DNA of 64,000 nt from positions 248,001 to 312,000 of the forward strand of contig NZ_CP011310.1 of assembly GCF_001077815.2 (NCBI RefSeq), written 5' to 3'. Below the pieces are notes generated by a model. That model was not told the origin of the DNA. It ran no database searches and saw only the letters and a list, made by a program, of their open reading frames with translations. The number at the start of each line of letters is the position of its first letter. The stretch's first letter is position 1. The position numbers were made by a program, and so were the translations under genes. This document shows positions 1 to 64,000 of the stretch, piece by piece. The stretch comes from Aurantiacibacter atlanticus. Its GTDB lineage: Bacteria; Pseudomonadota; Alphaproteobacteria; Sphingomonadales; Sphingomonadaceae.

Positions 1-1142
1 TCCACCACCAGGGAAAAATCGCTGATAGCGCTTTCGGCAGGGCGCGTGGGGTAGGAGAAAGTGACCTTTTCAAACGAAAGGCTGCCGCGAGCAGGTTCCG
101 GTAACGGCTGCGGACGGGCAGGCGCGACAATCTCGGGCCGTTCCTCCAGCAATTCACTCAGGCGGCCAGCAGCCCCTGCCCCGCGCAACAAGTCTCCAAA
201 AACTTCGGTGAGCGAGCCGAATGCGCCAGCGGTAATTGCTCCTGCAAGGACAAAGGCGCTGATCGTGCCGCCCGTAATCGTGCCTTCATTGACCATGGTG
301 GCACCGCGCCACATCAGGATGGTGAGCGCACCGAAAATCAGCGTGATAAGCATTGCCGTCATCACCGCACGCACCAGAATGCGAATGCGCGCAGTAGCAA
401 AGGCCCGCGCTACCGCGTCGCCGAAACGACCTGCCTCGCGCTCTTCCTGATTGAAACCCTGCACGATCTTCATGGCCGACAGGATTTCCGTTGTGATGCC
501 ACCCACATCGGCCACACGGTCTTGGCTGGACCGGCTGATATCGCGCAGGCGCCGGCCGAACAGGGCGATGGGGACAATGACCAGTGGAATGCCTGCCAGC
601 AGCCACACCGCCAGCTGTGGGGCAAGCCAGAACAGATAGGCCGTGCCGAATACCGCCATGATCGAATTGCGCAACGCCACCGAAACGGTCGTCCCCACAA
701 CCTGCTCAATAACTGCGGTATCGGCTGTCATGCGGGAGGAAATCTCGCGCGGGCTGTTCTTTTCGAAAAAGGACGGAGACAGACGCAGCAGGTTTTCATA
801 AACCTTGCAGCGGACGTCCGCCACAACCCGTTCACCCACCCAGCTGACGAAATAAAAACGCATCGCCGTGCCCAGCCCCAATATGCTGACCAGCAACAGC
901 AGATAGCGGAACCACCGCCCGACATCGCCTTCGCCGCCAAAGCCCCGGTCGACGATGAGCTTGGCTGCTGTTGGCAATGCCAGTGAGGTGATCATGGCCG
1001 TGACCACCAGCGCAATTACCGCCAGTGCGATCTGCAAGGGGTATTTGGCCGCTTCACGCGCGATCATCTTGAGCGGGCGCAGGCTCTTGCTCGCGGCGGG
1101 GCCGGATTTGCCTTTGTCGTCTCGCGTTTTGGGAAGAGCCAT
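1..1142 (-). CDS. ABC exporter, fused membrane and ATPase domains (C-terminus cut off by window edge)
   Basis: This is the N-terminal 380 residues of an ABC-type exporter of the MsbA/multidrug type, reading off the left edge. The ATG at 1142 begins MALPKTRDDKG. A hydrophilic start of about 25 residues is followed by an exporter membrane domain with several hydrophobic segments, for example near residues 34-55 and 160-195. Around residue 105 the sequence SPSFFEKNSPREISSRM resembles the conserved loop of exporters of this class. The ATPase domain begins near residue 355 (LSFEKVTFSYPTRPAES), and the window ends before its Walker A motif. Substrate cannot be told; lipid or drug export is the family norm. 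It diverges from the PHB depolymerase gene, leaving about 200 bases of shared upstream DNA. Confidence 0.85.
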   Translation of the reverse strand, partial: MALPKTRDDKGKSGPAASKSLRPLKMIAREAAKYPLQIALAVIALVVTAMITSLALPTAAKLIVDRGFGGEGDVGRWFRYLLLLVSILGLGTAMRFYFVSWVGERVVADVRCKVYENLLRLSPSFFEKNSPREISSRMTADTAVIEQVVGTTVSVALRNSIMAVFGTAYLFWLAPQLAVWLLAGIPLVIVPIALFGRRLRDISRSSQDRVADVGGITTEILSAMKIVQGFNQEEREAGRFGDAVARAFATARIRILVRAVMTAMLITLIFGALTILMWRGATMVNEGTITGGTISAFVLAGAITAGAFGSLTEVFGDLLRGAGAAGRLSELLEERPEIVAPARPQPLPEPARGSLSFEKVTFSYPTRPAESAISDFSLVV

Positions 1143-1345
1143 GTCCGCCAGCGCACTAACTAAAAGGGCGCGTTCGTCAAGCGGCCCCTGTCCAAGATTT
1201 TTGCACTTTCGGGGACCCATCGGCCTCATGCTGCATTGCAACAACTCCCATTTAAGGGCATGTTCAAAGCCTAAATCGCTAATGGCACCCCCAAGAAGTG
1301 CCTGGCATGAAGGCCCTTCAGGTCATTTCGCAGGAGATATCAGTC

Positions 1346-2575
1346 TTGCTTTATTCCGCATATGAAATGCAGCGCGCCTTGCTTGGCTCTGCCAGCAATT
1401 GGGCAATGGTCGGCGCGAATCTTTTGAACAATCCCGCTTTGCCAATGGGTTACTTCGGCGCCGGTCCAGCTGCTGCGAGCGCGCTGAAGGTTTTTGCCCA
1501 TCTGCATGAAGAGCGCGGCAAACCCGATTTCGATCTAGAGCCGGTGGATGTCGATGGCATATTGAAGCCGATTTCGGAATCCGTCGTATTCGAAAAGCCT
1601 TTTGGCTCATTACGGCGTTTCGTCCGCGATGATCTGCCCGACAATGCGCCCAAACTGCTGATTGTCGCACCCATGAGCGGGCATTACGCCACGCTTTTGC
1701 GCGGAACGGTGCAGCGCATGGTGCAGAATCAAGAGGTATATATCTCCGACTGGGCCGATGCCCGACTTGTCCCGCTGTCGGAAGGGCGGTTCGATCTGGA
1801 CGATTATATCGATTATCTTATCGAATTCCTGCAATTCATCGGCCCCAACACGCATATGCTGGCGGTGTGCCAGCCTTCTGTGCCCGCTTTTGCCGCTGCA
1901 GCCGTGATGGGCGCTGCCAAGGACAAGTGCCGTCCGGCCACGCTGACCATGATGGGCGGCCCGATCGACACGCGCGCCAGTCCTACCGGCGTGAACGATC
2001 TGGCCATGGAAAAGCCCTTCAGCTGGTTCAAGAACAATGTGATCGCCACCGTGCCGAGCAATTATCCGGGGGCTGGCCGCAAGGTCTATCCCGGGTTCCT
2101 GCAACTTGCTGGCTTCATCAGCATGAATCTCGTCGATCACATGATGAGTCATTACGAGATGTTCAAACACATGACGCTGGGCGACCATGACAGTGCGGAC
2201 CGCACCAAGCAGTTTTACGACGAATATCTTTCAGTCTGCGACATGACTGCCGAATTCTATCTTCAGACCATTGAACACGTGTTTCAGAAGCATTCGCTAC
2301 CCAAGGGCGAATTCGTGCATCGCGGCAAGGCGATTGATCCCGATGCGATCCGTGACACTGCCCTGCTGGCGATCGAAGGTGAACTGGACGATATTTCTGG
2401 CATTGGGCAGACGCGCGCCGCGCTTGATCTGGCTGAACATCTGCCGGTGAAGAAGAAGAAGTATCACCTTGCGCCCAAGGTAGGCCATTACGGTATCTTC
2501 AACGGCAGCAAATGGCGTGAGCAAATCGCTCCGGTCGTGGAAGAATGGATGCGCGCAAACCCCAAGGTGGGTTAG
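1346..2575 (+). CDS. phaZ: Intracellular polyhydroxyalkanoate (PHB) depolymerase
   Basis: Cytoplasmic serine/cysteine-hydrolase-fold enzyme that degrades stored poly(3-hydroxybutyrate) granules. The protein is about 409 residues, the normal family length. The lipase-box-like CQPS motif (Cys near residue 175) carries the nucleophile in this family. The late GELDD and VGHYG motifs supply the likely Asp and His of the triad. I chose the TTG start at 1346 because an AGGAG at 1332-1336 lies nine bases upstream. It also gives the family-typical beginning MLYSAYEMQRALL. An in-frame ATG at 1298 would add 16 unrelated residues. It is transcribed away from the ABC exporter and ends just before an 18-bp hairpin. 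The PHB-synthesis reductase phaB lies 54 kb away, so storage genes are not clustered. Confidence 0.9.
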   Translation: MLYSAYEMQRALLGSASNWAMVGANLLNNPALPMGYFGAGPAAASALKVFAHLHEERGKPDFDLEPVDVDGILKPISESVVFEKPFGSLRRFVRDDLPDNAPKLLIVAPMSGHYATLLRGTVQRMVQNQEVYISDWADARLVPLSEGRFDLDDYIDYLIEFLQFIGPNTHMLAVCQPSVPAFAAAAVMGAAKDKCRPATLTMMGGPIDTRASPTGVNDLAMEKPFSWFKNNVIATVPSNYPGAGRKVYPGFLQLAGFISMNLVDHMMSHYEMFKHMTLGDHDSADRTKQFYDEYLSVCDMTAEFYLQTIEHVFQKHSLPKGEFVHRGKAIDPDAIRDTALLAIEGELDDISGIGQTRAALDLAEHLPVKKKKYHLAPKVGHYGIFNGSKWREQIAPVVEEWMRANPKVG

Positions 2576-2580
2576 CTTTA

Positions 2581-2625
2581 GCGCCGTATATTCAGGCGTC
2601 CTGATTGCGCCTGAATATACGGCGC
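2581..2625. terminator. Bidirectional hairpin terminator, perfect 18-bp stem
   Basis: GCGCCGTATATTCAGGCG at 2581-2598 is exactly complementary to 2608-2625, with a nine-base loop. It lies six bases past the phaZ stop codon. The stop codon of the opposing DUF4126 gene (2592-2594) is inside the left arm. No long T-run follows on either strand, so termination is inferred from the perfect stem and the convergent position. Confidence 0.65.
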
Positions 2626-3203
2626 AGAACCCGCCGGACCGCCAGCACCATTCCGATGGCCAGCGCAAGCAGAACTGCCGCCACGCCAGCAGAGGCCCAC
2701 GGATATTCGTAAACGAACCACATCAGGCCCAGCGTCGCGACGTCTTCAGCCGTGGACATGGCAATATTGCTGACAGGTTCGGGGCTGGCATTGATGACAG
2801 TGCGCGTACCCGCTTTGCCGCCATGCGCCAGAAGCGCGCCGCCGCCCCCTGCGATAAAGGCGATCACCTGCATTGCGGGATCACCCGGATCAACAATGGC
2901 CAGCGCCAGCATCGCACCGCCTACCGGCCGCACAGCGGTGTGCACCGTATCCCAGATCGTATCGAGCCAGGGCACCTTGTCGGCGAAGAATTCTGCCAGT
3001 GCGCCAAGCCCTGCAATGCCCAGCACCCACGGATTGGCCAGAACCTGCAAGGCTTCCAAATGTTCTGGCAGAGGTAAAAACCCGCTGCGCATCGCAAGCC
3101 CGGTGCCAAGGATAACGATATAGAGCCGCCACCCGGCCAGCAGGCTGGCACTGGCAGCAAGCCCCAATATTTCCATAATGCCCAATGTGGCGGCCGCGTC
3201 CAT
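2592..3203 (-). CDS. DUF4126 membrane protein
   Basis: A 203-residue integral membrane protein resembling the DUF4126 family, whose function is not established. It has hydrophobic segments at about residues 9-35, 60-72, 92-105, 112-125 and 170-190, with short Gly-rich loops. The C-terminus is basic (RRVLRRIFRRNQDA), which suggests it faces the cytoplasm. It is convergent with phaZ, and its stop codon lies inside the shared terminator hairpin. It may follow the O-glycosylation-ligase-like gene, with a 63-base gap, but an operon link is not clear. Confidence 0.75.
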   Translation of the reverse strand: MDAAATLGIMEILGLAASASLLAGWRLYIVILGTGLAMRSGFLPLPEHLEALQVLANPWVLGIAGLGALAEFFADKVPWLDTIWDTVHTAVRPVGGAMLALAIVDPGDPAMQVIAFIAGGGGALLAHGGKAGTRTVINASPEPVSNIAMSTAEDVATLGLMWFVYEYPWASAGVAAVLLALAIGMVLAVRRVLRRIFRRNQDA

Positions 3204-3266
3204 GGCGTCGGATTATCCTATGGTGCGCCCCGTTTGTCGAGGATTGCGTTGCGCAGGCGAAATGTC

Positions 3267-4643
3267 TCAGGCCGCGGGGATGGCAGTGGATTTGCGTGCT
3301 TCGTCCAGCCGCTGCGACAGCGGTGCCTTGCCCGCGCCCTTGCGCTTCATCTGCCACTGGCTCCACAAAGCGCATTGCATTGCGACAAGCAGGAAGATGA
3401 AGGACTGGTAGGCAATACCGACAAAGGCCGCGCCGACCAGCACGATGATCTGCGCATGCTGCAGACCTGTTGCCAGATCGTGCATCCAGATATCGCGATC
3501 AGCATGTTTGGCGCTTTCGCGGCGGCGGATGCGTTCCATCTGCCACAGGCCTAATGCGTGGAGCAGCAACCACATGAACAGGCCAAGCCAGCCCTGTTCG
3601 CCCAGCATTTCGAAATAGGATGAATGATATGCGCGCGCCTCATCTGTCACTTCGCGATAAGTGACCTGACGATTGTTCCCCTCGCCGATTACCTCTGGCA
3701 TCTGGTAGGTGAAGGAGTTGGCGCGATAGGCGTCAAATCCTCCGCCCATCGGATTCGCCAGCGCATATTGATAGGTCCATTTCCACACCGCGATCCGGGT
3801 GGAGGCGCTTTCATCGGATTGATAGCCGGTAATCGTGCCCATTCGCTCGACATATTCCTGCGGGAGGAATGGCAATGACAGAACCATCGCCACGCTCGCC
3901 AGGCCCGCAAATACGAAACGATGGCGCGCTTGCCGCATGAGCAGCACGCCCAGAACAGCGATACAGACAAGCCCCGTGCGTGCATTGGTGCCAATGGGGA
4001 TAAGCAGGCACGAAAGGATCAGGGCCGCGCAAAACAGCCAGACCAGCTTTCCGGGCGCGAACACGGTGCCGCGCCGCGCCAGAAACAGGATGAGCGGGAT
4101 GGTGGCAATAGCGGCTGTCGATATGATGGAGCCTTCGTAAATGCCCGAATTGGCATCCACCAGCAGCGTCAGCGTGCCATAACCGCCCCCGCCCAGCACC
4201 GTCTTGATACCGCCATTGATGGCGATGGCGGCAATGGAAAGGGTAAACACCAGCACGGCAGCTTCGAGCCTGAGCCGGGTGCGCAGGGTGAGCGGCAGGA
4301 AAGCGGCGAAAAAGAGGCTTTTCCAGACCCAGTCCCACTTTTCCCAAGCGGTATCCTGGAACACCGCCCCCAGCGTCGTATAGCCGCACCAGGCAAGCAG
4401 GCCGATAATCAGGCCCTGCTGCAAAGTCAGGCGGCTGCCCTGCTTGTTGTCCAGCAAGACATATCCGGCAAAGGCCGCGATGAAGGTGACGAGCGAGAGC
4501 GAAAGGCTGGTGATGATCCCCCAACCGATCTGCTGCGGCGATACGATATCCACGTAGATATAGAGAAGCACCCACAGGAATGGGCGTTTGAAGCCCATCA
4601 CCAAAACGGCAGCAACAAATGCGAGGAGAACAAGATCACGCAT
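3267..4643 (-). CDS. Putative O-glycosylation ligase, exosortase-A-associated (Wzy/O-antigen ligase superfamily)
   Basis: Polytopic inner-membrane protein of about 458 residues with ten or more hydrophobic segments. It has the long periplasmic loop near residues 285-355 (TRIAVWKWTYQYALANPMGG and the following His/Tyr-rich stretch) expected for O-antigen ligase or polymerase proteins. The beginning MRDLVLLAFVAAVLVMGFKRPF matches the start typical of the exosortase-A-associated subgroup. I therefore chose the ATG at 4643, which overlaps the upstream small gene by eight bases; an earlier ATG at 4673 is possible. The likely role is transfer or polymerisation of lipid-linked glycan in the periplasm. 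No exosortase or PEP-CTERM protein is present in this window, so the association is by family only. Confidence 0.8.
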   Translation of the reverse strand: MRDLVLLAFVAAVLVMGFKRPFLWVLLYIYVDIVSPQQIGWGIITSLSLSLVTFIAAFAGYVLLDNKQGSRLTLQQGLIIGLLAWCGYTTLGAVFQDTAWEKWDWVWKSLFFAAFLPLTLRTRLRLEAAVLVFTLSIAAIAINGGIKTVLGGGGYGTLTLLVDANSGIYEGSIISTAAIATIPLILFLARRGTVFAPGKLVWLFCAALILSCLLIPIGTNARTGLVCIAVLGVLLMRQARHRFVFAGLASVAMVLSLPFLPQEYVERMGTITGYQSDESASTRIAVWKWTYQYALANPMGGGFDAYRANSFTYQMPEVIGEGNNRQVTYREVTDEARAYHSSYFEMLGEQGWLGLFMWLLLHALGLWQMERIRRRESAKHADRDIWMHDLATGLQHAQIIVLVGAAFVGIAYQSFIFLLVAMQCALWSQWQMKRKGAGKAPLSQRLDEARKSTAIPAA

Positions 4644-4872
4644 CGGCCGCGCTATCATTGTCCTTGTGCCCACCCTGATTTCGCGCGGCGGACTGGTTTT
4701 TCAGCCACGGGCGCTCAGGTGCATCGGCAGGAGAGACTTCGTGATCCAGATCATCACGGAACAGCAGCCGCCATGCGGCCAGAAGGATCAGGCCGTGGCT
4801 CAGGGCAATGGTGAAGATGTCGATCACGATAAATGGATCCGCAAGACTGGCTGGCGCTGACCTTACGCCCAA
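4636..4872 (-). CDS. Small single-span membrane protein of unknown function
   Basis: Short ORF of 78 codons directly upstream of, and overlapping, the O-glycosylation-ligase-like gene, which suggests translational coupling. It has one hydrophobic helix (IDIFTIALSHGLILLAAWRLL) followed by a charged tail rich in Asp, Glu, Asn and Lys. The longest reading starts at TTG 4872. An internal GTG at 4827 would place the helix right at the N-terminus and may be the true start. I do not recognise the family. Its coupling to the ligase and proximity to a divergent glycosyltransferase suggest a role in the same glycan pathway. Confidence 0.5.
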   Translation of the reverse strand: MGVRSAPASLADPFIVIDIFTIALSHGLILLAAWRLLFRDDLDHEVSPADAPERPWLKNQSAARNQGGHKDNDSAADA

Positions 4873-4916
4873 GCTCTTGACGCGGCGTTAAGCAAGATGT
4901 GGCTATTGCCCATGCG

Positions 4917-6146
4917 ATGACGCGTATCCTGCATATCCTCGATCATTCCCTACCGCTTCACAGTGGCTATACCTTCCGCACGCGCGCGATCCTCAAAGCG
5001 CAGCAGGCGCTGGGGCTGGACGTGCGCGGAATCACCGGATTGCGGCATGGTGAACAGGGCGCCTCGCCCGAAGTAGTGGACGCTCTTACCTTTCACCGCA
5101 CGCCGGGCAAGGCGCAGGGGCCTGCCGGCCTGAAGGAATGGCGAGAGATCGGCGCTCTGGCCGATGCCATCATGGCGCTGGCGCAGGATTGGCGCCCCGA
5201 TATCCTCCACGCCCATTCACCCGCGCTTGATGGGCTTGCCGCGGTGCGCGCTGGCAAGACGCTGGGCATTCCGGTGGTGTATGAAATTCGGGCATTCTGG
5301 GAAGATGCGGCCGTCGGCAATCTCGCAACGCATGAAGGCTCGATCAAATATCGGCTCACCCGCCAGTTGGAAAACATGGCGGTCAGCTGCGCTGACGCGG
5401 TGATGACCATCTGTAAAGGGCTGAAGGATGATCTGGTGGCGCGCGGCGTTTCACCGGCAAAGATTGGCATCATGCCCAATGGCGTGGACCTGACCATGTT
5501 CGGTACGCCTGCACCGCGCGACGCGGCCCTGGCGCAAGAACTTGGCATGGGGGATGGGCCAGTCATCGGTTTTATCGGCAGTTTCTATGACTATGAAGGG
5601 CTGGACGATCTCATCGCCGCGATGCCGCTGCTTCTGGAACGCCACGGCGATGCACGGCTGTTGCTGGTAGGCGGCGGACCTATGGCAGAGGCGCTGGAAG
5701 CTCATGCGAAGGCCTCCCCTGCCGCCCATGCCATCCGCTTTACCGGCCGCGTGCCGCATGGTGAGGTGGAACGCTATTACGCGCTGACCGATGTGATGGC
5801 CTATCCGCGCAAGTGCAGCCGGCTGACCGATCTTGTCACCCCCCTCAAACCCTTGGAAGCAATGGCACAGATGAAATTGGTCGCCGCCAGCAATGTGGGT
5901 GGACATCGGGAGCTTGTGACTCACGCCGATACCGGCATGCTTTTTCCACCCGATGATGCTGCCGCCTGCGCTGCTTCGCTGGCTGATCTGCTCGACCGGC
6001 GCGATGATTGGGATGCCATGCGCCAGCGCGGAAAGACTCATGTCCGCGACAATCACGATTGGCACCGCAATGCACAGCGTTATCTATCCGTTTACCAAAG
6101 ATTGTTAGGTGGAGCCTCGAACACTCCCGATTCCGTCGCCGCCTGA
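4917..6146 (+). CDS. Glycosyltransferase family 4, exosortase-A system type
   Basis: Cytoplasmic GT-B retaining glycosyltransferase of about 409 residues. The N-terminus MTRILHILDHSLPLHSGYTF is characteristic of the subgroup associated with exosortase A loci. The C-terminal half carries the nucleotide-sugar-binding features: GFIGSFYDYEGLDDL, LLVGGGP, and a KPLEAMAQ stretch with the conserved Glu. I prefer the ATG at 4917; an upstream ATG at 4899 would add six residues. It diverges from the small membrane protein and ligase, with 44 bases between them. The shared regulatory DNA and family match suggest the three genes serve one glycan. Confidence 0.85.
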   Translation: MTRILHILDHSLPLHSGYTFRTRAILKAQQALGLDVRGITGLRHGEQGASPEVVDALTFHRTPGKAQGPAGLKEWREIGALADAIMALAQDWRPDILHAHSPALDGLAAVRAGKTLGIPVVYEIRAFWEDAAVGNLATHEGSIKYRLTRQLENMAVSCADAVMTICKGLKDDLVARGVSPAKIGIMPNGVDLTMFGTPAPRDAALAQELGMGDGPVIGFIGSFYDYEGLDDLIAAMPLLLERHGDARLLLVGGGPMAEALEAHAKASPAAHAIRFTGRVPHGEVERYYALTDVMAYPRKCSRLTDLVTPLKPLEAMAQMKLVAASNVGGHRELVTHADTGMLFPPDDAAACAASLADLLDRRDDWDAMRQRGKTHVRDNHDWHRNAQRYLSVYQRLLGGASNTPDSVAA

Positions 6147-6194
6147 ACCATTGGCGCGAAAAAGTGGGGCATAGGCGAAGGACAGGACGCAGAC

Positions 6195-7760
6195 GTGCCA
6201 TTATTTCCGTTGAACAAGGCCAAGGACAAAGGCGGCAGAAAACGGCCGCCCGTCATCGCGCACCCTGCTTTTCCTGCGGTGGTCGCATTATGGTTGGCCG
6301 CGCTCATGGGCGTAGGGATGTTCATCCTTCCGATACAGCTTCTTGAACGGATCGTGGGTGCTACCGGTATCGCCGCAATAGTGCCCGCCGCCTCCCCGCC
6401 GCTGGGCTTCACCGCCCGCGCTGCTATCGCGCTTGCGGCCGCCCTTGTCGGGGCATTGCTGGGCTTTTTTGCGGCGCGCATGCTCGCCCAAAAGGCGCCG
6501 CTGTCGCTGCCACCGATTATCGACGATGAAGAAGCACCCTACTCCGAGACCGGTGAAGAGGTTTTCGCCGAAGACAACGCCGAATATATTGCACAGGAGA
6601 TCAATGACCCAGCGCAGCCGGATGCTCTAGCTCCCACGCATGGCAGGCGGCGCGCTCTCACCCTTCCCGAGGTCGATGCGCCAGGCGCCCCGCTCGCCGC
6701 GCCACTGCCCGGCGCAGACGGGGAGGGGGATGACACGCTCGATTACACCGATTTCTCTGCCATGCCTGATGCCGCGCAAGTTTGGAGCGAGGCTCTTTAC
6801 GACGAAGCAGAGGATGAAAAGTCTGGAGTGAGCGCAGAAGCGCTTGCCGCTACCGACGATGCGCCACTGGTCGAAGAAGCGAGCTGGTCGGACGAGACCG
6901 AAAAGCCAGCCAGTCCGCTCCGCGCACCAGACACCGGCGACACAAATCCGCACGAAACCGATCTTGTCGAAACGCCGCACTCCTGCACGGAGGAACCCGG
7001 TCATGTCGGACAATTTGCCGACGCCCCCCTCGAATTCTCGCCGCCATCTCTCTTCAGGCAGACAGGTATGGACAATCCGCAGGATGAGCCTGTCGAGGCC
7101 GCTCAGGCTGCGGAAAATTCCGCCGAGGCCGAGGTAGAGACCGATATTCTGCAGCTCGCTCAAAAGCTGATCGAAACGCTGGAAAAACACCGCAGCTGGA
7201 GTGCCCGCCGCGCCGCCAGCAATCAGGCTCCCTCCGCGGAGCAGGGCAAGGCCGCTGCCGAACCTGTGGACGAAAAGACCGGCATCGCGCCACGCACGGG
7301 CGAAGGACCGCTGAATTTCGATGCCGCGCCCGCCGATGACGCAGAAGAAGCTATGGCTACCTATTTTGGTGGACCGCCCGTGATCGCGCCGGAAGATAAC
7401 AGCCAGAGCGAAGTCAAAGTCACTTCCGCCCCGGCTGTTGACCAGCCAGGGGAGGCCGCACCCACAGAAAATCTTGATCGCATGGCCGAACTTGGCCGCG
7501 TGGCCGCGCTGGAAGATGGTGATGAAGATTATAGCGATGACCTTGGCGAAATCGCCGCCTCATTCTCTCTCCCGCTAGGCAAGGCTGCAAAGCGGCGCGA
7601 TATTGGTTATGGCGTATTGGCTACGGCCCAGAACCCCTATCGCCCCGCAGCAGCGTTGCATGAGATGCAGCATGCCGAGGACAAGCAAGAGCGGTCGAAC
7701 AAGGATAGTGAACGGGCTTTGCGCGATGCCTTGCTGAATCTACAACGCATGGGCAAATAG
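6195..7760 (+). CDS. Acidic, mostly disordered membrane-anchored protein of unknown function
   Basis: Protein of about 521 residues from a GTG start at 6195. A short basic N-terminus (NKAKDKGGRKRPP) is followed by two hydrophobic helices at about residues 24-50 and 75-97. More than 400 residues of Ala/Glu/Asp/Pro-rich, low-complexity sequence follow, with a short helical stretch (ILQLAQKLIETLEKHRSW) near residue 320. The C-terminus (LRDALLNLQRMGK) is again helical. The composition suggests an inner-membrane anchor with a long cytoplasmic acidic tail. I recognise no enzyme motif. It lies 48 bases past the glycosyltransferase and about 190 bases before gltB. Confidence 0.7.
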   Translation: MPLFPLNKAKDKGGRKRPPVIAHPAFPAVVALWLAALMGVGMFILPIQLLERIVGATGIAAIVPAASPPLGFTARAAIALAAALVGALLGFFAARMLAQKAPLSLPPIIDDEEAPYSETGEEVFAEDNAEYIAQEINDPAQPDALAPTHGRRRALTLPEVDAPGAPLAAPLPGADGEGDDTLDYTDFSAMPDAAQVWSEALYDEAEDEKSGVSAEALAATDDAPLVEEASWSDETEKPASPLRAPDTGDTNPHETDLVETPHSCTEEPGHVGQFADAPLEFSPPSLFRQTGMDNPQDEPVEAAQAAENSAEAEVETDILQLAQKLIETLEKHRSWSARRAASNQAPSAEQGKAAAEPVDEKTGIAPRTGEGPLNFDAAPADDAEEAMATYFGGPPVIAPEDNSQSEVKVTSAPAVDQPGEAAPTENLDRMAELGRVAALEDGDEDYSDDLGEIAASFSLPLGKAAKRRDIGYGVLATAQNPYRPAAALHEMQHAEDKQERSNKDSERALRDALLNLQRMGK

Positions 7761-7952
7761 CGGACAATTCCGCGATTTCGTGCCGCATTCTTATGCGCCA
7801 CAACGGAAACTTGCAAAATGCACTTCCTGTCGCCATGAGGGATTTCTGCGTAATTATCGTGCAGCCCTGGGCGGTTGATTCGCGTTTCGTTGCCGTTGAA
7901 ACCGGTGTCGGGGCGCGTTTTCGGTCCCGCCCGCAACCGGAAGAGCTTAAGA

Positions 7953-10900
7953 TTGACCGAGTATCCCGCCGCTCGTGGCCTTTATGATCCTGTAAACGAA
8001 CATGATTCCTGCGGTGTGGGCTTTGTCGCCCATATCAAGGGCGCAAAATCGCACGGTATCGTGTCACAGGCGCTGGAAATTCTCGCCAATCTCGATCACC
8101 GCGGCGCGGTGGGCGCCGATCCCTTGCTTGGTGATGGCGCGGGCATTCTGATCCAGATACCTGACAAGCTTTACCGCAAGTGGGCCGACAGCGAAGGACT
8201 GCATCTGCCGCCTGCAGGCGATTATGCGGTCGCCATGTGTTTCATGCCGCAAGAGGCGGCTGCGCGTGATTTCATCACCGGACAGTTCGAAAAATTCATC
8301 GCCAAGGAAGGCCAGCATTTGATTGGCTGGCGTGATGTGCCAACCGACACCACCGGTTTGGGCAAGGCGGTCCTCGATTCCATGCCGGTCGTGCGGCAGT
8401 GCTTTATCGGACGCGGAGATAATTGCCCCGATCAGGACGCGTTCGAGCGCAAGCTGATCGTGATCCGCAAGCAGACGCAGAACCCGTTGAAGGAACTGGC
8501 AAAAAAGCACGATATGCCGGGTCTTGAAAAGCTCTACATGCCCAGCTTTTCCAGTCGCACCATGGTCTATAAGGGCCTGTTGCTGGCAAACCAGGTCGGC
8601 TCTTTCTATGATGATCTACGCGATCCCGATTGCGAAAGCGCGCTGGGTCTCGTGCATCAGCGTTTCAGCACCAACACATTCCCCAGCTGGCGGCTGGCCC
8701 AGCCTTTCCGCCTGATCGCACATAATGGTGAGATCAACACGGTGCGCGGCAATGTGAACTGGATGAACGCACGCCGCCGGACGATGGAAAGCGATCTACT
8801 GGGCGCCGATCTCGACAAATTGTGGCCCATCGTACCGCACGGCCAATCTGACACCGCCTGCCTCGACAATGCGCTCGAATTGCTGCTGCTGGGCGGATAC
8901 AGCCTCGCGCATGCGATGATGATGCTGATCCCGGAGGCGTGGGCGCGCGATCCGCTGATCGATCCCAAGCGCAAGGCTTTCTACGAATATCACGCTGCAT
9001 TGATGGAGCCGTGGGATGGCCCCGCCGCGGTTGCCTTCACCGATGGCCGCCAGATCGCCGCCACACTTGATCGCAATGGCCTGCGTCCGGCACGTTTCTG
9101 CGTGACCAAGGATGATCTGGTCTGCCTCGCATCGGAAAGCGGCGTGCTGCCCTTTGCCGAAGAGGATATCGTGCGCAAGTGGCGTCTGCAGCCGGGCCGC
9201 ATGCTGCTGATCGATCTCGAACAGGGCCGCATTATCGAGGATGAGGAGCTGAAGGCAGAGCTTTCATCCGCGCATCCCTATGAGGAATGGCTCGAATCCG
9301 CGCAGTACAAGCTGAAGGATCTCGACACGATAGAGACCGATGCCGATGCGGTGCAGGAAGACGTTGTCAGCCTACTCGATCGCCAGCAGGCCTTTGGCTA
9401 TACGCAGGAAGATATCTTCCGCTTCCTTGAACCCATGGCCATCAAGGGCGATGATCCCATCGGCTCTATGGGCACAGATACGCCCATCGCTGTCCTGTCG
9501 AAGCGCAGCCGCCTGCTGTATGATTATTTCAAGCAGAACTTTGCCCAGGTAACAAACCCGCCGATCGATCCCATCCGTGAAGAACTGGTGATGAGCCTGC
9601 TCTCGATGATCGGTCCGCGGCCCAATCTGCTCGGCCATGATGCAGGCACGCACAAGCGGCTCGAAATCAGCCAGCCGATCCTGACCAATCGCGGGATGGA
9701 AAAGATCCGCTCGGTCGAAAGCCGCCTTGATGGCGCTTTCCGCACCGCTACGGTGGACATCACCTGGGATGCCCAAAGCGGGGCCGAAGGCCTCGAAATG
9801 GCGATCAAGGAAATGTGCTGGGCCGCCACAGAGGCCGTGCTGCAGGACAAGAACATCCTGATTCTGTCAGACCGCGCTCAGGGACCAGACCGTATTCCTA
9901 TGCCCGCATTGCTCGCCACGGCTGCTGTCCACCACCAACTGACCCGGCAGGGCCTGCGCATGCAGACCGGCATCGTGGTCGAAACCGGCGAAGCGCGCGA
10001 GGTGCATCATTTCTGCGTGCTGGCAGGATATGGCGCGGAAGCCATCAACCCCTATCTCGCCTTTGAAACGCTGGAAGATATCCGCCGCACCAAGGCACCC
10101 GAACTGACCTCTGAACAGGTCGAGCAAAACTACATCAAGGCGGTCGGCAAGGGCATCCAGAAAGTCATGTCCAAGATGGGCATCTCGACCTACCAATCCT
10201 ATTGCGGAGCGCAGATCTTCGATGCGGTCGGCCTGTCGAACGCGTTTGTCGACCAGTTCTTCACGCGCACTTCCACAACCATCGAAGGCATCGGTCTTGC
10301 CGAAGTCGCCAAAGAAACGGTGCGCCGCCATGCCGCCGCCTATGGTGACAACCCCATCTATCGCAACATGCTCGATGTGGGCGGCATCTATCAATACCGT
10401 TTGCGCGGCGAAGAACACGCCTGGACCCCGTCCAACATCGCCCAGCTGCAACATGCAGTGCGCGGCGACAAGTGGGACCAGTATGAAGAGTTCGCCAAAT
10501 CCATCAACGAACAGTCCGAACGCCTGCTGACCATTCGCGGGCTGATGGAATTGAAACCCGTTGGCGATGCTGTCCCGCTGGATGAAGTCGAAAGCGCGGA
10601 AGACATCGTCAAGCGGTTCAGCACCGGTGCGATGAGCTTCGGCTCCATCAGTCATGAAGCGCATTCGACGCTGGCCATTGCCATGAACCGCATCGGCGGG
10701 CGCTCCAACACCGGCGAAGGGGGCGAAGAACCGTTCCGGTTCCAGCCGATGGAAAACGGCGATTCCATGCGGAGCCGGATCAAGCAGGTCGCATCGGGCC
10801 GGTTCGGTGTCACGACCGAATATCTTGCCAATTCGGACGATATCCAGATCAAGATGGCACAGGGCGCCAAGCCCGGTGAAGGCGGCCAGTTGCCCGGCCA

Positions 10901-12608
10901 CAAGGTCGACAAGCGGATCGGCGCAGTGCGCCATGCAACGCCGGGCGTGGGCCTCATTTCACCGCCGCCGCATCACGATATCTACTCGATCGAAGACCTG
11001 GCGCAGCTCATCCACGATCTGAAGAATGTGAACCCTGCAGCGCGCGTATCGGTCAAACTAGTGTCCGAAGTGGGCGTGGGCACGGTTGCGGCAGGCGTAT
11101 CGAAGTGCAAGGCGGACCATCTGACGATCTCTGGCTATGAAGGCGGAACGGGTGCCAGCCCGCTGACCAGCCTGACCCATGCCGGCAGCCCGTGGGAAAT
11201 CGGCCTTGCCGAAACGCAGCAAACCCTGCTGCTCAACGATCTACGCAGCCGCATTGCGGTGCAGGTCGATGGCGGTCTGCGCACCGGACGCGACGTTGCC
11301 ATCGGTGCGCTTCTGGGTGCAGACGAATTCGGCTTTGCCACGGCCCCGCTGATCGCAGCGGGCTGCATCATGATGCGCAAATGCCATCTCAACACCTGCC
11401 CTGTTGGCGTGGCGACCCAGAACCCCGAATTGCGCAAGCATTTCGTCGGCACGCCCGAACATGTCATCAATTACTTCTTCTTCGTTGCAGAGGAATTGCG
11501 CCAGCTTATGGCTGAGCTCGGCTTCCGCACGGTTCAGGATATGATTGGCCGCGTGGACCTTATCGATATGCGCCGCGCCATCCGTCACTGGAAGGCCGAT
11601 GGTGTGGATCTGACCAGACTGTTGCACAATGTGGAACTGCCTGAGGGCAAATTCCCCTTCCACACGCAAACGCAGGATCACGGGCTTGATCTCGCGCTCG
11701 ACAATGAACTTATCGAGGCATGCCAGCCTGCCATTCATGATGGCCAGCCGGTGCAGATCGAGCGCGAAATTCGCAACCGCAACCGCACGACGGGCGCAAT
11801 GCTTTCTGGTGTGATTGCCAAGGCGCATGGCCACAAGGGACTGCCCGCCGATTCGATCCGTATCACATTCACCGGCACCGCCGGCCAAAGTTTTGCCGCG
11901 TGGCTGGCACATGGCGTTTCGCTGGAACTGGTGGGCGATGGCAATGACTATGTCGGCAAGGGGCTTTCGGGCGGTCGCGTCATCGTGCGCCAGCCGGAAA
12001 ATGTCGGGCGCGATCCGCTGACCAATATCATCGTCGGCAATACCGTGCTGTATGGCGCCATTGCGGGCGAGGCCTATTTCTCGGGCGTGGCAGGTGAACG
12101 CTTTGCCGTGCGCAATTCGGGCGCCATCGCCGTGGTTGAAGGCACGGGTGATCATGGCTGCGAATATATGACGGGCGGCGTGGTCTGCGTGCTGGGGTCG
12201 ACAGGCCGCAATTTTGCAGCCGGCATGAGCGGCGGTCTTGCCTATGTCTATGATCCCGATGGCGCCTTTCGCGATCGCTGCAACATGGCGCAGGTCGATC
12301 TTGAACCGATCGCTACACCAGGCACTGAAATCGAAGGGCAGGAACATTCCTGGGGGGCGCCGCAGCAGCGGCCCTCCACTGTCGATGATTTCGGCATGGG
12401 CGATCCGCTCTACCATGATGCCGAACGGCTTCGCATCCTCCTGGAACGGCACAAGCTGCACAGCGGCTCTGCCCGGGCAGCAGCGCTGCTCGATGATTGG
12501 GACAACAGCATCGGCAAGTTCGTGAAGGTCATGCCGACAGAATATCGCCGCGCCTTGAAGCAGCTCGAAGCCGAGCGTGCAGAAGCTGCCAGCGTCGCTG
12601 CGGAATAA
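7953..12608 (+). CDS. gltB: Glutamate synthase [NADPH] large subunit
   Basis: Large (alpha) subunit of glutamate synthase, which makes glutamate from glutamine and 2-oxoglutarate for ammonia assimilation. The order is a class II glutamine amidotransferase domain, a central domain, the FMN-binding synthase domain and the C-terminal GXGXG beta-helix. The amidotransferase nucleophile is the Cys of [26 protein letters not shown] near residue 1150 carries ligands of the 3Fe-4S cluster. I chose the TTG start at 7953, preceded by GGAAGAG at seven bases. It gives [13 protein letters not shown], with a short propeptide before the Cys. A start at 7875 would add 26 low-complexity residues. About 1,551 residues, normal for the family. 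gltD follows after 11 bases. Confidence 0.95.
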
Positions 12609-12619
12609 GGGTCAGAAAA

Positions 12620-14056
12620 ATGGGCAAGGAAACCGGTTTTCTCGAAATTGACCGCGAGGATCGTACCTATGACGATCCCAAGGAGCGGGTGAAGCATTAT
12701 AAGGAATTCGCAATCCCGCACAGCGAGGAAAGCCTGAAAAATCAGGCGGCGCGGTGCATGAATTGCGGCATTCCCTATTGTCACAACGGTTGTCCGGTGA
12801 ACAACATCATCCCGGACTGGAATCACCTCGTTTACGAAGGTGACTGGCGCAATGCGCTGGAAGTGCTGCACTCCACCAATAATTTTCCCGAATTTACGGG
12901 CCGCGTGTGTCCGGCACCGTGCGAAGCGTCTTGCACCCTCAACATCACAGATCAGCCGGTGACGATCAAAAGCATCGAATGCGCCATCGTCGATCGCGGG
13001 TGGCAGGAAGGCTGGATCAAGCCGCAAGTGCCCGATCGCCAGACCGGCAAGAGCGTGGCCGTCGTCGGGTCAGGCCCCGCGGGTCTCGCCTGCGCGCAGC
13101 AATTGGCGCGTGCGGGCCATTCGGTCACCGTGCTCGAAAAGTCGGACCGTGTCGGAGGCCTGCTGCGTTACGGAATCCCCGATTTCAAGATGGAAAAGCT
13201 CCAGATCAACAGACGCGCGGTTCAGATGGAGGCAGAGGGCGTTACCTTCCGCACCAGCACTGAAGTCGGCGTTGATGTCTCGATCAAGTCGCTGAAGGAA
13301 AATTTTGACGCGGTGGTGCTTGCCGGCGGGGCGGAACATCCGCGGCGGCTGGAAATTCCCGGTGCGGAAATGCCCGGTGTGCGCCTGGCGATGGAATTCC
13401 TCACCCAACAGAACAAACGCAATGCCGGCGATGATGAAACGCGCGCTGCTCCGCGTGGTTCACTGACCGCGACCGGCAAGGACGTGATCGTGATTGGCGG
13501 CGGCGATACCGGCAGCGATTGCGTGGGCACATCGAACCGTCAGGGTGCGAAAAGCGTGACCCAGATAGAAATCATGCCGCAGCCGCCGGAGCGTGAAAAC
13601 AAGCTGATGACCTGGCCCGACTGGCCCATGAAGCTGCGCACATCCTCCAGCCATGAAGAGGGTGTGGAGCGCGACTGGGCCGTGCTGACCAAGGAAGTCA
13701 TCGGCACGGATGGTGTTGTCACCGGCTTGAAATGCGTGCGGGCCGACTGGTCCGAAGGCCAGCTTAAGGAAGTGCAAGGCACTGAATTTACACTGCCTGC
13801 CGATCTGATCCTGCTCGCCATGGGCTTTGTCGGTCCGCGCAAGCAAGGCATGATTGATCAGTCTGCTGTGGATCTTACCGATCGCGGCAATGTCGATGCC
13901 AATACGCAGGATTACCGTACCAGCGATTCCGATGTTTACGCCTGTGGCGACATGCGCCGCGGCCAGAGCCTTGTTGTCTGGGCGATCCGCGAAGGCCGCC
14001 AATGCGCAGCCAGCGTGGATGAGGCATTGATGGGCGTGACTGAACTACCCCGCTGA
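12620..14056 (+). CDS. gltD: Glutamate synthase [NADPH] small subunit
   Basis: Beta subunit (about 478 residues) that takes electrons from NADPH through FAD and 4Fe-4S clusters to the large subunit. Two Cys groups near the N-terminus ([14 protein letters not shown] at about 45-60, CPAPCEASC at about 100) bind the clusters. [14 protein letters not shown] is the FAD Rossmann motif and [13 protein letters not shown] the NADPH motif. The ATG at 12620 gives the usual [13 protein letters not shown] start, and its ribosome site overlaps the gltB stop. A weak stem (CCCGC/GCGGG) around the stop codon may contribute to termination. Confidence 0.95.
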
Positions 14057-14115
14057 TTGCGGGCATTTGTTGCCACACGGCAAGTTGCGGGCGGGCGTGG
14101 ACAGCACCGCCCCTC

Positions 14116-14460
14116 TCATTGGTTTGCGCTGGCACATCCGATGCAATTCGCCACGGCCGGATCATTGGCGAGGCGGCCTTGCGCTATGGTCTCCCCGCAG
14201 GTCATGCAAAAACCCCATTCGCCTTCCTCAAGCCGTGCAATTGCCGCGGCGATGCGCGCTCTTTCAGCCTGTCGGCGGCGGCCCTCGGCCTGCGCCATGG
14301 CCTGCTGCTGCATCGCATCCATGCGTGATAATCGCCCAACGCTATCCTGTTGAAGGGTAACGGGTTCACGCCCCTCGGCGCTCAGCCTGTCGAGCCGATC
14401 AAGTTCAGCGAGGCGCTCGTTCAGAGCCAGTCTGGCGTCAGCAACTGTCATAGCAGGCAT
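14116..14460 (-). CDS. DksA/TraR-type C4 zinc finger protein
   Basis: A 114-residue protein with an N-terminal helical, Ala/Arg/Glu-rich coiled-coil region (residues 5-80). The C-terminal four-Cys zinc finger, FCMTCGE and NCIGCA, is the arrangement of TraR/DksA proteins. Members bind the RNA polymerase secondary channel and alter promoter kinetics. This one is shorter than E. coli DksA, and DksA-like activity is inferred rather than shown. The ATG at 14460 has AGGA close upstream. Unusually, start codon and ribosome site lie in a short perfect hairpin (separate entry). It converges with gltD. Confidence 0.8.
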   Translation of the reverse strand: MPAMTVADARLALNERLAELDRLDRLSAEGREPVTLQQDSVGRLSRMDAMQQQAMAQAEGRRRQAERARIAAAIARLEEGEWGFCMTCGETIAQGRLANDPAVANCIGCASANQ

Positions 14461-14476
14461 GGTGTCCTACACCATG
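14458..14476 (-). promoter_or_regulatory. Inverted repeat enclosing the ribosome site and start codon of the DksA-like gene
   Basis: Read on the minus strand this is CATGGTGTAGGACACCATG: an 8-bp perfect stem with a three-base AGG loop. The AGG of the ribosome site lies in the loop and the ATG start is the last triplet of the stem. It could fold in mRNA to restrict initiation, or act as a dyad operator in DNA. The function is inferred only from the geometry. Confidence 0.4.
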
Positions 14477-14650
14477 GTGGTCTGTCAAAGCCGCAGCATG
14501 TTTGCCCGATCGACATTCGCAAGAAATACCGCCGCATGTGTCACCCATACGCCTCCATCTTTTCCTGCCTATATTTCAACCACTTCTAGCCACATGGAGA
14601 GGGTTACCCAGTGTAACCTTTGTCACCCTGATGCCGCCATCTACCGCCCG

Positions 14651-15334
14651 TCAGATCTGCCAGTCGACACGGCCCCGGCCATGATCTGCAAGAAAGGCAT
14701 TGGCACGGCTGAACGGTTGCGAGCCAAAGAAGCCGCGATAGGCAGAAAGCGGGCTGGGATGCGGGCTCTTGATGAGCAAATGCCGGTTGTTATCGCGCAA
14801 GGCGGCGATGCGGTTTGCCTTGGCCTGGGCATGGCTGCCCCACAGGATGAAAACGCTCGGCACTTCGCGCTGTGCCACTGCCATCACGCAGGCATCAGTG
14901 ATCGCATCCCAGCCGCGTCGGGCATGGCTGCCAGCCTGTCCTTGCTCCACGGTCAGTGTATTGTTGAGCAGCAGCACACCCTGTCGCGCCCAGCCTGCCA
15001 GATTACCTTGCGCAGGGCGCGCCAATCCAAGATCGCTTTCCATCTCCTTGAAAATATTTACCAGCGATGGCGGCGGTTTGATCCCATCGGGCACCGAGAA
15101 GCTGAGGCCATGCGCCTGTCCCGGCCCATGATAGGGGTCCTGCCCCAATATGACGATCTTGACCTTATCCAGCGGGGTCAGTTCCAGCGCGTGCAACCGC
15201 GTCCCCTGCGGCGGAAATATCGCCTTGCCCGCATTTTCTTCCTCGCGCAGCCAGCCGCCCAGCCGCCGCGCTTCGGGCGTGGAGATTACAGGCTCCAGCG
15301 TGGCTCGCCAGCTTTCGGGAATATTCTCGATCAC
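14651..15334 (-). CDS. ung: Uracil-DNA glycosylase, family 1
   Basis: Base-excision repair enzyme that removes uracil from DNA, 227 residues as usual. The water-activating motif GQDPYHGPGQAHG (about residues 64-76) contains the catalytic Asp. LLLNNTLTV provides the uracil-binding Asn, and HPSPLSA (about 193-199) is the DNA-intercalating loop with the catalytic His. ATG start at 15334. It is divergent from the RNase D gene, with 80 bases between the two starts. About 190 bases separate its stop from the DksA-like start. Confidence 0.95.
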   Translation of the reverse strand: MIENIPESWRATLEPVISTPEARRLGGWLREEENAGKAIFPPQGTRLHALELTPLDKVKIVILGQDPYHGPGQAHGLSFSVPDGIKPPPSLVNIFKEMESDLGLARPAQGNLAGWARQGVLLLNNTLTVEQGQAGSHARRGWDAITDACVMAVAQREVPSVFILWGSHAQAKANRIAALRDNNRHLLIKSPHPSPLSAYRGFFGSQPFSRANAFLADHGRGRVDWQI

Positions 15335-15414
15335 GCATCAGGGTTTAGGCGGAGTATCGCCTCACGCAAAGCCGCCCTTCCCTCCAATCCCCAATACGCC
15401 TAAGGGAGCGGGCC

Positions 15415-16032
15415 ATGGCTGTATATTTTCACGAAGAAGACCTTCCCGAAGGCGTGCTCGCTGATGGCCCCCTGGCTGTCGATACCGAAACCATGGGCCT
15501 AATTACCCATCGCGACAGGCTGTGCCTTGTGCAGATTTCCGATGGGGGGGGGGACGAACATCTGGTGCGCTTTGCCAAGGGCAGCGCCTATGATGCGCCC
15601 AATCTGAAAGCGGTGCTGGCCGATCCTGCACGGGTGAAGATTTATCACTATGCCCGTTTTGATCTTGCGGCGATCCAATATTATCTGGGCGTTGTGGCAG
15701 CACCGGTTTTCTGCACCAAGATCGCCAGCAAGCTGGTGCGCACCTACACTGACCGCCACGGGCTCAAGATGATCGTGTCCGAATTGCTGGGCGCGGATAT
15801 TTCCAAGCAGCAACAATCCAGCGATTGGGGCGCACCCGAATTGAATGAGGCGCAGCGCGATTATGCTGCTTCTGACGTGCGTTTCCTCCACCGCTTGCGC
15901 GAAGTGCTGATCGAAAGGCTGGAACGCGAAGGCCGGATGGAACTGGCGCAAGCCGCCTATGAATTCCTCCCCACCCGCGCGCAGCTCGACATGGCCGGAT
16001 GGGCCGACAAGGATATTTTCAGCCATGAGTAA
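15415..16032 (+). CDS. rnd: Ribonuclease D, short form (3'-5' exonuclease domain only)
   Basis: A 205-residue DEDD-type 3'-5' exoribonuclease. Visible acid motifs are DTET (about residues 23-26), HYARFD (about 78-83) and the late Y-A-A-S-D pair of the DEDDy subtype. The HRDC domains of E. coli RNase D are absent, which is common in alphaproteobacterial short forms involved in RNA trimming. The gene contains a run of ten G bases (15544-15553) within Asp-Gly-Gly-Gly-Asp, prone to slippage or sequencing error. It precedes lptC by 25 bases, a recurrent rnd-lptC-lptA arrangement. Confidence 0.9.
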   Translation: MAVYFHEEDLPEGVLADGPLAVDTETMGLITHRDRLCLVQISDGGGDEHLVRFAKGSAYDAPNLKAVLADPARVKIYHYARFDLAAIQYYLGVVAAPVFCTKIASKLVRTYTDRHGLKMIVSELLGADISKQQQSSDWGAPELNEAQRDYAASDVRFLHRLREVLIERLEREGRMELAQAAYEFLPTRAQLDMAGWADKDIFSHE

Positions 16033-16057
16033 TCTGCTCGGGCGTTAGGATTAGGCG

Positions 16058-16714
16058 ATGACCCTCGAGGCAGACCAAATGCGCACGAAGCGCCAGGCAT
16101 TTGCCGCGCCGGGCGGTGCGCTGGACCGAATCGTGCGCGCGATGGCGATAGGGCTGCCTGCCCTGGTCGGCGTGATCGCTGCAATGATGCTGATTACCCC
16201 GCTCAGCCCGCGTGGTGAACTCAGCTTCCTGCTTGATCGCAACAAGGTCGCCATTGCGGAAGATCGACTGCGGGTGGACGATGCAATGTATCGCGGGCAG
16301 GACCAGCAGGGGCGCCCCTTTTCGCTGATGGCAGGTGAGGCAGTGCAGCGCAGTGCCAGTGTTCCGCAGGTCGAACTTGAAAGACTGGTCGCACGCATAG
16401 TGCTGCCCGAAGGGCCGGCAGTGCTTTCCGCCAATGTGGGCAGTTATGAAATCAATGATCAGCAGGTGATAGTGCCCGGCCTTGTCGAATTTACCGCTGC
16501 GGATGGCTATCAAATGTCCGCCCGCAACGTCACGATGGACCTGGCTAACCGCACGGTGCTGGGTCAGGGACGTGTTGTCGGCGTGGTTCCGGCAGGCACA
16601 TTCGAAGCAAATTCCATGCGCGCTGATCTTGCAGAACGCACTGTCCTGCTTGACGGCGAGGCAAGGCTGGTCATGGTGCCGGGGAAACTCCGCTTGCCAA
16701 GCGGGATGAACTGA
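16058..16714 (+). CDS. lptC: LPS export system protein LptC
   Basis: Bitopic inner-membrane protein of 218 residues. It belongs to the Lpt bridge that moves lipopolysaccharide from the inner membrane to LptA. One transmembrane helix (about residues 29-47) follows a cytoplasmic basic stretch. The rest is a beta-rich periplasmic jellyroll; conserved-type features include GRPFSLMAGEAVQ and a late LVLDGEARLVM-like ending. ATG at 16058. Its stop codon shares a base with an ATG that could start the next gene, so lptC and lptA are translationally linked or nearly so. Confidence 0.85.
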   Translation: MTLEADQMRTKRQAFAAPGGALDRIVRAMAIGLPALVGVIAAMMLITPLSPRGELSFLLDRNKVAIAEDRLRVDDAMYRGQDQQGRPFSLMAGEAVQRSASVPQVELERLVARIVLPEGPAVLSANVGSYEINDQQVIVPGLVEFTAADGYQMSARNVTMDLANRTVLGQGRVVGVVPAGTFEANSMRADLAERTVLLDGEARLVMVPGKLRLPSGMN

Positions 16715-16755
16715 TGCGCAGCGGACAAGAACCTACACTGATGACGGAGCAGACA

Positions 16756-17325
16756 ATGAAACAGACCAACGCCCACAATCGTCCTGCCCTGTCACGTCTT
16801 GCGCTGCGCGGGCTTGCCGGTGGCTTGCTGGCAGGCGGCATTGCCGCACTGGGCTTTGGTTCAGTCGCTGGTGCGCAGAATATTGCCGGTTTCGATTCAA
16901 GCCAGCCAGTTTCTTACGCTGCTGACCGGATCGAATTGCAGGATCGCCAGAACCGCGTTGTGCTGTCAGGAGATGTGGTGATCCGGCAGGGCGATCTGCG
17001 GTTGACCGCAGCCCGCACGACTGTTGCCTACAATAGCGCAGGCAGCTTGCAAATCCAAAGGATCGACGCAACCGGCGGTGTAGTGGTCGAGCGCGGGAGC
17101 GAGCGTGCGCGGGGCGATGCCGGCGTCTATGATTTCAACCGCCGCGTGATCGTGCTCTCGGGCGGCGTGGCACTGCGCCGCGGCAGCGATACGCTGAATG
17201 GTGGACGCTTGGTAATCGATCTCAACTCAGGGCTTTCCAGCGTCGACGGTGCCGGATCGCAGCCCGCAAATGGTGAAAGTGCGGGACGAGTTTCAGGCAC
17301 CTTTGCAGTCCCGGAAAGTAACTAG
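16756..17325 (+). CDS. lptA: LPS transport periplasmic protein LptA
   Basis: Periplasmic bridge protein of the Lpt machine. A signal peptide (hydrophobic stretch LRGLAGGLLAGGIAALGFG, cleavage after GAQ-like residues) precedes an OstA/LptA beta-jellyroll domain containing PVSYAADRIELQDRQNRVV and a VVLSGDVVIRQGDLRLTA repeat. I chose the ATG at 16756 because a CGGAG lies six bases upstream. ATGs at 16741 and 16714 (overlapping the lptC stop) are possible. The ATPase gene lptB, which often follows, is absent here. Instead, 12 bases on, an unrelated gene converges from the other strand. Confidence 0.85.
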   Translation: MKQTNAHNRPALSRLALRGLAGGLLAGGIAALGFGSVAGAQNIAGFDSSQPVSYAADRIELQDRQNRVVLSGDVVIRQGDLRLTAARTTVAYNSAGSLQIQRIDATGGVVVERGSERARGDAGVYDFNRRVIVLSGGVALRRGSDTLNGGRLVIDLNSGLSSVDGAGSQPANGESAGRVSGTFAVPESN

Positions 17326-17336
17326 GCCCTCAGCTT

Positions 17337-18047
17337 TCAGCGCGCATCGCATTGTTCGCGCAATGCGGTTGCGACCTCTTCGCCTTCGGACTTTTCGATA
17401 GTTTCGGTCACGCGACGAAGGTGCGAACAATCAAGGTTCGCACCCTGGTCCAGCGCGAGCGCGAGTGTGGCGGCCAAATCGGCAGGGTCGGCCTTCTGGG
17501 ACAGCGGTGAAAGCGCGTTGGCCTGCCAACGGCCAAAGGCTGCGAGACGGCGGGCAAAAGCCTCCTGGCCTTCCGGTGTCGTAATGAGCCGGGCGGCTAC
17601 ATCCAGTGCCGGTTCGTTCATCTTGCCAGTGGCAAGCAATGCACTTACGCGCTGGGCGGCAATGTCATGCGCGCCTTCTACCAGCGCTGCCCGGGCGGAC
17701 GCATATTGCGCAATCGGCTCCCGCCATCCGCGCACGCTTGCCGCTTCAAGCGCCGCAACACTGGTGTCGCCATGATCGTTCATCGCGGCTGCCAGCGACA
17801 GCTTCGCCAGATGCTCTGCCGCAATCGGGCGTTTTTCTACCAGAGCGCGCGCTTCGGCCTCTGCAGTCGCTCCATCCTGCACCACCAGGGCAATACGTGC
17901 GCGCTGTTCAGCAGCGAAACCACTGAAGGCGGCTGGCACTATCGGCGCGAGGGCGGGCGCAAAGCGCGCCTTGCGATCGAGCTGCGCGAAGACGGTAACC
18001 ACCGCAAGCGCGGCGATGGTAGCAAACCAGAACAGCCTGTAGATCAT
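17337..18047 (-). CDS. Membrane-anchored helical-repeat protein of unknown function
   Basis: About 236 residues. One N-terminal transmembrane helix (YRLFWFATIAALAVVTVFA) is followed by an Ala-rich, all-helical region resembling TPR-like solenoids, and two Cys residues near the C-terminus (LDCSHL, LREQCDAR) that could form a disulfide. The ATG at 18047 overlaps the stop codon of the O-antigen-ligase-like gene by four bases (ATGA), so the two are translationally coupled. A role in that glycan step is inferred. I do not recognise the family. Confidence 0.7.
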   Translation of the reverse strand: MIYRLFWFATIAALAVVTVFAQLDRKARFAPALAPIVPAAFSGFAAEQRARIALVVQDGATAEAEARALVEKRPIAAEHLAKLSLAAAMNDHGDTSVAALEAASVRGWREPIAQYASARAALVEGAHDIAAQRVSALLATGKMNEPALDVAARLITTPEGQEAFARRLAAFGRWQANALSPLSQKADPADLAATLALALDQGANLDCSHLRRVTETIEKSEGEEVATALREQCDAR

Positions 18048-19411
18048 GTTGCATCCCTTGGCAGTGGGGCAAGCAGGACAATGAGCAACGCCGCCGCACA
18101 TAAAAGCGATTGATTGCGAAGCGGATAGTCCAGCAATGATTGCAGCGCGATGCAGCCGATCCCTACGCCTGCACCCCAATTCAGCCACTTCGCACCAGCT
18201 AAGCTGTTTCCGAGCGCAGCACGAGCGCTCCAGCCGAGCCAGACGAGCGACAGAAGCAAGGTAAAGATGCCGCCTTCTATCGCAATTTCGATAAAATCAT
18301 TATGCGCCCGGCCAGCGCGGCGCGGAGAAACGTATTCAAGCGATTCATAGACCTGGAACACCTCATCGAAGGTGCCCATGCCGCTGCCCACAGGCCAATA
18401 TGCTTGCGCAGCGTAGATGCCATCCTCCCACATCTCCGGGCGATCGGTCTGACCTTGGGTGAATCTCTCAAAGCTGTCTGCTGCACGCCCACCCATCGCG
18501 GCAGAGCCAAGAATTGCGAGCAGGATACCGAGCCCAGCAACGCCAGCAAGGATCCCTGCAGGATTAACAACGGGACGTGCCCCTCGCCGGCCCTTCAATA
18601 TGGTTGAGACGACTCTGAAGGCAGTGAATGCCAGGACGATAGCCAGCAGCACCATGGAAGATCGTGACTGCGTGATGATGACGCCTACCGCAAGTATGGA
18701 CCCTGCCCCTACGCTCGCCAGCAACCATTCGCGGCGATGGGGTATGGGGCTGGCCACAAGAAGAGCGAGCGCCAGCACGAAGAGCAAGCCCGTTGAATTG
18801 CGATTGGCGAATGTGGCGTAGAGAACATCAGGCTTGGATGTGATGGGATAAAGCAGGCCAAAGCTGTTGGCCGAGCCGAGCTGGACTATACCCAGAAGCA
18901 ACGCAGCCAATGCCAGCACGATAAAAGTTCGCACGAGACGTAACCTGTCAGGTAAAACCAGCATGCTCCCCAGCACAATCATCGTAGCCGGTGCCAGCGT
19001 GCCGCAAAAGGCGACGAGTGTCCGCGCCCTGTCTACACTGACAGGAAACCACTGCCCCTCCTCCAGCCCGAGCACGGCAAAACTTGCTACCACCAATTCG
19101 CGACCCGGAAGTGCCTGCCATAATCCGGAAGGCAGCGGGACAAGCTGGATAAGAGGCAGAGCCATAGTGACAATCACCAGCACAAGCAGCCAGCGTGGTC
19201 CATTGCGAGCAAAGCCGACTACCGCACCACGATTCATCGCAAGGATGGTAAGGGCGAAAAGCTGGATAGCGAGATTATGGAGACCATAGGCAACACCGCC
19301 TCCGCCAAGAGAAATGGCAAGCGCCAGCAGGGCCTGCAATTGCAGCACGATGCCAATCCGTAGGCGGAAAAACGATTTGCCCGGCATCGGTGCGTGCGGC
19401 TCCAGCGTCAT
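18044..19411 (-). CDS. O-antigen ligase family (Wzy-like) membrane protein
   Basis: Polytopic membrane protein of about 455 residues with roughly a dozen hydrophobic segments. It has the large periplasmic loop expected for WaaL/Wzy proteins; FERFTQGQTDRPEMWEDGIYA and GRAHNDFIEIAIEGG (about residues 310-390) fit the conserved region, including the catalytic-type His. It likely ligates or polymerises lipid-linked glycan at the periplasmic face. It is one of three proteins of this superfamily in the window. It is coupled to the downstream membrane-anchored protein. The 3' ends of lptA and the lasso B2 gene flank this block. Confidence 0.85.
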   Translation of the reverse strand: MTLEPHAPMPGKSFFRLRIGIVLQLQALLALAISLGGGGVAYGLHNLAIQLFALTILAMNRGAVVGFARNGPRWLLVLVIVTMALPLIQLVPLPSGLWQALPGRELVVASFAVLGLEEGQWFPVSVDRARTLVAFCGTLAPATMIVLGSMLVLPDRLRLVRTFIVLALAALLLGIVQLGSANSFGLLYPITSKPDVLYATFANRNSTGLLFVLALALLVASPIPHRREWLLASVGAGSILAVGVIITQSRSSMVLLAIVLAFTAFRVVSTILKGRRGARPVVNPAGILAGVAGLGILLAILGSAAMGGRAADSFERFTQGQTDRPEMWEDGIYAAQAYWPVGSGMGTFDEVFQVYESLEYVSPRRAGRAHNDFIEIAIEGGIFTLLLSLVWLGWSARAALGNSLAGAKWLNWGAGVGIGCIALQSLLDYPLRNQSLLCAAALLIVLLAPLPRDAT

Positions 19412-19484
19412 TGCGATTTCAGTTAAATTTTGCCTGTCAAATCAGCAAGAAATTGCGGATGTGTAAGAGAGGCGATTGATGCAC

Positions 19485-19519
19485 AAACAAAAACAGCCCG
19501 CAATGAAGATTGCGAGCTG
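19485..19519 (-). terminator. Rho-independent terminator of the 85-residue protein gene
   Basis: On the minus strand CAGCTCGCAAT pairs with ATTGCGGGCTG (11 pairs including one U-G) around a four-base CTTC loop. A T-rich tail, TTTTTGTTT, follows. It starts about 30 bases after the stop codon of the small gene at 19550, a classic intrinsic terminator layout. Confidence 0.8.
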
Positions 19520-19549
19520 CCCTTGAAGCGTTTGGATGTGACGTGCAGT

Positions 19550-19807
19550 CTAGCCGCCAGTACCCGGCGAAGCATCGTCTTCATCAGAATCCCCAATCAC
19601 GACGACAACGACGCCGGCAGCGATCAGAAGCGCGATGAGAATGAGCAGCGCATCGCTCCCGCCACCCAGATTTTCGCCAGCTGGCATATTAGCAGAAGCA
19701 CGGTCGAGCGAGACACCTGCGGTATCCGCACGCGTATTGGCTTGTGCGGCAATAGGTGCCAACACGAGGCCAGCAGCGGCGGTTGCGGCAAGAAATTTCT
19801 TCAACAT
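19550..19807 (-). CDS. Small secreted or membrane protein of unknown function
   Basis: An 85-residue protein with a clear signal peptide (KKFLAATAAAGLVLAPIAAQA). A short polar region follows, then a second hydrophobic helix (ALLILIALLIAAGVVVVVIG) and an acidic Asp/Gly/Ser-rich tail. After export it would be a one-span protein with a very short acidic C-terminus. It has its own terminator and probably its own promoter, so it may be strongly expressed. It has no PEP-CTERM motif. The layout is like small sphingomonad proteins seen near exopolysaccharide genes, but I cannot name a family. Confidence 0.7.
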   Translation of the reverse strand: MLKKFLAATAAAGLVLAPIAAQANTRADTAGVSLDRASANMPAGENLGGGSDALLILIALLIAAGVVVVVIGDSDEDDASPGTGG

Positions 19808-19945
19808 TTCAACGGCTCCAAAATCAATTCAACAATTCAGCAATACCGCAATGCAGCATGCCGCGCAATGGTAACTACGGGGAAATGCGTAAAAAGTTCC
19901 TTTCCGCGGACTTAACCGTCGCAAGAAAGTCACAGCCTGCCGCCG

Positions 19946-20413
19946 TTAGCCAAGAATTGGCCGGTAAGCTTCGACATCTCCGCCAGTAACTATTTCCCTG
20001 CCATACGTCAGCCAGGCATGTGATTCGAAAGCGCGGCCCTCCCCGCCAACGACCCCGATGACAATGCTGCTGGCGATCCCTTGTTCCAACAGCCAGTCCT
20101 GCGCCGCCATGGCCTGCACAAGGCAATCGGAACGGAAGGGCATGCGATACGCTACGCGCGGCAGCACCCAGGACAGTTCAAGCACCATATTGCGGTCCAA
20201 AGAGTGTGCATTTGCTGGCGAGCGGCCTTGCAGTTGCGCCCGCGTGTTACGCCCATCGACATCATTCGTATGAAAATTATGATGTTGAAAGCGGGCTGTG
20301 ACGAGATGTTTGATGGCGCGCAGGCACAACATTGCCAACCCGGTCATTCCCCCCGCCGGCCTTGGCGCCGACAATGGCCGCGCTATCGGATCGTCTGGTG
20401 CATCAGAGGCCAT
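19946..20413 (-). CDS. Lasso peptide biosynthesis B2 protein (leader peptidase)
   Basis: A 155-residue transglutaminase-like cysteine protease that cuts the leader from a lasso precursor before ring closure. The pattern CLVQAMAAQDWLLEQG, then IGVVGG, then SHAWLTYG, then GGD gives a Cys97-His132-Asp146 triad as in McjB C-terminal/B2 proteins. It lacks the PqqD-like leader-binding part; that is the separate gene at 24517. It is transcribed away from the cyclase, separated by a divergent region of about 110 bases plus a tiny ORF. The assignment rests on motif and context and is strong given the neighbouring cyclase and precursor. Confidence 0.85.
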   Translation of the reverse strand: MASDAPDDPIARPLSAPRPAGGMTGLAMLCLRAIKHLVTARFQHHNFHTNDVDGRNTRAQLQGRSPANAHSLDRNMVLELSWVLPRVAYRMPFRSDCLVQAMAAQDWLLEQGIASSIVIGVVGGEGRAFESHAWLTYGREIVTGGDVEAYRPILG

Positions 20414-20526
20414 GAAGCGGCTATGTCACGCGCAAGCGCGCTGGCCAAGTATCGACATTGTCATCGCGCTGTCGCAGGGATGCGTGGAGATGAGCAAAGG
20501 TCAGGACTCACGAACAGGAGAGAACA

Positions 20527-20634
20527 ATGCTGTCGACGCAGTTGAAGGCAAAGATGGGCGACCCAGCCTATCTCGACCTTCACGGTCGACCAAGACCTTT
20601 GCCGGATGGGATCCGAACAGGTAAATTGAAGTGA
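20527..20634 (+). CDS. Tiny 35-residue ORF coupled to the lasso cyclase; unknown
   Basis: ATG at 20527 is preceded by AGGAG at 20516-20520 with a six-base spacer, one of the better ribosome sites in the region. The peptide starts MLSTQLKAKMGDPAYL and ends GIRTGKLK. Its TGA overlaps the GTG start of the cyclase (GTGA), so it would feed ribosomes to a gene with a poor site of its own. It has no lasso leader pattern (Tyr-x-x-Pro-x-Leu) and no signal peptide. It could be a leader-type coupling peptide, a small regulator or chance. I favour coupling but cannot prove translation. Confidence 0.4.
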   Translation: MLSTQLKAKMGDPAYLDLHGRPRPLPDGIRTGKLK

Positions 20635-22508
20635 GCGGCTTTGCTGGCATTATCAGGCCGGGCGGTGGTGCATCGACGGTTGAGCTAATCCGCGCAATGG
20701 CCGCGGCGATTCCCGCCCCCTCACATGCCGACACCTTCAACTGGCAAGGCGAAGATGCAGCATTAACGCACCGCCCGCTTTACAGTACGGCGCAAGCGCT
20801 GGAAGCCGAGCAGCCGCTGGCCAGTGTGGACGGCCATCTGGTAGTTGTATTGCACGGTTATCTGGCGAACCATGCCGAACTAACGGCGATGCTGAGACAG
20901 GCCGGATCGCGTCTTCGCTCGGCCGCAGATGCAGAACTCGTGCTGCAGGCTTACCGCCTATGGGGACGCGAATGCGCTAGCCGGATTGATGGCGAATTCG
21001 CATTCGCCATTTGGGACACCAAACAGCGCGAACTGTTTTGTGTGCGCGATCATCAGGGCCTGCGCCCCTTCTATTATCATTTTGACGGGATTCAGCTTGC
21101 GTTTGGTTCAAGCACCGGCGCGGTGGTGGCAGCGCTGGGTCGTGAGCCGCAACCGAACCCCGGTTTCATGGCCGAAATCATGTCAGATCGCTGGTATTCA
21201 ATCGATGAAACTGTCTGGCGCGAAGTCAAACGGCTGCCGCCCGCTCACAATTTGCAACTTGCTGGCGGACAGCTATCGATCAAGCGGTACTGGTCGCTGC
21301 CCACTGAGGTAACGCTAAACTATCGCAGCGACGGAGAATATTTCGAGCACTACCGCGAAGTGTTTGCAGACTGCGTAAAAAGAGCTTCACGCACGCATTC
21401 GCCGCTGGCTGTCGAAGTGAGCGGCGGGCTCGATTCATCGGCAATTTTTGTCATGGCGAACGCTTTGATGAAACGCGGTGAACTAGGCTCCCACGAACTG
21501 CGCGGCTACACATTGAGAGGGTCGGAAGGCTCGCCAGCAGATGAACAGCGCTTCGTCGATGCCGTGGCTCGCACAACAGGTCGACATATCAGCTCTTTCC
21601 CTCTTGCCCGACCGCCGCTCAGTTGGTTCAACGAGCAGGCGCGACAATATCGCGATATCCCTACGTATCCCAATGGCGCCATGTCGCTGGAAATGGATCA
21701 GCAACTGGTCGCTGACGGCTGCATGGTCAAACTTACAGGTGTTGGCGGCGATCAATGGCTCGACGGATCGCGGCGTTATTATGGAGAGGCGCTGCGCGGC
21801 GGCGATGCTGCTGGCTTCATGACAAGCCTGCGCGCGGACTTGCGAGACCTGGGCAAACCGCGAACAGCTGAACTCGTCGCCCGCGGCTTCTTGCGTCCGC
21901 TGGTGCCTGCCCGATTGCGCGCCAAATTGAGGCAGCACACGTCAGATCCGCATGCTGAAAATCTCGACGAATCCTGGCTTTCACCCGAGATGCGAGCCGA
22001 ACTCGATCGGCGCAGCAAGGCCCGCGACGACTCTTTGCCAAGACATGACCGTGATCGACACAAGGTGCAGAAACTTACCTTCCCCTTCCTGCCGCTCGCG
22101 CTAGATTTGATCGAGCGCCAATCGGCTAGCCTTGGCTTTGAAACACGGCACCCGATGCTTTCACGTAAGTTTATCGAATTTTCAGCGACAACGCCGGAAC
22201 GCATGCGTCTGCGTGGGTCTGTTGGCAAATACATCCATCGGCGGGCCCTCGTCGGAATTTTGCCACGGGAGATTGCCGAACGAAACTGCAAAGCGGAATT
22301 CAGCACAACCTTTGACGGGAACCTTGAAGGTATTCACGCATTACTCGTCGAAGCGCAAAATACAGGATTTGAATGTCTTGTTGAGCGGGACAAAATAGAT
22401 AAGCTGATGGAAGCGTGGGGCGAACTATCGATTGACGAGACTCCGATCTGGAAGCTATGGGGTATTTACGTAATTGCAGCGCTCTATCTGCATAGAAAGA
22501 TGGCGTAA
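20631..22508 (+). CDS. Lasso peptide cyclase (asparagine synthetase-like C protein)
   Basis: A 625-residue asparagine-synthetase-B homologue. In lasso pathways it adenylates the side-chain carboxylate of Asp/Glu in the core and joins it to the new N-terminus. The ATP pyrophosphatase loop SGGLDSS is at residues 264-270. The N-terminal glutaminase-like domain starts MSGFAGI, where true asparagine synthetases have Cys2; the Ser there means no glutamine hydrolysis, as expected for lactam formation. GTG start at 20631, overlapping the tiny ORF. The precursor gene follows after 22 bases. General AsnB activity is unlikely for these reasons. Confidence 0.9.
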   Translation: MSGFAGIIRPGGGASTVELIRAMAAAIPAPSHADTFNWQGEDAALTHRPLYSTAQALEAEQPLASVDGHLVVVLHGYLANHAELTAMLRQAGSRLRSAADAELVLQAYRLWGRECASRIDGEFAFAIWDTKQRELFCVRDHQGLRPFYYHFDGIQLAFGSSTGAVVAALGREPQPNPGFMAEIMSDRWYSIDETVWREVKRLPPAHNLQLAGGQLSIKRYWSLPTEVTLNYRSDGEYFEHYREVFADCVKRASRTHSPLAVEVSGGLDSSAIFVMANALMKRGELGSHELRGYTLRGSEGSPADEQRFVDAVARTTGRHISSFPLARPPLSWFNEQARQYRDIPTYPNGAMSLEMDQQLVADGCMVKLTGVGGDQWLDGSRRYYGEALRGGDAAGFMTSLRADLRDLGKPRTAELVARGFLRPLVPARLRAKLRQHTSDPHAENLDESWLSPEMRAELDRRSKARDDSLPRHDRDRHKVQKLTFPFLPLALDLIERQSASLGFETRHPMLSRKFIEFSATTPERMRLRGSVGKYIHRRALVGILPREIAERNCKAEFSTTFDGNLEGIHALLVEAQNTGFECLVERDKIDKLMEAWGELSIDETPIWKLWGIYVIAALYLHRKMA

Positions 22509-22530
22509 AAGCGCGACGAGGAAACCTGAT

Positions 22531-22671
22531 ATGACTACCAAGACAAGTATTAATACGGGCAAGGCTCGCTATTCTACGCCGCAGCTGAAGGAATTTGGCT
22601 CGGTTCGCAACCTTACCGGCGGTAGTGGCGGCACAAGGGGCGATGGCCAACTCGGCCAGACGAGACTCTGA
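22531..22671 (+). CDS. Lasso peptide precursor
   Basis: A 46-residue peptide with a strong GAGGAAA ribosome site six bases upstream of the ATG. The leader contains the lasso recognition pattern YSTPQLKEFGSVRNLT (Tyr-x2-Pro-x-Leu-x3-Gly, residues 14-29) and ends with Thr29-Gly30, placing Thr at the conserved -2 position. The predicted core is GSGGTRGDGQLGQTRL (residues 31-46). Its only acidic residue is Asp at core position 8, so an eight-member Gly1-Asp8 ring with an eight-residue tail is the single possible lactam. There is no C-terminal Ser, the usual target of lasso-associated kinases. The start, leader and ring assignment are inferred from family rules. Confidence 0.9.
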   Translation: MTTKTSINTGKARYSTPQLKEFGSVRNLTGGSGGTRGDGQLGQTRL

Positions 22672-22833
22672 CCATCTCGCCTGAATATCCGACATTCGCG
22701 AATTACTTATGACCTCAGTTTGAATGCTGGGTTGATATCGCGTGGAATTCATTGATCTTACCTTGCGATGCAGGGTGGGGCCAATTTTTACGCCGGTTTC
22801 CTGGGTTAGCATCACCGGCTGAGCTGGACAGAT

Positions 22834-23679
22834 ATGTCTAAGGTCCTTGCAGAACATCTCAGCTATTTCCATTTACCGCGGCGATACGATGCCTATGCCC
22901 GCACCATTGCAAGTGTTCTATCTGGCGGCGAAGCGTTGGCTGACCTTGGCTGTGGCTTCGGCGTTCTAGGCATCCAATGTGTGCGACACAACGCTCGCCA
23001 TGTTTGGGGCATCGATCACTCGGACGCGATAGAAATCGCGCGCGAAACGGTGGATCGTTCGGGTTTGGCCGACCAATACACCTGCATCAAAAACTCCACA
23101 TTCCAGGCCATTCTTCCTGAAAAAGCCGATTTGGGCGAAGTGCGTCTCGATGAAAATGTTGAGAAAGCACTATCGTTCTCGGCTACGCTCACGACTGATA
23201 GGGACTGCATGCTGCATGGCCTTGCTGGATGGTTTGACTGCGAGTTGGCTGATGATGTGTGGATGACCAATTCACCGATCGTTCCGGAAAGCATCAGGCG
23301 GCCGCAGGCTTTTTTCCCGCTGCAGCGCCCTATTGAAGTGAAGCAGGGCGATAGCTTCGATATCGCCTTCCGTATCCGTCATGGTCAGGGGATTTTTGCC
23401 TGGACGGTGACACCCGCAGACGGCGCGCCGATTCAGCGAATGAACACCTGGAAAAGCCGCATTCTTACCGACAAGGATCTGGAGACGCGGCCGGAATCAC
23501 CTTTGCGTATGAATAGCAGGGGAACCGCGCGCCTCAAGACTCTCGAGCTGATTGATAATAAACGCACGGCTCACGAGATTGAAGCATTGGTACTTGAAAC
23601 CTATCCGGAACTTTTCGCCACACCAGAGGAAATTTCGCGGTTCCTGCGTGCCGAACTGGGCGCGGGGACCGAAAGTTGA
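22834..23679 (+). CDS. PRMT-like SAM methyltransferase in the lasso cluster, catalytic segment apparently missing
   Basis: 281 residues. The N-terminal part has SAM-binding motif I (ADLGCGFGVLG, residues 36-46) and the acidic post-I loop (GIDHSD, 59-64). Residues about 115-190 (LSFSATLTTDRDC to HGQGIFAWTV) resemble the C-terminal beta-barrel of protein arginine methyltransferases. Between ADL (98-100) and LGEVRLDENVE the roughly 100 residues that normally carry the double-E catalytic loop are absent, while the reading frame stays open. Residues 231-276 resemble the second half of a PqqD-type winged helix and might contact the leader. It may be inactive or non-catalytic. The kinase start overlaps its stop. 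Confidence 0.7.
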   Translation: MSKVLAEHLSYFHLPRRYDAYARTIASVLSGGEALADLGCGFGVLGIQCVRHNARHVWGIDHSDAIEIARETVDRSGLADQYTCIKNSTFQAILPEKADLGEVRLDENVEKALSFSATLTTDRDCMLHGLAGWFDCELADDVWMTNSPIVPESIRRPQAFFPLQRPIEVKQGDSFDIAFRIRHGQGIFAWTVTPADGAPIQRMNTWKSRILTDKDLETRPESPLRMNSRGTARLKTLELIDNKRTAHEIEALVLETYPELFATPEEISRFLRAELGAGTES

Positions 23680-24524
23680 CGGTCTTCTCAATGCTGGGCC
23701 CCAGGCCCCAGAAACCTTTACCCAATTCACCTTATGACCGCTGGCTCTCGCCAGACGGCTATGAAACCGCGCAATTCTATCGCACCGCAACCGGCTATTG
23801 CGTTCGCTTCCCGGATCAGGCGGATTTCATCATCGATGCTGATAGCCTGGCAGTTGAGGGTATCCCTGTTCGCGAAGATGACCAGGATCAAGTGCTCGTC
23901 TTGTTTCATAATTCCATCGTGCCGATGCTGAACAATCATCGCGGGCAATTACATATGCACGGCAGCGCGGTCAGGTGCGGCAATGGCGCTATCGGTTTTC
24001 TTGGCCTGTCGCGCGGCGGCAAGACCACGCTTGCGGGTGCGTTTGCGCGCCCAGGCCATCCTTTCCTCACCGAAGATGTGCTTTCAATCAGGCATGATGA
24101 GGATGGCTATACGATACTCCCCAGCCGCCCCGTACTGCGATTGTTTCGTGATAGCGCCGCCCAATTGTTATCACGCGGACCAGCGCCGGCTGATGAGGCC
24201 AAGATTGCCATTCCGGCAGGATCGGATCTTCCCCATTGGTCCGAGCCGTGCCAGCTTTCCGCCTTGTTTCTGCTTGGCCCCGGCAAAAGCGAAACGACGA
24301 GCATCGAACTCATGCAATCGGCAGAGGCGCTCACCCATCTGATGCGGCACTCTTTCATACTCGATGTCGATGACCGGCATCGGTTAAAGGCCCATTTTGG
24401 CAGGATAGCGGAGCTTGCACAGGGGACGAACAGCTTCGCGCTTGACTATCCGCGTCGCTATTCCGAACTGGATAAGGTGATCAACACGGTATCGAGACTG
24501 GTAACAGGTGAACAAAATGACTGA
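23676..24524 (+). CDS. HPr-kinase-like lasso peptide kinase
   Basis: A 282-residue protein with the HPr kinase/phosphorylase C-terminal fold. MHGSAVRCGNGAIGFLG leads into the P-loop GLSRGGKTT (residues 110-118), followed by FLTEDVLSI with the acidic Mg-binding residues. Homologues in paeninodin-type lasso clusters phosphorylate a Ser in the core. TTG start at 23676 overlaps the methyltransferase stop (TTGA), with GGGGA seven bases upstream; an ATG at 23691 is an alternative. The substrate is uncertain because this precursor ends in Arg-Leu, leaving Ser2, Thr5 and Thr14 as acceptors. Confidence 0.8.
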   Translation: MTVFSMLGPRPQKPLPNSPYDRWLSPDGYETAQFYRTATGYCVRFPDQADFIIDADSLAVEGIPVREDDQDQVLVLFHNSIVPMLNNHRGQLHMHGSAVRCGNGAIGFLGLSRGGKTTLAGAFARPGHPFLTEDVLSIRHDEDGYTILPSRPVLRLFRDSAAQLLSRGPAPADEAKIAIPAGSDLPHWSEPCQLSALFLLGPGKSETTSIELMQSAEALTHLMRHSFILDVDDRHRLKAHFGRIAELAQGTNSFALDYPRRYSELDKVINTVSRLVTGEQND

Positions 24525-24810
24525 CGCGATTGATTTGCAAGGCAGTTTTGCACCGGGTGACGATGTGGTCGGGCGCGAGGTAGGCGGAGAAACAATTCTC
24601 CTCGACCTTGGCACAGGCATTTATTTCGGCCTCAATGAAGTGGGCGGAAAGGTGTGGCAATCACTCGATGCCGGTCAAAAATCCATTGGTGAGCTGTGCG
24701 ACACCATCGAACAGCAGTTCGACGCGAAGCGCGAAACTATCGAGCGCGATGTTACGGCCTTGATCCAAGACCTTGTCGAGCGCGGGCTGGTGAACCAGCA
24801 GGCAGCCTAG
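24517..24810 (+). CDS. PqqD-type lasso B1 protein (leader-binding RRE)
   Basis: A 97-residue PqqD-family protein that binds the precursor leader and delivers it to the B2 protease. Typical features are VGREVGGETILLDLGTGIYF, then GLNEVGGKVWQSLDAG (strands and first helix), then a C-terminal helical pair ending LIQDLVERGLV. The ATG at 24517 has AGGTGA six bases upstream and overlaps the kinase stop by eight bases; a GTG at 24508 is possible. Its stop codon overlaps by three bases with the convergent exporter gene. Together with the B2 protein it forms the split B pair seen outside microcin J25 clusters. Confidence 0.85.
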   Translation: MTDAIDLQGSFAPGDDVVGREVGGETILLDLGTGIYFGLNEVGGKVWQSLDAGQKSIGELCDTIEQQFDAKRETIERDVTALIQDLVERGLVNQQAA

Positions 24811-26462
24811 GAGGCGGCAACCTCTTCAAATCGACCATCCACGACCTTTACAATCCTGTCTGCCAGGGCAAGCAAGGCTCTGCGATGGGTGATGATAATT
24901 ACGGTTTGCCCCGATAAGGCACCCTTGATCGCTTTAACGAAGAGCGCCTCGTTTTCGAGATCGAACATTGATGTGGCTTCATCGAAAATGATGATCTGTG
25001 GGTGCAGCAGCAATGCCCGGGTAAGCGCAATGCGTTGGCATTGCCCGCCAGACAACCGCACGCCATGATCGCCAATCTGGGTATCCAGCCCCTTGGGCAG
25101 ATCCGCAACAAAAGCTTCCGCCTGCGACAGTCGAAGCGCCTCGGCAATCTGCTCGTCGCTTGCTTGCGGACACCCGAAAACAACGTTCTCACGCAGACTT
25201 CCACTGAAGAGCATGGTGCGCTGGGGCACATAGCCGATATATCGCCGCAACGCCTGAACCTGAAGGTTTTCTATTGGCGTCCCGTCCAGTGTAATTTGAC
25301 CTTGATCCGCATCGTAAAAACGTAACAGCAAATTGACGAGTGTCGATTTCCCGGCTCCGTTTTCGCCAGTGATTGCGATCACTTCACCAGCAGCAATTTC
25401 AAGATTGGCACCCCTTAAGGTGACCTGGCGACCGGGATAGGAAAAATGGACGTCGCGAAAGGCAAGTGCGCCGCGGACTGTGTCCGGCAACAAGCCTCGG
25501 TCATATCCCTGCTCAGGCTCCAGCGTGATGACGGCCTGCAACCGCGCCAATGTGCCCCGCGCCAGCTGCAATCGTCCCCACAGTTCGGCCATTTGGCCAA
25601 TGGGCCTGGTTAGCAGTGCCGCATATAAAAGGGCGCTGAAAAGCTCTCCTGGTGTTCTGCCACCCTCGCCAATTTGTAATCCTCCCAGCAATATGACAGT
25701 CAGCGCGGCCAATGCTGCGATGAGCCCCACTAGAGGCGAAATTACAGAGTTGATCTGTTCATTCAGTGCACTCTTGCGCCGCGCGTCTTCGATTGCCGCG
25801 GTATAAAGGTCAAACTGCGTATCCTCCACCGCGAACGCCTTTGTTGCGGAAAGCATTTCGAGATGCATTTCCGCCTTGTTGAACACCTCAGTCTCGGCGT
25901 CGCGCATCTTCGTGGCGTTCGCCCGCAGCTTACGTCCGGAAAATCGCAGGAGAATATAGAAAATCGGCACAAGAATCGGAATCAGTAGCGCCAGCAAAGG
26001 ATCGATTACAAACAGGATCACAATGGCGCCTGCTGCGGTCAGCACCATGGCCGGAACAGTGGCAATGGTGTTAGTCAGGAAATCGCTGAGACGGCTGATT
26101 TCGTAAGTCATGAGCGATAGCAATTCGCCCTGATTGCTACGGTTGTGAAATTTCATCGGCAGACGCTGGATCTTGCGATAGGTGTCGAGCCGTAATTGAG
26201 CGAGAATAACTGCGGAGGTCCTGGCGGACACCATTGCGCCCGATATCTTGAAAAGTGTCGACAGTATCAACAGTGCAACCAGCGCCAGAACAATGGTGGA
26301 AGTGCTGCCAATGCGCGCTTCCACAACTCCGCCAAGCAATTGCCCAGCCAGCCACGGTAACGTCAGGGTCGTTAGTGCACCCATTGCCTGCAGAGCACTG
26401 ATGCGAGCAAGTTCAGTACGAAAACGCAAAGCCCTTTCAACCAGGAAATGGATCTGGCTCAT
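24807..26462 (-). CDS. ABC exporter of the lasso cluster (D protein)
   Basis: About 551 residues. A six-helix exporter domain (about residues 15-300) precedes an ATPase with GENGAGKST (Walker A), LSGGQ signature, IIIFDEAT (Walker B) and ITHR (switch His). Exporters of this type secrete the mature lasso peptide and give self-protection. I chose the ATG at 26462, which overlaps the stop of the upstream nucleotidyltransferase gene (ATGA), so both are in one minus-strand operon facing the plus-strand kinase and B1 genes. An upstream in-frame start at 26507 would add 15 residues. No peptidase C39 domain is present, which fits leader removal by B2. Confidence 0.9.
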   Translation of the reverse strand: MSQIHFLVERALRFRTELARISALQAMGALTTLTLPWLAGQLLGGVVEARIGSTSTIVLALVALLILSTLFKISGAMVSARTSAVILAQLRLDTYRKIQRLPMKFHNRSNQGELLSLMTYEISRLSDFLTNTIATVPAMVLTAAGAIVILFVIDPLLALLIPILVPIFYILLRFSGRKLRANATKMRDAETEVFNKAEMHLEMLSATKAFAVEDTQFDLYTAAIEDARRKSALNEQINSVISPLVGLIAALAALTVILLGGLQIGEGGRTPGELFSALLYAALLTRPIGQMAELWGRLQLARGTLARLQAVITLEPEQGYDRGLLPDTVRGALAFRDVHFSYPGRQVTLRGANLEIAAGEVIAITGENGAGKSTLVNLLLRFYDADQGQITLDGTPIENLQVQALRRYIGYVPQRTMLFSGSLRENVVFGCPQASDEQIAEALRLSQAEAFVADLPKGLDTQIGDHGVRLSGGQCQRIALTRALLLHPQIIIFDEATSMFDLENEALFVKAIKGALSGQTVIIITHRRALLALADRIVKVVDGRFEEVAAS

Positions 26463-27601
26463 GCGGAATCCGGCTTCAGGTGGCGAAACATCGCCCGGAC
26501 CAGCCAACGCAGACGAAGCAAGAATTTCGGTGAGTTGCGGGCATGGGGAAAGGTGCTGCGCAAATGATCGTCATTAGGCAACATCAGGCGCAAGACGTAA
26601 GACACCTTGTCCCCTATGCCCCTGCTGGCTGCTAAATCGCTGGCAATCCTGCGTCGACGGCTTGCCTGCGTAAGATACGACATGACTTTGCCGCCCTGCC
26701 GCCTGTCAGCCAATTGCGCAAACACTGGTTTAGGAACGCAATCCTCCGACAGCGCACGAGCCTGATCCAGCGCCGCGCAGATGACAGCAGAAATCTCGTG
26801 GCGTTCAGCCAGCCGGACCAGTTCTTGCCACTGTTCATCATCCAATGTCCTGCACAGATACCGGTAATCCATTGTCCAGATCAGCCGATCGCCCTCCGGC
26901 ACTTTCTCGCCCTCTATTGCATAGCCCGATATGCTATGCTCACACTGGTTAAACGCACCTTGCACCAGCGCTCGCACCGGATCGGCTGCCCAGGCGGACG
27001 AATGCAGGCGCGGAAGCGGGATGCTGTTTTCTAGCATATCGTCAGCACCCAACACCGTCTGAAGCCTTGGAGAATCCACCACGCGCCAGTGCAGGTCGAC
27101 TACGTGCTCAAACCCTATTCCGGTGTCGAAATACCAACTTTCCTGAAACAACAGCCCGTGTGGTGGCGGCGACAGGTTGAAACCGTCGCGGCGCAAGATC
27201 CTACGCGCGTCTTCAAGCCGGGTTTCGCAGATCAGGATGTCGCTATCGCCGCGGCGCCGCCATGCGGGATTGCCATATACGCTGTAAGCCAGCGCAGTCC
27301 CCTTCATCACGACAGCTTGGATACCCTCCTGTTCAAAAGCGTCGAAAAGCTGGCGGAGCATGCGGAGATGCGATTCCTCCCACAAGGCCTGCATTTGCGC
27401 TTCGTCCAGCACCGAGCCACGCAATCGGGGCGGCCACTTATCTACGTTTTTTACCGTATCACAAAGGGCCAGAGAAATGCCATGAAACCGGATCCGGCGG
27501 ATCGCCAGATCGATTGAGGCATCACTATAGAAATCGGGAAGGCAAGCAGAGCCACCTTCTCCCATTTCAGAAGCAAGCCAAGAATCAATCTGCGGCGCCA
27601 T
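26459..27601 (-). CDS. Nucleotidyltransferase-family lasso tailoring protein
   Basis: About 380 residues resembling the uncharacterised nucleotidyltransferase family (NTP_transf_5). KGTALAYSVYG (residues 100-110) and RRRGDSDILI (Asp119-x-Asp121) give the metal-binding pattern. In paeninodin/pseudomycoidin-type clusters a protein of this family acts after the kinase and further modifies the phosphorylated residue. That role is inferred here from co-occurrence with the kinase. The ATG at 27601 starts a two-gene operon with the exporter. About 200 bases separate it from the divergent rfbA. Confidence 0.75.
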   Translation of the reverse strand: MAPQIDSWLASEMGEGGSACLPDFYSDASIDLAIRRIRFHGISLALCDTVKNVDKWPPRLRGSVLDEAQMQALWEESHLRMLRQLFDAFEQEGIQAVVMKGTALAYSVYGNPAWRRRGDSDILICETRLEDARRILRRDGFNLSPPPHGLLFQESWYFDTGIGFEHVVDLHWRVVDSPRLQTVLGADDMLENSIPLPRLHSSAWAADPVRALVQGAFNQCEHSISGYAIEGEKVPEGDRLIWTMDYRYLCRTLDDEQWQELVRLAERHEISAVICAALDQARALSEDCVPKPVFAQLADRRQGGKVMSYLTQASRRRRIASDLAASRGIGDKVSYVLRLMLPNDDHLRSTFPHARNSPKFLLRLRWLVRAMFRHLKPDSA

Positions 27602-27814
27602 AATCCTGCTACCCGTTTAAGCGTTCAACCGGGATGGTTACTCGGCGCAAGCCTCAGTGCAATTCATATCCTCTATTTGCAAGGCGCAAGAGGCTGTATA
27701 CTTCGTTGCAAGACAGCAGATTAGCGGTTGACGCGGGCAGGGGCCGTTGCAATGCGCTAAGGTTCTTCCCTTACCTAACGAACTGATTTGATCAGGATGG
27801 CGGAAAAGCAGACG

Positions 27815-28702
27815 ATGCAGCACAAACGCAAGGGAATCATCCTCGCAGGAGGGTCCGGCACACGGCTCTATCCGCTGACCAGAGGCGTCTCGAAACAGCT
27901 GATGCCGGTTTTTGACAAGCCGATGATCTATTACCCGCTCAGCACGCTGATGCTGGCGGGCATTCGCGATATCCTCATCATCACCACACCTGAAGACCAG
28001 AACCAGTTCCAGCGAGTGCTCGGAGACGGTTCGGATTTCGGCGTGGCCCTCAGTTATGCCGTCCAGCCCAAGCCGGAAGGACTGGCACAAGCCTTTCATA
28101 TCGGCGCGGAATTCATAGGCGAAAATCCCAGCGCGCTCGTTCTGGGTGACAACATATTTTATGGCCATGGCCTGCCTGGTTTACTTCAGAGCGCTTCGAG
28201 CCGCGAAACCGGCGCGAGTGTTTTTGCCTATCGCGTCAACGATCCGCAGGCCTATGGCGTCGTCGCGTTTGATGCCGAAGGCAGAGCATCCTCGCTCGAG
28301 GAAAAACCTGCCAACCCCAAATCCAACTATGCCGTAACGGGCCTGTATTTCTACGACGGAACCGTTGTTGACAGAGCCCGCGATCTCCAGCCGTCTCCGC
28401 GTGGTGAGTTGGAAATCACCGACCTCAACAGGCTGTATATGGATGATGGCGCATTGTCGGTGGAGATGATGGGTCGCGGCTTTGCATGGCTTGATACAGG
28501 CACACACGGGTCTTTGCTTGATGCTGCCAGCTATGTCCGCATCACCGAGGAGCGACAGGGGCTGAAGATTTGCTGTCCTGAAGAAATCGCATGGCGGCAG
28601 GGATTTATCGATGATGCCGGGCTCGAGGCTATCGCCGCGCCGCTCAAGAAATCGGGCTATGGCGAATATCTGATGGCATTGCTGCGCGAAGGCGCGCGCT
28701 AA
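27815..28702 (+). CDS. rfbA: Glucose-1-phosphate thymidylyltransferase
   Basis: First enzyme of dTDP-L-rhamnose synthesis, making dTDP-glucose. [16 protein letters not shown] is the nucleotide-binding signature at the N-terminus, [16 protein letters not shown] the conserved substrate region, and VLGDNIFYG carries the metal-binding Asp. About 295 residues from ATG 27815 (family length); starts at 27797 or 27788 would add six or nine residues. It is the first gene of an overlapping rfbACDB operon. The stop TAA shares its last base with the rfbC ATG. Confidence 0.95.
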
Positions 28703-29247
28703 TGAACATCATCGAATGCGATATCGAAGGCCCGCTTATCATAGAGCCGCAGGTGTTCGGCGATGAACGCGGTTTCTTCATGGAGAGCTGGAATGCGGGC
28801 AAATTTGCCGCAGCCGGGCTGGATATCGCATTCGTGCAGGACAATCATTCTCTCTCGCAGAAGGGCGTTCTACGCGGAATGCATTTTCAGAAGCCCGGCG
28901 CACAAGGCAAGCTTGTTCGCGTCATAACTGGCGCGGTGTATGATGTGGCCGTCGACATGCGCCAGTCATCGCAGAACTTCGGGCAATGGACCGGCGTGGA
29001 ATTGAACGCGCGAAACAAGCGCTTGTTCTGGGTCCCGAGGGGCTTTGCACATGGTTTTCTGACGTTGGAAGACGATACCGAATTCCTCTACAAATGTGAT
29101 GCGCCCTATGCGCCGGATGATGAGCATTCGCTGGCATGGGACGATCCCGACGTAGGTATCGACTGGCCGCTGGATGGGCTGGATATTCAGCTTTCCGCCA
29201 AGGATCGCGCTGGCAAACGCCTTGCGGAATTGGAGCCTTTCGCGTGA
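28702..29247 (+). CDS. rfbC: dTDP-4-dehydrorhamnose 3,5-epimerase
   Basis: A 181-residue cupin epimerase, the third step of dTDP-L-rhamnose synthesis. Signature segments are DERGFFMESWNAGKF, QDNHSLSQKGVLRGMHFQ (catalytic His in the second part) and VPRGFAHGFLTLEDD. The start overlaps the rfbA stop (TAATG), and the rfbD start overlaps its own stop (GTGA), so expression is tightly coupled. Confidence 0.95.
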   Translation: MNIIECDIEGPLIIEPQVFGDERGFFMESWNAGKFAAAGLDIAFVQDNHSLSQKGVLRGMHFQKPGAQGKLVRVITGAVYDVAVDMRQSSQNFGQWTGVELNARNKRLFWVPRGFAHGFLTLEDDTEFLYKCDAPYAPDDEHSLAWDDPDVGIDWPLDGLDIQLSAKDRAGKRLAELEPFA

Positions 29248-30092
29248 AAGTCCTGATCACAGGCGCGAGAGGGCAATTAGGCCGCGCATTGGCTGCAACC
29301 GCACCAGAAGATGCGATATTGCACACAATCGAAATCGATGATTGCAATTTGACAGACCGCGCCGCCGTCAAGGAATTGATGGAGCAAGTCGCGCCTGACC
29401 TGGTAATCAATGCTGCTGCCTATACCGCTGTCGACAAGGCTGAGAGCGATGAGGATGCGGCCCGCGCGATCAATGCAGATGCTGTGGCGAATGTGCGCGA
29501 GGCGTTTGCGGGCAAGCTGGTGCATCTCTCGACCGATTTCGTATTCGACGGAACATCCAGCCGCGCATATCGCCCCGATGACACGCGCAAACCCCTTTCC
29601 GTCTACGGGCGGACAAAGGCAGCAGGTGAGGATCATCTCGCACATGGCGACGTGCTGGTTCGCACGGCATGGGTCTACACGTCAGGCGGTGCCAATTTCG
29701 TACGCACCATGCTCCGCTTGATGCAGGAAAAACCTTCGCTGGGCGTAGTGGCAGATCAGATAGGCGCGCCCACTTGGGCACCAGGCCTTGCCCGTACGAT
29801 CTGGGGGCTGATAGCAGCCGATGCCGCTGGCACTTTCCATCATAGCGATGCCGGCGTTGCCAGCTGGTATGATTTCGCCGTCGCGATCCAGGAAGAGGCG
29901 CTTGCGCTGGGCCTGCTTGCATCGGCGATCCCCATCGCGCCGATCCCGACAAGCGCATATCCCACCCCGGCTGCCCGGCCCGCTTTCTCGCTCCTCGACT
30001 GCAGCAAGACACGCGAATTGCTGGAAGATGGCTATACACATTGGCGCACTAATCTGCGCCGGATGCTACTAGAGGAAAAAGCACTTGGCTAA
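29244..30092 (+). CDS. rfbD: dTDP-4-dehydrorhamnose reductase
   Basis: Last step of dTDP-L-rhamnose synthesis, an NADPH-dependent short-chain reductase of about 282 residues. The GTG start at 29244 gives MKVLITGARGQLGRAL, the expected Rossmann start. A longer in-frame reading from 29136 would run through rfbC and is not credible. STDFVFDGTSSRAYRPDD and the YGRTKAAGE triad motif (Tyr-x3-Lys) are visible. Confidence 0.95.
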   Translation: MKVLITGARGQLGRALAATAPEDAILHTIEIDDCNLTDRAAVKELMEQVAPDLVINAAAYTAVDKAESDEDAARAINADAVANVREAFAGKLVHLSTDFVFDGTSSRAYRPDDTRKPLSVYGRTKAAGEDHLAHGDVLVRTAWVYTSGGANFVRTMLRLMQEKPSLGVVADQIGAPTWAPGLARTIWGLIAADAAGTFHHSDAGVASWYDFAVAIQEEALALGLLASAIPIAPIPTSAYPTPAARPAFSLLDCSKTRELLEDGYTHWRTNLRRMLLEEKALG

Positions 30093-31143
30093 TCTGCTGA
30101 TAACTGGCGGCGCCGGATTTATCGGAGGGAATTTCGTTCATTACTGGGCGCAAAATCACCCGGATGATGCAATGGTCGTGCTCGATTGCCTGACTTATGC
30201 GGGCAATGAATCCACGATTGCCGGTGTTGAGCAGGCAGAGCTCATCAAGGGTGATATCCGCGACACTGATCTGGTCGAAAACCTGCTGCGCGAGCGTGAA
30301 ATTTCAACGCTGGTCCACTTTGCCGCTGAAAGCCATGTCGATCGCTCCATCAGCGGACCGGATGCCTTCATCGACACGAATATACTTGGCACGAATAGCC
30401 TGCTCAAAGCTGCCCGTGCCGTTTGGCTGGATGATGGGACCGGACTGGACCATCGATTCCACCACATCTCCACCGATGAAGTTTATGGTTCGCTCGGCCC
30501 TGACGATCCCGCGTTCAGCGAGGCCCATCAATACCAGCCCAATTCGCCATATTCGGCATCCAAGGCGGCGTCAGATCACCTCGTGCGCGCCTATCACCAC
30601 ACCTTCGGATTGGAGATAACGACCAGCAATTGTTCGAACAATTACGGGCCTTATCAATATCCCGAGAAGCTGATCCCGCTGTTCCTGCTCAATGCACTGC
30701 ACGGGCGGCCGTTGCCGATTTATGGTGACGGAATGAATGTGCGCGACTGGCTACATGTCGAAGATCATTGCCGCGGGATCGATGCTTGTCTTGCCAAGGG
30801 TCGATCGGGCGAAACATACAATATCGGCGGGGGCGCCGAACTGCCCAATATGGCGGTGATCGATCATATCTGCGCCGAGGTGGATCGCGCGTTTGCCGAG
30901 GTGGACGAGCTTGCGGCGCGCTATCCGGATGCCCCCGCAGCAAACGGGCGCCCCACGAGCGAACTCAAGACCTTCGTCACTGACCGCAAAGGTCACGATC
31001 GCCGTTACGCAATCGATGAAAGCAAGGCGCGCGGTGAACTGGGCTACGTACCTGCCCATACATTCGATGATGGCTTGCGCCAAACGCTGCACTGGTATTT
31101 GGACAACGAAAAGTGGTGGAAGGCGATAGGGACCGCTTGTTGA
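30085..31143 (+). CDS. rfbB: dTDP-glucose 4,6-dehydratase
   Basis: Second step of dTDP-L-rhamnose synthesis, 352 residues, extended short-chain dehydrogenase. NAD motif ITGGAGFIGGNF, FAAESHVDRSI, the STDEVYGSL loop and the YSASKAASDHL catalytic Tyr-x3-Lys are all present. The start is TTG at 30085, inside the last codons of rfbD. The order rfbA-C-D-B ends the operon; an acyltransferase gene converges five bases later. Confidence 0.95.
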   Translation: MANLLITGGAGFIGGNFVHYWAQNHPDDAMVVLDCLTYAGNESTIAGVEQAELIKGDIRDTDLVENLLREREISTLVHFAAESHVDRSISGPDAFIDTNILGTNSLLKAARAVWLDDGTGLDHRFHHISTDEVYGSLGPDDPAFSEAHQYQPNSPYSASKAASDHLVRAYHHTFGLEITTSNCSNNYGPYQYPEKLIPLFLLNALHGRPLPIYGDGMNVRDWLHVEDHCRGIDACLAKGRSGETYNIGGGAELPNMAVIDHICAEVDRAFAEVDELAARYPDAPAANGRPTSELKTFVTDRKGHDRRYAIDESKARGELGYVPAHTFDDGLRQTLHWYLDNEKWWKAIGTAC

Positions 31144-31148
31144 ACTTT

Positions 31149-31541
31149 TCAGCCTTCTTCAGGGCGGGCCGGATTGCCGGCAACTCTTTGGCCCGGTTCA
31201 ACATCGCGGGTGACGACCGCGCCGGGATCGACGCGGCAATCGGCACCCAGCGTCACGCCCGGAAAAACGATTGCTCTAGCCCCCACATGCGCACCGTCAC
31301 AAATGCGCGTATCGCAATAAAGACCGCGCGACATATCGTGGGTCAAAACCACGGCATGGTGATCGATCACGCAGTTTGCGCCGATGTGTATCCCGGCAGG
31401 ATGGGTGCGATCAATCAGCGCATCGTCGGCAATCCACGCCGAAGGGTGGATGTCCATTTTCCAGATCCGGGTGTGAACCAGCCGCTGCACCTTCTGCCGC
31501 AGGGATCTGGGCAATTTCCTGGTAAGACGTTGATCGACCAT
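31149..31541 (-). CDS. Hexapeptide-repeat acyltransferase (short)
   Basis: A 130-residue left-handed beta-helix acyltransferase of the WbbJ/colanic-acid acetyltransferase kind, likely to O-acetylate a sugar of the polysaccharide. Repeats include IHIGANCVIDHHAVVLTHD, VGARAIVFPGVTLGADC and DPGAVVTRDVEPGQRVAGNP, the typical end of the family. The catalytic His is probably within the DHHAVVL/THD stretch. It is shorter than most relatives, lacking much of the N-terminal helical part, and may be a minimal form. It converges with rfbB and diverges from a second acyltransferase 68 bases away. Confidence 0.75.
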   Translation of the reverse strand: MVDQRLTRKLPRSLRQKVQRLVHTRIWKMDIHPSAWIADDALIDRTHPAGIHIGANCVIDHHAVVLTHDMSRGLYCDTRICDGAHVGARAIVFPGVTLGADCRVDPGAVVTRDVEPGQRVAGNPARPEEG

Positions 31542-31609
31542 ATCCGCGCGATAGGGTCGCCGCGAAAGACTGGCAAGCGCGCCCGCCGCTTAGCTGCGAC
31601 AATCGCCTG

Positions 31610-32077
31610 ATGCGTTCGCTCAACCAGATACGGCGGCTGCGCCATTGGCTGCTGGCTATCAGGCGCCGGACGCTAATGCTGCGCCAGGGAGTGAAGATCG
31701 ATCCCAGCGCGCAGGTTTCCCTTTCCGCACACTTTGTGTCTGGCGCAAGAGAGACAATTGCAATCGGCGCGCAAACACTGGTGGCCTTCAAGGTCATGAT
31801 TCTCTCACGCGATTCAGAAGGCGCTGTGAAACCGGTTTCAATAGGGGCGCAATGCTTCATCGGCGGTGGCGCTGTCATCCTTCCCGGCGTGTCTATCGGC
31901 GATCGCTGCATTGTCGGCGCGGGCGCAGTCGTTGCCGACAATATGCCTTCCGACTGTATCGTCGCCGGCAATCCGGCCAAGGTCGTGCGAGAATGCCGCG
32001 GCATTCTGGCTTATGGCCGACTGCCCGAAGCGCCGATCAATAACATTCGTTTTCGCGATACGAAGCGATCCTCATGA
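31610..32077 (+). CDS. Hexapeptide-repeat acyltransferase
   Basis: A 155-residue left-handed beta-helix acyltransferase. After a basic N-terminus (LRHWLLAIRRRTLMLRQG) come hexapeptide turns VKIDPSAQVSLSAHFVSG, VSIGAQCFIGGGAVILPGV and IGDRCIVGAGAVVADNM, ending VAGNPAKVV as in sugar O-acetyltransferases. It opens a five-gene plus-strand operon (acyltransferase, SGNH hydrolase, pyruvyl transferase, Wzy, Wzx) in which the first four genes overlap and the last follows within about 20 bases. Confidence 0.8.
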   Translation: MRSLNQIRRLRHWLLAIRRRTLMLRQGVKIDPSAQVSLSAHFVSGARETIAIGAQTLVAFKVMILSRDSEGAVKPVSIGAQCFIGGGAVILPGVSIGDRCIVGAGAVVADNMPSDCIVAGNPAKVVRECRGILAYGRLPEAPINNIRFRDTKRSS

Positions 32078-32835
32078 AGCGCATCGGTATCACCTTGATG
32101 GTCATCGGCATCTGTGTTGGCATTGCAGGCGCAGTGCTCGTGCGAGATGAATTGCCCGGTTGGACGCGTGGCGGATCGCGCATGAAACTCGCCCAACCCC
32201 TTGCCCCGGTTCATGCCTGCCCGACCTTGCCTTCGCAGCCGACGCGCGTCCTTTTCTTGGGAGATAGCAATATGTCCGGCGTCAGGCTTGGCAGCCCGCT
32301 CGAAGCGTTTCCGCACGTATTTTCGCAAAACGCCGCGATAGAGATCATCGTCGATAATCGCGCCCGTGGCGGAGCGCCCGCGCAGGATGCCTTGAGTCAG
32401 GCGCAACAGGCAGGCGACAGCACTGTGGCAGTGCTGATGTTCGGGACGAATGATGCTGACCCGCGCGGCTGGCTTTCGCCCAAGGAGCCGCGCACACTTG
32501 ACTCCTTTAAGGCTGATCTCGAACAGGCGATTGCCTACCTTCAAGAAAAGGACATCGAAGTGCTTTTGCTAGCAGCATTGCCCAGCGGCAGCCGCGCCAT
32601 CGAAAGGCGCATCGAGCCGTATCGCAATGCCATGCGTTCTGTTGCGTTACGAACAGGCGTCGCCTTTCGAGACCCGGCGGCTGCGTTTCAGCCTCCTGCG
32701 GAAGGCGGCGCATACCTGCAACGTGACGCGCTTCATCTGAATGCGCGCGGCCAGCGCGCGCTGGCGAAGTGGCTGCTTGAGTGCTTTGACAATTCTGCTT
32801 CCGACATGTCGATCGATGTGGAGCAAGCTGCATGA
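32074..32835 (+). CDS. SGNH/GDSL hydrolase, membrane-anchored
   Basis: 253 residues. A signal anchor (ITLMVIGICVGIAGAVLV) targets the periplasm. Block I is LFLGDSNMSG with the catalytic Ser, block III MFGTNDAD, and the late DALHLN gives the Asp and His. Family members are esterases or O-acetyl-handling enzymes. Placement after an acetyltransferase gene suggests it adjusts acetyl groups on the polysaccharide, which is inference. Its start overlaps the preceding stop by four bases (ATGA). Confidence 0.8.
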   Translation: MKRIGITLMVIGICVGIAGAVLVRDELPGWTRGGSRMKLAQPLAPVHACPTLPSQPTRVLFLGDSNMSGVRLGSPLEAFPHVFSQNAAIEIIVDNRARGGAPAQDALSQAQQAGDSTVAVLMFGTNDADPRGWLSPKEPRTLDSFKADLEQAIAYLQEKDIEVLLLAALPSGSRAIERRIEPYRNAMRSVALRTGVAFRDPAAAFQPPAEGGAYLQRDALHLNARGQRALAKWLLECFDNSASDMSIDVEQAA

Positions 32836-34181
32836 CGATGCGACGTCCGGAAGATCCTGTGAAGATCGGCTTGGTCGGCACATTTGATGTCGATAATTAC
32901 GGCGATTGCCTTTTCCCGGAGCTCTATGCTCATGAAATCGCCAAGCGCATCCCGGGTGCGCGCTTTACGCTGTATTCGCCGTTTGCGCGTGCTGCACGCA
33001 TCCTGAGCTTCGACACAGTGCTAGCCTTGCCCGCCACGCTTGACGCGGCCAGCTTTGACGAAGATGTGCTAGTCCTGACCGGCGGCGAGACGTTGTCGAG
33101 CGGGCACAATAGCGGCACCTACATCGTGCCCCTTTCCACTCTCAGTCACTATTTGCGGCTGTGGCTGGTCCCGACAATGGCGGCGACTACCAGCACGACC
33201 AAATTCATCGCGCACAGTGTCGGTGTGCGTAACGGGCCTGCTGACAATAGCTTGGTAGCGCGGTTACTGGAATCGGCCGACCGGATAAGCCTGCGCGATG
33301 CCAGCTCGCATTCGCGCTTGGATGAGAAATTTACGGTCGATGTAGACCCTGTCTTCCTCCTGCCGGATATGCTCTCGCAGGATGACTGGACACGGCGCTG
33401 CGCGGGTCTGCTTCCCGATGGGCTGGAATGCGGAAGCTACATCGCGGTGCAGGCCACCAATTCCTATTTTGCCGCCGAGCTGGATGAGTGGTGCGACGAG
33501 GTAGCCAAGGTCCTCAAGGCGACAGGGAAAAAGGCGTTGATGGTGCCTGTCTGTCATTTCCTCGAAGATTATCGGTTTCTGGAAATTGCCGGCGCCCGAT
33601 TGGCGGCGCGGTATCCGGAACTGGCCGACACGCTTTATTTCCTGCCGCAAGATCGCCAGAATGTCATGGATACCGCCGCGCTGATTGCTCGTTCCGCCGG
33701 ATATATTGGCACGTCATTGCACGGCGCGGTTACCGCTGCGGCCTTTGCTTTGCCGATGTCGGTATATTCCGGCCACGGCAAAAAGAACGGCAAGCACTAC
33801 CAGACCCTGCTGGCCGCCGGAATCGACGACGGCGTATTTCATTCTCTTGATGATTTGGCCGATTGCTTCGCGGCCTCGGGTGCAAGTGACTTGGTAGCAC
33901 GGTCAAAAGTTGCACAGGATCGCGCCAGAAAGAGCGTGGAAATCCTTTCCGAAGCCATCCTCGCCCCCAAGGAAACGCGTCCGCCACTCGACCCGGCGGA
34001 CATCAGCGCCATCTGTCAGGCAGACCGCACGACGGTTTCAACTTGCAAAGAACGTGTCAAACGGAGGGTCTTTTCGCTTTTGAGAAGCTTCCCAACCCTC
34101 TACGAAGGATATCGATCGATACGGTTGCGGCATCAGTTTGCCAATGTGGCAGACGCCAATCCCTCAGATCGTCGGAATTAA
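32832..34181 (+). CDS. Polysaccharide pyruvyl transferase family protein
   Basis: A 449-residue GT-B-like enzyme that adds ketal-linked pyruvate from phosphoenolpyruvate to a sugar, giving acidic EPS. The N-terminus IGLVGTFDVDNYGDCLFPEL is the family signature. The C-terminal half has IGTSLHGAVTAAAFALP (conserved S-L-H-G) and SVYSGHGKKNGKH. The start overlaps the SGNH hydrolase gene by four bases. The C-terminal 60 residues are basic and less conserved, and the next gene begins at its stop codon. Confidence 0.85.
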   Translation: MTMRRPEDPVKIGLVGTFDVDNYGDCLFPELYAHEIAKRIPGARFTLYSPFARAARILSFDTVLALPATLDAASFDEDVLVLTGGETLSSGHNSGTYIVPLSTLSHYLRLWLVPTMAATTSTTKFIAHSVGVRNGPADNSLVARLLESADRISLRDASSHSRLDEKFTVDVDPVFLLPDMLSQDDWTRRCAGLLPDGLECGSYIAVQATNSYFAAELDEWCDEVAKVLKATGKKALMVPVCHFLEDYRFLEIAGARLAARYPELADTLYFLPQDRQNVMDTAALIARSAGYIGTSLHGAVTAAAFALPMSVYSGHGKKNGKHYQTLLAAGIDDGVFHSLDDLADCFAASGASDLVARSKVAQDRARKSVEILSEAILAPKETRPPLDPADISAICQADRTTVSTCKERVKRRVFSLLRSFPTLYEGYRSIRLRHQFANVADANPSDRRN

Positions 34182-35536
34182 TGATGCGAGCACAGGCTTC
34201 ACCAATGAACCAGCAAGAAAGGCCGCCACTCGCACGAGTCCTGCCTTTGGTGGCGTTGGTCTACGTGGCATTCCTGTTCCCGCCAGAGGTCAGGCTGCAG
34301 ATCGGCGATTTGCAGATCTATTCCTACCGGCTCGTCATCTTGCCTTCGCTGATCTTTGTGGGCGCGCAAATATTTGCAGGTCGGATGCGCTTCAGCTTAA
34401 TCGATTATCTTGTGATATTATCCGCCACTTGGTCCGCATTCGCCTTGACCGTGGTGTACGGCTTTTCTGAAAGCTTGACCCCAGTCGCTACAGTTTTCGT
34501 CGATACCGTCGGATCCTATCTAATAGCGCGCACGGCGATCCAATCGCTGACCGATGCGCGGCGAGTGCTCATCATGATTGCTCCGGCAGTTTTTCTCGCC
34601 GGCGCTATCATGGTAATTGAAAGCGTGTCTCACACCCTGATTGCCCGCCCTTTTTTCGCCCGCGTGTTTGGCCCGGTGTTCGATTATACAGAAGGCCCTA
34701 CTCCCACGACCCTATACTTCCGCACCGAGGTGCGAATGGGCCTGTTGCGGTCGTATGGAACATTCGGTCATCCAATTCTTGGCGGCCTTATGTTGCTGAG
34801 CCTGCTTCCTGCCTTCGTCATGAGCGGGATCCGGTCGGCGCCTCGTATTCTTGGCGTCCTCGGCGCGGTTTGCGGCTTTTTCTCCTTGTCCAGTGCCGCG
34901 ATCATGTCGCTTGCGCTTGCAGCAGGTCTGATCGCGGGCGATGCGATCAAACGGAGGTTCGTGGCCATCGGCTGGCCTGTTATTTCCGGAACCGTCGTTG
35001 CAATCCTGATTTCGTTGCACTTCGTCAGCAGTGGCGGCATCATCAACGTCATATCGCGCCTCACAATCAATCCAGCGACGGCATACACGCGCCAACAAAC
35101 GTGGCATTACGGGCTTCAATCAGTAGAAAATCATCCTTGGTTTGGCATTGGCCGTGAACTGTTCGAACGGCCGGAACATTTGACGCCAAGCGTCGATGCC
35201 CACTTCCTCGCGATGGGCATTAGTGGCGGCGCTATTCCCCCGCTTCTTTTGATCGCTGCCGTTGTCATGATTATGATCGGGCTTGGTAAGCGCGCAGTTC
35301 AGGCGCAATCGCTTTTGGAACGGAACATGTTTGTAGGGGCGAACTTTTCCATTCTGCTGTTGTTCTTCGGCGCGTTCACTGTGACATTTTTCAGCGACGG
35401 AAAGATCTGGTTGATGTGTCTGCTGGGCATTGGCGCCTCGCTCGCTGGCATGAAATCCGCGCAGATTAATGGAGCGCCAGTTTCGGGCAGGGCAACAGTG
35501 GGCGCCGCGCCGCGAAATATCGCTGCAACAACGTAA
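34181..35536 (+). CDS. O-antigen ligase/polymerase-like membrane protein (probable Wzy)
   Basis: About 451 residues, 10-12 transmembrane segments. It has the periplasmic loop after TYGTFGHPILGGLM and the region around WHYGLQSVENHPWFGIG (about residues 310-330), a typical polymerase/ligase loop. The ATG at 34181 shares a base with the preceding stop (TAATG), and ATG 34184 and 34205 are alternatives. Adjacent to a Wzx flippase, it is the best candidate for the polymerase of the repeat unit in this locus. Confidence 0.8.
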   Translation: MMRAQASPMNQQERPPLARVLPLVALVYVAFLFPPEVRLQIGDLQIYSYRLVILPSLIFVGAQIFAGRMRFSLIDYLVILSATWSAFALTVVYGFSESLTPVATVFVDTVGSYLIARTAIQSLTDARRVLIMIAPAVFLAGAIMVIESVSHTLIARPFFARVFGPVFDYTEGPTPTTLYFRTEVRMGLLRSYGTFGHPILGGLMLLSLLPAFVMSGIRSAPRILGVLGAVCGFFSLSSAAIMSLALAAGLIAGDAIKRRFVAIGWPVISGTVVAILISLHFVSSGGIINVISRLTINPATAYTRQQTWHYGLQSVENHPWFGIGRELFERPEHLTPSVDAHFLAMGISGGAIPPLLLIAAVVMIMIGLGKRAVQAQSLLERNMFVGANFSILLLFFGAFTVTFFSDGKIWLMCLLGIGASLAGMKSAQINGAPVSGRATVGAAPRNIAATT

Positions 35537-35555
35537 GCGTGGCTGGCATTCTGTA

Positions 35556-37004
35556 ATGGCAGTCGCGAGAAACAGCGCATACTCAATTGCGAGCACTGCG
35601 CTGCCGCTACTTATCACGATCGTTACCGTGCCAGTGTTCATCTCAACCGTGGGGGCTGAACGCTACGGCGTCTTGGCAGTCTGCTGGATGTTGCTGATAT
35701 ATGTCGGGCAGGCAGATTTCGGGATCGCGCGTGCTGCAACCCAGCGTATCGCTGCCTTGGGCAGGGGCCGCGCGGAGGATCAGATCGCAACGGCATGGAC
35801 CGCGCTGGCCGCCAGCGCATTTATGGGTCTGGTTCTGGCCGTCGTAACCTACGTCCTGGCCACCTTGTATTTTGCCGGACCGCTGGAAGTGAGCGAAGAG
35901 GTACGCACCGAATTGCTGGCCTCGGCTGTCATAATGGGCGGCTGCACATTCGTGGTGACAATCTTTGCCGCAATGTATGGCTGCCTGGCAGGGCGAGCGA
36001 TGTTCGGATATTCGACGCTTGGTAGTTTCGTCGGCAATTCGGCGTCGCAATTGCTGCCGCTGGCATGTGCCCTGTTTTGGACGATAGATCTCTATTATCT
36101 GCTTCTCGCCACACTTCTCGCGCGCTTTCTCGGCACACTGCCTGCCGCCTATGGGCTTTGGAAAGAAATGTTGCGCGGCCATCGCGTGAAGATCGCCCGC
36201 GATGCACTGCGAGAATTGGTGGGCTTTGGCAAATGGGTCATGGCGCTGTCAGTCACGCGACCCGCCATGGTCATGGCAGACAGGGCCTTGATTGGTGCGC
36301 AATTAGGCGCAATCGCCGTGACCGCTTATGCGGTGCCGTTCCAGATAGCCAGCCGGCTACAGATGATCCCGCGTGCAGTTCTTATTGTGCTGTTTCCGAA
36401 AATGGCAGAACTGGGGCCTGAACAATCACGCGCAGCCGCAAGGGGCTATCTCCTGCTTTTCGCGACAGGATTTGCGCCCATCCTCATCGGCCTTTCCTGC
36501 ATGGTCGAGCCGCTTCTTAATCTGTGGCTTGGAAATGAACTTGATGAACGCTCCGTCCTTCTGGCGCGTATCCTCCTCCTGGGGTTCTGGTTCGCATCAC
36601 TGAGCGGTGTGATGCAGAATTTTACGATGGCACGCGGGGATTCGCGATATGTTGCTGTACTTTATGTGCTGGAAGTCGTTCCCTATCTGGCGGTACTTTA
36701 CGTCGCTATGGCGCAGTTTGGCTTGCCGGGAGCTGCATTGGCTTTCTCTGCCCGATATGCAGTGGAATTCATCATCATCGGCTTTCGGGAAAACATGATC
36801 GACTGGCGTTTTGTCGGCCAGATAGCAGCCAGCCTCGGCGCGCTTGTCGCATCGGTCGCTCTGCACGAAATCCTTTACGGCTGGATAGCGTCATTGGCCG
36901 CAGCCACCATTTTGGGCGGGATCGCTGCGGCCAACGCGTTTGTCCTGCTGCCAAAGGATTTCTGGCAGAGGTTATTTCAAAACTTCAGGCGATCAGAGCG
37001 CTGA
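35556..37004 (+). CDS. Oligosaccharide flippase (Wzx/MATE-like)
   Basis: About 482 residues with 12-14 hydrophobic segments in the polysaccharide-transport MOP pattern; the start NSAYSIASTALPLLITIVTV is typical. It moves undecaprenyl-diphosphate-linked repeats across the inner membrane. I chose ATG 35556 because the longer reading from 35469 runs back through the polymerase gene. The stop codon lies in an 8-bp inverted repeat. It is the last gene of the operon from 31610. Confidence 0.85.
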   Translation: MAVARNSAYSIASTALPLLITIVTVPVFISTVGAERYGVLAVCWMLLIYVGQADFGIARAATQRIAALGRGRAEDQIATAWTALAASAFMGLVLAVVTYVLATLYFAGPLEVSEEVRTELLASAVIMGGCTFVVTIFAAMYGCLAGRAMFGYSTLGSFVGNSASQLLPLACALFWTIDLYYLLLATLLARFLGTLPAAYGLWKEMLRGHRVKIARDALRELVGFGKWVMALSVTRPAMVMADRALIGAQLGAIAVTAYAVPFQIASRLQMIPRAVLIVLFPKMAELGPEQSRAAARGYLLLFATGFAPILIGLSCMVEPLLNLWLGNELDERSVLLARILLLGFWFASLSGVMQNFTMARGDSRYVAVLYVLEVVPYLAVLYVAMAQFGLPGAALAFSARYAVEFIIIGFRENMIDWRFVGQIAASLGALVASVALHEILYGWIASLAAATILGGIAAANAFVLLPKDFWQRLFQNFRRSER

Positions 37005-37008
37005 TCGC
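36989..37008. terminator. Hairpin over the flippase stop codon
   Basis: GCGATCAG (36989-36996) pairs exactly with CTGATCGC (37001-37008) around AGCG. It spans the flippase stop and lies 22 bases before the end of the convergent beta-helix gene. There is no T-run, so termination is a weak inference. Confidence 0.35.
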
Positions 37009-37029
37009 ATTCGGTCTGGGTGCAAGACG

Positions 37030-39063
37030 TCAGTCCAACGCCCCCTTCGCTGCTTGCCCCTTCCGAGTTTCACCCGCGAAATCATAATATGCCAGGGGAC
37101 CAGCAGAATTGGTCAGCAAGTCTCCCGCTGGCGTGAAATTGCCATTCGCAGCATCGGTATAGAGCGTATCGGTAGACCCGCCGATGGTGGTGCCGACAGA
37201 GCCAGCAGGGACGGAACCGGAAATGAAGTGGTTGTCCGCCACCTCAAGGTCAGCATCTGCCGTGGCAGACCAAGTAAACGACTTGATCGAATTGTTCGCA
37301 AACAGACAATAGGCATCCGGGTCATAATTCAAGTCGTTGCGCAAGACGAACCGCTGGCTCGCAAGGGTATTGTGCGCGACCACGACGTGCGAATGCGCGC
37401 TATTGAGCTGGCTCGCCAAATCGATGCTGGTGCTGGCATCAGTCTTGTTATGGAAGGCGTTGTTGATCGCAATCGTATCGCGCATGGCACCCGCAAAGAA
37501 CAGGTCCTGCGCCACGATATCATGACCATAATTGCCGTACACGACTACGTTTTCCAAGGTGCCGGAATTGCCGCGCTGATATATGTCGGCATGAATATCG
37601 AAGGCCGTGTAAAGGCTTAGCGTCGCGTCTTTCACGTTGGTGGCAGAGAAGCCTGCGCCCTTCTTGTTAAACTTGCACAGCGAAGCAGCCCAATGGGTGT
37701 CATCTATCAGCGTAGCGGACCACCCATCAGCCGAGTAACTATTGATGAAATCGACCACGTTCCGCACCGAGTAATTCGTGTTGGCAGCGTAGTCTGCTTC
37801 AGTCGTGCCAATCGTCAGATCGGCGCTGTTGGCTCCCCAATTGATCCGAATGCCACCCACGCTGGACGTGCGCTGAATATACGCCGTGGCTTCGGGCCCG
37901 GTATAAGTGACGGTCATGGCGAGGCGATTGTCGTTCCAGAAGCGACCGTCGTGGTCCTCGACCCTGCAACCGACGACGCACAGCGCATCATTGAAAACGT
38001 CGTTATAGCAATCGCGGACATGGATACCGCGTGCAAGCACGGCATCGTCGGGGCAGTTGAACAGATTGTCGATCTCGCATTCGGTGAAATAGCTTTCGCC
38101 CTTGATCGCCCAGCCGACAAAGTTTGCCTTGTGCCGCCCGCGCCATGAAGCGGTGAAGCCCTTGCTATCAGTGATGCGGCAGCCGTCGAACCAGGGATAT
38201 CGCGTGGGATGATTGGGATAAAGTTCGATGTATTCGGCCATGTCGATCACGATGCCGCTGCCGGTGAACTTGAGCGTGCCGTTGATGCGTTGTCTGCCCT
38301 TGCCTGAAAGGCCTTCAAAGTCCGGGTTGTCCGGTCCGACTATCGTTGCAGTTACACCGGGCGCCGCGTCAATCGTGTTCCATCCGGCAGCTGCGCCACC
38401 AGCCAGCACAATCTGGTAGTTCCCATCACCAGTAAAAGTGATGCGCGGGTTCTTGTAGCCAGCTGAATTCGTTGCATCGAGCGCCCCCTGAAGTGTCGTA
38501 AAGTCCGCACCGCTAGGCGCAACGGTGACGCTGCCATCGTGCAGCGTGGCGCTTGGCAAAAACACATAGGGACCAACCACGCGGCGCTGCATCGCGGCAT
38601 CCGAAGGCACGGCTTCAACGTAGAGGTTCGCTTCGTCGAAATCGCCTACATGGCCAGCAGGACGCTTCAGCGTAGCCCACCAGCCCAAATGCTTCACGGT
38701 GCTGCCATTGGCATCGATGAAGCTGTGGTAGGTAGGAGCCAGCACGTCCACGCTGGCACCCTCGAAATGGAAGATCACCTTTTCCAGCCCAAGGTTGTCG
38801 AGCAGCGTGCCGCCGTTACTCGCGGCGGCAAATACGCCGACCGTCAATTCGTCGGTAAACACCTGCCAGGGCACCACCAGCAGGCGGCACGCTGGCTTGG
38901 CCGTTGTGCGGGCGGGGTCCTCTGGCGCGGAAGAAAAGCCGCTGCCAGCCGTGCCATTCCAAGCTGCGACCGGTGCGACCAGGGGTGTGGCATTTTTCTG
39001 TCGCCCCTTTCCTCCCCCACCGTTGGAAGAGCGTGCTCCGAAACCAAATCCAAGCCCTGCCAT
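37030..39063 (-). CDS. Right-handed parallel beta-helix spike protein (possible glycan-binding or glycan-cutting)
   Basis: About 677 residues. A Gly-rich N-terminus (MAGLGFGFGARSSNGGGG) and a beta-rich region (residues 40-160) precede a long parallel beta-helix of the pectate-lyase-like fold. The helix has many short repeats with Asn ladders, for example GYKNPRITFTGDGNYQIV, FTECEIDNLFNCPDDAVL, ENVVVYGNYGHDIV and DTIAINNAFHN. There is no signal peptide. The ATG at 39063 overlaps the stop of the spike-base gene by one base; a TTG at 39066 is possible. Coupling to that gene suggests a two-part receptor-binding spike as in gene transfer agents. Enzymatic activity cannot be told from sequence. Confidence 0.75.
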   Translation of the reverse strand: MAGLGFGFGARSSNGGGGKGRQKNATPLVAPVAAWNGTAGSGFSSAPEDPARTTAKPACRLLVVPWQVFTDELTVGVFAAASNGGTLLDNLGLEKVIFHFEGASVDVLAPTYHSFIDANGSTVKHLGWWATLKRPAGHVGDFDEANLYVEAVPSDAAMQRRVVGPYVFLPSATLHDGSVTVAPSGADFTTLQGALDATNSAGYKNPRITFTGDGNYQIVLAGGAAAGWNTIDAAPGVTATIVGPDNPDFEGLSGKGRQRINGTLKFTGSGIVIDMAEYIELYPNHPTRYPWFDGCRITDSKGFTASWRGRHKANFVGWAIKGESYFTECEIDNLFNCPDDAVLARGIHVRDCYNDVFNDALCVVGCRVEDHDGRFWNDNRLAMTVTYTGPEATAYIQRTSSVGGIRINWGANSADLTIGTTEADYAANTNYSVRNVVDFINSYSADGWSATLIDDTHWAASLCKFNKKGAGFSATNVKDATLSLYTAFDIHADIYQRGNSGTLENVVVYGNYGHDIVAQDLFFAGAMRDTIAINNAFHNKTDASTSIDLASQLNSAHSHVVVAHNTLASQRFVLRNDLNYDPDAYCLFANNSIKSFTWSATADADLEVADNHFISGSVPAGSVGTTIGGSTDTLYTDAANGNFTPAGDLLTNSAGPLAYYDFAGETRKGQAAKGALD

Positions 39064-39329
39064 CAAGCGAGGCCCACGAGATGTTGAGCGGTAGTCCCTG
39101 TCGTGCGTACGGCGGTGGCGCGTACGTCGATGAAGCTGCCTTCTGGTAGGTTTCGAAATACGACGTCAGCCGACGAATCCAACGGTTTCAAAGTGATGTC
39201 GCCTGCAGCGCCGACATAAATTGCCTTCGTAACGAGGGCAAATGTCTGCGTATCGTGAGGGGTAATTTCAAAACAGTGCTTGGCGGGCGCCATGGGATTG
39301 TCGCGGTATTCAGCAAATTTATCCAGCAT
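39063..39329 (-). CDS. Spike base protein of the RCAP_rcc01079 (GTA head-spike) type
   Basis: An 88-residue beta-rich protein. The pattern AKHCFEITPHDTQTFALVTKAIYVGAAGD, quoted here by ends only as ITPHDTQ and ALVTKAIYVGAAGD, matches the spike-base family, as do VVFRNLPEGSFIDVRATAV and the final RTTGTTAQHLVGLA. In Rhodobacter capsulatus such proteins hold head spikes of the gene transfer agent that bind capsule. ATG at 39329. It is followed directly by the beta-helix protein, and no capsid or tail genes lie near. About 150 bases separate it from the divergent glycosyltransferase at 39488. Confidence 0.75.
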   Translation of the reverse strand: MLDKFAEYRDNPMAPAKHCFEITPHDTQTFALVTKAIYVGAAGDITLKPLDSSADVVFRNLPEGSFIDVRATAVRTTGTTAQHLVGLA

Positions 39330-39487
39330 CTCATATAGTCCTTTGCGTTTTAAGGACCGATGCCGCTATGGCAGTGCGCGGTGCGTAGGAAAGGCTTTTT
39401 CTTGCCACCAGCGGCTGCCAGCCAGAGCATACAGGCTGTATGCGCGGAACGCCTCAATCTTCCTAAGCGTGTTGGGATAAGTGCCTG

Positions 39488-40423
39488 ATGAATTCCGATA
39501 GCGGGCCTGTTGAAGTCACGGTCATTATCGTCAGCTACAACACGCGCGAATTGACGCTGCGGGCGATTGAAACCCTGCTGGCCAACGCTGGGGCAGTAGC
39601 CATGAAGGTCATCATCTGGGACAACGCCTCGAAGGATGGTTCCGCCGATGCGATCGCGGCCCGGTTCCCTGAGCTTGAACTGGTGCGTAGCGAGGAAAAT
39701 CTGGGCTTCGGCAAGCCGCACAATATCCTCGCGAAGTCCATCGATACAGAGTGGATGCTGCTTCTCAACTCAGACACAGAAACGCATCCAGATGCGGTTG
39801 AGGACCTGCTCGCGTTCGCGCAGCAGCATCCTGATATGGGCATTTACGGCGGGCGGACAGTGTTTGCCGATGGCAGCCTTAATCCAACATCGTGCTGGAA
39901 CCGCATGACCCCCTGGAGCATATTTTGCCAGGCTGTCGGCCTTTCGATGATGTTCAAGCAGTCCCCGGTTTTCAACCCTGAGGGCATAGGCGGCTGGCAG
40001 CGTGACAGCGTGCGCGAAGTCGACTTGGTGACGGGCTGCTTTTTCCTGCTCCGCACTGAATTGTGGCACGAACTCGGCGGCTTCAAGCCGAACTATTTCA
40101 TGTATGGCGAGGAAACGGATTTGTGCATGAGGGCATCGAAACTGGGTTATCGCCACATGATAACGCCCGATGCACAAATCATGCATCTGGGCGGCGCATC
40201 GGCAACACATCGCGATACGCGCGTGGTGCAAGTCATGCGTTCAAAGGCCAGCCTGATACGCGATCACTGGGAAAGCTCGATGGTGCCGATTGGTATTGGG
40301 CTTTTATGGTTATGGATCGCCATTCGCCGGCTTGCCTCTTTTGTGCCCGGCTATGACAAGGGCAAGGCTGAAGTCTGGAGAAGTGTCTGGCGGCAGCGCA
40401 AAGATTGGCTCGCTGGTTACTGA
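39488..40423 (+). CDS. Glycosyltransferase family 2 (WbbL rhamnosyltransferase-like)
   Basis: A 311-residue GT-A inverting glycosyltransferase. VIIVSYNTRELTLRAIETLL starts the nucleotide-binding region, LLNSDTETHPDAV holds the D-x-D-like metal site, and GCFFLLRTELWHELGGF with EETDLCMRA carries the catalytic-type acid. A C-terminal hydrophobic stretch (GIGLLWLWIAIRRLA) may attach it to the membrane. With rfbACDB nearby, rhamnose transfer is plausible but unproven. It overlaps the end of a convergent glycosyltransferase by seven bases. Confidence 0.85.
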   Translation: MNSDSGPVEVTVIIVSYNTRELTLRAIETLLANAGAVAMKVIIWDNASKDGSADAIAARFPELELVRSEENLGFGKPHNILAKSIDTEWMLLLNSDTETHPDAVEDLLAFAQQHPDMGIYGGRTVFADGSLNPTSCWNRMTPWSIFCQAVGLSMMFKQSPVFNPEGIGGWQRDSVREVDLVTGCFFLLRTELWHELGGFKPNYFMYGEETDLCMRASKLGYRHMITPDAQIMHLGGASATHRDTRVVQVMRSKASLIRDHWESSMVPIGIGLLWLWIAIRRLASFVPGYDKGKAEVWRSVWRQRKDWLAGY

Positions 40424-41652
40424 ACAGAAGCGCCGCAGGCGTCTCTCAATCCTTGCGCAAATTGCGTCGCGATAGCTGGCCTCTGAAATTTCCGCGCTTC
40501 AGCCGATCCCTGCCATTCGCGCAAATCTGCCTTCAATCTGGCTTCATTCGCACAAAGGTACCGCATTGCCTGAGCAATCGCCGCTGGATCATTCGCGTCG
40601 ACTGAAATGGCGAAGCTTTTCTGGTCGAAATAGCCATCGATGGCCGTACCCTTGGGATAGATGACGGGTGCTCCTGCGAAGAGGGCTTCGAGAAAGACGA
40701 GACCGAATGATTCGCGGTGTGAGGGAAGGACAAGTCCTGTCGACCCGTACAATGCCGAGCGAACATCTTCCCGCTCCATCGCTCCGGCAAGTGAGATCTG
40801 CGGGACAGATGCAATTTGAGCCTGTGTTTCGGATACGTCGATATCGGAGCCTCCCCCGATGATGCGCAGGCGCGGGGCGCAATTATCGACGGCGAGTTTC
40901 CGTATCGCGGCCACCATGCCCGAAAGGTTCTTGAGCCTGCGGTTTTTCAAGTGAAAAACGCTTACCAATCCGCTCCCAGTGATTTGCGGGGCGAGGCATT
41001 CATCAAGATCAGTCGGACAAGGCAGAAAGCGCGCAGGTCGCCCAAGCTGGCCGAGTTTGGCCTCAGCATCCTGCAATGCCCATGGGGTGAAGGGAAAAAC
41101 GACCTCCGCATTATGCAGGACGTCGGCAAAATTTGATCGCAAGTCCGGGCGATATTTTAAAATCTTGGAATCGGTATTGCCTTGCAAACAGACCGCATAA
41201 GGCAGGTCTAGCTGACGAGCAGCCTCACGCACTGCGATCCCTTCGATGGTCAATTTGTGTGCGACCAGCAAATCGGGACGCTCTTTCGTGGCGACCAGTT
41301 CGCTCAACCATCTGCCGACTGCTTTTAGCATGGTGGCATGGAGGATACCCTTGCCCGGTGCTGTGTAACGGGCCGCTGTTCCATAGGAAAATGGCTGACT
41401 GGAAATGAGCGTCCGCCTTGCCGGCTTTGCCTGGGCAAACAGCTTGCCAAGGTCACGCACACGCGGTGACCTTCGATTTATCGATACGACATGATGATCG
41501 AACTGATTATGCGTCAGATCTATCAGATGGCGGATTACCGGCGTTTTCGCCTCATCGAGGCTGTCTGGAAAATCGGTGCTGAGATGCACTATTCGCAATA
41601 GCTTGCCAGACGGTTGAATGCGGCTGCCATTCGCTTGAGCGCTTTCAGCCAT
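40417..41652 (-). CDS. Glycosyltransferase family 4
   Basis: A 411-residue GT-B glycosyltransferase. KLLRIVHLSTDFPDSLDEAKTP begins the acceptor domain. The C-terminal donor domain has RIIGGGSDID, ALYGSTGLVLPSHRESFGLVFLEAL (E-x7-E-like region) and a conserved YPKGTAIDGY. It is the last gene of a wza-wzc-glycosyltransferase operon (17 bases after wzc). Sugar specificity is unknown. Confidence 0.85.
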   Translation of the reverse strand: MAESAQANGSRIQPSGKLLRIVHLSTDFPDSLDEAKTPVIRHLIDLTHNQFDHHVVSINRRSPRVRDLGKLFAQAKPARRTLISSQPFSYGTAARYTAPGKGILHATMLKAVGRWLSELVATKERPDLLVAHKLTIEGIAVREAARQLDLPYAVCLQGNTDSKILKYRPDLRSNFADVLHNAEVVFPFTPWALQDAEAKLGQLGRPARFLPCPTDLDECLAPQITGSGLVSVFHLKNRRLKNLSGMVAAIRKLAVDNCAPRLRIIGGGSDIDVSETQAQIASVPQISLAGAMEREDVRSALYGSTGLVLPSHRESFGLVFLEALFAGAPVIYPKGTAIDGYFDQKSFAISVDANDPAAIAQAMRYLCANEARLKADLREWQGSAEARKFQRPAIATQFAQGLRDACGASVQ

Positions 41653-41669
41653 TTCTCTGTATCCGTGGC

Positions 41670-43898
41670 CTAATCGTCAGCCTTATATTCGTAATAGCGA
41701 TATTTGTAGTCATAAGACTGACCCGCCTCGAGAGACTTGAACTTCGTCAGAACTATCCCTGCAGGCTCCACGCCTACTTCGCCCAGACGACGGATAGTGG
41801 CACGGGTTTGCGCGGCGCGCGACCTGTTGGCCTCGACGATGAGCAGAACTGCATCGACATAGCGCGCAAGCATCGGAGCATCGGCCAGACCCAGCAAGGG
41901 CGAACTGTCAACGATGATCGTGTCGTATTTCAGGCGGAGCTGAGCCAGCAGTTCCGGCACCAGTCCCGAAGACAGGACAGAAATCGGGCTATCCGGCCTT
42001 TCCGAAATTGGCAATAGGTCGAAGCCACCGTCTGCGCCCTTGATGATGGCGCTATCCAACGGTGCGCGTTTAAATAGCGCATCGATCAGGCCGGCGCTTT
42101 TATTCTTCGTAATGCCAAGCCTGCGGGCAAGGGCAGGACGGCGCAAATCCATATCGACAAGCAAAGTCTTTTTACCAACTGCCGCATAGCGCTGCGCAAG
42201 TGCGATAGAGGTTGTTGACTTTCCTTCGCCTACCTCCGCACTGGTGATCTGGATGATCTCTTTTCCGTCGCGCAGGACATTATAGTCAAGCGTCGCGCGT
42301 ATAGAGGAGTACGCTTCGCTCAGGATGCTAAACGGGTTCTCCAGCGCATCATCGAGGTTCTCGGTGATATGCGGCGTCTGGCCCAGTGCCTTCACCCCAA
42401 TCCGCGTTTCGATATCGTCAATCGAATAGAGCTTGTCATCCAGCGTTTCACGCAAGACTGCCAGTCCGCCAGCAAGGGCAAGGCCGGCGGCAAGGCCCGC
42501 AATGAGATTACGGAGAAGATTAGGCGAGCTAGGAGAGGATGGCACACTGGCGGGGTCCAGCTTGGTGAGGCTGCTGGTCTGCAACGTGGATGCAGCGGAA
42601 AGCTGATTGTAGCGCGCAAGGAGGCTGGCAAGCTGATCGCGCAATGCACTGGCCTCGCGGTCGAGCAGCGAGAGTTGCACGCGCCGATCCTGCTCATTGA
42701 GCGCCTCATCAGATACGCGCGATACTTCCTCACCCAGGGCCTGCTCCTGTTGCAATGCAATGCGATATGCACTGCGAAGGCTCTGCTTGATCTCGTTTTC
42801 AGTCGTCTGCAATTGCGATTGAGTCGTTTCGATCTGGGCGCGCAGTTCCTGCAGCGGCGGATATTCGTCTTGATAGCGCTGGCTCAAATCAGAGAGTTGA
42901 CCGCGCATCGTGGCCAATTGGGCGCGCTGAGCCTGCACTGCGCCGCTGGCCTGGACTTCGGGTATCCGGCCAGCGGGCACATTTTCGACGGCGCGCCAAC
43001 GTTCTTCGGCCTCGATACGGGCAACACGCGCCTGCGTAAATGTGGCATTTATGCTGGCAAGATTGGTGGCCGTTAACGTTTGGGTTTGGCCCGAATTCGC
43101 TCCATCTTCACTTCCCACAGGGTCAGGCATGGCAATAAGGCCATTGGAGCGCGCATAGCTATTGTTCTCAATTTCGCGACTGCGAAGTTCCTCGCGTATT
43201 TCAGCGATCTGTTTCTGCAAAAACTCCCGTGCAAACTCGTTTGTCTCGGAAGTATCCGAGATACCACGTTGCACGAATGTATCTGCATAGCCGGTGGCTA
43301 TGCGCGCTGCGAGACGTGGATCAGTCGAAGCAAAGTTGATTGTCATGATGCGGACGTCATACGGCGTCTGCGCGCTTACACCTCCACGCAAGATTCCCGC
43401 AGCAGCGTTACGCCGCTGGTCTAGCCACGCCTCCTCTGTCATATTTTGCGGCCGCCCCTGTTCGAGCATTTCGCCGAGCAGTTCTTCGCTGTCATAAAGA
43501 TTGAGGTTGTCGACGACGCTCATGGCCATCGAACGGCTGACGACCACGCCAGCCAGCGTTTCCATGTGCCGCGCCACTTCGTTGGTGGAGATGTAGGGTT
43601 CGAGATCCTGGCCTTCGATGATCGAGGTGCCCGGAGGTTGATACACTACTGTCGAAGAAGCCTGATAAATAGGGCGCGTCAGCAAGGTTATGATGAGTGC
43701 CGCCAGCAATGCCAGTGCAACTGCGCCAATGATTATAAACCGCTGGCGCCACAGAATTCCGCGGATCGTTGCAAAAGTGAAGAAACTGCGAGAGGCGGTG
43801 CCATAAGCGCCATTTGGACTTTCGACCGCCGTATCCTGCGGAAGATAGCGGTCTACCATTGGGGCGGGCCCATCGTCTGCTAGCATTCTCGAAGTCAT
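41670..43898 (-). CDS. Polysaccharide co-polymerase/tyrosine autokinase (Wzc type)
   Basis: 742 residues combining a Wzz chain-length domain and a BY-kinase. The membrane helix at about 53-73 begins the Wzz part; a periplasmic coiled-coil rich in Gln/Glu/Arg follows (about 220-430), then a second membrane helix near 470. The kinase has SAEVGEGKST (Walker A, 553-562), LLVDMDLRRP (Walker A') and IIVDSSPLLGLAD (Walker B). Six Tyr in the last 14 residues (YDYKYRYYEYKADD) form the autophosphorylated tail. It controls EPS chain length and assembly with Wza, whose gene is ten bases upstream. Confidence 0.95.
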   Translation of the reverse strand: MTSRMLADDGPAPMVDRYLPQDTAVESPNGAYGTASRSFFTFATIRGILWRQRFIIIGAVALALLAALIITLLTRPIYQASSTVVYQPPGTSIIEGQDLEPYISTNEVARHMETLAGVVVSRSMAMSVVDNLNLYDSEELLGEMLEQGRPQNMTEEAWLDQRRNAAAGILRGGVSAQTPYDVRIMTINFASTDPRLAARIATGYADTFVQRGISDTSETNEFAREFLQKQIAEIREELRSREIENNSYARSNGLIAMPDPVGSEDGANSGQTQTLTATNLASINATFTQARVARIEAEERWRAVENVPAGRIPEVQASGAVQAQRAQLATMRGQLSDLSQRYQDEYPPLQELRAQIETTQSQLQTTENEIKQSLRSAYRIALQQEQALGEEVSRVSDEALNEQDRRVQLSLLDREASALRDQLASLLARYNQLSAASTLQTSSLTKLDPASVPSSPSSPNLLRNLIAGLAAGLALAGGLAVLRETLDDKLYSIDDIETRIGVKALGQTPHITENLDDALENPFSILSEAYSSIRATLDYNVLRDGKEIIQITSAEVGEGKSTTSIALAQRYAAVGKKTLLVDMDLRRPALARRLGITKNKSAGLIDALFKRAPLDSAIIKGADGGFDLLPISERPDSPISVLSSGLVPELLAQLRLKYDTIIVDSSPLLGLADAPMLARYVDAVLLIVEANRSRAAQTRATIRRLGEVGVEPAGIVLTKFKSLEAGQSYDYKYRYYEYKADD

Positions 43899-43908
43899 CA
43901 GTCTCTAC

Positions 43909-44607
43909 TCAAAATCGTGTGAAAAGGGCGAACGCGGGGATCGCCCTGAGAGCGTCCTGCCACAGGACTGAAAGTGAATCGGTGCCGACCACGATCCGAT
44001 CGCCGGGCTGGAGAACGGGATCGAGCATCTGTCCAGACTGCACGGCACGATAATCGAACTTTGCGATATGGATACCTTCGGGAGTGTCCCGAAAGACTGC
44101 GATTTGTTCGATATCAGCTGTCCGTTCCGGTCCGCCAGCAAGCGAGATGCCTCCAGACAACCGCGTCCCCGGCTGGAAACGATAGAGGCCAGCGTCTTTT
44201 ACAGATCCTTCCACCGTGACCATGTGGCTGGCATATTCAATGACGTTAACCGAGACTTCGGGATGACGCAGATAGCTGGTGCGAAGTTTGCGTTCGACCA
44301 CTTCCTCGATCTGGGCCGGCGTCATCCCGCCAACACTGAGCGTTCCGATAAGTGGTAGGGACACGTTCCCCGCGGCTGAAATCGGCACCCGATCAACAGA
44401 CATCTCAGCTTCGCGAAAGACCGACACCGAAATGACATCGGCAGGACGCACTGCGTAGGTATCTTCAAGTCGGGTTTGATACCTGTCCTGACCAAGCGTC
44501 GACACAGGTTGGGATGTCGCTATACCGGGAGTGACGTCAGGCCCTGAAGCGCAGGCAGACAAAAGCAAGCTGGCGATGCCCGCCAAGGGAAAATACTGCC
44601 ACTTCAC
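43909..44607 (-). CDS. Polysaccharide export outer-membrane lipoprotein (Wza type)
   Basis: About 232 residues. From the GTG at 44607 a lipoprotein signal (LAGIASLLLSAC) gives lipidated Cys19. Poly_export domain: YAVRPADVISVSVFREAEMS, GNVSLPLIGTLSVGGMTPAQIEE; SLBB-like domain around VTVEGSVKDAGLYRF. The AAGGAA eight bases before the GTG supports this start; an upstream start at 44661 would add 18 non-signal residues. It exports EPS across the outer membrane. It is the first gene of the wza-wzc operon and diverges from the membrane protein at 44805. Confidence 0.9.
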   Translation of the reverse strand: MKWQYFPLAGIASLLLSACASGPDVTPGIATSQPVSTLGQDRYQTRLEDTYAVRPADVISVSVFREAEMSVDRVPISAAGNVSLPLIGTLSVGGMTPAQIEEVVERKLRTSYLRHPEVSVNVIEYASHMVTVEGSVKDAGLYRFQPGTRLSGGISLAGGPERTADIEQIAVFRDTPEGIHIAKFDYRAVQSGQMLDPVLQPGDRIVVGTDSLSVLWQDALRAIPAFALFTRF

Positions 44608-44804
44608 GCCCAAATTTCCTTGCTCTGTTATTTTTCCCGCAATACCGATGCCACGGGACAACCCTTAGTAATACAGTTAATTGCTAGACGTGCACGCCTC
44701 CCAGCACAAGGGTTATCACTGCACTGCAGCACCCGGACTGGTAAGTGTTGTCTACTAGTGTAAAGCGCATCTGCAATCGGCAGTTAAAGGTTCTATCGCG
44801 CGAC

Positions 44805-45365
44805 ATGACGTGGGTTTCTGTAGTGGCGCTCCCCCTATATGCGTGCGTTATATTGGCGTGCTGCTGGGCAGGGTTTGTATCGCACCGCCGGTCTCGGTCC
44901 GCCTATGAAGGTCTATCCTGGCTTGGCGTCGCAGCTTTGTTTGCACTTCTCATGATTGCACGCGTGCTGGCGTGGGAAAATCGCGCCCGTGAATATCTGC
45001 GGGCATGGGCAGAAAACTCTCACATCTATCAGGACAGGTGGAGCTTTCAGGCGCCGATCATGGCTGTTGGGATCATACTGATCTGCCTGTTTGTGCTGGC
45101 CTGCTGGTGGAAACGACCCCGACCGTGGCACGATCCGCCGCAGCGCTTCCTGCGCTATGCTATCATGGCGGCGTTTTGCATGGCGCCGCTTTACGCACTT
45201 CGTATCGTTTCAATGCACGCCTTTGATCGTTTCCTCTATTCAGGTCCGATAAGGCTTAACTGGCTGGCCGAGGCCGCCATCGTCCTCGCGGTCCTGACCT
45301 GCGCTGTATTTACCATCAGGCATTTCGCTAGAAATGCTCACCGAACCGGTCGCCGGAAACCTTAG
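44805..45365 (+). CDS. Membrane protein of unknown function in the EPS locus
   Basis: About 186 residues from ATG 44805, with four or five hydrophobic segments (for example WVSVVALPLYACVILACCWAG and FQAPIMAVGIILICLFVLACWW) and a basic C-terminus. I do not recognise the family. A longer reading from TTG 44745 adds 20 residues with no membrane character. It is two bases upstream of the fused glycosyltransferase gene, so the two are in one operon, and it shares a divergent promoter region with wza. A membrane adaptor for glycan assembly is possible. Confidence 0.7.
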   Translation: MTWVSVVALPLYACVILACCWAGFVSHRRSRSAYEGLSWLGVAALFALLMIARVLAWENRAREYLRAWAENSHIYQDRWSFQAPIMAVGIILICLFVLACWWKRPRPWHDPPQRFLRYAIMAAFCMAPLYALRIVSMHAFDRFLYSGPIRLNWLAEAAIVLAVLTCAVFTIRHFARNAHRTGRRKP

Positions 45366-45367
45366 AC

Positions 45368-46423
45368 ATGGCGAAGAAACCGCATGCAGAACGCCGCAAT
45401 GCCCCATTGCTATGCCTTGCCGCCTCCGGTGGCGGGCATGTGCGCCAATTGCTTGACCTTGAAGGTTTCTGGAGCGCCTATCCGCACTTTTTCGTTACCG
45501 AAAACACTGCGCTCGGCAAATCCATTGCGCAGCAACATGACACCGAATTTGTGCCGCATTTCGCCTTGGGCCAATCTCGGCTCGGGGCAGGTATGCGCAT
45601 GTTGAGGGGCGCGGTCTCAAGCTTCTGGCAAAGCTTTTGGATAATTCGTCGAAGGCGTCCCGAAATCGTGCTGACAACCGGTGCAGGATCGCAGGTTTTT
45701 ATTGTATTGTGGGCAAGGCTGCTCAGCGCCAAGATAATCCTGCTCGACAGTTTCGCGCGGTTTGACAGGCCAAGTGCCTTTGCCCGCATGGCCGGGCCGC
45801 TCGCGCATGTGCGGATTGCCCAATCGCGCAAATCACAGGAAAACTGGCCGGGCAGCCTTCTGAGCGATCCCTTGCGGCCCATTGAGGTTACCGAGACGAC
45901 CAAACAGGATCTCGTTTTCGCCACAGTAGGGGCGACACTCCCGTTTCAACGTCTTTGCGATCTCGTGCTCGCCGCCAAGCGCGACGGGCTGATATCCGAA
46001 GATGTGATCCTGCAGGTTGGCGATATTGAAACATTACCCGATGCGCCAGCCGGAGTGCGGCTGGTGCGAGCCTTGGACTTTGCAGAGTTGCAGGAGCTTT
46101 TACAGCAAGCGAGCATCGTAATCTGTCACGGCGGCACCGGGTCGATACTGACGGCGCTTCGGGCCAATTGCGCCACGATTGTCATTCCGCGACGCTTTTC
46201 GTTGGGAGAGCATTATGACGATCACCAGTCGGAAATTAGCGAAGTCTTCGAGCAACGCGATCTGGTGCTGTCGGCACATGATGGTGAAAGCCTTACAGCA
46301 GCGCTTCAGCTTGCGCGCACTATGAAAATTAAGCCGGTAACGACAGATTATTCCGAATTGATCGCAGGCCTGCATCACTACGTGCAGACCGGCGATCCGG
46401 CGCTCCAGCTCAGTCCGCAGTAG
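45368..46423 (+). CDS. Fused PssD/PssE-like (Alg14-Alg13-like) glycosyltransferase
   Basis: A 351-residue protein in which both halves of a normally two-subunit GT28-type glycosyltransferase are joined. Residues about 10-165 resemble Alg14/PssD (CLAASGGGHVRQLLDLEGF, then EIVLTTGAGSQVF). Residues about 180-340 resemble Alg13/PssE (VFATVGATLPFQRLCDL, then IVICHGGTGSILTALRANC). The CHGGTGS loop binds the UDP-sugar. It probably adds GlcA, Glc or GlcNAc to a lipid-linked sugar. It overlaps the convergent glycosyltransferase by 14 bases. Confidence 0.85.
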   Translation: MAKKPHAERRNAPLLCLAASGGGHVRQLLDLEGFWSAYPHFFVTENTALGKSIAQQHDTEFVPHFALGQSRLGAGMRMLRGAVSSFWQSFWIIRRRRPEIVLTTGAGSQVFIVLWARLLSAKIILLDSFARFDRPSAFARMAGPLAHVRIAQSRKSQENWPGSLLSDPLRPIEVTETTKQDLVFATVGATLPFQRLCDLVLAAKRDGLISEDVILQVGDIETLPDAPAGVRLVRALDFAELQELLQQASIVICHGGTGSILTALRANCATIVIPRRFSLGEHYDDHQSEISEVFEQRDLVLSAHDGESLTAALQLARTMKIKPVTTDYSELIAGLHHYVQTGDPALQLSPQ

Positions 46424-47561
46424 AGCGCGTTGCGCATCTTTTGAGTAGTTGCGCGCGCTGCGCTCCGACCACCGCGTATTCGAATTGGGCTGCGGCCACT
46501 TCGGCATTCTCACCGAGCCGGGCGCACAATACCGGATCGTCAGACAAGCGCTGAAATGCTGTGGCAACTGCTTCGCTGTCTCCGACTGGGATGACAATCC
46601 CCGTGTCGCCATCCCTTGTCAGGCGGGCAGCGCCCATCGGAGTGGTTACGGCAGGCAATCCGCAGCTTGCCGCCTCATAGGTCACCTGCGGACCGCCTTC
46701 TTCATGGGTTGGAAAAACGAACACATCGCATTGCCGGTAAAACGCAGCAATGTCGTCCACATGACCGAAATGAGTGATACGCGCATCAGCAGCGATTTGT
46801 TCGTCGAACCACTTCTTCAAAGATTCATCGATCGAACCGGCGAACCAAAGCTCCCCATCAATTCCCGCCGCGTTCCATCCATCCAGCAATTCATGAACCC
46901 CTTTGCGGACGTTGATCGTGCCAACATAGCAAGCTCGGAAAGGGCGCGCTTTCGATGGGGGCGCGGGGCGTGCGGCAAAGCGAGCCTTGTCCCACCCGAA
47001 GCTTGTCGGCAGAATTTTCTGTGCAGGGATGCCCAAGCGTTTCAGCCCCGCTTCAACCTCGGGATTGGAAGCGAAAATATAGTCATGCAGGGCCAGTTCC
47101 TCATTCTCGCGCGCGACCATTTCATCGGTGAGGCCGTGATCGGGCGCGATGCCCGCCTCGGCATAAGCTTTATCGAGCAAAGGCTTGGCCGTAGCGAGCG
47201 GGCTGTTGATCATTTCCCGCACGCAGACGAGACCGCGCGCGCGGGCTCTCAAAACAAGATCAGCAGGAACATTGGGCCAGAAATACGCAATCGCGTCGGA
47301 CGGCGCACGGTCAATCGCTTCGGCAAATGCGCGACTGTGGCGGCGAATTGCCGAGCTGCCGATAAAGCGCCACGGCAGCAGCCGATGGATCAGTCCTGCC
47401 GATTGATGTGTTTGTATCTGGGAGGGAATGGGAATGCGCGCACGCACGACATGAAGATGCGCGTCAATCCCCTCTTCAGCAAAGCCGGCCAATATCCGAA
47501 CACAGCTTTCAGCCGGGCCCCTGCCCGAGTAGCTATGCGGCAAATAGACAAGGCATTGCAT
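46410..47561 (-). CDS. Glycosyltransferase family 4
   Basis: About 383 residues from the ATG at 47561 (MQCLVYLPHSYSGRGPAESC). Longer readings start at 47618 and 47669 but add an Arg/Asn-rich stretch without family character. The donor domain has RACYVGTINVRKGVHELL, QCDVFVFPTHEEGGPQVTYEAASCGLP (E-x7-E-like) and GDTGIVIPVGD. It is separated by about 280 bases from the divergent glycosyltransferase at 47846. Its 3' end overlaps the fused transferase gene. Confidence 0.85.
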   Translation of the reverse strand: MQCLVYLPHSYSGRGPAESCVRILAGFAEEGIDAHLHVVRARIPIPSQIQTHQSAGLIHRLLPWRFIGSSAIRRHSRAFAEAIDRAPSDAIAYFWPNVPADLVLRARARGLVCVREMINSPLATAKPLLDKAYAEAGIAPDHGLTDEMVARENEELALHDYIFASNPEVEAGLKRLGIPAQKILPTSFGWDKARFAARPAPPSKARPFRACYVGTINVRKGVHELLDGWNAAGIDGELWFAGSIDESLKKWFDEQIAADARITHFGHVDDIAAFYRQCDVFVFPTHEEGGPQVTYEAASCGLPAVTTPMGAARLTRDGDTGIVIPVGDSEAVATAFQRLSDDPVLCARLGENAEVAAAQFEYAVVGAQRAQLLKRCATRSTAD

Positions 47562-47845
47562 GACGGATCCATAGGCAGCGGTGAAGTATCGTCGGCGATT
47601 GGCAGGCTGGCGGTTCATGGTGAATTCGCAGGTTGCACGCGCATTGCAAGGGCGAATTTGCGCTTTCAAGGGTCTGCCGTTTTCGATAGGATGCCGCTCT
47701 GTTCCGGCTTGAAGGCAGTTTGGCCAGATGCGTCAAATGCGCAAGACTGCTTCATGCACCTTGGCAGGCGACAAGCTGACGTGCGAATTTTCAAGATGCC
47801 CCATTGCCCTTCCAAGCCTGTCAAACCCAAAGCGACGGAACCTGC

Positions 47846-48721
47846 GTGCTCACCATAGTCATACCAGCCTATAACGCCGGGTCTTTTATCGGCGAAACCT
47901 TGCAATCACTCGAATCGCTTGGCGAAGGATTTGCCGGTGCAATCGTGGTGGATGATGGTTCCAGTGATGACACCAGAACAGTTGTTGGCCAGCACCCCCA
48001 AGTGCGGCTTGTCAGTCAGAAAAATGCCGGGGTTTCGGCTGCCCGCAATCACGGTCTGTCGCTGGTGGAAACCCCTTTCGTGTGGTTCCTTGATGCAGAT
48101 GACATTCTCTTACCATCAGCGATCGAACACGCCCTCGCAGCCTTTGCGCAATATCCTGATGCGCCATTCGTTTATGGTAGTATCGAAGAAATCGACAGCT
48201 TTGGAAAGTTGCTGAAGAAGGTTCCTCTCCAGCCGGGGCTGCAGGACCTCGACATGGTTTTAAACGGCGCAATCCCACGGCCAAGCCAGACTGCATTTTC
48301 GACCGCGCACATCCGCGCAGCAGGCGGGTTCGATACGAGTTTGTCGCTGTGCGAGGATTTCGAACTATATACCAGGCTGCTTGCCGATGGAGCGGAGGCA
48401 TATTGCCACGGCCATCCGGCGGTCCGTTATCGCAGGCACGACGGGCAAGCGACACACCGGGTATCGGCGATGATGCAAGCCTCTTTGGGCGTGGTGCGCA
48501 AGGCCGCGGGCGAGAGCGATACGGCAGCCGCGCTCGAGCGTAGCTGGGAAAGGCGGCTGGGTGGCTATATCCCCATTGAAGTTTTGCGCCACCTGTCCGC
48601 TGGGCGATTGGAGCAAGCACGCTCAGCCCTGATGATTTACCTGCGCGCATTTCCGGCAAGCGCGCTAGGCACACTGGACATCATGAAGAAGAGGCTGAAA
48701 GGCACTCGTTCCCGGCCCTAA
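47846..48721 (+). CDS. Glycosyltransferase family 2
   Basis: About 291 residues from a GTG at 47846, giving MLTIVIPAYNAGSFIGETLQ, the classic GT2 start; a TTG at 47804 would add 14 residues. IVVDDGSSDDTRTVV and WFLDADDILLPSAIEHAL hold the nucleotide and metal sites. The region GGFDTSLSLCEDFELYTRLL carries the ED motif. The C-terminal 80 residues are helical and basic. It overlaps a convergent sulfotransferase gene by four bases. Confidence 0.85.
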   Translation: MLTIVIPAYNAGSFIGETLQSLESLGEGFAGAIVVDDGSSDDTRTVVGQHPQVRLVSQKNAGVSAARNHGLSLVETPFVWFLDADDILLPSAIEHALAAFAQYPDAPFVYGSIEEIDSFGKLLKKVPLQPGLQDLDMVLNGAIPRPSQTAFSTAHIRAAGGFDTSLSLCEDFELYTRLLADGAEAYCHGHPAVRYRRHDGQATHRVSAMMQASLGVVRKAAGESDTAAALERSWERRLGGYIPIEVLRHLSAGRLEQARSALMIYLRAFPASALGTLDIMKKRLKGTRSRP

Positions 48722-49470
48722 ACTGCATAGCCGTAACGTTCAGCGACTTTGACCAGTTCGGGATATTCAGGGTAGTTTGCGAGCTTACGCTGCAATTCCT
48801 CATCAGGATCAAGCAATCTGACAGGCCGCGCATTGGCCGATTGCGAGACGATCCGGTAGGCCTTTTCGCAGTCCACATCGAACCATTCGCTCAAATCGGA
48901 AAGCTGTTGGTCGACACGCTCTATGACCACGCGCTTGTCGGTTATGGCTTCGCAGCGCGTATTCCAATCAGAATACCAGCGCATCGAATCGCGCAATGGG
49001 TCTCCGGTAAATTCGAAGTGCTTTTGGGCGAACCGCGTAAACTTGGCCCTGACCCTCGTCACGGCATCGGTGGCCTGCTCCAAATGCTCAAGATCGAAAA
49101 AGTGGCAGCTGAATAGCGATCTTATGACTGCGAATGGGTCCCTGACAACATGGACCGCGGTGACTTCGTCATCGGGCAGGAAAGGGACTGCGAGCCATGA
49201 TGCATCGCATTGCGCATCGGGTTGGCGCCGCGTGTTATACAGCGTCGGTCCCTTCACGGTGTAATAGCCCTCATGCGAGCATGAAAGGCCGGATGCTGTC
49301 AGCAGTTCTGAGAAATAGGTGGTGCCGGACCGCCCCGTGCCGATGATCACGAACTCGGGCTTGCGGGAATATATGAGGCTTTCGGCGACTTTCGCATATC
49401 CACGCGGAGTTCGTAGCAATTTCACCATCGAGTTTGTCAATCCTGCCTGTATACTTGCGGCCCTTAACAC
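48718..49470 (-). CDS. Sulfotransferase family protein
   Basis: A 250-residue sulfotransferase. VIIGTGRSGTTYFSELL (about residues 41-57) is the 5'-phosphosulfate loop that binds PAPS, and VHVVRDPFAVIRSLFSCHF matches the 3'-phosphate-binding segment. Inside an EPS locus it most likely sulfates the polysaccharide or a lipid-linked sugar. No PAPS-synthesis genes are in this window. ATG at 49470, with an alternative ATG at 49428. It follows the polyprenyl phosphotransferase by 46 bases on the same strand. Confidence 0.8.
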   Translation of the reverse strand: MLRAASIQAGLTNSMVKLLRTPRGYAKVAESLIYSRKPEFVIIGTGRSGTTYFSELLTASGLSCSHEGYYTVKGPTLYNTRRQPDAQCDASWLAVPFLPDDEVTAVHVVRDPFAVIRSLFSCHFFDLEHLEQATDAVTRVRAKFTRFAQKHFEFTGDPLRDSMRWYSDWNTRCEAITDKRVVIERVDQQLSDLSEWFDVDCEKAYRIVSQSANARPVRLLDPDEELQRKLANYPEYPELVKVAERYGYAV

Positions 49471-49516
49471 GTCACATGTTTCGCGCCAGATCCGAGGTCA
49501 AATCCTCGCTGATCGC

Positions 49517-51019
49517 CTAGAACGCACGATCATGAATGAGCACCCGGGCAGTTGCAAACACGATTGCTATATCGTGCCACAGGCTCCAGCCGTGAATATA
49601 CTCCAGATCCGATAGCAGGCGGTCACTCAAATGTTCTTCGGTATCGGTCGCACCGCGATGGCCGCGCACCTGCGCAAGGCCGGTGATGCCAGGACGCAGG
49701 CCGTGGCGCTGCCAATATCTGCGCTCCACCTGCCAGAACAGTTTGTTGCCAGCCCTGGAGCCAAGCGCATGGGGGCGCGGACCGACGATTGACATATCCC
49801 CGCGCAGCACATTGAGCAGCTGCGGCAGTTCATCGATACTTGTCTTGCGAATGAAGCGGCCAATCCGCGTCACACGTTCATCTTCCTTCGATGCCGAGCG
49901 ATTACCGTCGGCATCACCGATACGCATGGAACGGAATTTGAGAATATTGAAGAACTCATTGCCGCGCCCCATGCGGCGCTGGATGAAAAACACCGGGCCG
50001 CCATCTTCAAGTTTGATAAAAAGCGCTGTCAGCAGCATCACCGGCGCAAGCAGAACAAGGGCTGCGCCTGACACGGCGAGATCGAACAGACGCTTGGCCG
50101 CTCTTGCCCGCATGCCGAGCTGTCCGGCAGAAACCTTAAGCGCCGAAATACCCGCATCATCATGATGGACAACACCGAGTGCGCCGATTTCACGTGACAA
50201 GAGATGCACGACTTCGCCGTGGACGCCCGTGCCTTTCAGAACTTCCGACCAGGCAGCGCGCTGACCTTCTTCGCAGCTGACGATCACCTCATCCATATTG
50301 CGCAAATATTTGCTCAACCGGTCAAGCGTGATCGGATCTTCCATATCAGGCGCAAGTCCATGCTGCTCTGCGCGAATGTGGTAGGCATGGGGCAAGGTGA
50401 ATTGCGGACCGCCAGCATGAATGACCAGCTTGTTGATCGGGCTGGGCCCGAAATGTCGCACGATCAGCTTTGCAGCGGTCACGCGCATGACCACAATGCC
50501 CAGCCCGGTCATCGCAATGCCAGTCACGAAGACAAAGCGCGACAGGTCAGCATTGCTCTTTACAAAGAATGCCAGAAGATTGAGCAATGCGGCCGAAAGG
50601 GCCAATGCCATGATTGCCTTGAAAGAAGTAAATTGCCAATCGGTGAGTGATCGCCTGGAATAGGTGCCATTATACAGTGCGATCGTCAGATAAAGCGGCA
50701 GGATCACATAGGCTGACAGCATCCCGCTTTCGAGCCGCGCGATATTGGTGAGGGTGCCGAAGAAACTCACGGAAACTGCGTAGAAGCTGCCGAGGATAAT
50801 AACCACGTCACCCAGAAGAAGCGCGAGATATGCGCGCAGCCGCAAGGTCGCGAGCGAACGCGCCAATCCGTTTTCTGGTGCACGCGAAAATCGCTGATCC
50901 CGCGCATTTTCTTCGGAAATATCGTCGCCGAACAGAAAGAATAAAGGCTCAACAGCCTCATCCGTTCTCCCGTCGAGCGATTCAGGCTCGACAATCCGCA
51001 GATTCACATTTTCTGCCAT
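49517..51019 (-). CDS. Polyprenyl glycosylphosphotransferase initiating EPS synthesis
   Basis: A 500-residue WbaP/GumD-type enzyme. Four transmembrane segments (about 65-190) and a central Rossmann-like domain precede the C-terminal sugar transferase catalytic domain. That domain contains AAKRLFDLAVSGAALVLLAP, FFIQRRMGRGNEFF, KFRSM, DELPQLLNVLRGDMSIVGPRP and RPGITGLAQV. It transfers a sugar-1-phosphate to undecaprenyl phosphate, the first step. Followed by the sulfotransferase gene, it likely starts that unit; about 130 bases upstream separate it from holA. Confidence 0.95.
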   Translation of the reverse strand: MAENVNLRIVEPESLDGRTDEAVEPLFFLFGDDISEENARDQRFSRAPENGLARSLATLRLRAYLALLLGDVVIILGSFYAVSVSFFGTLTNIARLESGMLSAYVILPLYLTIALYNGTYSRRSLTDWQFTSFKAIMALALSAALLNLLAFFVKSNADLSRFVFVTGIAMTGLGIVVMRVTAAKLIVRHFGPSPINKLVIHAGGPQFTLPHAYHIRAEQHGLAPDMEDPITLDRLSKYLRNMDEVIVSCEEGQRAAWSEVLKGTGVHGEVVHLLSREIGALGVVHHDDAGISALKVSAGQLGMRARAAKRLFDLAVSGAALVLLAPVMLLTALFIKLEDGGPVFFIQRRMGRGNEFFNILKFRSMRIGDADGNRSASKEDERVTRIGRFIRKTSIDELPQLLNVLRGDMSIVGPRPHALGSRAGNKLFWQVERRYWQRHGLRPGITGLAQVRGHRGATDTEEHLSDRLLSDLEYIHGWSLWHDIAIVFATARVLIHDRAF

Positions 51020-51151
51020 TTCATGTCAGCGCCCTGAGGTTATCGTTTTGTGTCTAAGCAATAATACTTAGCACTTGATAACGTTCCGATTGGCCATTTT
51101 ACATCTTTCGTGCAGCAGAAAGAGGCGAACTGTGGCACTAATGCGCCAGGT

Positions 51152-52186
51152 TCAGCGGCGCGCCGCCGCGTAATGGGCGATTTGCACCAGTTCTCGGGCC
51201 AGCAGCAACTCGGCCGTCTGGCTATTGGCCAGCAGGGCGCGATGCAGGTCGGCCAAACGAGGGACAAGCCGCTCCAGCTTGCCGCCGCTCCAGCGTTTGA
51301 GCTGGTCGCCGACCTCGCGGTGCTCCTTGAAGAACACGCCATTCGCCTTGAGAAATTGATCCATCCTGTCACCGTGACGCATCTTGGGCGCGAGCATGGC
51401 CAGTTGGGCTGCACGCCGCTCCATCGCCAGTGCCACGCCGACAGGATTGAGAGAGACTTCCTTCATCCGCGCCAGTTCCGCCGGCAGCTTGTTCAGTTCC
51501 CCTCCCAGTGCGGCATTGACGAGCGGCATGAAGCCATCTTCCTCGGTTTTCGCACCGATAGCATCAAAAGCGGTCTGGTCAGCAAGCTTGGGCGATTGCG
51601 GAGAGGCATCGAGATAGAGCGCCAGCTTGTCGATTTCCGATTGCGCCAGCCGTACATCCAGACCGGCCGCGCGGGCGATTGCTTCGGCCAGCACGCCGTC
51701 AAGCCGCATCCCCGATGCATCGGCCATGGCACGAACATCTGCCGTCATCGATTTCAGATCTGGCGGATAAAAGACTGCGACCAGCGCATCGTCCCTTTTC
51801 AACAGCAGTTTGGCACTGCGCGATTTATCCGTTGCCGAAGTAGCAATGATGAATATCGGCCAGCCCTGCTCTACTTCGCCGCGATCCACCAGTTCAGCCC
51901 AAGCGGCAATTGCATCATGCGCTTCTTCTCCTGAAACACGCGCAACAATGTGCCGCGTGTCGCCAAAAAGTGAAGTGGAACGTGCTTCGTCGACCAGTTT
52001 CGACGGATCGGATTTCAGATCGCTGCCCGAAAGATCAACTCGCTCTCCCGCTTCAGGAAGCGTTTCCACAAGCTTGGCAACGCCTGCTGAAGCGCCGGCT
52101 TCATCCTGCCCGCAAAAGAAGAACAGGCGGCATTTCTTTGCCGCGCGTTTCGCGGCTTGGGCGTAATCGCGCTGGGTCGCCTTCAC
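51152..52186 (-). CDS. holA: DNA polymerase III delta subunit
   Basis: A 344-residue clamp-loader subunit that opens the beta clamp. KKCRLFFFCGQDEAGASAG at the N-terminus replaces an active P-loop, and the helical C-terminal collar (HREVGDQLKRWSGGKLERLV) is typical. ATG at 52186 overlaps the lptE stop (ATGA). It closes the DUF3576-leuS-lptE-holA operon, a common alphaproteobacterial order. Confidence 0.9.
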   Translation of the reverse strand: MKATQRDYAQAAKRAAKKCRLFFFCGQDEAGASAGVAKLVETLPEAGERVDLSGSDLKSDPSKLVDEARSTSLFGDTRHIVARVSGEEAHDAIAAWAELVDRGEVEQGWPIFIIATSATDKSRSAKLLLKRDDALVAVFYPPDLKSMTADVRAMADASGMRLDGVLAEAIARAAGLDVRLAQSEIDKLALYLDASPQSPKLADQTAFDAIGAKTEEDGFMPLVNAALGGELNKLPAELARMKEVSLNPVGVALAMERRAAQLAMLAPKMRHGDRMDQFLKANGVFFKEHREVGDQLKRWSGGKLERLVPRLADLHRALLANSQTAELLLARELVQIAHYAAARR

Positions 52187-52680
52187 TGCTGCATTGCGCG
52201 CAATGTGCGCGTCAGCCGCACGACGATCTGATCCGCGACTTCCTGCGTCAAATTTTCCAGCGCGGTCTGTTCTGCGGCAATCGTCGCATATTCGCTGCCC
52301 ACCACATCGATACCAGCGTCGGAGCCGGCGGTTGCATCGACAATGATCGTGCCATCGCTTGTGTCGACCAATTGATAGCGGGCGCGCAGCGTGCGCCTTT
52401 CGCGGCCTATCGTGTCGTCAGTAAGCAGGCCCAGCCCTTCAAGCTGGTCATCAAGAACCACGTCGAGCCGGTATTGCGCACCGCCTTCACCATTGCCCCG
52501 CCCAAGCCTGTCCGACAGCGCATTGCGCATGAGCCAGCCTTCGTCGCCCGAAATGGAAGCGACTTCGACCTGCGCAAGACCACGCGCAACGGCGCCATTG
52601 GAGCCGCCAGCATAGATAGGCTGCAAGCCGCAGGCAGAAAGAGCCAGAAGAAGGCCTAGCGGAGCGAGAAAGCGTTTCAT
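52183..52680 (-). CDS. lptE: LPS assembly lipoprotein LptE
   Basis: A 165-residue outer-membrane lipoprotein that plugs LptD. The signal LLALSAC gives Cys17. The beta/alpha body contains [21 protein letters not shown] and ends with a helix ([23 protein letters not shown]), as expected. The start overlaps the leuS stop by four bases. Confidence 0.9.
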
Positions 52681-55196
52681 GTCACAATATTCACCAGCCT
52701 GTCGGGCACCACGATAATCTTGCGAATTGCAGCCCCGTCAAGCGAACGCTGGACCTTATCGCTAGCGAGTGCAAGCGCCTCCAGATCTTCTTTCGGCGCA
52801 CCTTTAGGGGCTGTAAGCGTATCGCGCAATTTGCCCTTGTGCTGCACGGCGATGGTGACTTCGTCTTCCACCAGCAGTGCGGCATCCACTTCGGGCCAGG
52901 GTGCCTGCGCGACAAGCCCATTGCCGCCCATTGCTGCCCAGCCCTCTTCTGCCAGATGCGGCATCATCGGCGATGCCATCAGCAGCAGGGCGCGGATCGC
53001 ATGATTGCGATCTGCTGAAGGCGCGGCTTTCTCCGTTGCGCTGGTGAGTTCGTAAAGGCGGGCAACCGCCTTGTTGAAAGCCAATGCCTCAATATCCGAA
53101 GCCACAGCGGCAATCGCCTGATGGGTCTTGCGCGCCAGATCCTTGTCTTCGCCCGATGCACTGTCATCATATTGGCCAAACATGCGCCACAAACGCTGAA
53201 CAAAACGCCCGCAACCCTCTATGCCCGCTTCTGACCACGGCAGATCACGTTCGGGCGGGCTGTCGGATAACATGAACCAGCGCACCGCATCGGCACCATA
53301 ATCGCGGATGATATCCTCGGGATCGACGACGTTTTTCTTCGACTTGGACATTTTGATGACCTTGCCGATATTGACCGGCTGGCCATCCGCGCTAAGCATT
53401 GCGCCATCGCCCGAACGCGTCACCTCGGCTGGCGTGAAATAGGTCTCGCGCGCGCCATCCTTGCGGCTGTAGGTTTCATGCGTGACCATGCCTTGCGTAA
53501 ACAGGCTGGCAAACGGTTCGGTCACGTCAAGTTTACCAATACTCGCCAGCGCGCGGGTCCAGAAGCGGGCATAGAGAAGGTGCAGGATCGCATGCTCGAT
53601 CCCGCCGATATACTGGTCGACCGGCATCCATTGCGCGACTTCCGCAGCGTCAAAAGGCGCGTCATCAGGCTGGCTGGCAAAGCGCAGGAAATACCAGCTT
53701 GAATTGACAAAAGTATCGAGCGTGTCGGTTTCACGCTGTGCTTCGCCGCCACAATCGGGGCAGGCAACGTTCTTCCAGCTCGGATGGCGCAACAGCGGAT
53801 TGCCAGGAGAGGAGAAATCCACGTCTTCGGGCAGTTTGACGGGGAGCTGGTCCTTGGGGACCGGCACCACGCCGCAGGCCTGGCAATGGATGAAGGGTAT
53901 CGGCGTGCCCCAGTAACGCTGGCGGCTCACGCCCCAATCGCGCAGGCGCCACACGGTTGTGCCCTTGCCCCAATTTTCTTCTTCAGCGCGCGCAATCACC
54001 GCGCGCTTGGCGTCTTCCACTTCCATTCCGGAGAGGAAATCCGAATTGACAATCACGCCGTCGCCCGGCTCTGCTTCGCCGACAAATTCCTTGTCCGCCT
54101 CTGCTTCGCTCGCGGCTACGACGCGGGGAATTGGCAAACCATATTTGATCGCAAACTCAAAGTCACGTTGGTCATGGCCAGGCACCGCCATAATCGCGCC
54201 GGTGCCGTAATCCATCAATACGAAATTGGCGATATAGACGGGCAGATGCTTGCCAGTGAACGGGTGCCTTGCACCGATACCGGTGTCAAAGCCCAGCTTT
54301 TCAGCCGTTTCCTGTTGAGCAGCGGTCGTGCCACCGCGCTTGCACATGTCGATGAATTTTGCGGCATCGCAATTATTGGCGGCAACGCTCTCGGCCAATG
54401 GATGATCCGGAGCGACCGCAACAAAGCTGGCACCAAAGATCGTATCGGGCCGTGTGGTATAGACCGGCAGCCTGTCACCATTGGAGAGGTCAAAGGAAAA
54501 TTCCAGACCCTGGCTTTTGCCGATCCAGTTTTCCTGCATCAGCCTGACCTTTTGCGGCCAGCCATCAAGGCCCCCTACGCCTTCGAGCAATTCATCGGCA
54601 AAATTCGTGATCTTGAGGAACCACTGGTTGAGCTTGCGCTTTTCGACCTCTGCGCCCGAACGCCAGCCCTTGCCGTCAATGACCTGCTCATTCGCGAGCA
54701 CTGTCATGTCAACCGGGTCCCAATTGACCTCGCTTTCCTTGCGGTAAACCAACCCTGCCTTGAACAGATCCAGGAACAGCGATTGTTCGTGCCCGTAATA
54801 GGAAGGGTCGCAGGTCGCGAATTCTCTCGACCAGTCGAGCGCGAAGCCAAGCTGCTTCAGCTGCCCCTTCATCGTCTCGATATTCTTGTAGGTCCAGCCG
54901 GCGGGATGCACGCCCTTTTCCATCGCCGCGTTTTCAGCCGGCATGCCAAAGGCGTCCCAGCCCATGGGGTGCAATACCTCATGCCCCTGCATCTTGCGAT
55001 AGCGCGCCAGCACATCGCCCATCGTGTAATTACGCACATGGCCGATATGGATGCGCCCGCTGGGGTAAGGAAACATCTCCAACACATAGCTCTTGGGCTT
55101 GGTGCTGCTGCTATCAGCCTCGAAACAGCGGGCGTCGTCCCACGCGGCTTGCCAGCGCCTGTCGGCAACAGACGGGTCGAATCGTTCGTTATTCAT
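52677..55196 (-). CDS. leuS: Leucyl-tRNA synthetase
   Basis: An 839-residue class I aminoacyl-tRNA synthetase. The HIGH motif is in [11 protein letters not shown] (about residue 50). The CP1 editing domain contains [15 protein letters not shown] and the KMSKS motif is [15 protein letters not shown]. Full family length. It lies 20 bases after the DUF3576 lipoprotein gene and overlaps lptE. Confidence 0.97.
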
Positions 55197-55216
55197 GCAT
55201 GGCCCCCTAGCGGGAC

Positions 55217-55684
55217 TTAGTTGACGGTGGAACGCCTGAGATCGCGCGCCTTGGTAAGGATGATGCCTTCAAGGCGCTGTATCGTGGCCGCCTGCACAGG
55301 AGCCTCCACCCAGGTGCCGTTCTGCAAGACCTGGCGGCTGGCCGCCACGCGCAGGGCATCGGCACGCAAGGTCTGGTCAAGAATGGCCACCGAAACCTTG
55401 ACCCGTTCAGACGGCGTGTCCGGGTTCACATACCAATCCGTGATCAGCACGCCGCCGGAACTGTCCGCCTGCGTCAGCGGCATGAAGGACAGCGTTTCGA
55501 GGCTGGCGCGCCAGAGATAGGAATTCACCCCGATGGATGTCACCTGGGCAGCCGCCAGATCGGCACGGACCCGTTCGTCATTCCCGCCGCCACAGGCCAC
55601 GAGGCCGAGAGTGGCGAAACCGAGCAGGCCCGCAGCAGCGATCCGGCGGGTCTTGTTGAACGGGCGAATGGAGGTTTGTGCCAT
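55217..55684 (-). CDS. DUF3576 family lipoprotein
   Basis: About 155 residues from ATG 55684 ([14 protein letters not shown]); a start at 55714 would add ten residues. A lipoprotein signal ([15 protein letters not shown]) precedes the DUF3576 domain, with [18 protein letters not shown] and [20 protein letters not shown]. The function is unknown. It heads the leuS-lptE-holA operon, which suggests a conserved link with envelope assembly. Confidence 0.85.
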
Positions 55685-56019
55685 TTGAAGTCCTGTAATC
55701 GCGTGATGGGGCAAGGCCGCCCCGGCTTGCCGCCTCTATACAAGGCGGAAGGCGCGCGGCAAGGCGAAGCGTAACAAAGCGCACAAATGCGCGCCCTGCC
55801 CGTGAACCGGCGCTTAATGCCCGGAATGCCGATAGTGCAGGCCGGGAACAGAGCGATTCTTGTGCCGTTGCGGCAACAGTTTGAAAAAAGACTCAAACAT
55901 CAGACACATTTTGTAGAAAAAGGCCGCAGGGATGGCTAGTTAATGAGTCGCAGGAGCACGTTCGAATCGATTCTTTCGTTCATGCGTTGTCCAGCGATAG
56001 GGGATTACGGATCTAGATT
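55685..56019. other. Divergent intergenic region, 335 bases
   Basis: It lies between the DUF3576 lipoprotein gene (minus) and the beta-rich protein gene (plus). It should hold both promoters. I see no convincing ORF, RNA gene or terminator; the ORF-like stretches here have no family features. An A/T-richer patch around 55875-55925 is the most likely promoter area. Confidence 0.5.
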
Positions 56020-56814
56020 ATGGCTTTCGATGGGAACAGTTTGTCAGGCAAGGTGGCGCTTATAGCGTCTGCCATGCTGCTGGCTGTTGCCTTGCCAAGC
56101 TCAGGCTTTGCTTTCGGACTTCTCGAAAAAGATGATGCGCCCGGATCCGTGAATGAATTTTCTTTCACACCCGCCGCTGCCGATCCTGCTGTCGCGCAGA
56201 TGATTGCTGACGGCACTAGCGGGCGGGGGCGCATGATGCGCTTTACTCCGGCAGGTGCCACCAGCGCGCGCAGCGAACGATCCGTAACGGTTGCCGTGCG
56301 GATTGATCAGGAATCGGCGCGGGCGCTTGCTGCATCGGGCGTTACGGCCCAATCGCGGGACGCTGCCAATGTGTCCGGCGGCCTTCGTGTGACACCGATG
56401 CGCTATAATCTTGGCCTTACCCGTGGCTATGGCAGCTTTGGGCAAAGCTCTTCACAACTTGCCAGCCGCGTGGCCAGCAATGGCACCGGAACTGCTGCGT
56501 CAGGCGTATCCTTGTCGCGGTCGCTTTCGGATGCCGCCATTCCCGACCTGTCCACCTATGCGCCGCGCAGCACCGTTCGCAAGAATGATAGCCGCTTTGC
56601 GGCACGCGTTGAAATGGACGAAAACCGCTCTGCCACGACACGCGGCGATTTGGGCGACCAGCTTCTTGATCTCGGCGGCAGTTACCGCCTGACCAACAAT
56701 CTCGATATTACTGCAGGCGTCCGTTATGAACAGGACCGCGAGATTGTTCCCCTGCCAGATATTGATCAGCAAGACAGCCAGGCTGTTTACGTCGGCACCC
56801 AATTCCGCTTCTGA
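56020..56814 (+). CDS. Secreted, possibly outer-membrane-associated protein of unknown function
   Basis: 264 residues. A signal peptide (KVALIASAMLLAVALPSSGFA) is followed by a Ser/Ala/Arg-rich middle. The C-terminal quarter has alternating beta-strands, including LGGSYRLTNNLDITAGVRYE and a last strand AVYVGTQFRF ending in Phe, which is the usual signature of proteins inserted in the outer membrane. There are too few strands for a complete barrel. I do not recognise the family. Own promoter and own terminator. Confidence 0.75.
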   Translation: MAFDGNSLSGKVALIASAMLLAVALPSSGFAFGLLEKDDAPGSVNEFSFTPAAADPAVAQMIADGTSGRGRMMRFTPAGATSARSERSVTVAVRIDQESARALAASGVTAQSRDAANVSGGLRVTPMRYNLGLTRGYGSFGQSSSQLASRVASNGTGTAASGVSLSRSLSDAAIPDLSTYAPRSTVRKNDSRFAARVEMDENRSATTRGDLGDQLLDLGGSYRLTNNLDITAGVRYEQDREIVPLPDIDQQDSQAVYVGTQFRF

Positions 56815-56853
56815 CAACTCCGCCAGGAAGGCTCTATGAATTTGTATGCACGA

Positions 56854-56874
56854 CCTCGCTTTGGCGGGGTTTTT
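56854..56874 (+). terminator. Rho-independent terminator
   Basis: CCTCGC (56854-56859) pairs with GCGGGG (56864-56869, one T-G pair) around TTTG, followed directly by TTTTT. It lies 40 bases after the stop of the secreted protein gene and before phaB. Confidence 0.8.
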
Positions 56875-56942
56875 CTTTGCGCATATATCTCCCATTGCTT
56901 AGGATCACAGCGTAATCCGGCTAATGATTGGAGAGGAATAGA

Positions 56943-57665
56943 ATGAGCAAAATAGCAGTTGTCACTGGGGGGACGCGCGGTATCGGGCGGGCCATTTGCA
57001 AATCGTTGAAGGATGACGGCTTCACCGTCGTCGCCATCTATGCCGGCAATGAGGAGAAGGCCCGCTCTTTCACCGATGAATGCGGCATTCCTGCATATAA
57101 GGTTGATGTGGGCGATCACGAAGCCGTGCTAGCCGGTTGCAAGAAGATCGAAGAGGATGTCGGCCCTATCGATATCGTGGTGAACAATGCCGGGATCACA
57201 CGTGACGGCACCTTGCTCAAAATGAGCTATGAGGAATGGGATGATGTCATGCGCATCAACCTTGGCGGTTGCTTCAACATGGCCAAGGCTACCTTCGCCG
57301 GCATGAAAGACCGCAAATGGGGCCGCATCATCAACATCGGTTCGATCAATGGGCAGGCAGGGCAATATGGCCAGGTCAATTACGCCGCTGCCAAAAGCGG
57401 TATCCACGGCTTCACCAAGGCGCTGGCTCAAGAAGGTGCACGAAGCGGCATCACGGTCAACGCGATTGCGCCGGGCTATATAGACACCGACATGGTGGCT
57501 GCCGTCCCTGAAAACGTGCTCGAAAAGATCGTGGCAAGAATCCCGGTCGGTCGTCTCGGCCAGGCGGAAGAAATCGCTCGCGGCGTAAGCTTCCTCGCCT
57601 CGGAAGATGGCGGCTTCGTCACCGGGTCGACATTGTCGATCAACGGCGGTCAGCACATGTATTGA
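56943..57665 (+). CDS. phaB: Acetoacetyl-CoA reductase
   Basis: A 240-residue short-chain dehydrogenase that makes (R)-3-hydroxybutyryl-CoA for PHB. VVTGGTRGIGRAICK is the NADP motif, NNAGI and the Ser-Tyr-x3-Lys set (GSINGQAGQ, NYAAAKSG) the catalytic part. The sequence GQYGQVNYAAAKSG is closer to PhaB than to FabG. ATG 56943 has GGAGAGGA upstream. It is alone, without phaA or phaC nearby. An 8-bp stem (57673-57680 with 57694-57701) follows as a possible weak terminator. Confidence 0.9.
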   Translation: MSKIAVVTGGTRGIGRAICKSLKDDGFTVVAIYAGNEEKARSFTDECGIPAYKVDVGDHEAVLAGCKKIEEDVGPIDIVVNNAGITRDGTLLKMSYEEWDDVMRINLGGCFNMAKATFAGMKDRKWGRIINIGSINGQAGQYGQVNYAAAKSGIHGFTKALAQEGARSGITVNAIAPGYIDTDMVAAVPENVLEKIVARIPVGRLGQAEEIARGVSFLASEDGGFVTGSTLSINGGQHMY

Positions 57666-57711
57666 TTCGAAGGGGCGCGTTTTCCTTTCCAGCACGCGCC
57701 CGTTCGCATTG

Positions 57712-58459
57712 TCACGAGATCGTGATCCCGGCGATTTTCCATTCGCCGTTTTCACGCATCAGAGACACCGTCTCTATTGCTTCCCGGCTCTCAAATCGGG
57801 TGTGAAATCTTACGACCAGATAGCCCTTGGGAGGTGCTGGCACGCTTTCCTGCGCGACCAAAGTTCTAGTCAGCATGGCGCCCAGCGGCGCCCTGCTTCT
57901 TGCGATGCCTGTGCCCACTCCCCCAGCGTATTGAGATCCTGAAACGATTGCGCTGTCTTGTCCCAGCTTTCCTCTCAATCACCTGCATCGAGCAAGGCCT
58001 GCCACGCGCGGGCAGTCTTAGCGCCATCATTTTGAGATACAGTCGCCGGCTCTGCCGTCGTTTCGCGCAGATCGTTTCCGGGCGTGAAGGTGAGCAACGC
58101 TATTGTTGCGAGAAATGGTATCATAATGAGCAGTCCTCCGATTATCCAGACAAGGGATAGCCTCGCCTTTCCACCGTGTTCCGGTGCTGCTTCATCCGAC
58201 GTGTTTCCCCCTGGCGGGTCGCCCCCCAAATCTATGGATACAAGAGGTTTGTGTTCTGCGCCCTCTCCATCGAGCAACAGGCGGGCGGCTTCCTTGCTGC
58301 TGGTAACCTGGAGTTTGCGCCGCGCCTTGCGCAGGCGCGCATTGATGGTGTGAACCGAAAGACCAAGCTCGCTTGCCATCGATTATGCATCATGACCTTG
58401 CAGGATCAGCCGCAAGGTACCTTTTCCTTATCGGTCAGTGAATGAATGGTCCCGGCCAT
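57712..58459 (-). pseudogene. Decayed LuxR-type HTH/DUF4019 regulator-like gene
   Basis: Read with corrections, this encodes one protein: MAGTIHSLTDKEK at 58459, then an HTH (LGLSVHTINARLRKARRKL), a membrane helix (IIGGLLIMIPFLATIALL) and a DUF4019 domain (LLDAGD ... APLGAMLTRTL ... YLVVRFHTRFESREAIETVSLM). Four lesions break it. A base is missing after GAAAAG (near 58420). TAA replaces an expected Lys codon (58383-58385). TGA replaces an expected Trp codon (57975-57977). Another base is missing near 57893. Open pieces at 57975-58379 and 57712-57978 are fragments, not genes. This sphingomonad gene has clearly decayed, unless the sequence has several errors. Confidence 0.85.
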
Positions 58460-58572
58460 CTTTATCCTGCAGTCAGATCGCATGCCCGGTTCGGTCTGGT
58501 CTGCGGGATTATCGCCAGCCACCCCAAAAAATTCGTATGGGCCAAGCTTGCGTTGTCTTATGATGGCTGCCC

Positions 58573-58818
58573 ATGCAGACACCTTATCATCCGCCCGTAA
58601 AGCGCTCGGTAGAAATTGCGGGTCACAAGACCTCGATCAGTCTTGAGCCATTATTCTGGGACATGCTCCAGAGCGTGGCGGAGCGGGAGAGCCTTCCGCT
58701 CAACGCCATTATCGCGCGCGTCGATGCCGAGCGGATCGTCGTTGACAATCCGCCCGGCCTCGCAACTGCCGTCAGGCTCTGGCTTGCGGCAGATCTGTTG
58801 AAATCGCGCGATCAATAA
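58573..58818 (+). CDS. Ribbon-helix-helix domain protein
   Basis: An 81-residue protein of the RHH_4 kind. KRSVEIAGHKTSISLEPLFWDMLQSVA forms the strand and first helix (quoted by segments SVEIAGHKTSISLE and PLFWDMLQSVAERE), then LPLNAIIARVDAER and a final helix GLATAVRLWLAADLL. Possibly a small DNA-binding regulator. ATG 58573. It overlaps the convergent small membrane protein gene by seven bases. Confidence 0.8.
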   Translation: MQTPYHPPVKRSVEIAGHKTSISLEPLFWDMLQSVAERESLPLNAIIARVDAERIVVDNPPGLATAVRLWLAADLLKSRDQ

Positions 58819-59054
58819 TTGGCAGGCGGATCGCTGGCAGGGAAACTTTCGTCGCTGGCCTCGTCAACTTCGTCCCATGTATCCTTGGCGGGCTTGCTGG
58901 CCATTGAATCCGGCCCTGCGTTGCGGACCTGCGCAAAATTGCTTCCGCCCGCTTCATCAGCTGCAAAAGCTTCATTCTTCTCAGCCTGCTTCTTTTCATA
59001 ATAACGATAGCCAGCATAGCCGACGGCTCCGAGTGCTACGAGTCTCATTAACAT
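58812..59054 (-). CDS. Small membrane-anchored protein of unknown function
   Basis: About 80 residues from ATG 59054, preceded by AGGAAGG. A hydrophobic N-terminus (MLMRLVALGAVGYAGYRYY) is followed by KKQAEKNEAF, and the acidic tail ends with ESFPASDPPANY. The last motif recurs in small alphaproteobacterial proteins, but its role is not known. A longer reading from 59090 would add 12 residues. Confidence 0.65.
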   Translation of the reverse strand: MLMRLVALGAVGYAGYRYYEKKQAEKNEAFAADEAGGSNFAQVRNAGPDSMASKPAKDTWDEVDEASDESFPASDPPANY

Positions 59055-59187
59055 GACAGCCTTCCTTTCTTTTGCATTTTTAACGCGCAAGCGAAGACTT
59101 GGTTCTGGCTGAGGCCAATAATATTAGTGGCCTTATCTTGCTGCAATCACGGTTGACCGCGCAGCGCCCATTTCGCATGACTATCGC

Positions 59188-60063
59188 ATGAGCAATCGCA
59201 AACCCATTCGCAAAGCTGTCTTCCCTGTCGCCGGGCTTGGCACAAGGTTCCTTCCGGCCACCAAGGCCATACCCAAGGAACTGCTTCCCATCGTCGACAA
59301 GCCTCTGATCCAATATGCAGTTGATGAGGCGCGCGAGGCGGGAATTGAACAGATGATCTTCGTCACCGGCCGCGGCAAAACTGCCATCGTCGAACATTTC
59401 GACATCGCTTATGAGCTGGAATCCACCATGGCGGAACGCGGTAAGGATCTGGGAGTGCTGGAATCCAGCCGATTTACGCCGGGCGATATCATTACCGTGC
59501 GGCAGCAGGTGCCGCTAGGCCTTGGTCACGCGATCTGGTGCGCCCGTGCCATCGTCGGAGACGAGCCTTTCGCAATCCTGCTCCCCGATGAGATGATGGT
59601 GGGCCAGCCGGGCTGCATGGCGCAAATGATTGAGGCCTATAATGAAGTTGGCGGCAATCTTATTTCCGTGCTGGAAGTCCCGCAGGATGAAGTATCGAGC
59701 TATGGTGTGATTGATCCGGGCGAAGTCAGCGGTGCGCTAACCGAGGTCAGGGGACTGGTCGAAAAGCCACCGGCGGACAAAGCGCCTTCAAACAAGATTA
59801 TCTCGGGCCGTTATATCCTCCAGCCCGAGGTCATGCGGACCTTGGAAAATCAGGGCAAAGGTGCAGGTGGAGAAATTCAGCTGACCGATGCCATGGCGCG
59901 CATGATCGGCGACCAGCCATTCCACGCGGTAACTTTCAACGGTCAGCGATATGATTGCGGAAGCAAGACGGGTTTTGTGGAAGCGACGCTGGCGCTGGCT
60001 CTTGAGCGTGAGGATCTTGGTGCGGAAGTTCGCGCAATTGCAGAGCGGCTTCTGGCGCGATAA
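59188..60063 (+). CDS. galU: UTP-glucose-1-phosphate uridylyltransferase
   Basis: 291 residues. AVFPVAGLGTRFLPATKAIPKE is the nucleotide-binding signature. VDKPLIQYAVDEA, LLPDEMMV and YDCGSKTGFVEATLAL are the rest of the family pattern. It makes UDP-glucose, a precursor for the EPS glycosyltransferases in this window. ATG 59188. It converges with the M23 peptidase gene at a shared hairpin. Confidence 0.95.
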   Translation: MSNRKPIRKAVFPVAGLGTRFLPATKAIPKELLPIVDKPLIQYAVDEAREAGIEQMIFVTGRGKTAIVEHFDIAYELESTMAERGKDLGVLESSRFTPGDIITVRQQVPLGLGHAIWCARAIVGDEPFAILLPDEMMVGQPGCMAQMIEAYNEVGGNLISVLEVPQDEVSSYGVIDPGEVSGALTEVRGLVEKPPADKAPSNKIISGRYILQPEVMRTLENQGKGAGGEIQLTDAMARMIGDQPFHAVTFNGQRYDCGSKTGFVEATLALALEREDLGAEVRAIAERLLAR

Positions 60064-60088
60064 TCCCCGCGCATTTCCATCTAAATTA

Positions 60089-60130
60089 CATATGACAAAG
60101 GCGGGACCATTGGGCCCGCCTTTTCATATG
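60089..60130. terminator. Bidirectional terminator between galU and the M23 peptidase gene
   Basis: AAAGGCGGG (60097-60105) pairs with CCCGCCTTT (60115-60123) around a nine-base loop. The stem continues outward as CATATGA/TCATATG past one bulged C. An A-run and a T-run flank the core, so it can act on both strands. Confidence 0.85.
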
Positions 60131-60152
60131 CTGTCGATGTCGGTCAGACCGC

Positions 60153-60815
60153 TTATTCAGGGCCGCCGCGAGCTGCGCGCTCATCCTCGTCAGCATCGAG
60201 ATTGGCAACCATATAGGGAATGGGATTGACCGCTTCATTGGACACGCGGACTTCATAATGCAGATGCGGTCCGGTGGAGCGGCCTGTGGAGCCGACATAG
60301 CCGATGAGATCGCCGATGCGGACCTGCTCGCCCGAACTTACGGTGTAGCTCGATAGATGGGCATAGCGTGTTTCCATCTCGGCACCGTGGCCGATCTGGA
60401 CATAATTGCCATAGGACCCGAAATATTGCGCCTTTTCGATAATGCCATCTGCGGTGGCGTAAACAGGTGTGCCGCGCGGTGCAGCCAGATCCACGCCATT
60501 ATGGCGGCGGCGCTGGCGCAGGATCGGATGATTGCGCATGCCAAAGCCGCTGGTCAGCGTCACGCCGTCGACCGGCATGCGCGAGGGCACGGAAACTGCA
60601 AACTGGGTGGAGGTCACTTCACCGGTAGCCGTCATCGTGCCGCCGTTCTCAATGCCTTCCCAGCTGGCAAACAGCTCGGTGAATTCATTGTCGAGACCGC
60701 CCTGAGAAACATTGTTGACGGGGATTGTACCGCTGACGTCACGGGTTTCAGCCATTGCCGGAGTTGCCATTAGTGCGGCCGCGGCAGCCACGAGGCTAGT
60801 GATCTTGGCGAACAT
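60153..60815 (-). CDS. M23 family metallopeptidase
   Basis: A 220-residue secreted Zn endopeptidase that probably cuts peptidoglycan cross-links. Signal peptide LVAAAAALMATPAMA. The LytM domain has LTSGFGMRNHPIL, RHNGVDLAAPRGTPVYA (His and Asp ligands) and GPHLHYEVRV (HxH). A 100-residue region before the domain has no clear fold. ATG 60815. Confidence 0.9.
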   Translation of the reverse strand: MFAKITSLVAAAAALMATPAMAETRDVSGTIPVNNVSQGGLDNEFTELFASWEGIENGGTMTATGEVTSTQFAVSVPSRMPVDGVTLTSGFGMRNHPILRQRRRHNGVDLAAPRGTPVYATADGIIEKAQYFGSYGNYVQIGHGAEMETRYAHLSSYTVSSGEQVRIGDLIGYVGSTGRSTGPHLHYEVRVSNEAVNPIPYMVANLDADEDERAARGGPE

Positions 60816-61253
60816 ACGATCCCTTTTTCTTTTTTTTCAAACGCTTGCGCGCTTGCTTCTTAACCGCGCACATACCGTCCGTGGCGTCGCGGAAAAATTC
60901 TGTGAAACGTCGGAACCCCCCGCCGTCTCTTGAGTTTGATGTATGCGGTTAAAAGTTAACTACACAATACCAGCGCAGCTATCGCGCGGCAGACTGGCTG
61001 CAAGATGCGCCGAGTCGTTGAAACACCGCTTTATCGCACCCTCAGAAAATTCCGATTGCTGCCGATTCCGGGCAGATTTTCATGGATTTGCACGATTTTA
61101 CCGTGTCGCACCGTGAATCTAATGGAATAGCTTGATCCCGGCGAAGCGTGGCAGTTTCCGGCGTCAAGGGCGGTGCGAAAGCTCGCGAATCGCAGCCACA
61201 CGTCACAGGTGCCCAAAAGGGTTGAGCGGGGCCGAAAAGGTTTGAAGGCGTCT
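60816..61253. other. Intergenic region, 438 bases, no gene seen
   Basis: It lies upstream of the M23 peptidase gene and downstream of bcp (both minus strand). Open readings here have no start sites or family features that I can support. A T-rich stretch at 60825-60840 and an A/T-rich patch at 60935-60970 are the best candidates for the peptidase promoter region. No RNA gene is visible. Confidence 0.5.
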
Positions 61254-61730
61254 TTACAGCGCCTTTGCGGCTGCCAGCACTTCTTCGGCATGGCCCTTTA
61301 CCTTCACCTTGCGCCACACTTGCACAATTCGGCCTTCCGCGTCGATCAGATATGTGGTGCGTTCCATGCCCATATATTTGCGGCCATACATGTTCTTTTC
61401 CACCCAGATTCCCAGCGCCTCCGCAATGCCATCGTCATCTGCATCGGATGCGAGCGGCGCTGCGAGGGAATGTTTGGCAATGAATTTCTCATGCTTTTTG
61501 GGTGGATCCTTGCTCACCCCCAACAGCTCTGTTTCGGCTGCGTCGAAAGCGGATTTCATCGCAGTGAAGTCCTTGTTCTCGGTGGTGCAGCCAGGGGTAT
61601 CGTCTTTCGGATAGAAGAACATGACCAGCTTCCTCCCCTTAAAATCAGAAGGTTTCACGCTGTCGCCATCAGGCGTCTGCATGGCAATATCGGGCATCTT
61701 GTCCCCGGTATCGGGCCTCTCGCTCATCAT
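61254..61730 (-). CDS. bcp: Thioredoxin-dependent thiol peroxidase (Bcp/PrxQ)
   Basis: A 158-residue peroxiredoxin that reduces peroxides. The peroxidatic Cys lies in YPKDDTPGCTTENKDF (about residue 47). The usual resolving Cys five residues later is absent (Asn in that region), so it may be a 1-Cys form. The ATG at 61730 overlaps the glnE stop (ATGA), and glnE-bcp is a common pairing in the group. Confidence 0.9.
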   Translation of the reverse strand: MMSERPDTGDKMPDIAMQTPDGDSVKPSDFKGRKLVMFFYPKDDTPGCTTENKDFTAMKSAFDAAETELLGVSKDPPKKHEKFIAKHSLAAPLASDADDDGIAEALGIWVEKNMYGRKYMGMERTTYLIDAEGRIVQVWRKVKVKGHAEEVLAAAKAL

Positions 61731-64000
61731 TCTATCTCCAGTTCGTCACCAAAATGGGCGCGCCATTGTGCTGCAATATTGCGCCGCGATTCGTACAAGG
61801 ATGCAACCAGTTGCGGATAGGTTTCGTGTCCGCAAGCCTTCGCCATCACGGCGCGGGTCGATTCCAGCGGCTCGCTCCCATCGGGGGCGAACAGCCTTTC
61901 GGCCACGAGGAAACGCGTAAGCGCAAGGTGATCATCGACATGGCTCGCCGGCAACAGGCCTGCATCGGCCAGCGTGCGAAGCGCCTTTTCCAGCGCCGGC
62001 TCCAGCGCAATACGTTCACGCAATTGCAGGTAATGGATGAGAAATTCAGAATCCATAAGCCCGCCGCGCAGCAGCTTCACATCGAGCGGCCCTTGCGGCG
62101 GCTTCGCCTTCACCACTCCCGCCCGCATCGTCAGCACATCATCGCGCAGCTTTGCCGCATCGCGCGGGGCAGTCAGCACATCGCGGACGATGCCCGCCAA
62201 TGCATCACGCGCGCCATCAGAGCCATAGATCGGACGTGCGCGGGCGAGCGCCATATGTTCCCAAGTCCAGGCACTTTCATGCTGATATTTGGCAAAGGCT
62301 TCAAACCCCACTGCCAGGGGGCCTTGCTTGCCCTCCGGTCGAAGACGCGTATCTATTTCATAGAGCGCCCCCTCGGCGGTGGGGACAGTCAGGGCGGCGG
62401 TGACACGCGTGGCGAGGCGGTTGTAATAAAGCGCGGTGGAAAGCGGCCTCGGGCCATCCGATTCCAGACCGATATCGCCTGTAAACAGGAACACGATATC
62501 CAGATCGGATGCATGGGTCAGCGCCCCGCCGCCCAGCCGCCCCAGTCCCAATATCACCAGTTCACTATCAGGAATGACACCATGCGCCGCCTGAAATTCG
62601 CGTATAGCGCTATCCGCTCCTGTCGCCACCGCGGCTTCCGCCACGCGGCACAGGCCCTCGGCAATGTCGAGCGGATCGTGACGGCATTCGATCAATTGCA
62701 CGCCTAGAGCAAAGCGTTCTTCGCCCACCACCTGCCGGAGACGATCGAGGCGCGCTTCGTAATCGCTTTCCTCGCTGCGGGCCATGCGCGCAGCCAAGGC
62801 ATTTACTTCGCCTGGCAGATCAAGCGCACTTGCATCGATCAATGCATCGAGCAATTCGGGCCGCCGCGCCAATTCGTCGGCCAATGGTTGCGCGCGGGTG
62901 AGGATGCGCAACACCCTGTCGAGCAGGCCAGGGCGTTCTTCGAAAAGACGGAACAGATTGATGGCGCTAGGCAGGCGCGAGAGAAAGGTTTCCCATCGCG
63001 CCAGAGCGCGCGCCGGTTCGGGTGCATCGGCAAGCGCCTGCAACAGATCGGGCTGCATGGCGGCAAAGGCCTTGCGCGCCTCACCTGATCGCAAGGCGCG
63101 GATAGTGCCGCGCCAATGTTCCACCCGGGCGCGGAATTTATCCTCGAAAGCCTGTGGGACATTGACCGTGGTCGCGCCATCTGCGCCATCGTCCTCGCCA
63201 AGCAAATCGTCATATACCTGCGCCACCGCACCGCAGATCCGGCCAAGCTCATCCAGCAGCGCCGCACCATCCGGCAGGCCATCGAGATGCGCGACATTGT
63301 CGATTGCATCCGCATTGGCGGGCACTTCATGGGTCTGGCGGTCATCCACCATCTGGAAGCGGTGCTCTATCGTGCGCAGCCTGTCATAGCTTTCGCCGAG
63401 CAATTGCGCGTCGTCCGGTTTGATGATCTGCGCCGCAGCCAGCGCATCAAGTGCCTCTCGCGTGCCCTTGCAGCGCAACGCCGGCATACGTCCGCCATAA
63501 ATCAGCTGGTGCGTCTGCGCGTAGAATTCGATTTCCCGAATGCCGCCCCGCCCGCGCTTGATATCAAACCCCGGCCTTGGTTCGCGCGGACCATCATAGG
63601 CAGAACGGATACGCGCGGTCAGCCTGCGGATTTCTTCGATTGCAGTGAAATCCAGGCTCTTGCGCCAGACAAAGGGGCGGATATCGTCGAGAAACCGCTG
63701 GCCCGCCGCGATGTCACCCGCTGCCGCGCGTGAGCGGATGAAGGCAGCGCGTTCCCACGCCAGCGCAGAGCTTTCATAATGTGAAATTGCACCATTGAAC
63801 GAAAGCGCCAACGGGCTGACTTCACTGGCCGGGCGCAGCCGCAGATCCACCCTCAGGACATAGCCATCACCGGTGCGGGTCGAAAGCAATTCAACCAGAT
63901 GGCGGGCATATCTTTGCGCCGCCTCGCCCGGCTCGTCCCGCTCGCGGCGGGGCAGGGTATCGGGATCGAACAGCAGGATCGGATCGATGTCGGAGCTGTA
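61727..64000 (-). CDS. glnE: Glutamine synthetase adenylyltransferase/deadenylase (N-terminus beyond the window)
   Basis: The bifunctional enzyme that adenylylates and deadenylylates glutamine synthetase. The reading frame is open to the right edge; 757 codons are visible. Both nucleotidyltransferase-type domains appear. The first has YSSDIDPILLFD at the edge and VDLRLRPASEVSPLAL. The second has ASDLDIVFLFTGDIG and IDTRLRPEGKQGPLAVG. An internal ATG at 63889 is not the start. With gltBD in this window it belongs to nitrogen assimilation control. It is translationally coupled to bcp. Confidence 0.95.
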   Translation of the reverse strand, partial: YSSDIDPILLFDPDTLPRRERDEPGEAAQRYARHLVELLSTRTGDGYVLRVDLRLRPASEVSPLALSFNGAISHYESSALAWERAAFIRSRAAAGDIAAGQRFLDDIRPFVWRKSLDFTAIEEIRRLTARIRSAYDGPREPRPGFDIKRGRGGIREIEFYAQTHQLIYGGRMPALRCKGTREALDALAAAQIIKPDDAQLLGESYDRLRTIEHRFQMVDDRQTHEVPANADAIDNVAHLDGLPDGAALLDELGRICGAVAQVYDDLLGEDDGADGATTVNVPQAFEDKFRARVEHWRGTIRALRSGEARKAFAAMQPDLLQALADAPEPARALARWETFLSRLPSAINLFRLFEERPGLLDRVLRILTRAQPLADELARRPELLDALIDASALDLPGEVNALAARMARSEESDYEARLDRLRQVVGEERFALGVQLIECRHDPLDIAEGLCRVAEAAVATGADSAIREFQAAHGVIPDSELVILGLGRLGGGALTHASDLDIVFLFTGDIGLESDGPRPLSTALYYNRLATRVTAALTVPTAEGALYEIDTRLRPEGKQGPLAVGFEAFAKYQHESAWTWEHMALARARPIYGSDGARDALAGIVRDVLTAPRDAAKLRDDVLTMRAGVVKAKPPQGPLDVKLLRGGLMDSEFLIHYLQLRERIALEPALEKALRTLADAGLLPASHVDDHLALTRFLVAERLFAPDGSEPLESTRAVMAKACGHETYPQLVASLYESRRNIAAQWRAHFGDELEIE

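Follow-up and report, generated by a model that had tools for sequence, protein, structure and literature searches.

A 64,000 nt stretch of the Aurantiacibacter atlanticus genome (the window) raises the question of whether its lasso peptide cluster encodes a methylated product, and of what a PRMT-like methyltransferase would modify beside a lasso precursor.

Gene content and setting of the lasso cluster

A sequence-only reading had placed eight genes here, and all eight reading frames were confirmed in position and strand. They encode a transglutaminase-like B2 leader peptidase of 155 aa (19946..20413, minus strand; lasso_biosyn_B2, 61 bits, cut-off 33), an asparagine-synthetase-type lasso cyclase C of 625 aa (20631..22508, plus strand; Asn_synthase, 119 bits against 21), a 46 aa precursor A (22531..22671, plus strand; lasso_leader_L3, 22.5 bits against a cut-off of 19), a 281 aa remnant of a PRMT-fold methyltransferase (22834..23679, plus strand), an HPrK-like precursor kinase (23676..24524, plus strand, starting at TTG 23676 or ATG 23691), a PqqD-like leader-binding protein B1 (24517..24810, plus strand; PqqD, 75 bits against 23.4), an MsbA-like ABC exporter D (24807..26507, minus strand, both ABC domains matched), and a nucleotidyltransferase (26459..27601, minus strand; NTP_transf_5, 114 bits against 31.2, with GDSD at 118-121). 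A lasso pathway is supported; judged by its genes, the window carries a kinase-type lasso cluster with split B1 and B2.

Conservation was assessed across a comparison set of 65 rows, consisting of 64 related loci and the window; 40 carry an intact methyltransferase and 25 do not, the window being coded as enzyme-less. In particular, the split arrangement is present in full, with a PqqD-like B1, a B2 in which 90% or more of 52 rows share C97 and H132, and an ATP-dependent cyclase with a conserved SGG.DS loop. The best NCBIfam match of the cyclase is a lasso cyclase model, at 299 bits and below its cut-off of 525, and both lasso PqqD models score B1 below their cut-offs; the Pfam matches of the exporter include no peptidase domain. 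The kinase has no Pfam match and weak HprK-related NCBIfam matches, and its sequence contains the His, P-loop Lys and Asp pair of phosphorylating clusters: all 65 rows keep His121, Lys142 and Asp160, and the first Asp of the pair is Glu in 51 of 65, including the window. In the nucleotidyltransferase, 95% or more of 54 rows share K100-G101, G118-D119 and D121.

The precursor consists of a 30-residue leader followed by the core GSGGTRGDGQLGQTRL (22621-22668). It has the YxxPxL leader, Thr(-2), Gly1 and ring acid of lasso precursors; its leader residues Y(-17), P(-14), L(-12) and T(-2) match the requirements given in the available text of PMC10368454. In many related loci the leader ending GSVRNLTG recurs next to the cyclase, contrary to the possibility, raised beforehand, that B2 and cyclase homologues never occur near this leader pattern. 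The ring of the window peptide is predicted to join G1 and D8; every one of the 65 rows has a ring Asp at position 8 or 9, and 63 of them have Ser or Thr at core position 2 or 3. Recalculation gave 1540.7706 Da for the unmodified lasso core, in agreement with the earlier value of about 1540.77 Da. The possibility that another precursor gene lies between A and the methyltransferase gene was considered and rejected, as the leader pattern was found by eye in none of the 12 small ORFs listed, A's own frame excepted; a leader profile search of 16 kb of the window found A alone.

The glycan-locus setting was also confirmed, with LptC/LptA and an O-antigen ligase (Wzy_C; 18044..19411, minus strand) on one side and RmlA/C/D and dehydratase genes, beginning with RmlA (27788..28702, plus strand), on the other. 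The ligase and RmlA are conserved neighbours, and 43 of 64 loci have the cluster between an O-antigen ligase gene and rhamnose genes; this recurrent placement suggests a possible link of the peptides to the cell surface. Similar clusters occur in dozens of genomes, a recurrence that indicates more than chance. Proteobacterial clusters of the astexin/benenodin type have an isopeptidase and a TonB receptor alongside; the window differs from them, as had been proposed, with no Pfam match to either among 8 cluster and 10 flanking frames.

Kinase-containing lasso clusters have been described before. As far as the available text of PMC9266682 and PMC8498205 goes, the paeninodin, ThcoK, SyanK and pseudomycoidin clusters have a kinase, as in the window; these systems phosphorylate a C-terminal Ser, whereas the window core ends in Leu and C-terminal Ser occurs in 2 of the 65 rows. 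In pseudomycoidin, according to the same partial sources, a nucleotidyltransferase-like protein is needed for hexose on phosphoserine; the window encodes a candidate protein of this kind, recognised by its NTP_transf_5 match. The pairing of kinase and nucleotidyltransferase proposed for the window is supported, but it is not new outside Firmicutes: the lasso kinase SyanK of Sphingobium yanoikuyae (PMC9266682, PMC8498205) and the Bradymonas bsf cluster, which pairs the two enzymes (PMC10368454), are already in print, by the available portions of these papers.

The Bradymonas BsfA/BsfK system, so far as PMC10368454 is available, resembles the window in its split B1/B2, ABC exporter, nucleotidyltransferase, Asp8 ring and absence of a C-terminal Ser, and its kinase BsfK is likewise HPrK-like with an H...G..GK(S/T)...DD pattern. 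The differences are in Ile(-2) of its leader, where the window has Thr(-2); in the D-D of its kinase, where 51 of our 65 rows have E-D; and in the methyltransferase, which does not appear in the Bradymonas cluster as that text describes it. The Bradymonas peptide carries its phosphate on ring Ser3, comparable to the Ser or Thr that nearly all rows have at position 2 or 3 (PMC10368454, available text).

A plausible pathway follows the gene families. B1 would bind the leader, the kinase would phosphorylate the precursor, with core Ser2 as the most likely site, B2 would cut after G(-1), and C would join G1 to D8; the nucleotidyltransferase may then attach a sugar or nucleotide to the phosphate, and the ABC protein would export the product.

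The methyltransferase remnant and its full-length relatives

The cluster had been called complete with its methyltransferase; instead, the 281 aa protein lacks 94 residues that its relatives keep, and the gene is, as read from the DNA, an in-frame deletion remnant. The junction lies at D99-L100 (about 23128-23133). All 119 other relatives listed, from 309 found, fill 93 or 94 of the 94 missing columns. In alignment, yeast PRMT1 residues 103-204 have no counterpart in the window protein, and the deleted segment includes the stretch aligned with the PRMT active loop. The deletion removes 10 of 31 invariant columns; outside it, 20 of 21 are kept, including the GCG motif. A closely similar sequence (P0004), which differs at 2 of 281 residues, shares the deletion, and a search of the genome for the missing piece found no other match at E<=0.001. 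Because 94 residues including the active-loop stretch are gone and no other piece was found in the genome, a +14 Da shift of the window peptide is unlikely.

The proposed PRMT-like ancestry held up: the predicted model of a full-length relative (P0012) has the PRMT fold, in VIA-align rows that span residues 1-303 and barely cover the C-terminal part. The type I PRMTs (PRMT1, CARM1 and PRMT6) have two active-loop glutamates, the double-E pair. In full-length relatives these positions align with Asp104 and Tyr113 instead, both invariant in 60 relatives, which disfavours an arginine substrate. Full-length relatives also carry an extra C-terminal part compared with type I PRMTs. A PqqD/RRE identity for this part was not established (hhalign against B1, probability 12%); of 40 Pfam families matched across 60 relatives, the 25 shown do not include PqqD. 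An anti-phage role was set aside, the PADLOC match being weak (mad2, 24 bits).

Close relatives of the enzyme across the class were considered and set aside: a search matched 10 of 385 genomes, 4 within the family and 6 outside it that matched only distantly (E 1e-31 to 1e-34). A scan of genome contigs, however, found the enzyme in two Mesorhizobium records and one Burkholderiales record. The closest full-length relative among those listed is P0005 from Erythrobacter alti; the fetched loci do not include its DNA.

Methionine and the methyltransferase across related loci

Intact methyltransferases occur with methionine-containing cores. Met is present in the core in 40 of 40 intact-enzyme loci versus 3 of 25 loci without the enzyme, and in the tail in 39 of 40 versus 1 of 25; it is the most enzyme-associated of the 20 residues. 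Met makes up 18.9% of core residues with the enzyme versus 0.9% without, while Arg and Lys together make up 2.5% versus 14.7%, and Arg occurs in 10 of 40 cores with the enzyme versus 22 of 25 without. Arg was accordingly rejected as the substrate, since it is found in cores mainly where the enzyme is missing and since other residues take the place of the double-E glutamates. Leaders, used as a control, show no difference between the two groups. By sequence, the window combines a Met-free core with a methyltransferase that lacks its catalytic segment.

Composition was taken from one precursor per locus, the first one at L125, which has two. The 65 rows exclude 10 genome-contig loci that duplicate others, L031 (kinase below 100 bits), L080 and L084 (loci with neither kinase nor cyclase), L129, L151 and L162 (no kinase), L150 (no precursor found), and L032, L140 and L141 (no cluster or a cut one). 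Two loci fetched later stand outside the counts: L201, with enzyme and Met, and L200, with the enzyme; no precursor was found next to the enzyme at L200 or L150. Several excluded loci bear on the association. L080 and L084 are methyltransferase-precursor pairs with Met cores and no cyclase in their 17-kb loci. Exceptions are L151 and L162, which have Met with no enzyme beside them (the genome of L151 also holds the enzyme-bearing L150), and L031, with a distant methyltransferase (103 bits), a core without Met and an uncertain precursor call. Within the set, L122 has core Met and no methyltransferase match in its genome. Among 24 genomes with an enzyme-less cluster, G697 and G712 alone encode the enzyme elsewhere (E<=1e-20); their main clusters carry the Met-bearing core GSGTMFRDGAVNNSRF, and as sister rows on the tree they count as one event.

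A correlated-evolution test gave p values of 4e-7 to 9e-6, using a custom script on single trees with some rates at the allowed bound. A handful of events can be enough to drive a test of this type. Independent enzyme changes on supported branches number 4 on the kinase tree and 3 on the cyclase tree, too few for a sign test; for tail Met on the kinase tree, a few of 200 pairings had one pair in the opposite direction.

Readings of the association and of the remnant

The association of intact enzyme with Met-rich peptides suggests that a charged methyl group is placed on Met. Probably the window makes an unmethylated Arg-type lasso product and the enzyme-Met link across its relatives is real. 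A more specific reading, which we advance tentatively and at somewhat under an even chance, is that the PRMT-fold enzyme has evolved to methylate the sulfur of methionine and so gives lasso tails a permanent positive charge after translation, and that lineages switch between Met with the enzyme and Arg/Lys without it, the window being caught after such a switch with its catalytic segment deleted and its core already Met-free. The full-length enzyme in relatives would most likely S-methylate tail Met to a sulfonium (S-methylmethionine), and so supply the fixed positive charge that clusters lacking the enzyme obtain from genetically encoded Arg or Lys.

There is a precedent in longipeptin A, a RiPP in which Met is S-methylated to a sulfonium; in the available text of the review it is not described as a lasso peptide, and LopH is the predicted enzyme (PMC11285071). 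Lassomycin-type carboxyl and PIMT-type aspartyl methyltransferases also belong to lasso clusters, and are set apart from the PRMT-fold enzyme by description, as they modify the C-terminal carboxyl and the ring Asp, respectively (PMC9266682, PMC8498205, available text). The literature searched, with partial coverage and few subscription journals, showed neither a PRMT-type methyltransferase in a lasso cluster nor methylation of Met in a lasso peptide, and no lasso precursor fused to S74. Should the Met reading prove correct, RiPP chemistry would gain a reaction and an enzyme scaffold, along with a means of introducing fixed positive charges into highly stable peptides. The loci compared, 40 carrying the enzyme and 25 lacking it, would also form a natural comparative series for probing the role of tail charge.

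As to the remnant, a non-methylating role is rather unlikely: the protein may have been retained to bind the leader or act as a scaffold by way of its C-terminal helical domain, or its gene for translational coupling into the kinase gene. The in-frame deletion with little further decay favours retention, as does the overlap of the stop codon with the start of the kinase gene, provided that the latter begins at TTG 23676; the weak match of the C-terminal domain to B1 and the absence of PqqD among the Pfam families shown argue against leader binding.

Two alternatives to Met methylation are unlikely. Met-rich tails could be metal ligands (MxM for Cu(I)), with the methyltransferase modifying something else, such as the backbone or a carboxyl; MxM or MM motifs occur in 33 of 40 intact-enzyme cores, with up to 12 Met in one (L142), but Met is linked to the enzyme more closely than any other residue, and the exchange of Met with Arg/Lys points to charge rather than metal. 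To a like degree doubtful is linkage alone, in which precursor and methyltransferase are swapped as one block with no enzyme-substrate relation. The two genes usually adjoin and supported independent changes are few, but the conserved leader stretch shows no difference, and the G697/G712 core, a single event, has Met though the enzyme lies far off.

That the window enzyme is active and adds a methyl (+14.02) to its peptide, as the sequence-only reading implied, for example at Arg6 or Arg15, is very improbable. The remnant is not visibly decaying, with an open frame and its invariant columns and GCG motif largely kept, and P0004 keeps it too; against activity stand the lost active-loop part, a weaker predicted model than that of the full-length relative (pLDDT 85.8 versus 94.0; pTM 0.63 versus 0.86), the pairing of intact relatives with Met rather than Arg, and a window core of the Arg type of enzyme-less relatives. 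An assembly artefact is scarcely credible: none of the 119 other relatives listed has the gap, but the genome comprises 2 contigs at 100% completeness, the gap is exactly in frame, and a second, slightly different sequence (P0004) has it as well.

The lasso peptide cluster and its relatives

The sequence-only reading described an eight-gene lasso peptide cluster at 19946–27601, and both its genes and their strands are borne out; it is a genuine lasso cluster, and one of a known type. In particular, the leader peptidase (B2), cyclase, precursor, PqqD-like leader binder (B1), ABC exporter and nucleotidyltransferase are each backed by Pfam or NCBIfam matches, with the cyclase above the Pfam Asn_synthase cut-off and under the NCBIfam lasso-cyclase cut-off. 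The kinase has weak HprK-related matches only; its His121, Lys142 and Asp160 are conserved in 65 of the 65 loci compared, and its Gly136 in 64. The precursor consists of the leader MTTKTSINTGKARYSTPQLKEFGSVRNLTG and the core GSGGTRGDGQLGQTRL, and the leader's Tyr(-17), Pro(-14), Leu(-12) and Thr(-2) agree in position with those given in PMC10368454. The lasso mass recomputes to 1540.7706 Da, matching the earlier sum.

Overlapping sets of genomes were searched for the cyclase (E ≤ 1e-60), with matches in 14 of the 397 from the family. The window's genus gave 21 of 40, a second genus 13 of 195 and a third 32 of 114. When named contigs were scanned for the PRMT-fold methyltransferase ("the enzyme"), 16 loci came up, including two from Mesorhizobium and one from Burkholderiales; the rest of the named relatives belong to Erythrobacter, Aurantiacibacter, Alteraurantiacibacter and Porphyrobacter. 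Requiring a kinase above 100 bits and a readable core retained 65 loci, including the window.

The methyltransferase and methionine in the core

An intact methyltransferase, defined by the presence of its catalytic part, occurs in 40 of the 65 loci; the window is among the 25 without, as its copy (22834–23679) is a remnant with a 94-residue in-frame deletion. The link between the enzyme and a methionine-bearing core is strong, and no earlier description was found in the literature searched. The core contains Met in 40/40 loci with the enzyme versus 3/25 without, and the tail after residue 8 does so in 39/40 versus 1/25. Of all 20 amino acids, Met tracks the enzyme most closely (Fisher p = 1.9e-14, uncorrected for relatedness), and Arg comes second, in the opposite direction (10/40 versus 22/25 cores). 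Where the enzyme is present, Met accounts for 18.9% of core residues and Arg plus Lys for 2.5%; where it is absent, the figures are 0.9% and 14.7%. This shift is absent from the conserved leader stretch, where Met makes up 2/697 residues with the enzyme versus 0/422 without, and Arg plus Lys 86/697 versus 52/422.

On the kinase and cyclase trees, the enzyme has at least seven state changes and core Met likewise seven. Only four (kinase) and three (cyclase) independent pairs lie on supported branches, too few for a sign test; core Met changed concordantly with the enzyme in an average of 3.7 and 2.8 pairs, respectively, and never oppositely, while tail Met gave one opposite pair on the kinase tree in a few of 200 pairings. 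A Pagel-type likelihood test (own script) gave p = 4.1e-7 and 2.3e-6 on the two trees for core Met, and 4.9e-6 and 9.1e-6 for tail Met, although it uses single trees, has some rates at their bound and can be driven by few events.

Three enzyme-less loci have a core Met (L146, L157 and L122). L146 and L157 share the core GSGTMFRDGAVNNSRF, and their host genomes, G712 and G697, are the only ones among 24 with enzyme-less clusters (one 70% complete) to encode the enzyme elsewhere; the two clusters are sisters on the trees and thus represent a single event. The distant copies adjoin their own Met-bearing precursors as stand-alone pairs (L084:7694–9119 and L080:7695–9119), with neither cyclase nor kinase within 17 kb. 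By eye, both pairs adjoin a frame resembling a single-strand-binding protein. For L122, its genome holds no enzyme match.

Outlying loci include L031, which has a distant enzyme (103 bits) and a core, uncertainly called, without Met, and L201, fetched late, which has both. Three kinase-less lasso loci (L129, L151 and L162) have leaders ending in GSVRNLTGGS or GSVRNATGGS and a Cys in the core; L151 and L162 have Met and no adjoining enzyme, and the genome of L151 carries the enzyme at L150. A precursor was not found at enzyme-bearing L150 and L200. The L200 methyltransferase relative (genome G1213) adjoins a frame resembling, by eye, a glutamate synthase small chain. A frame change in the C-terminal domain splits the L030 methyltransferase gene (9442–10565), and those of L117, L123 and L128 lack this domain with the catalytic part intact.

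Predicted chemistry of the tailoring enzymes

Arginine methyltransferases rely on two PRMT glutamates. In the enzyme, Asp104 and Tyr113 occupy these positions and do not vary among 60 relatives; because of this replacement, and because Arg accompanies the enzyme's absence, the full-length protein is unlikely to be an arginine methyltransferase of the usual type. The Met-rich tails could possibly bind copper, as MxM or MM motifs occur in 33 of 40 cores with the enzyme; plain linkage of the precursor and methyltransferase genes is another possible explanation of the association. The Met association, its exchange with Arg/Lys and the precedent of a Met sulfonium in longipeptin A, as presented in a review (PMC11285071), together point to a putative S-methylation of Met by the enzyme.

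On this reading, the window's product is probably unmethylated. The methylation that the sequence-only reading proposed does not hold for this genome. It also follows that the deletion was either tolerated or accompanied a core change; the remnant may be retained for coupling or binding.

The window's core ends in Leu, so phosphorylation of a C-terminal Ser, reported for paeninodin (PMC9266682), cannot apply. According to PMC10368454, BsfK targets ring Ser3 and its cluster likewise has a nucleotidyltransferase; the window's candidate position is instead Ser2, and 63 of 65 cores have Ser or Thr at position 2 or 3. The window's nucleotidyltransferase retains KG and GDxD. For pseudomycoidin, PMC9266682 states that hexose on phosphoserine requires a nucleotidyltransferase-like protein and leaves the route open.

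S74-fused precursors and the genomic site

In 13 relatives' loci, the precursor continues into a C-terminal Peptidase_S74 (endosialidase chaperone) domain, a fusion confirmed by Pfam in L022, L024, L048, L119 and L126, and recognized by sequence pattern in L088, L118, L123, L124, L127, L131, L132 and L133. Their cores follow the same rule, with Met in 9/9 with the enzyme versus 0/4 without. Self-cleavage by S74 before S-D could set the lasso peptide's C-terminus.

Across 64 cyclase-bearing loci including the window, some of which end short of the neighbour, an O-antigen ligase lies upstream in 52, RmlA downstream in 44, both in 43 (in the window's orientation) and neither in 11; the window's ligase–lasso–dTDP-rhamnose arrangement spans 18044–28702. 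A search of 19 lasso-less genomes matched the ligase in 7 and RmlA in 12; in two (G419 and G316) these matches lie about 0.4–0.5 kb apart, resembling the site with no cluster in it. The cluster may be functionally tied to rhamnose or lipopolysaccharide. Positions 19550–19807 (minus strand), which separate the ligase from B2, encode a small, secreted-looking protein of 85 aa with, by eye, a signal-peptide-like start and a hydrophobic stretch; similar frames are present in several related loci.
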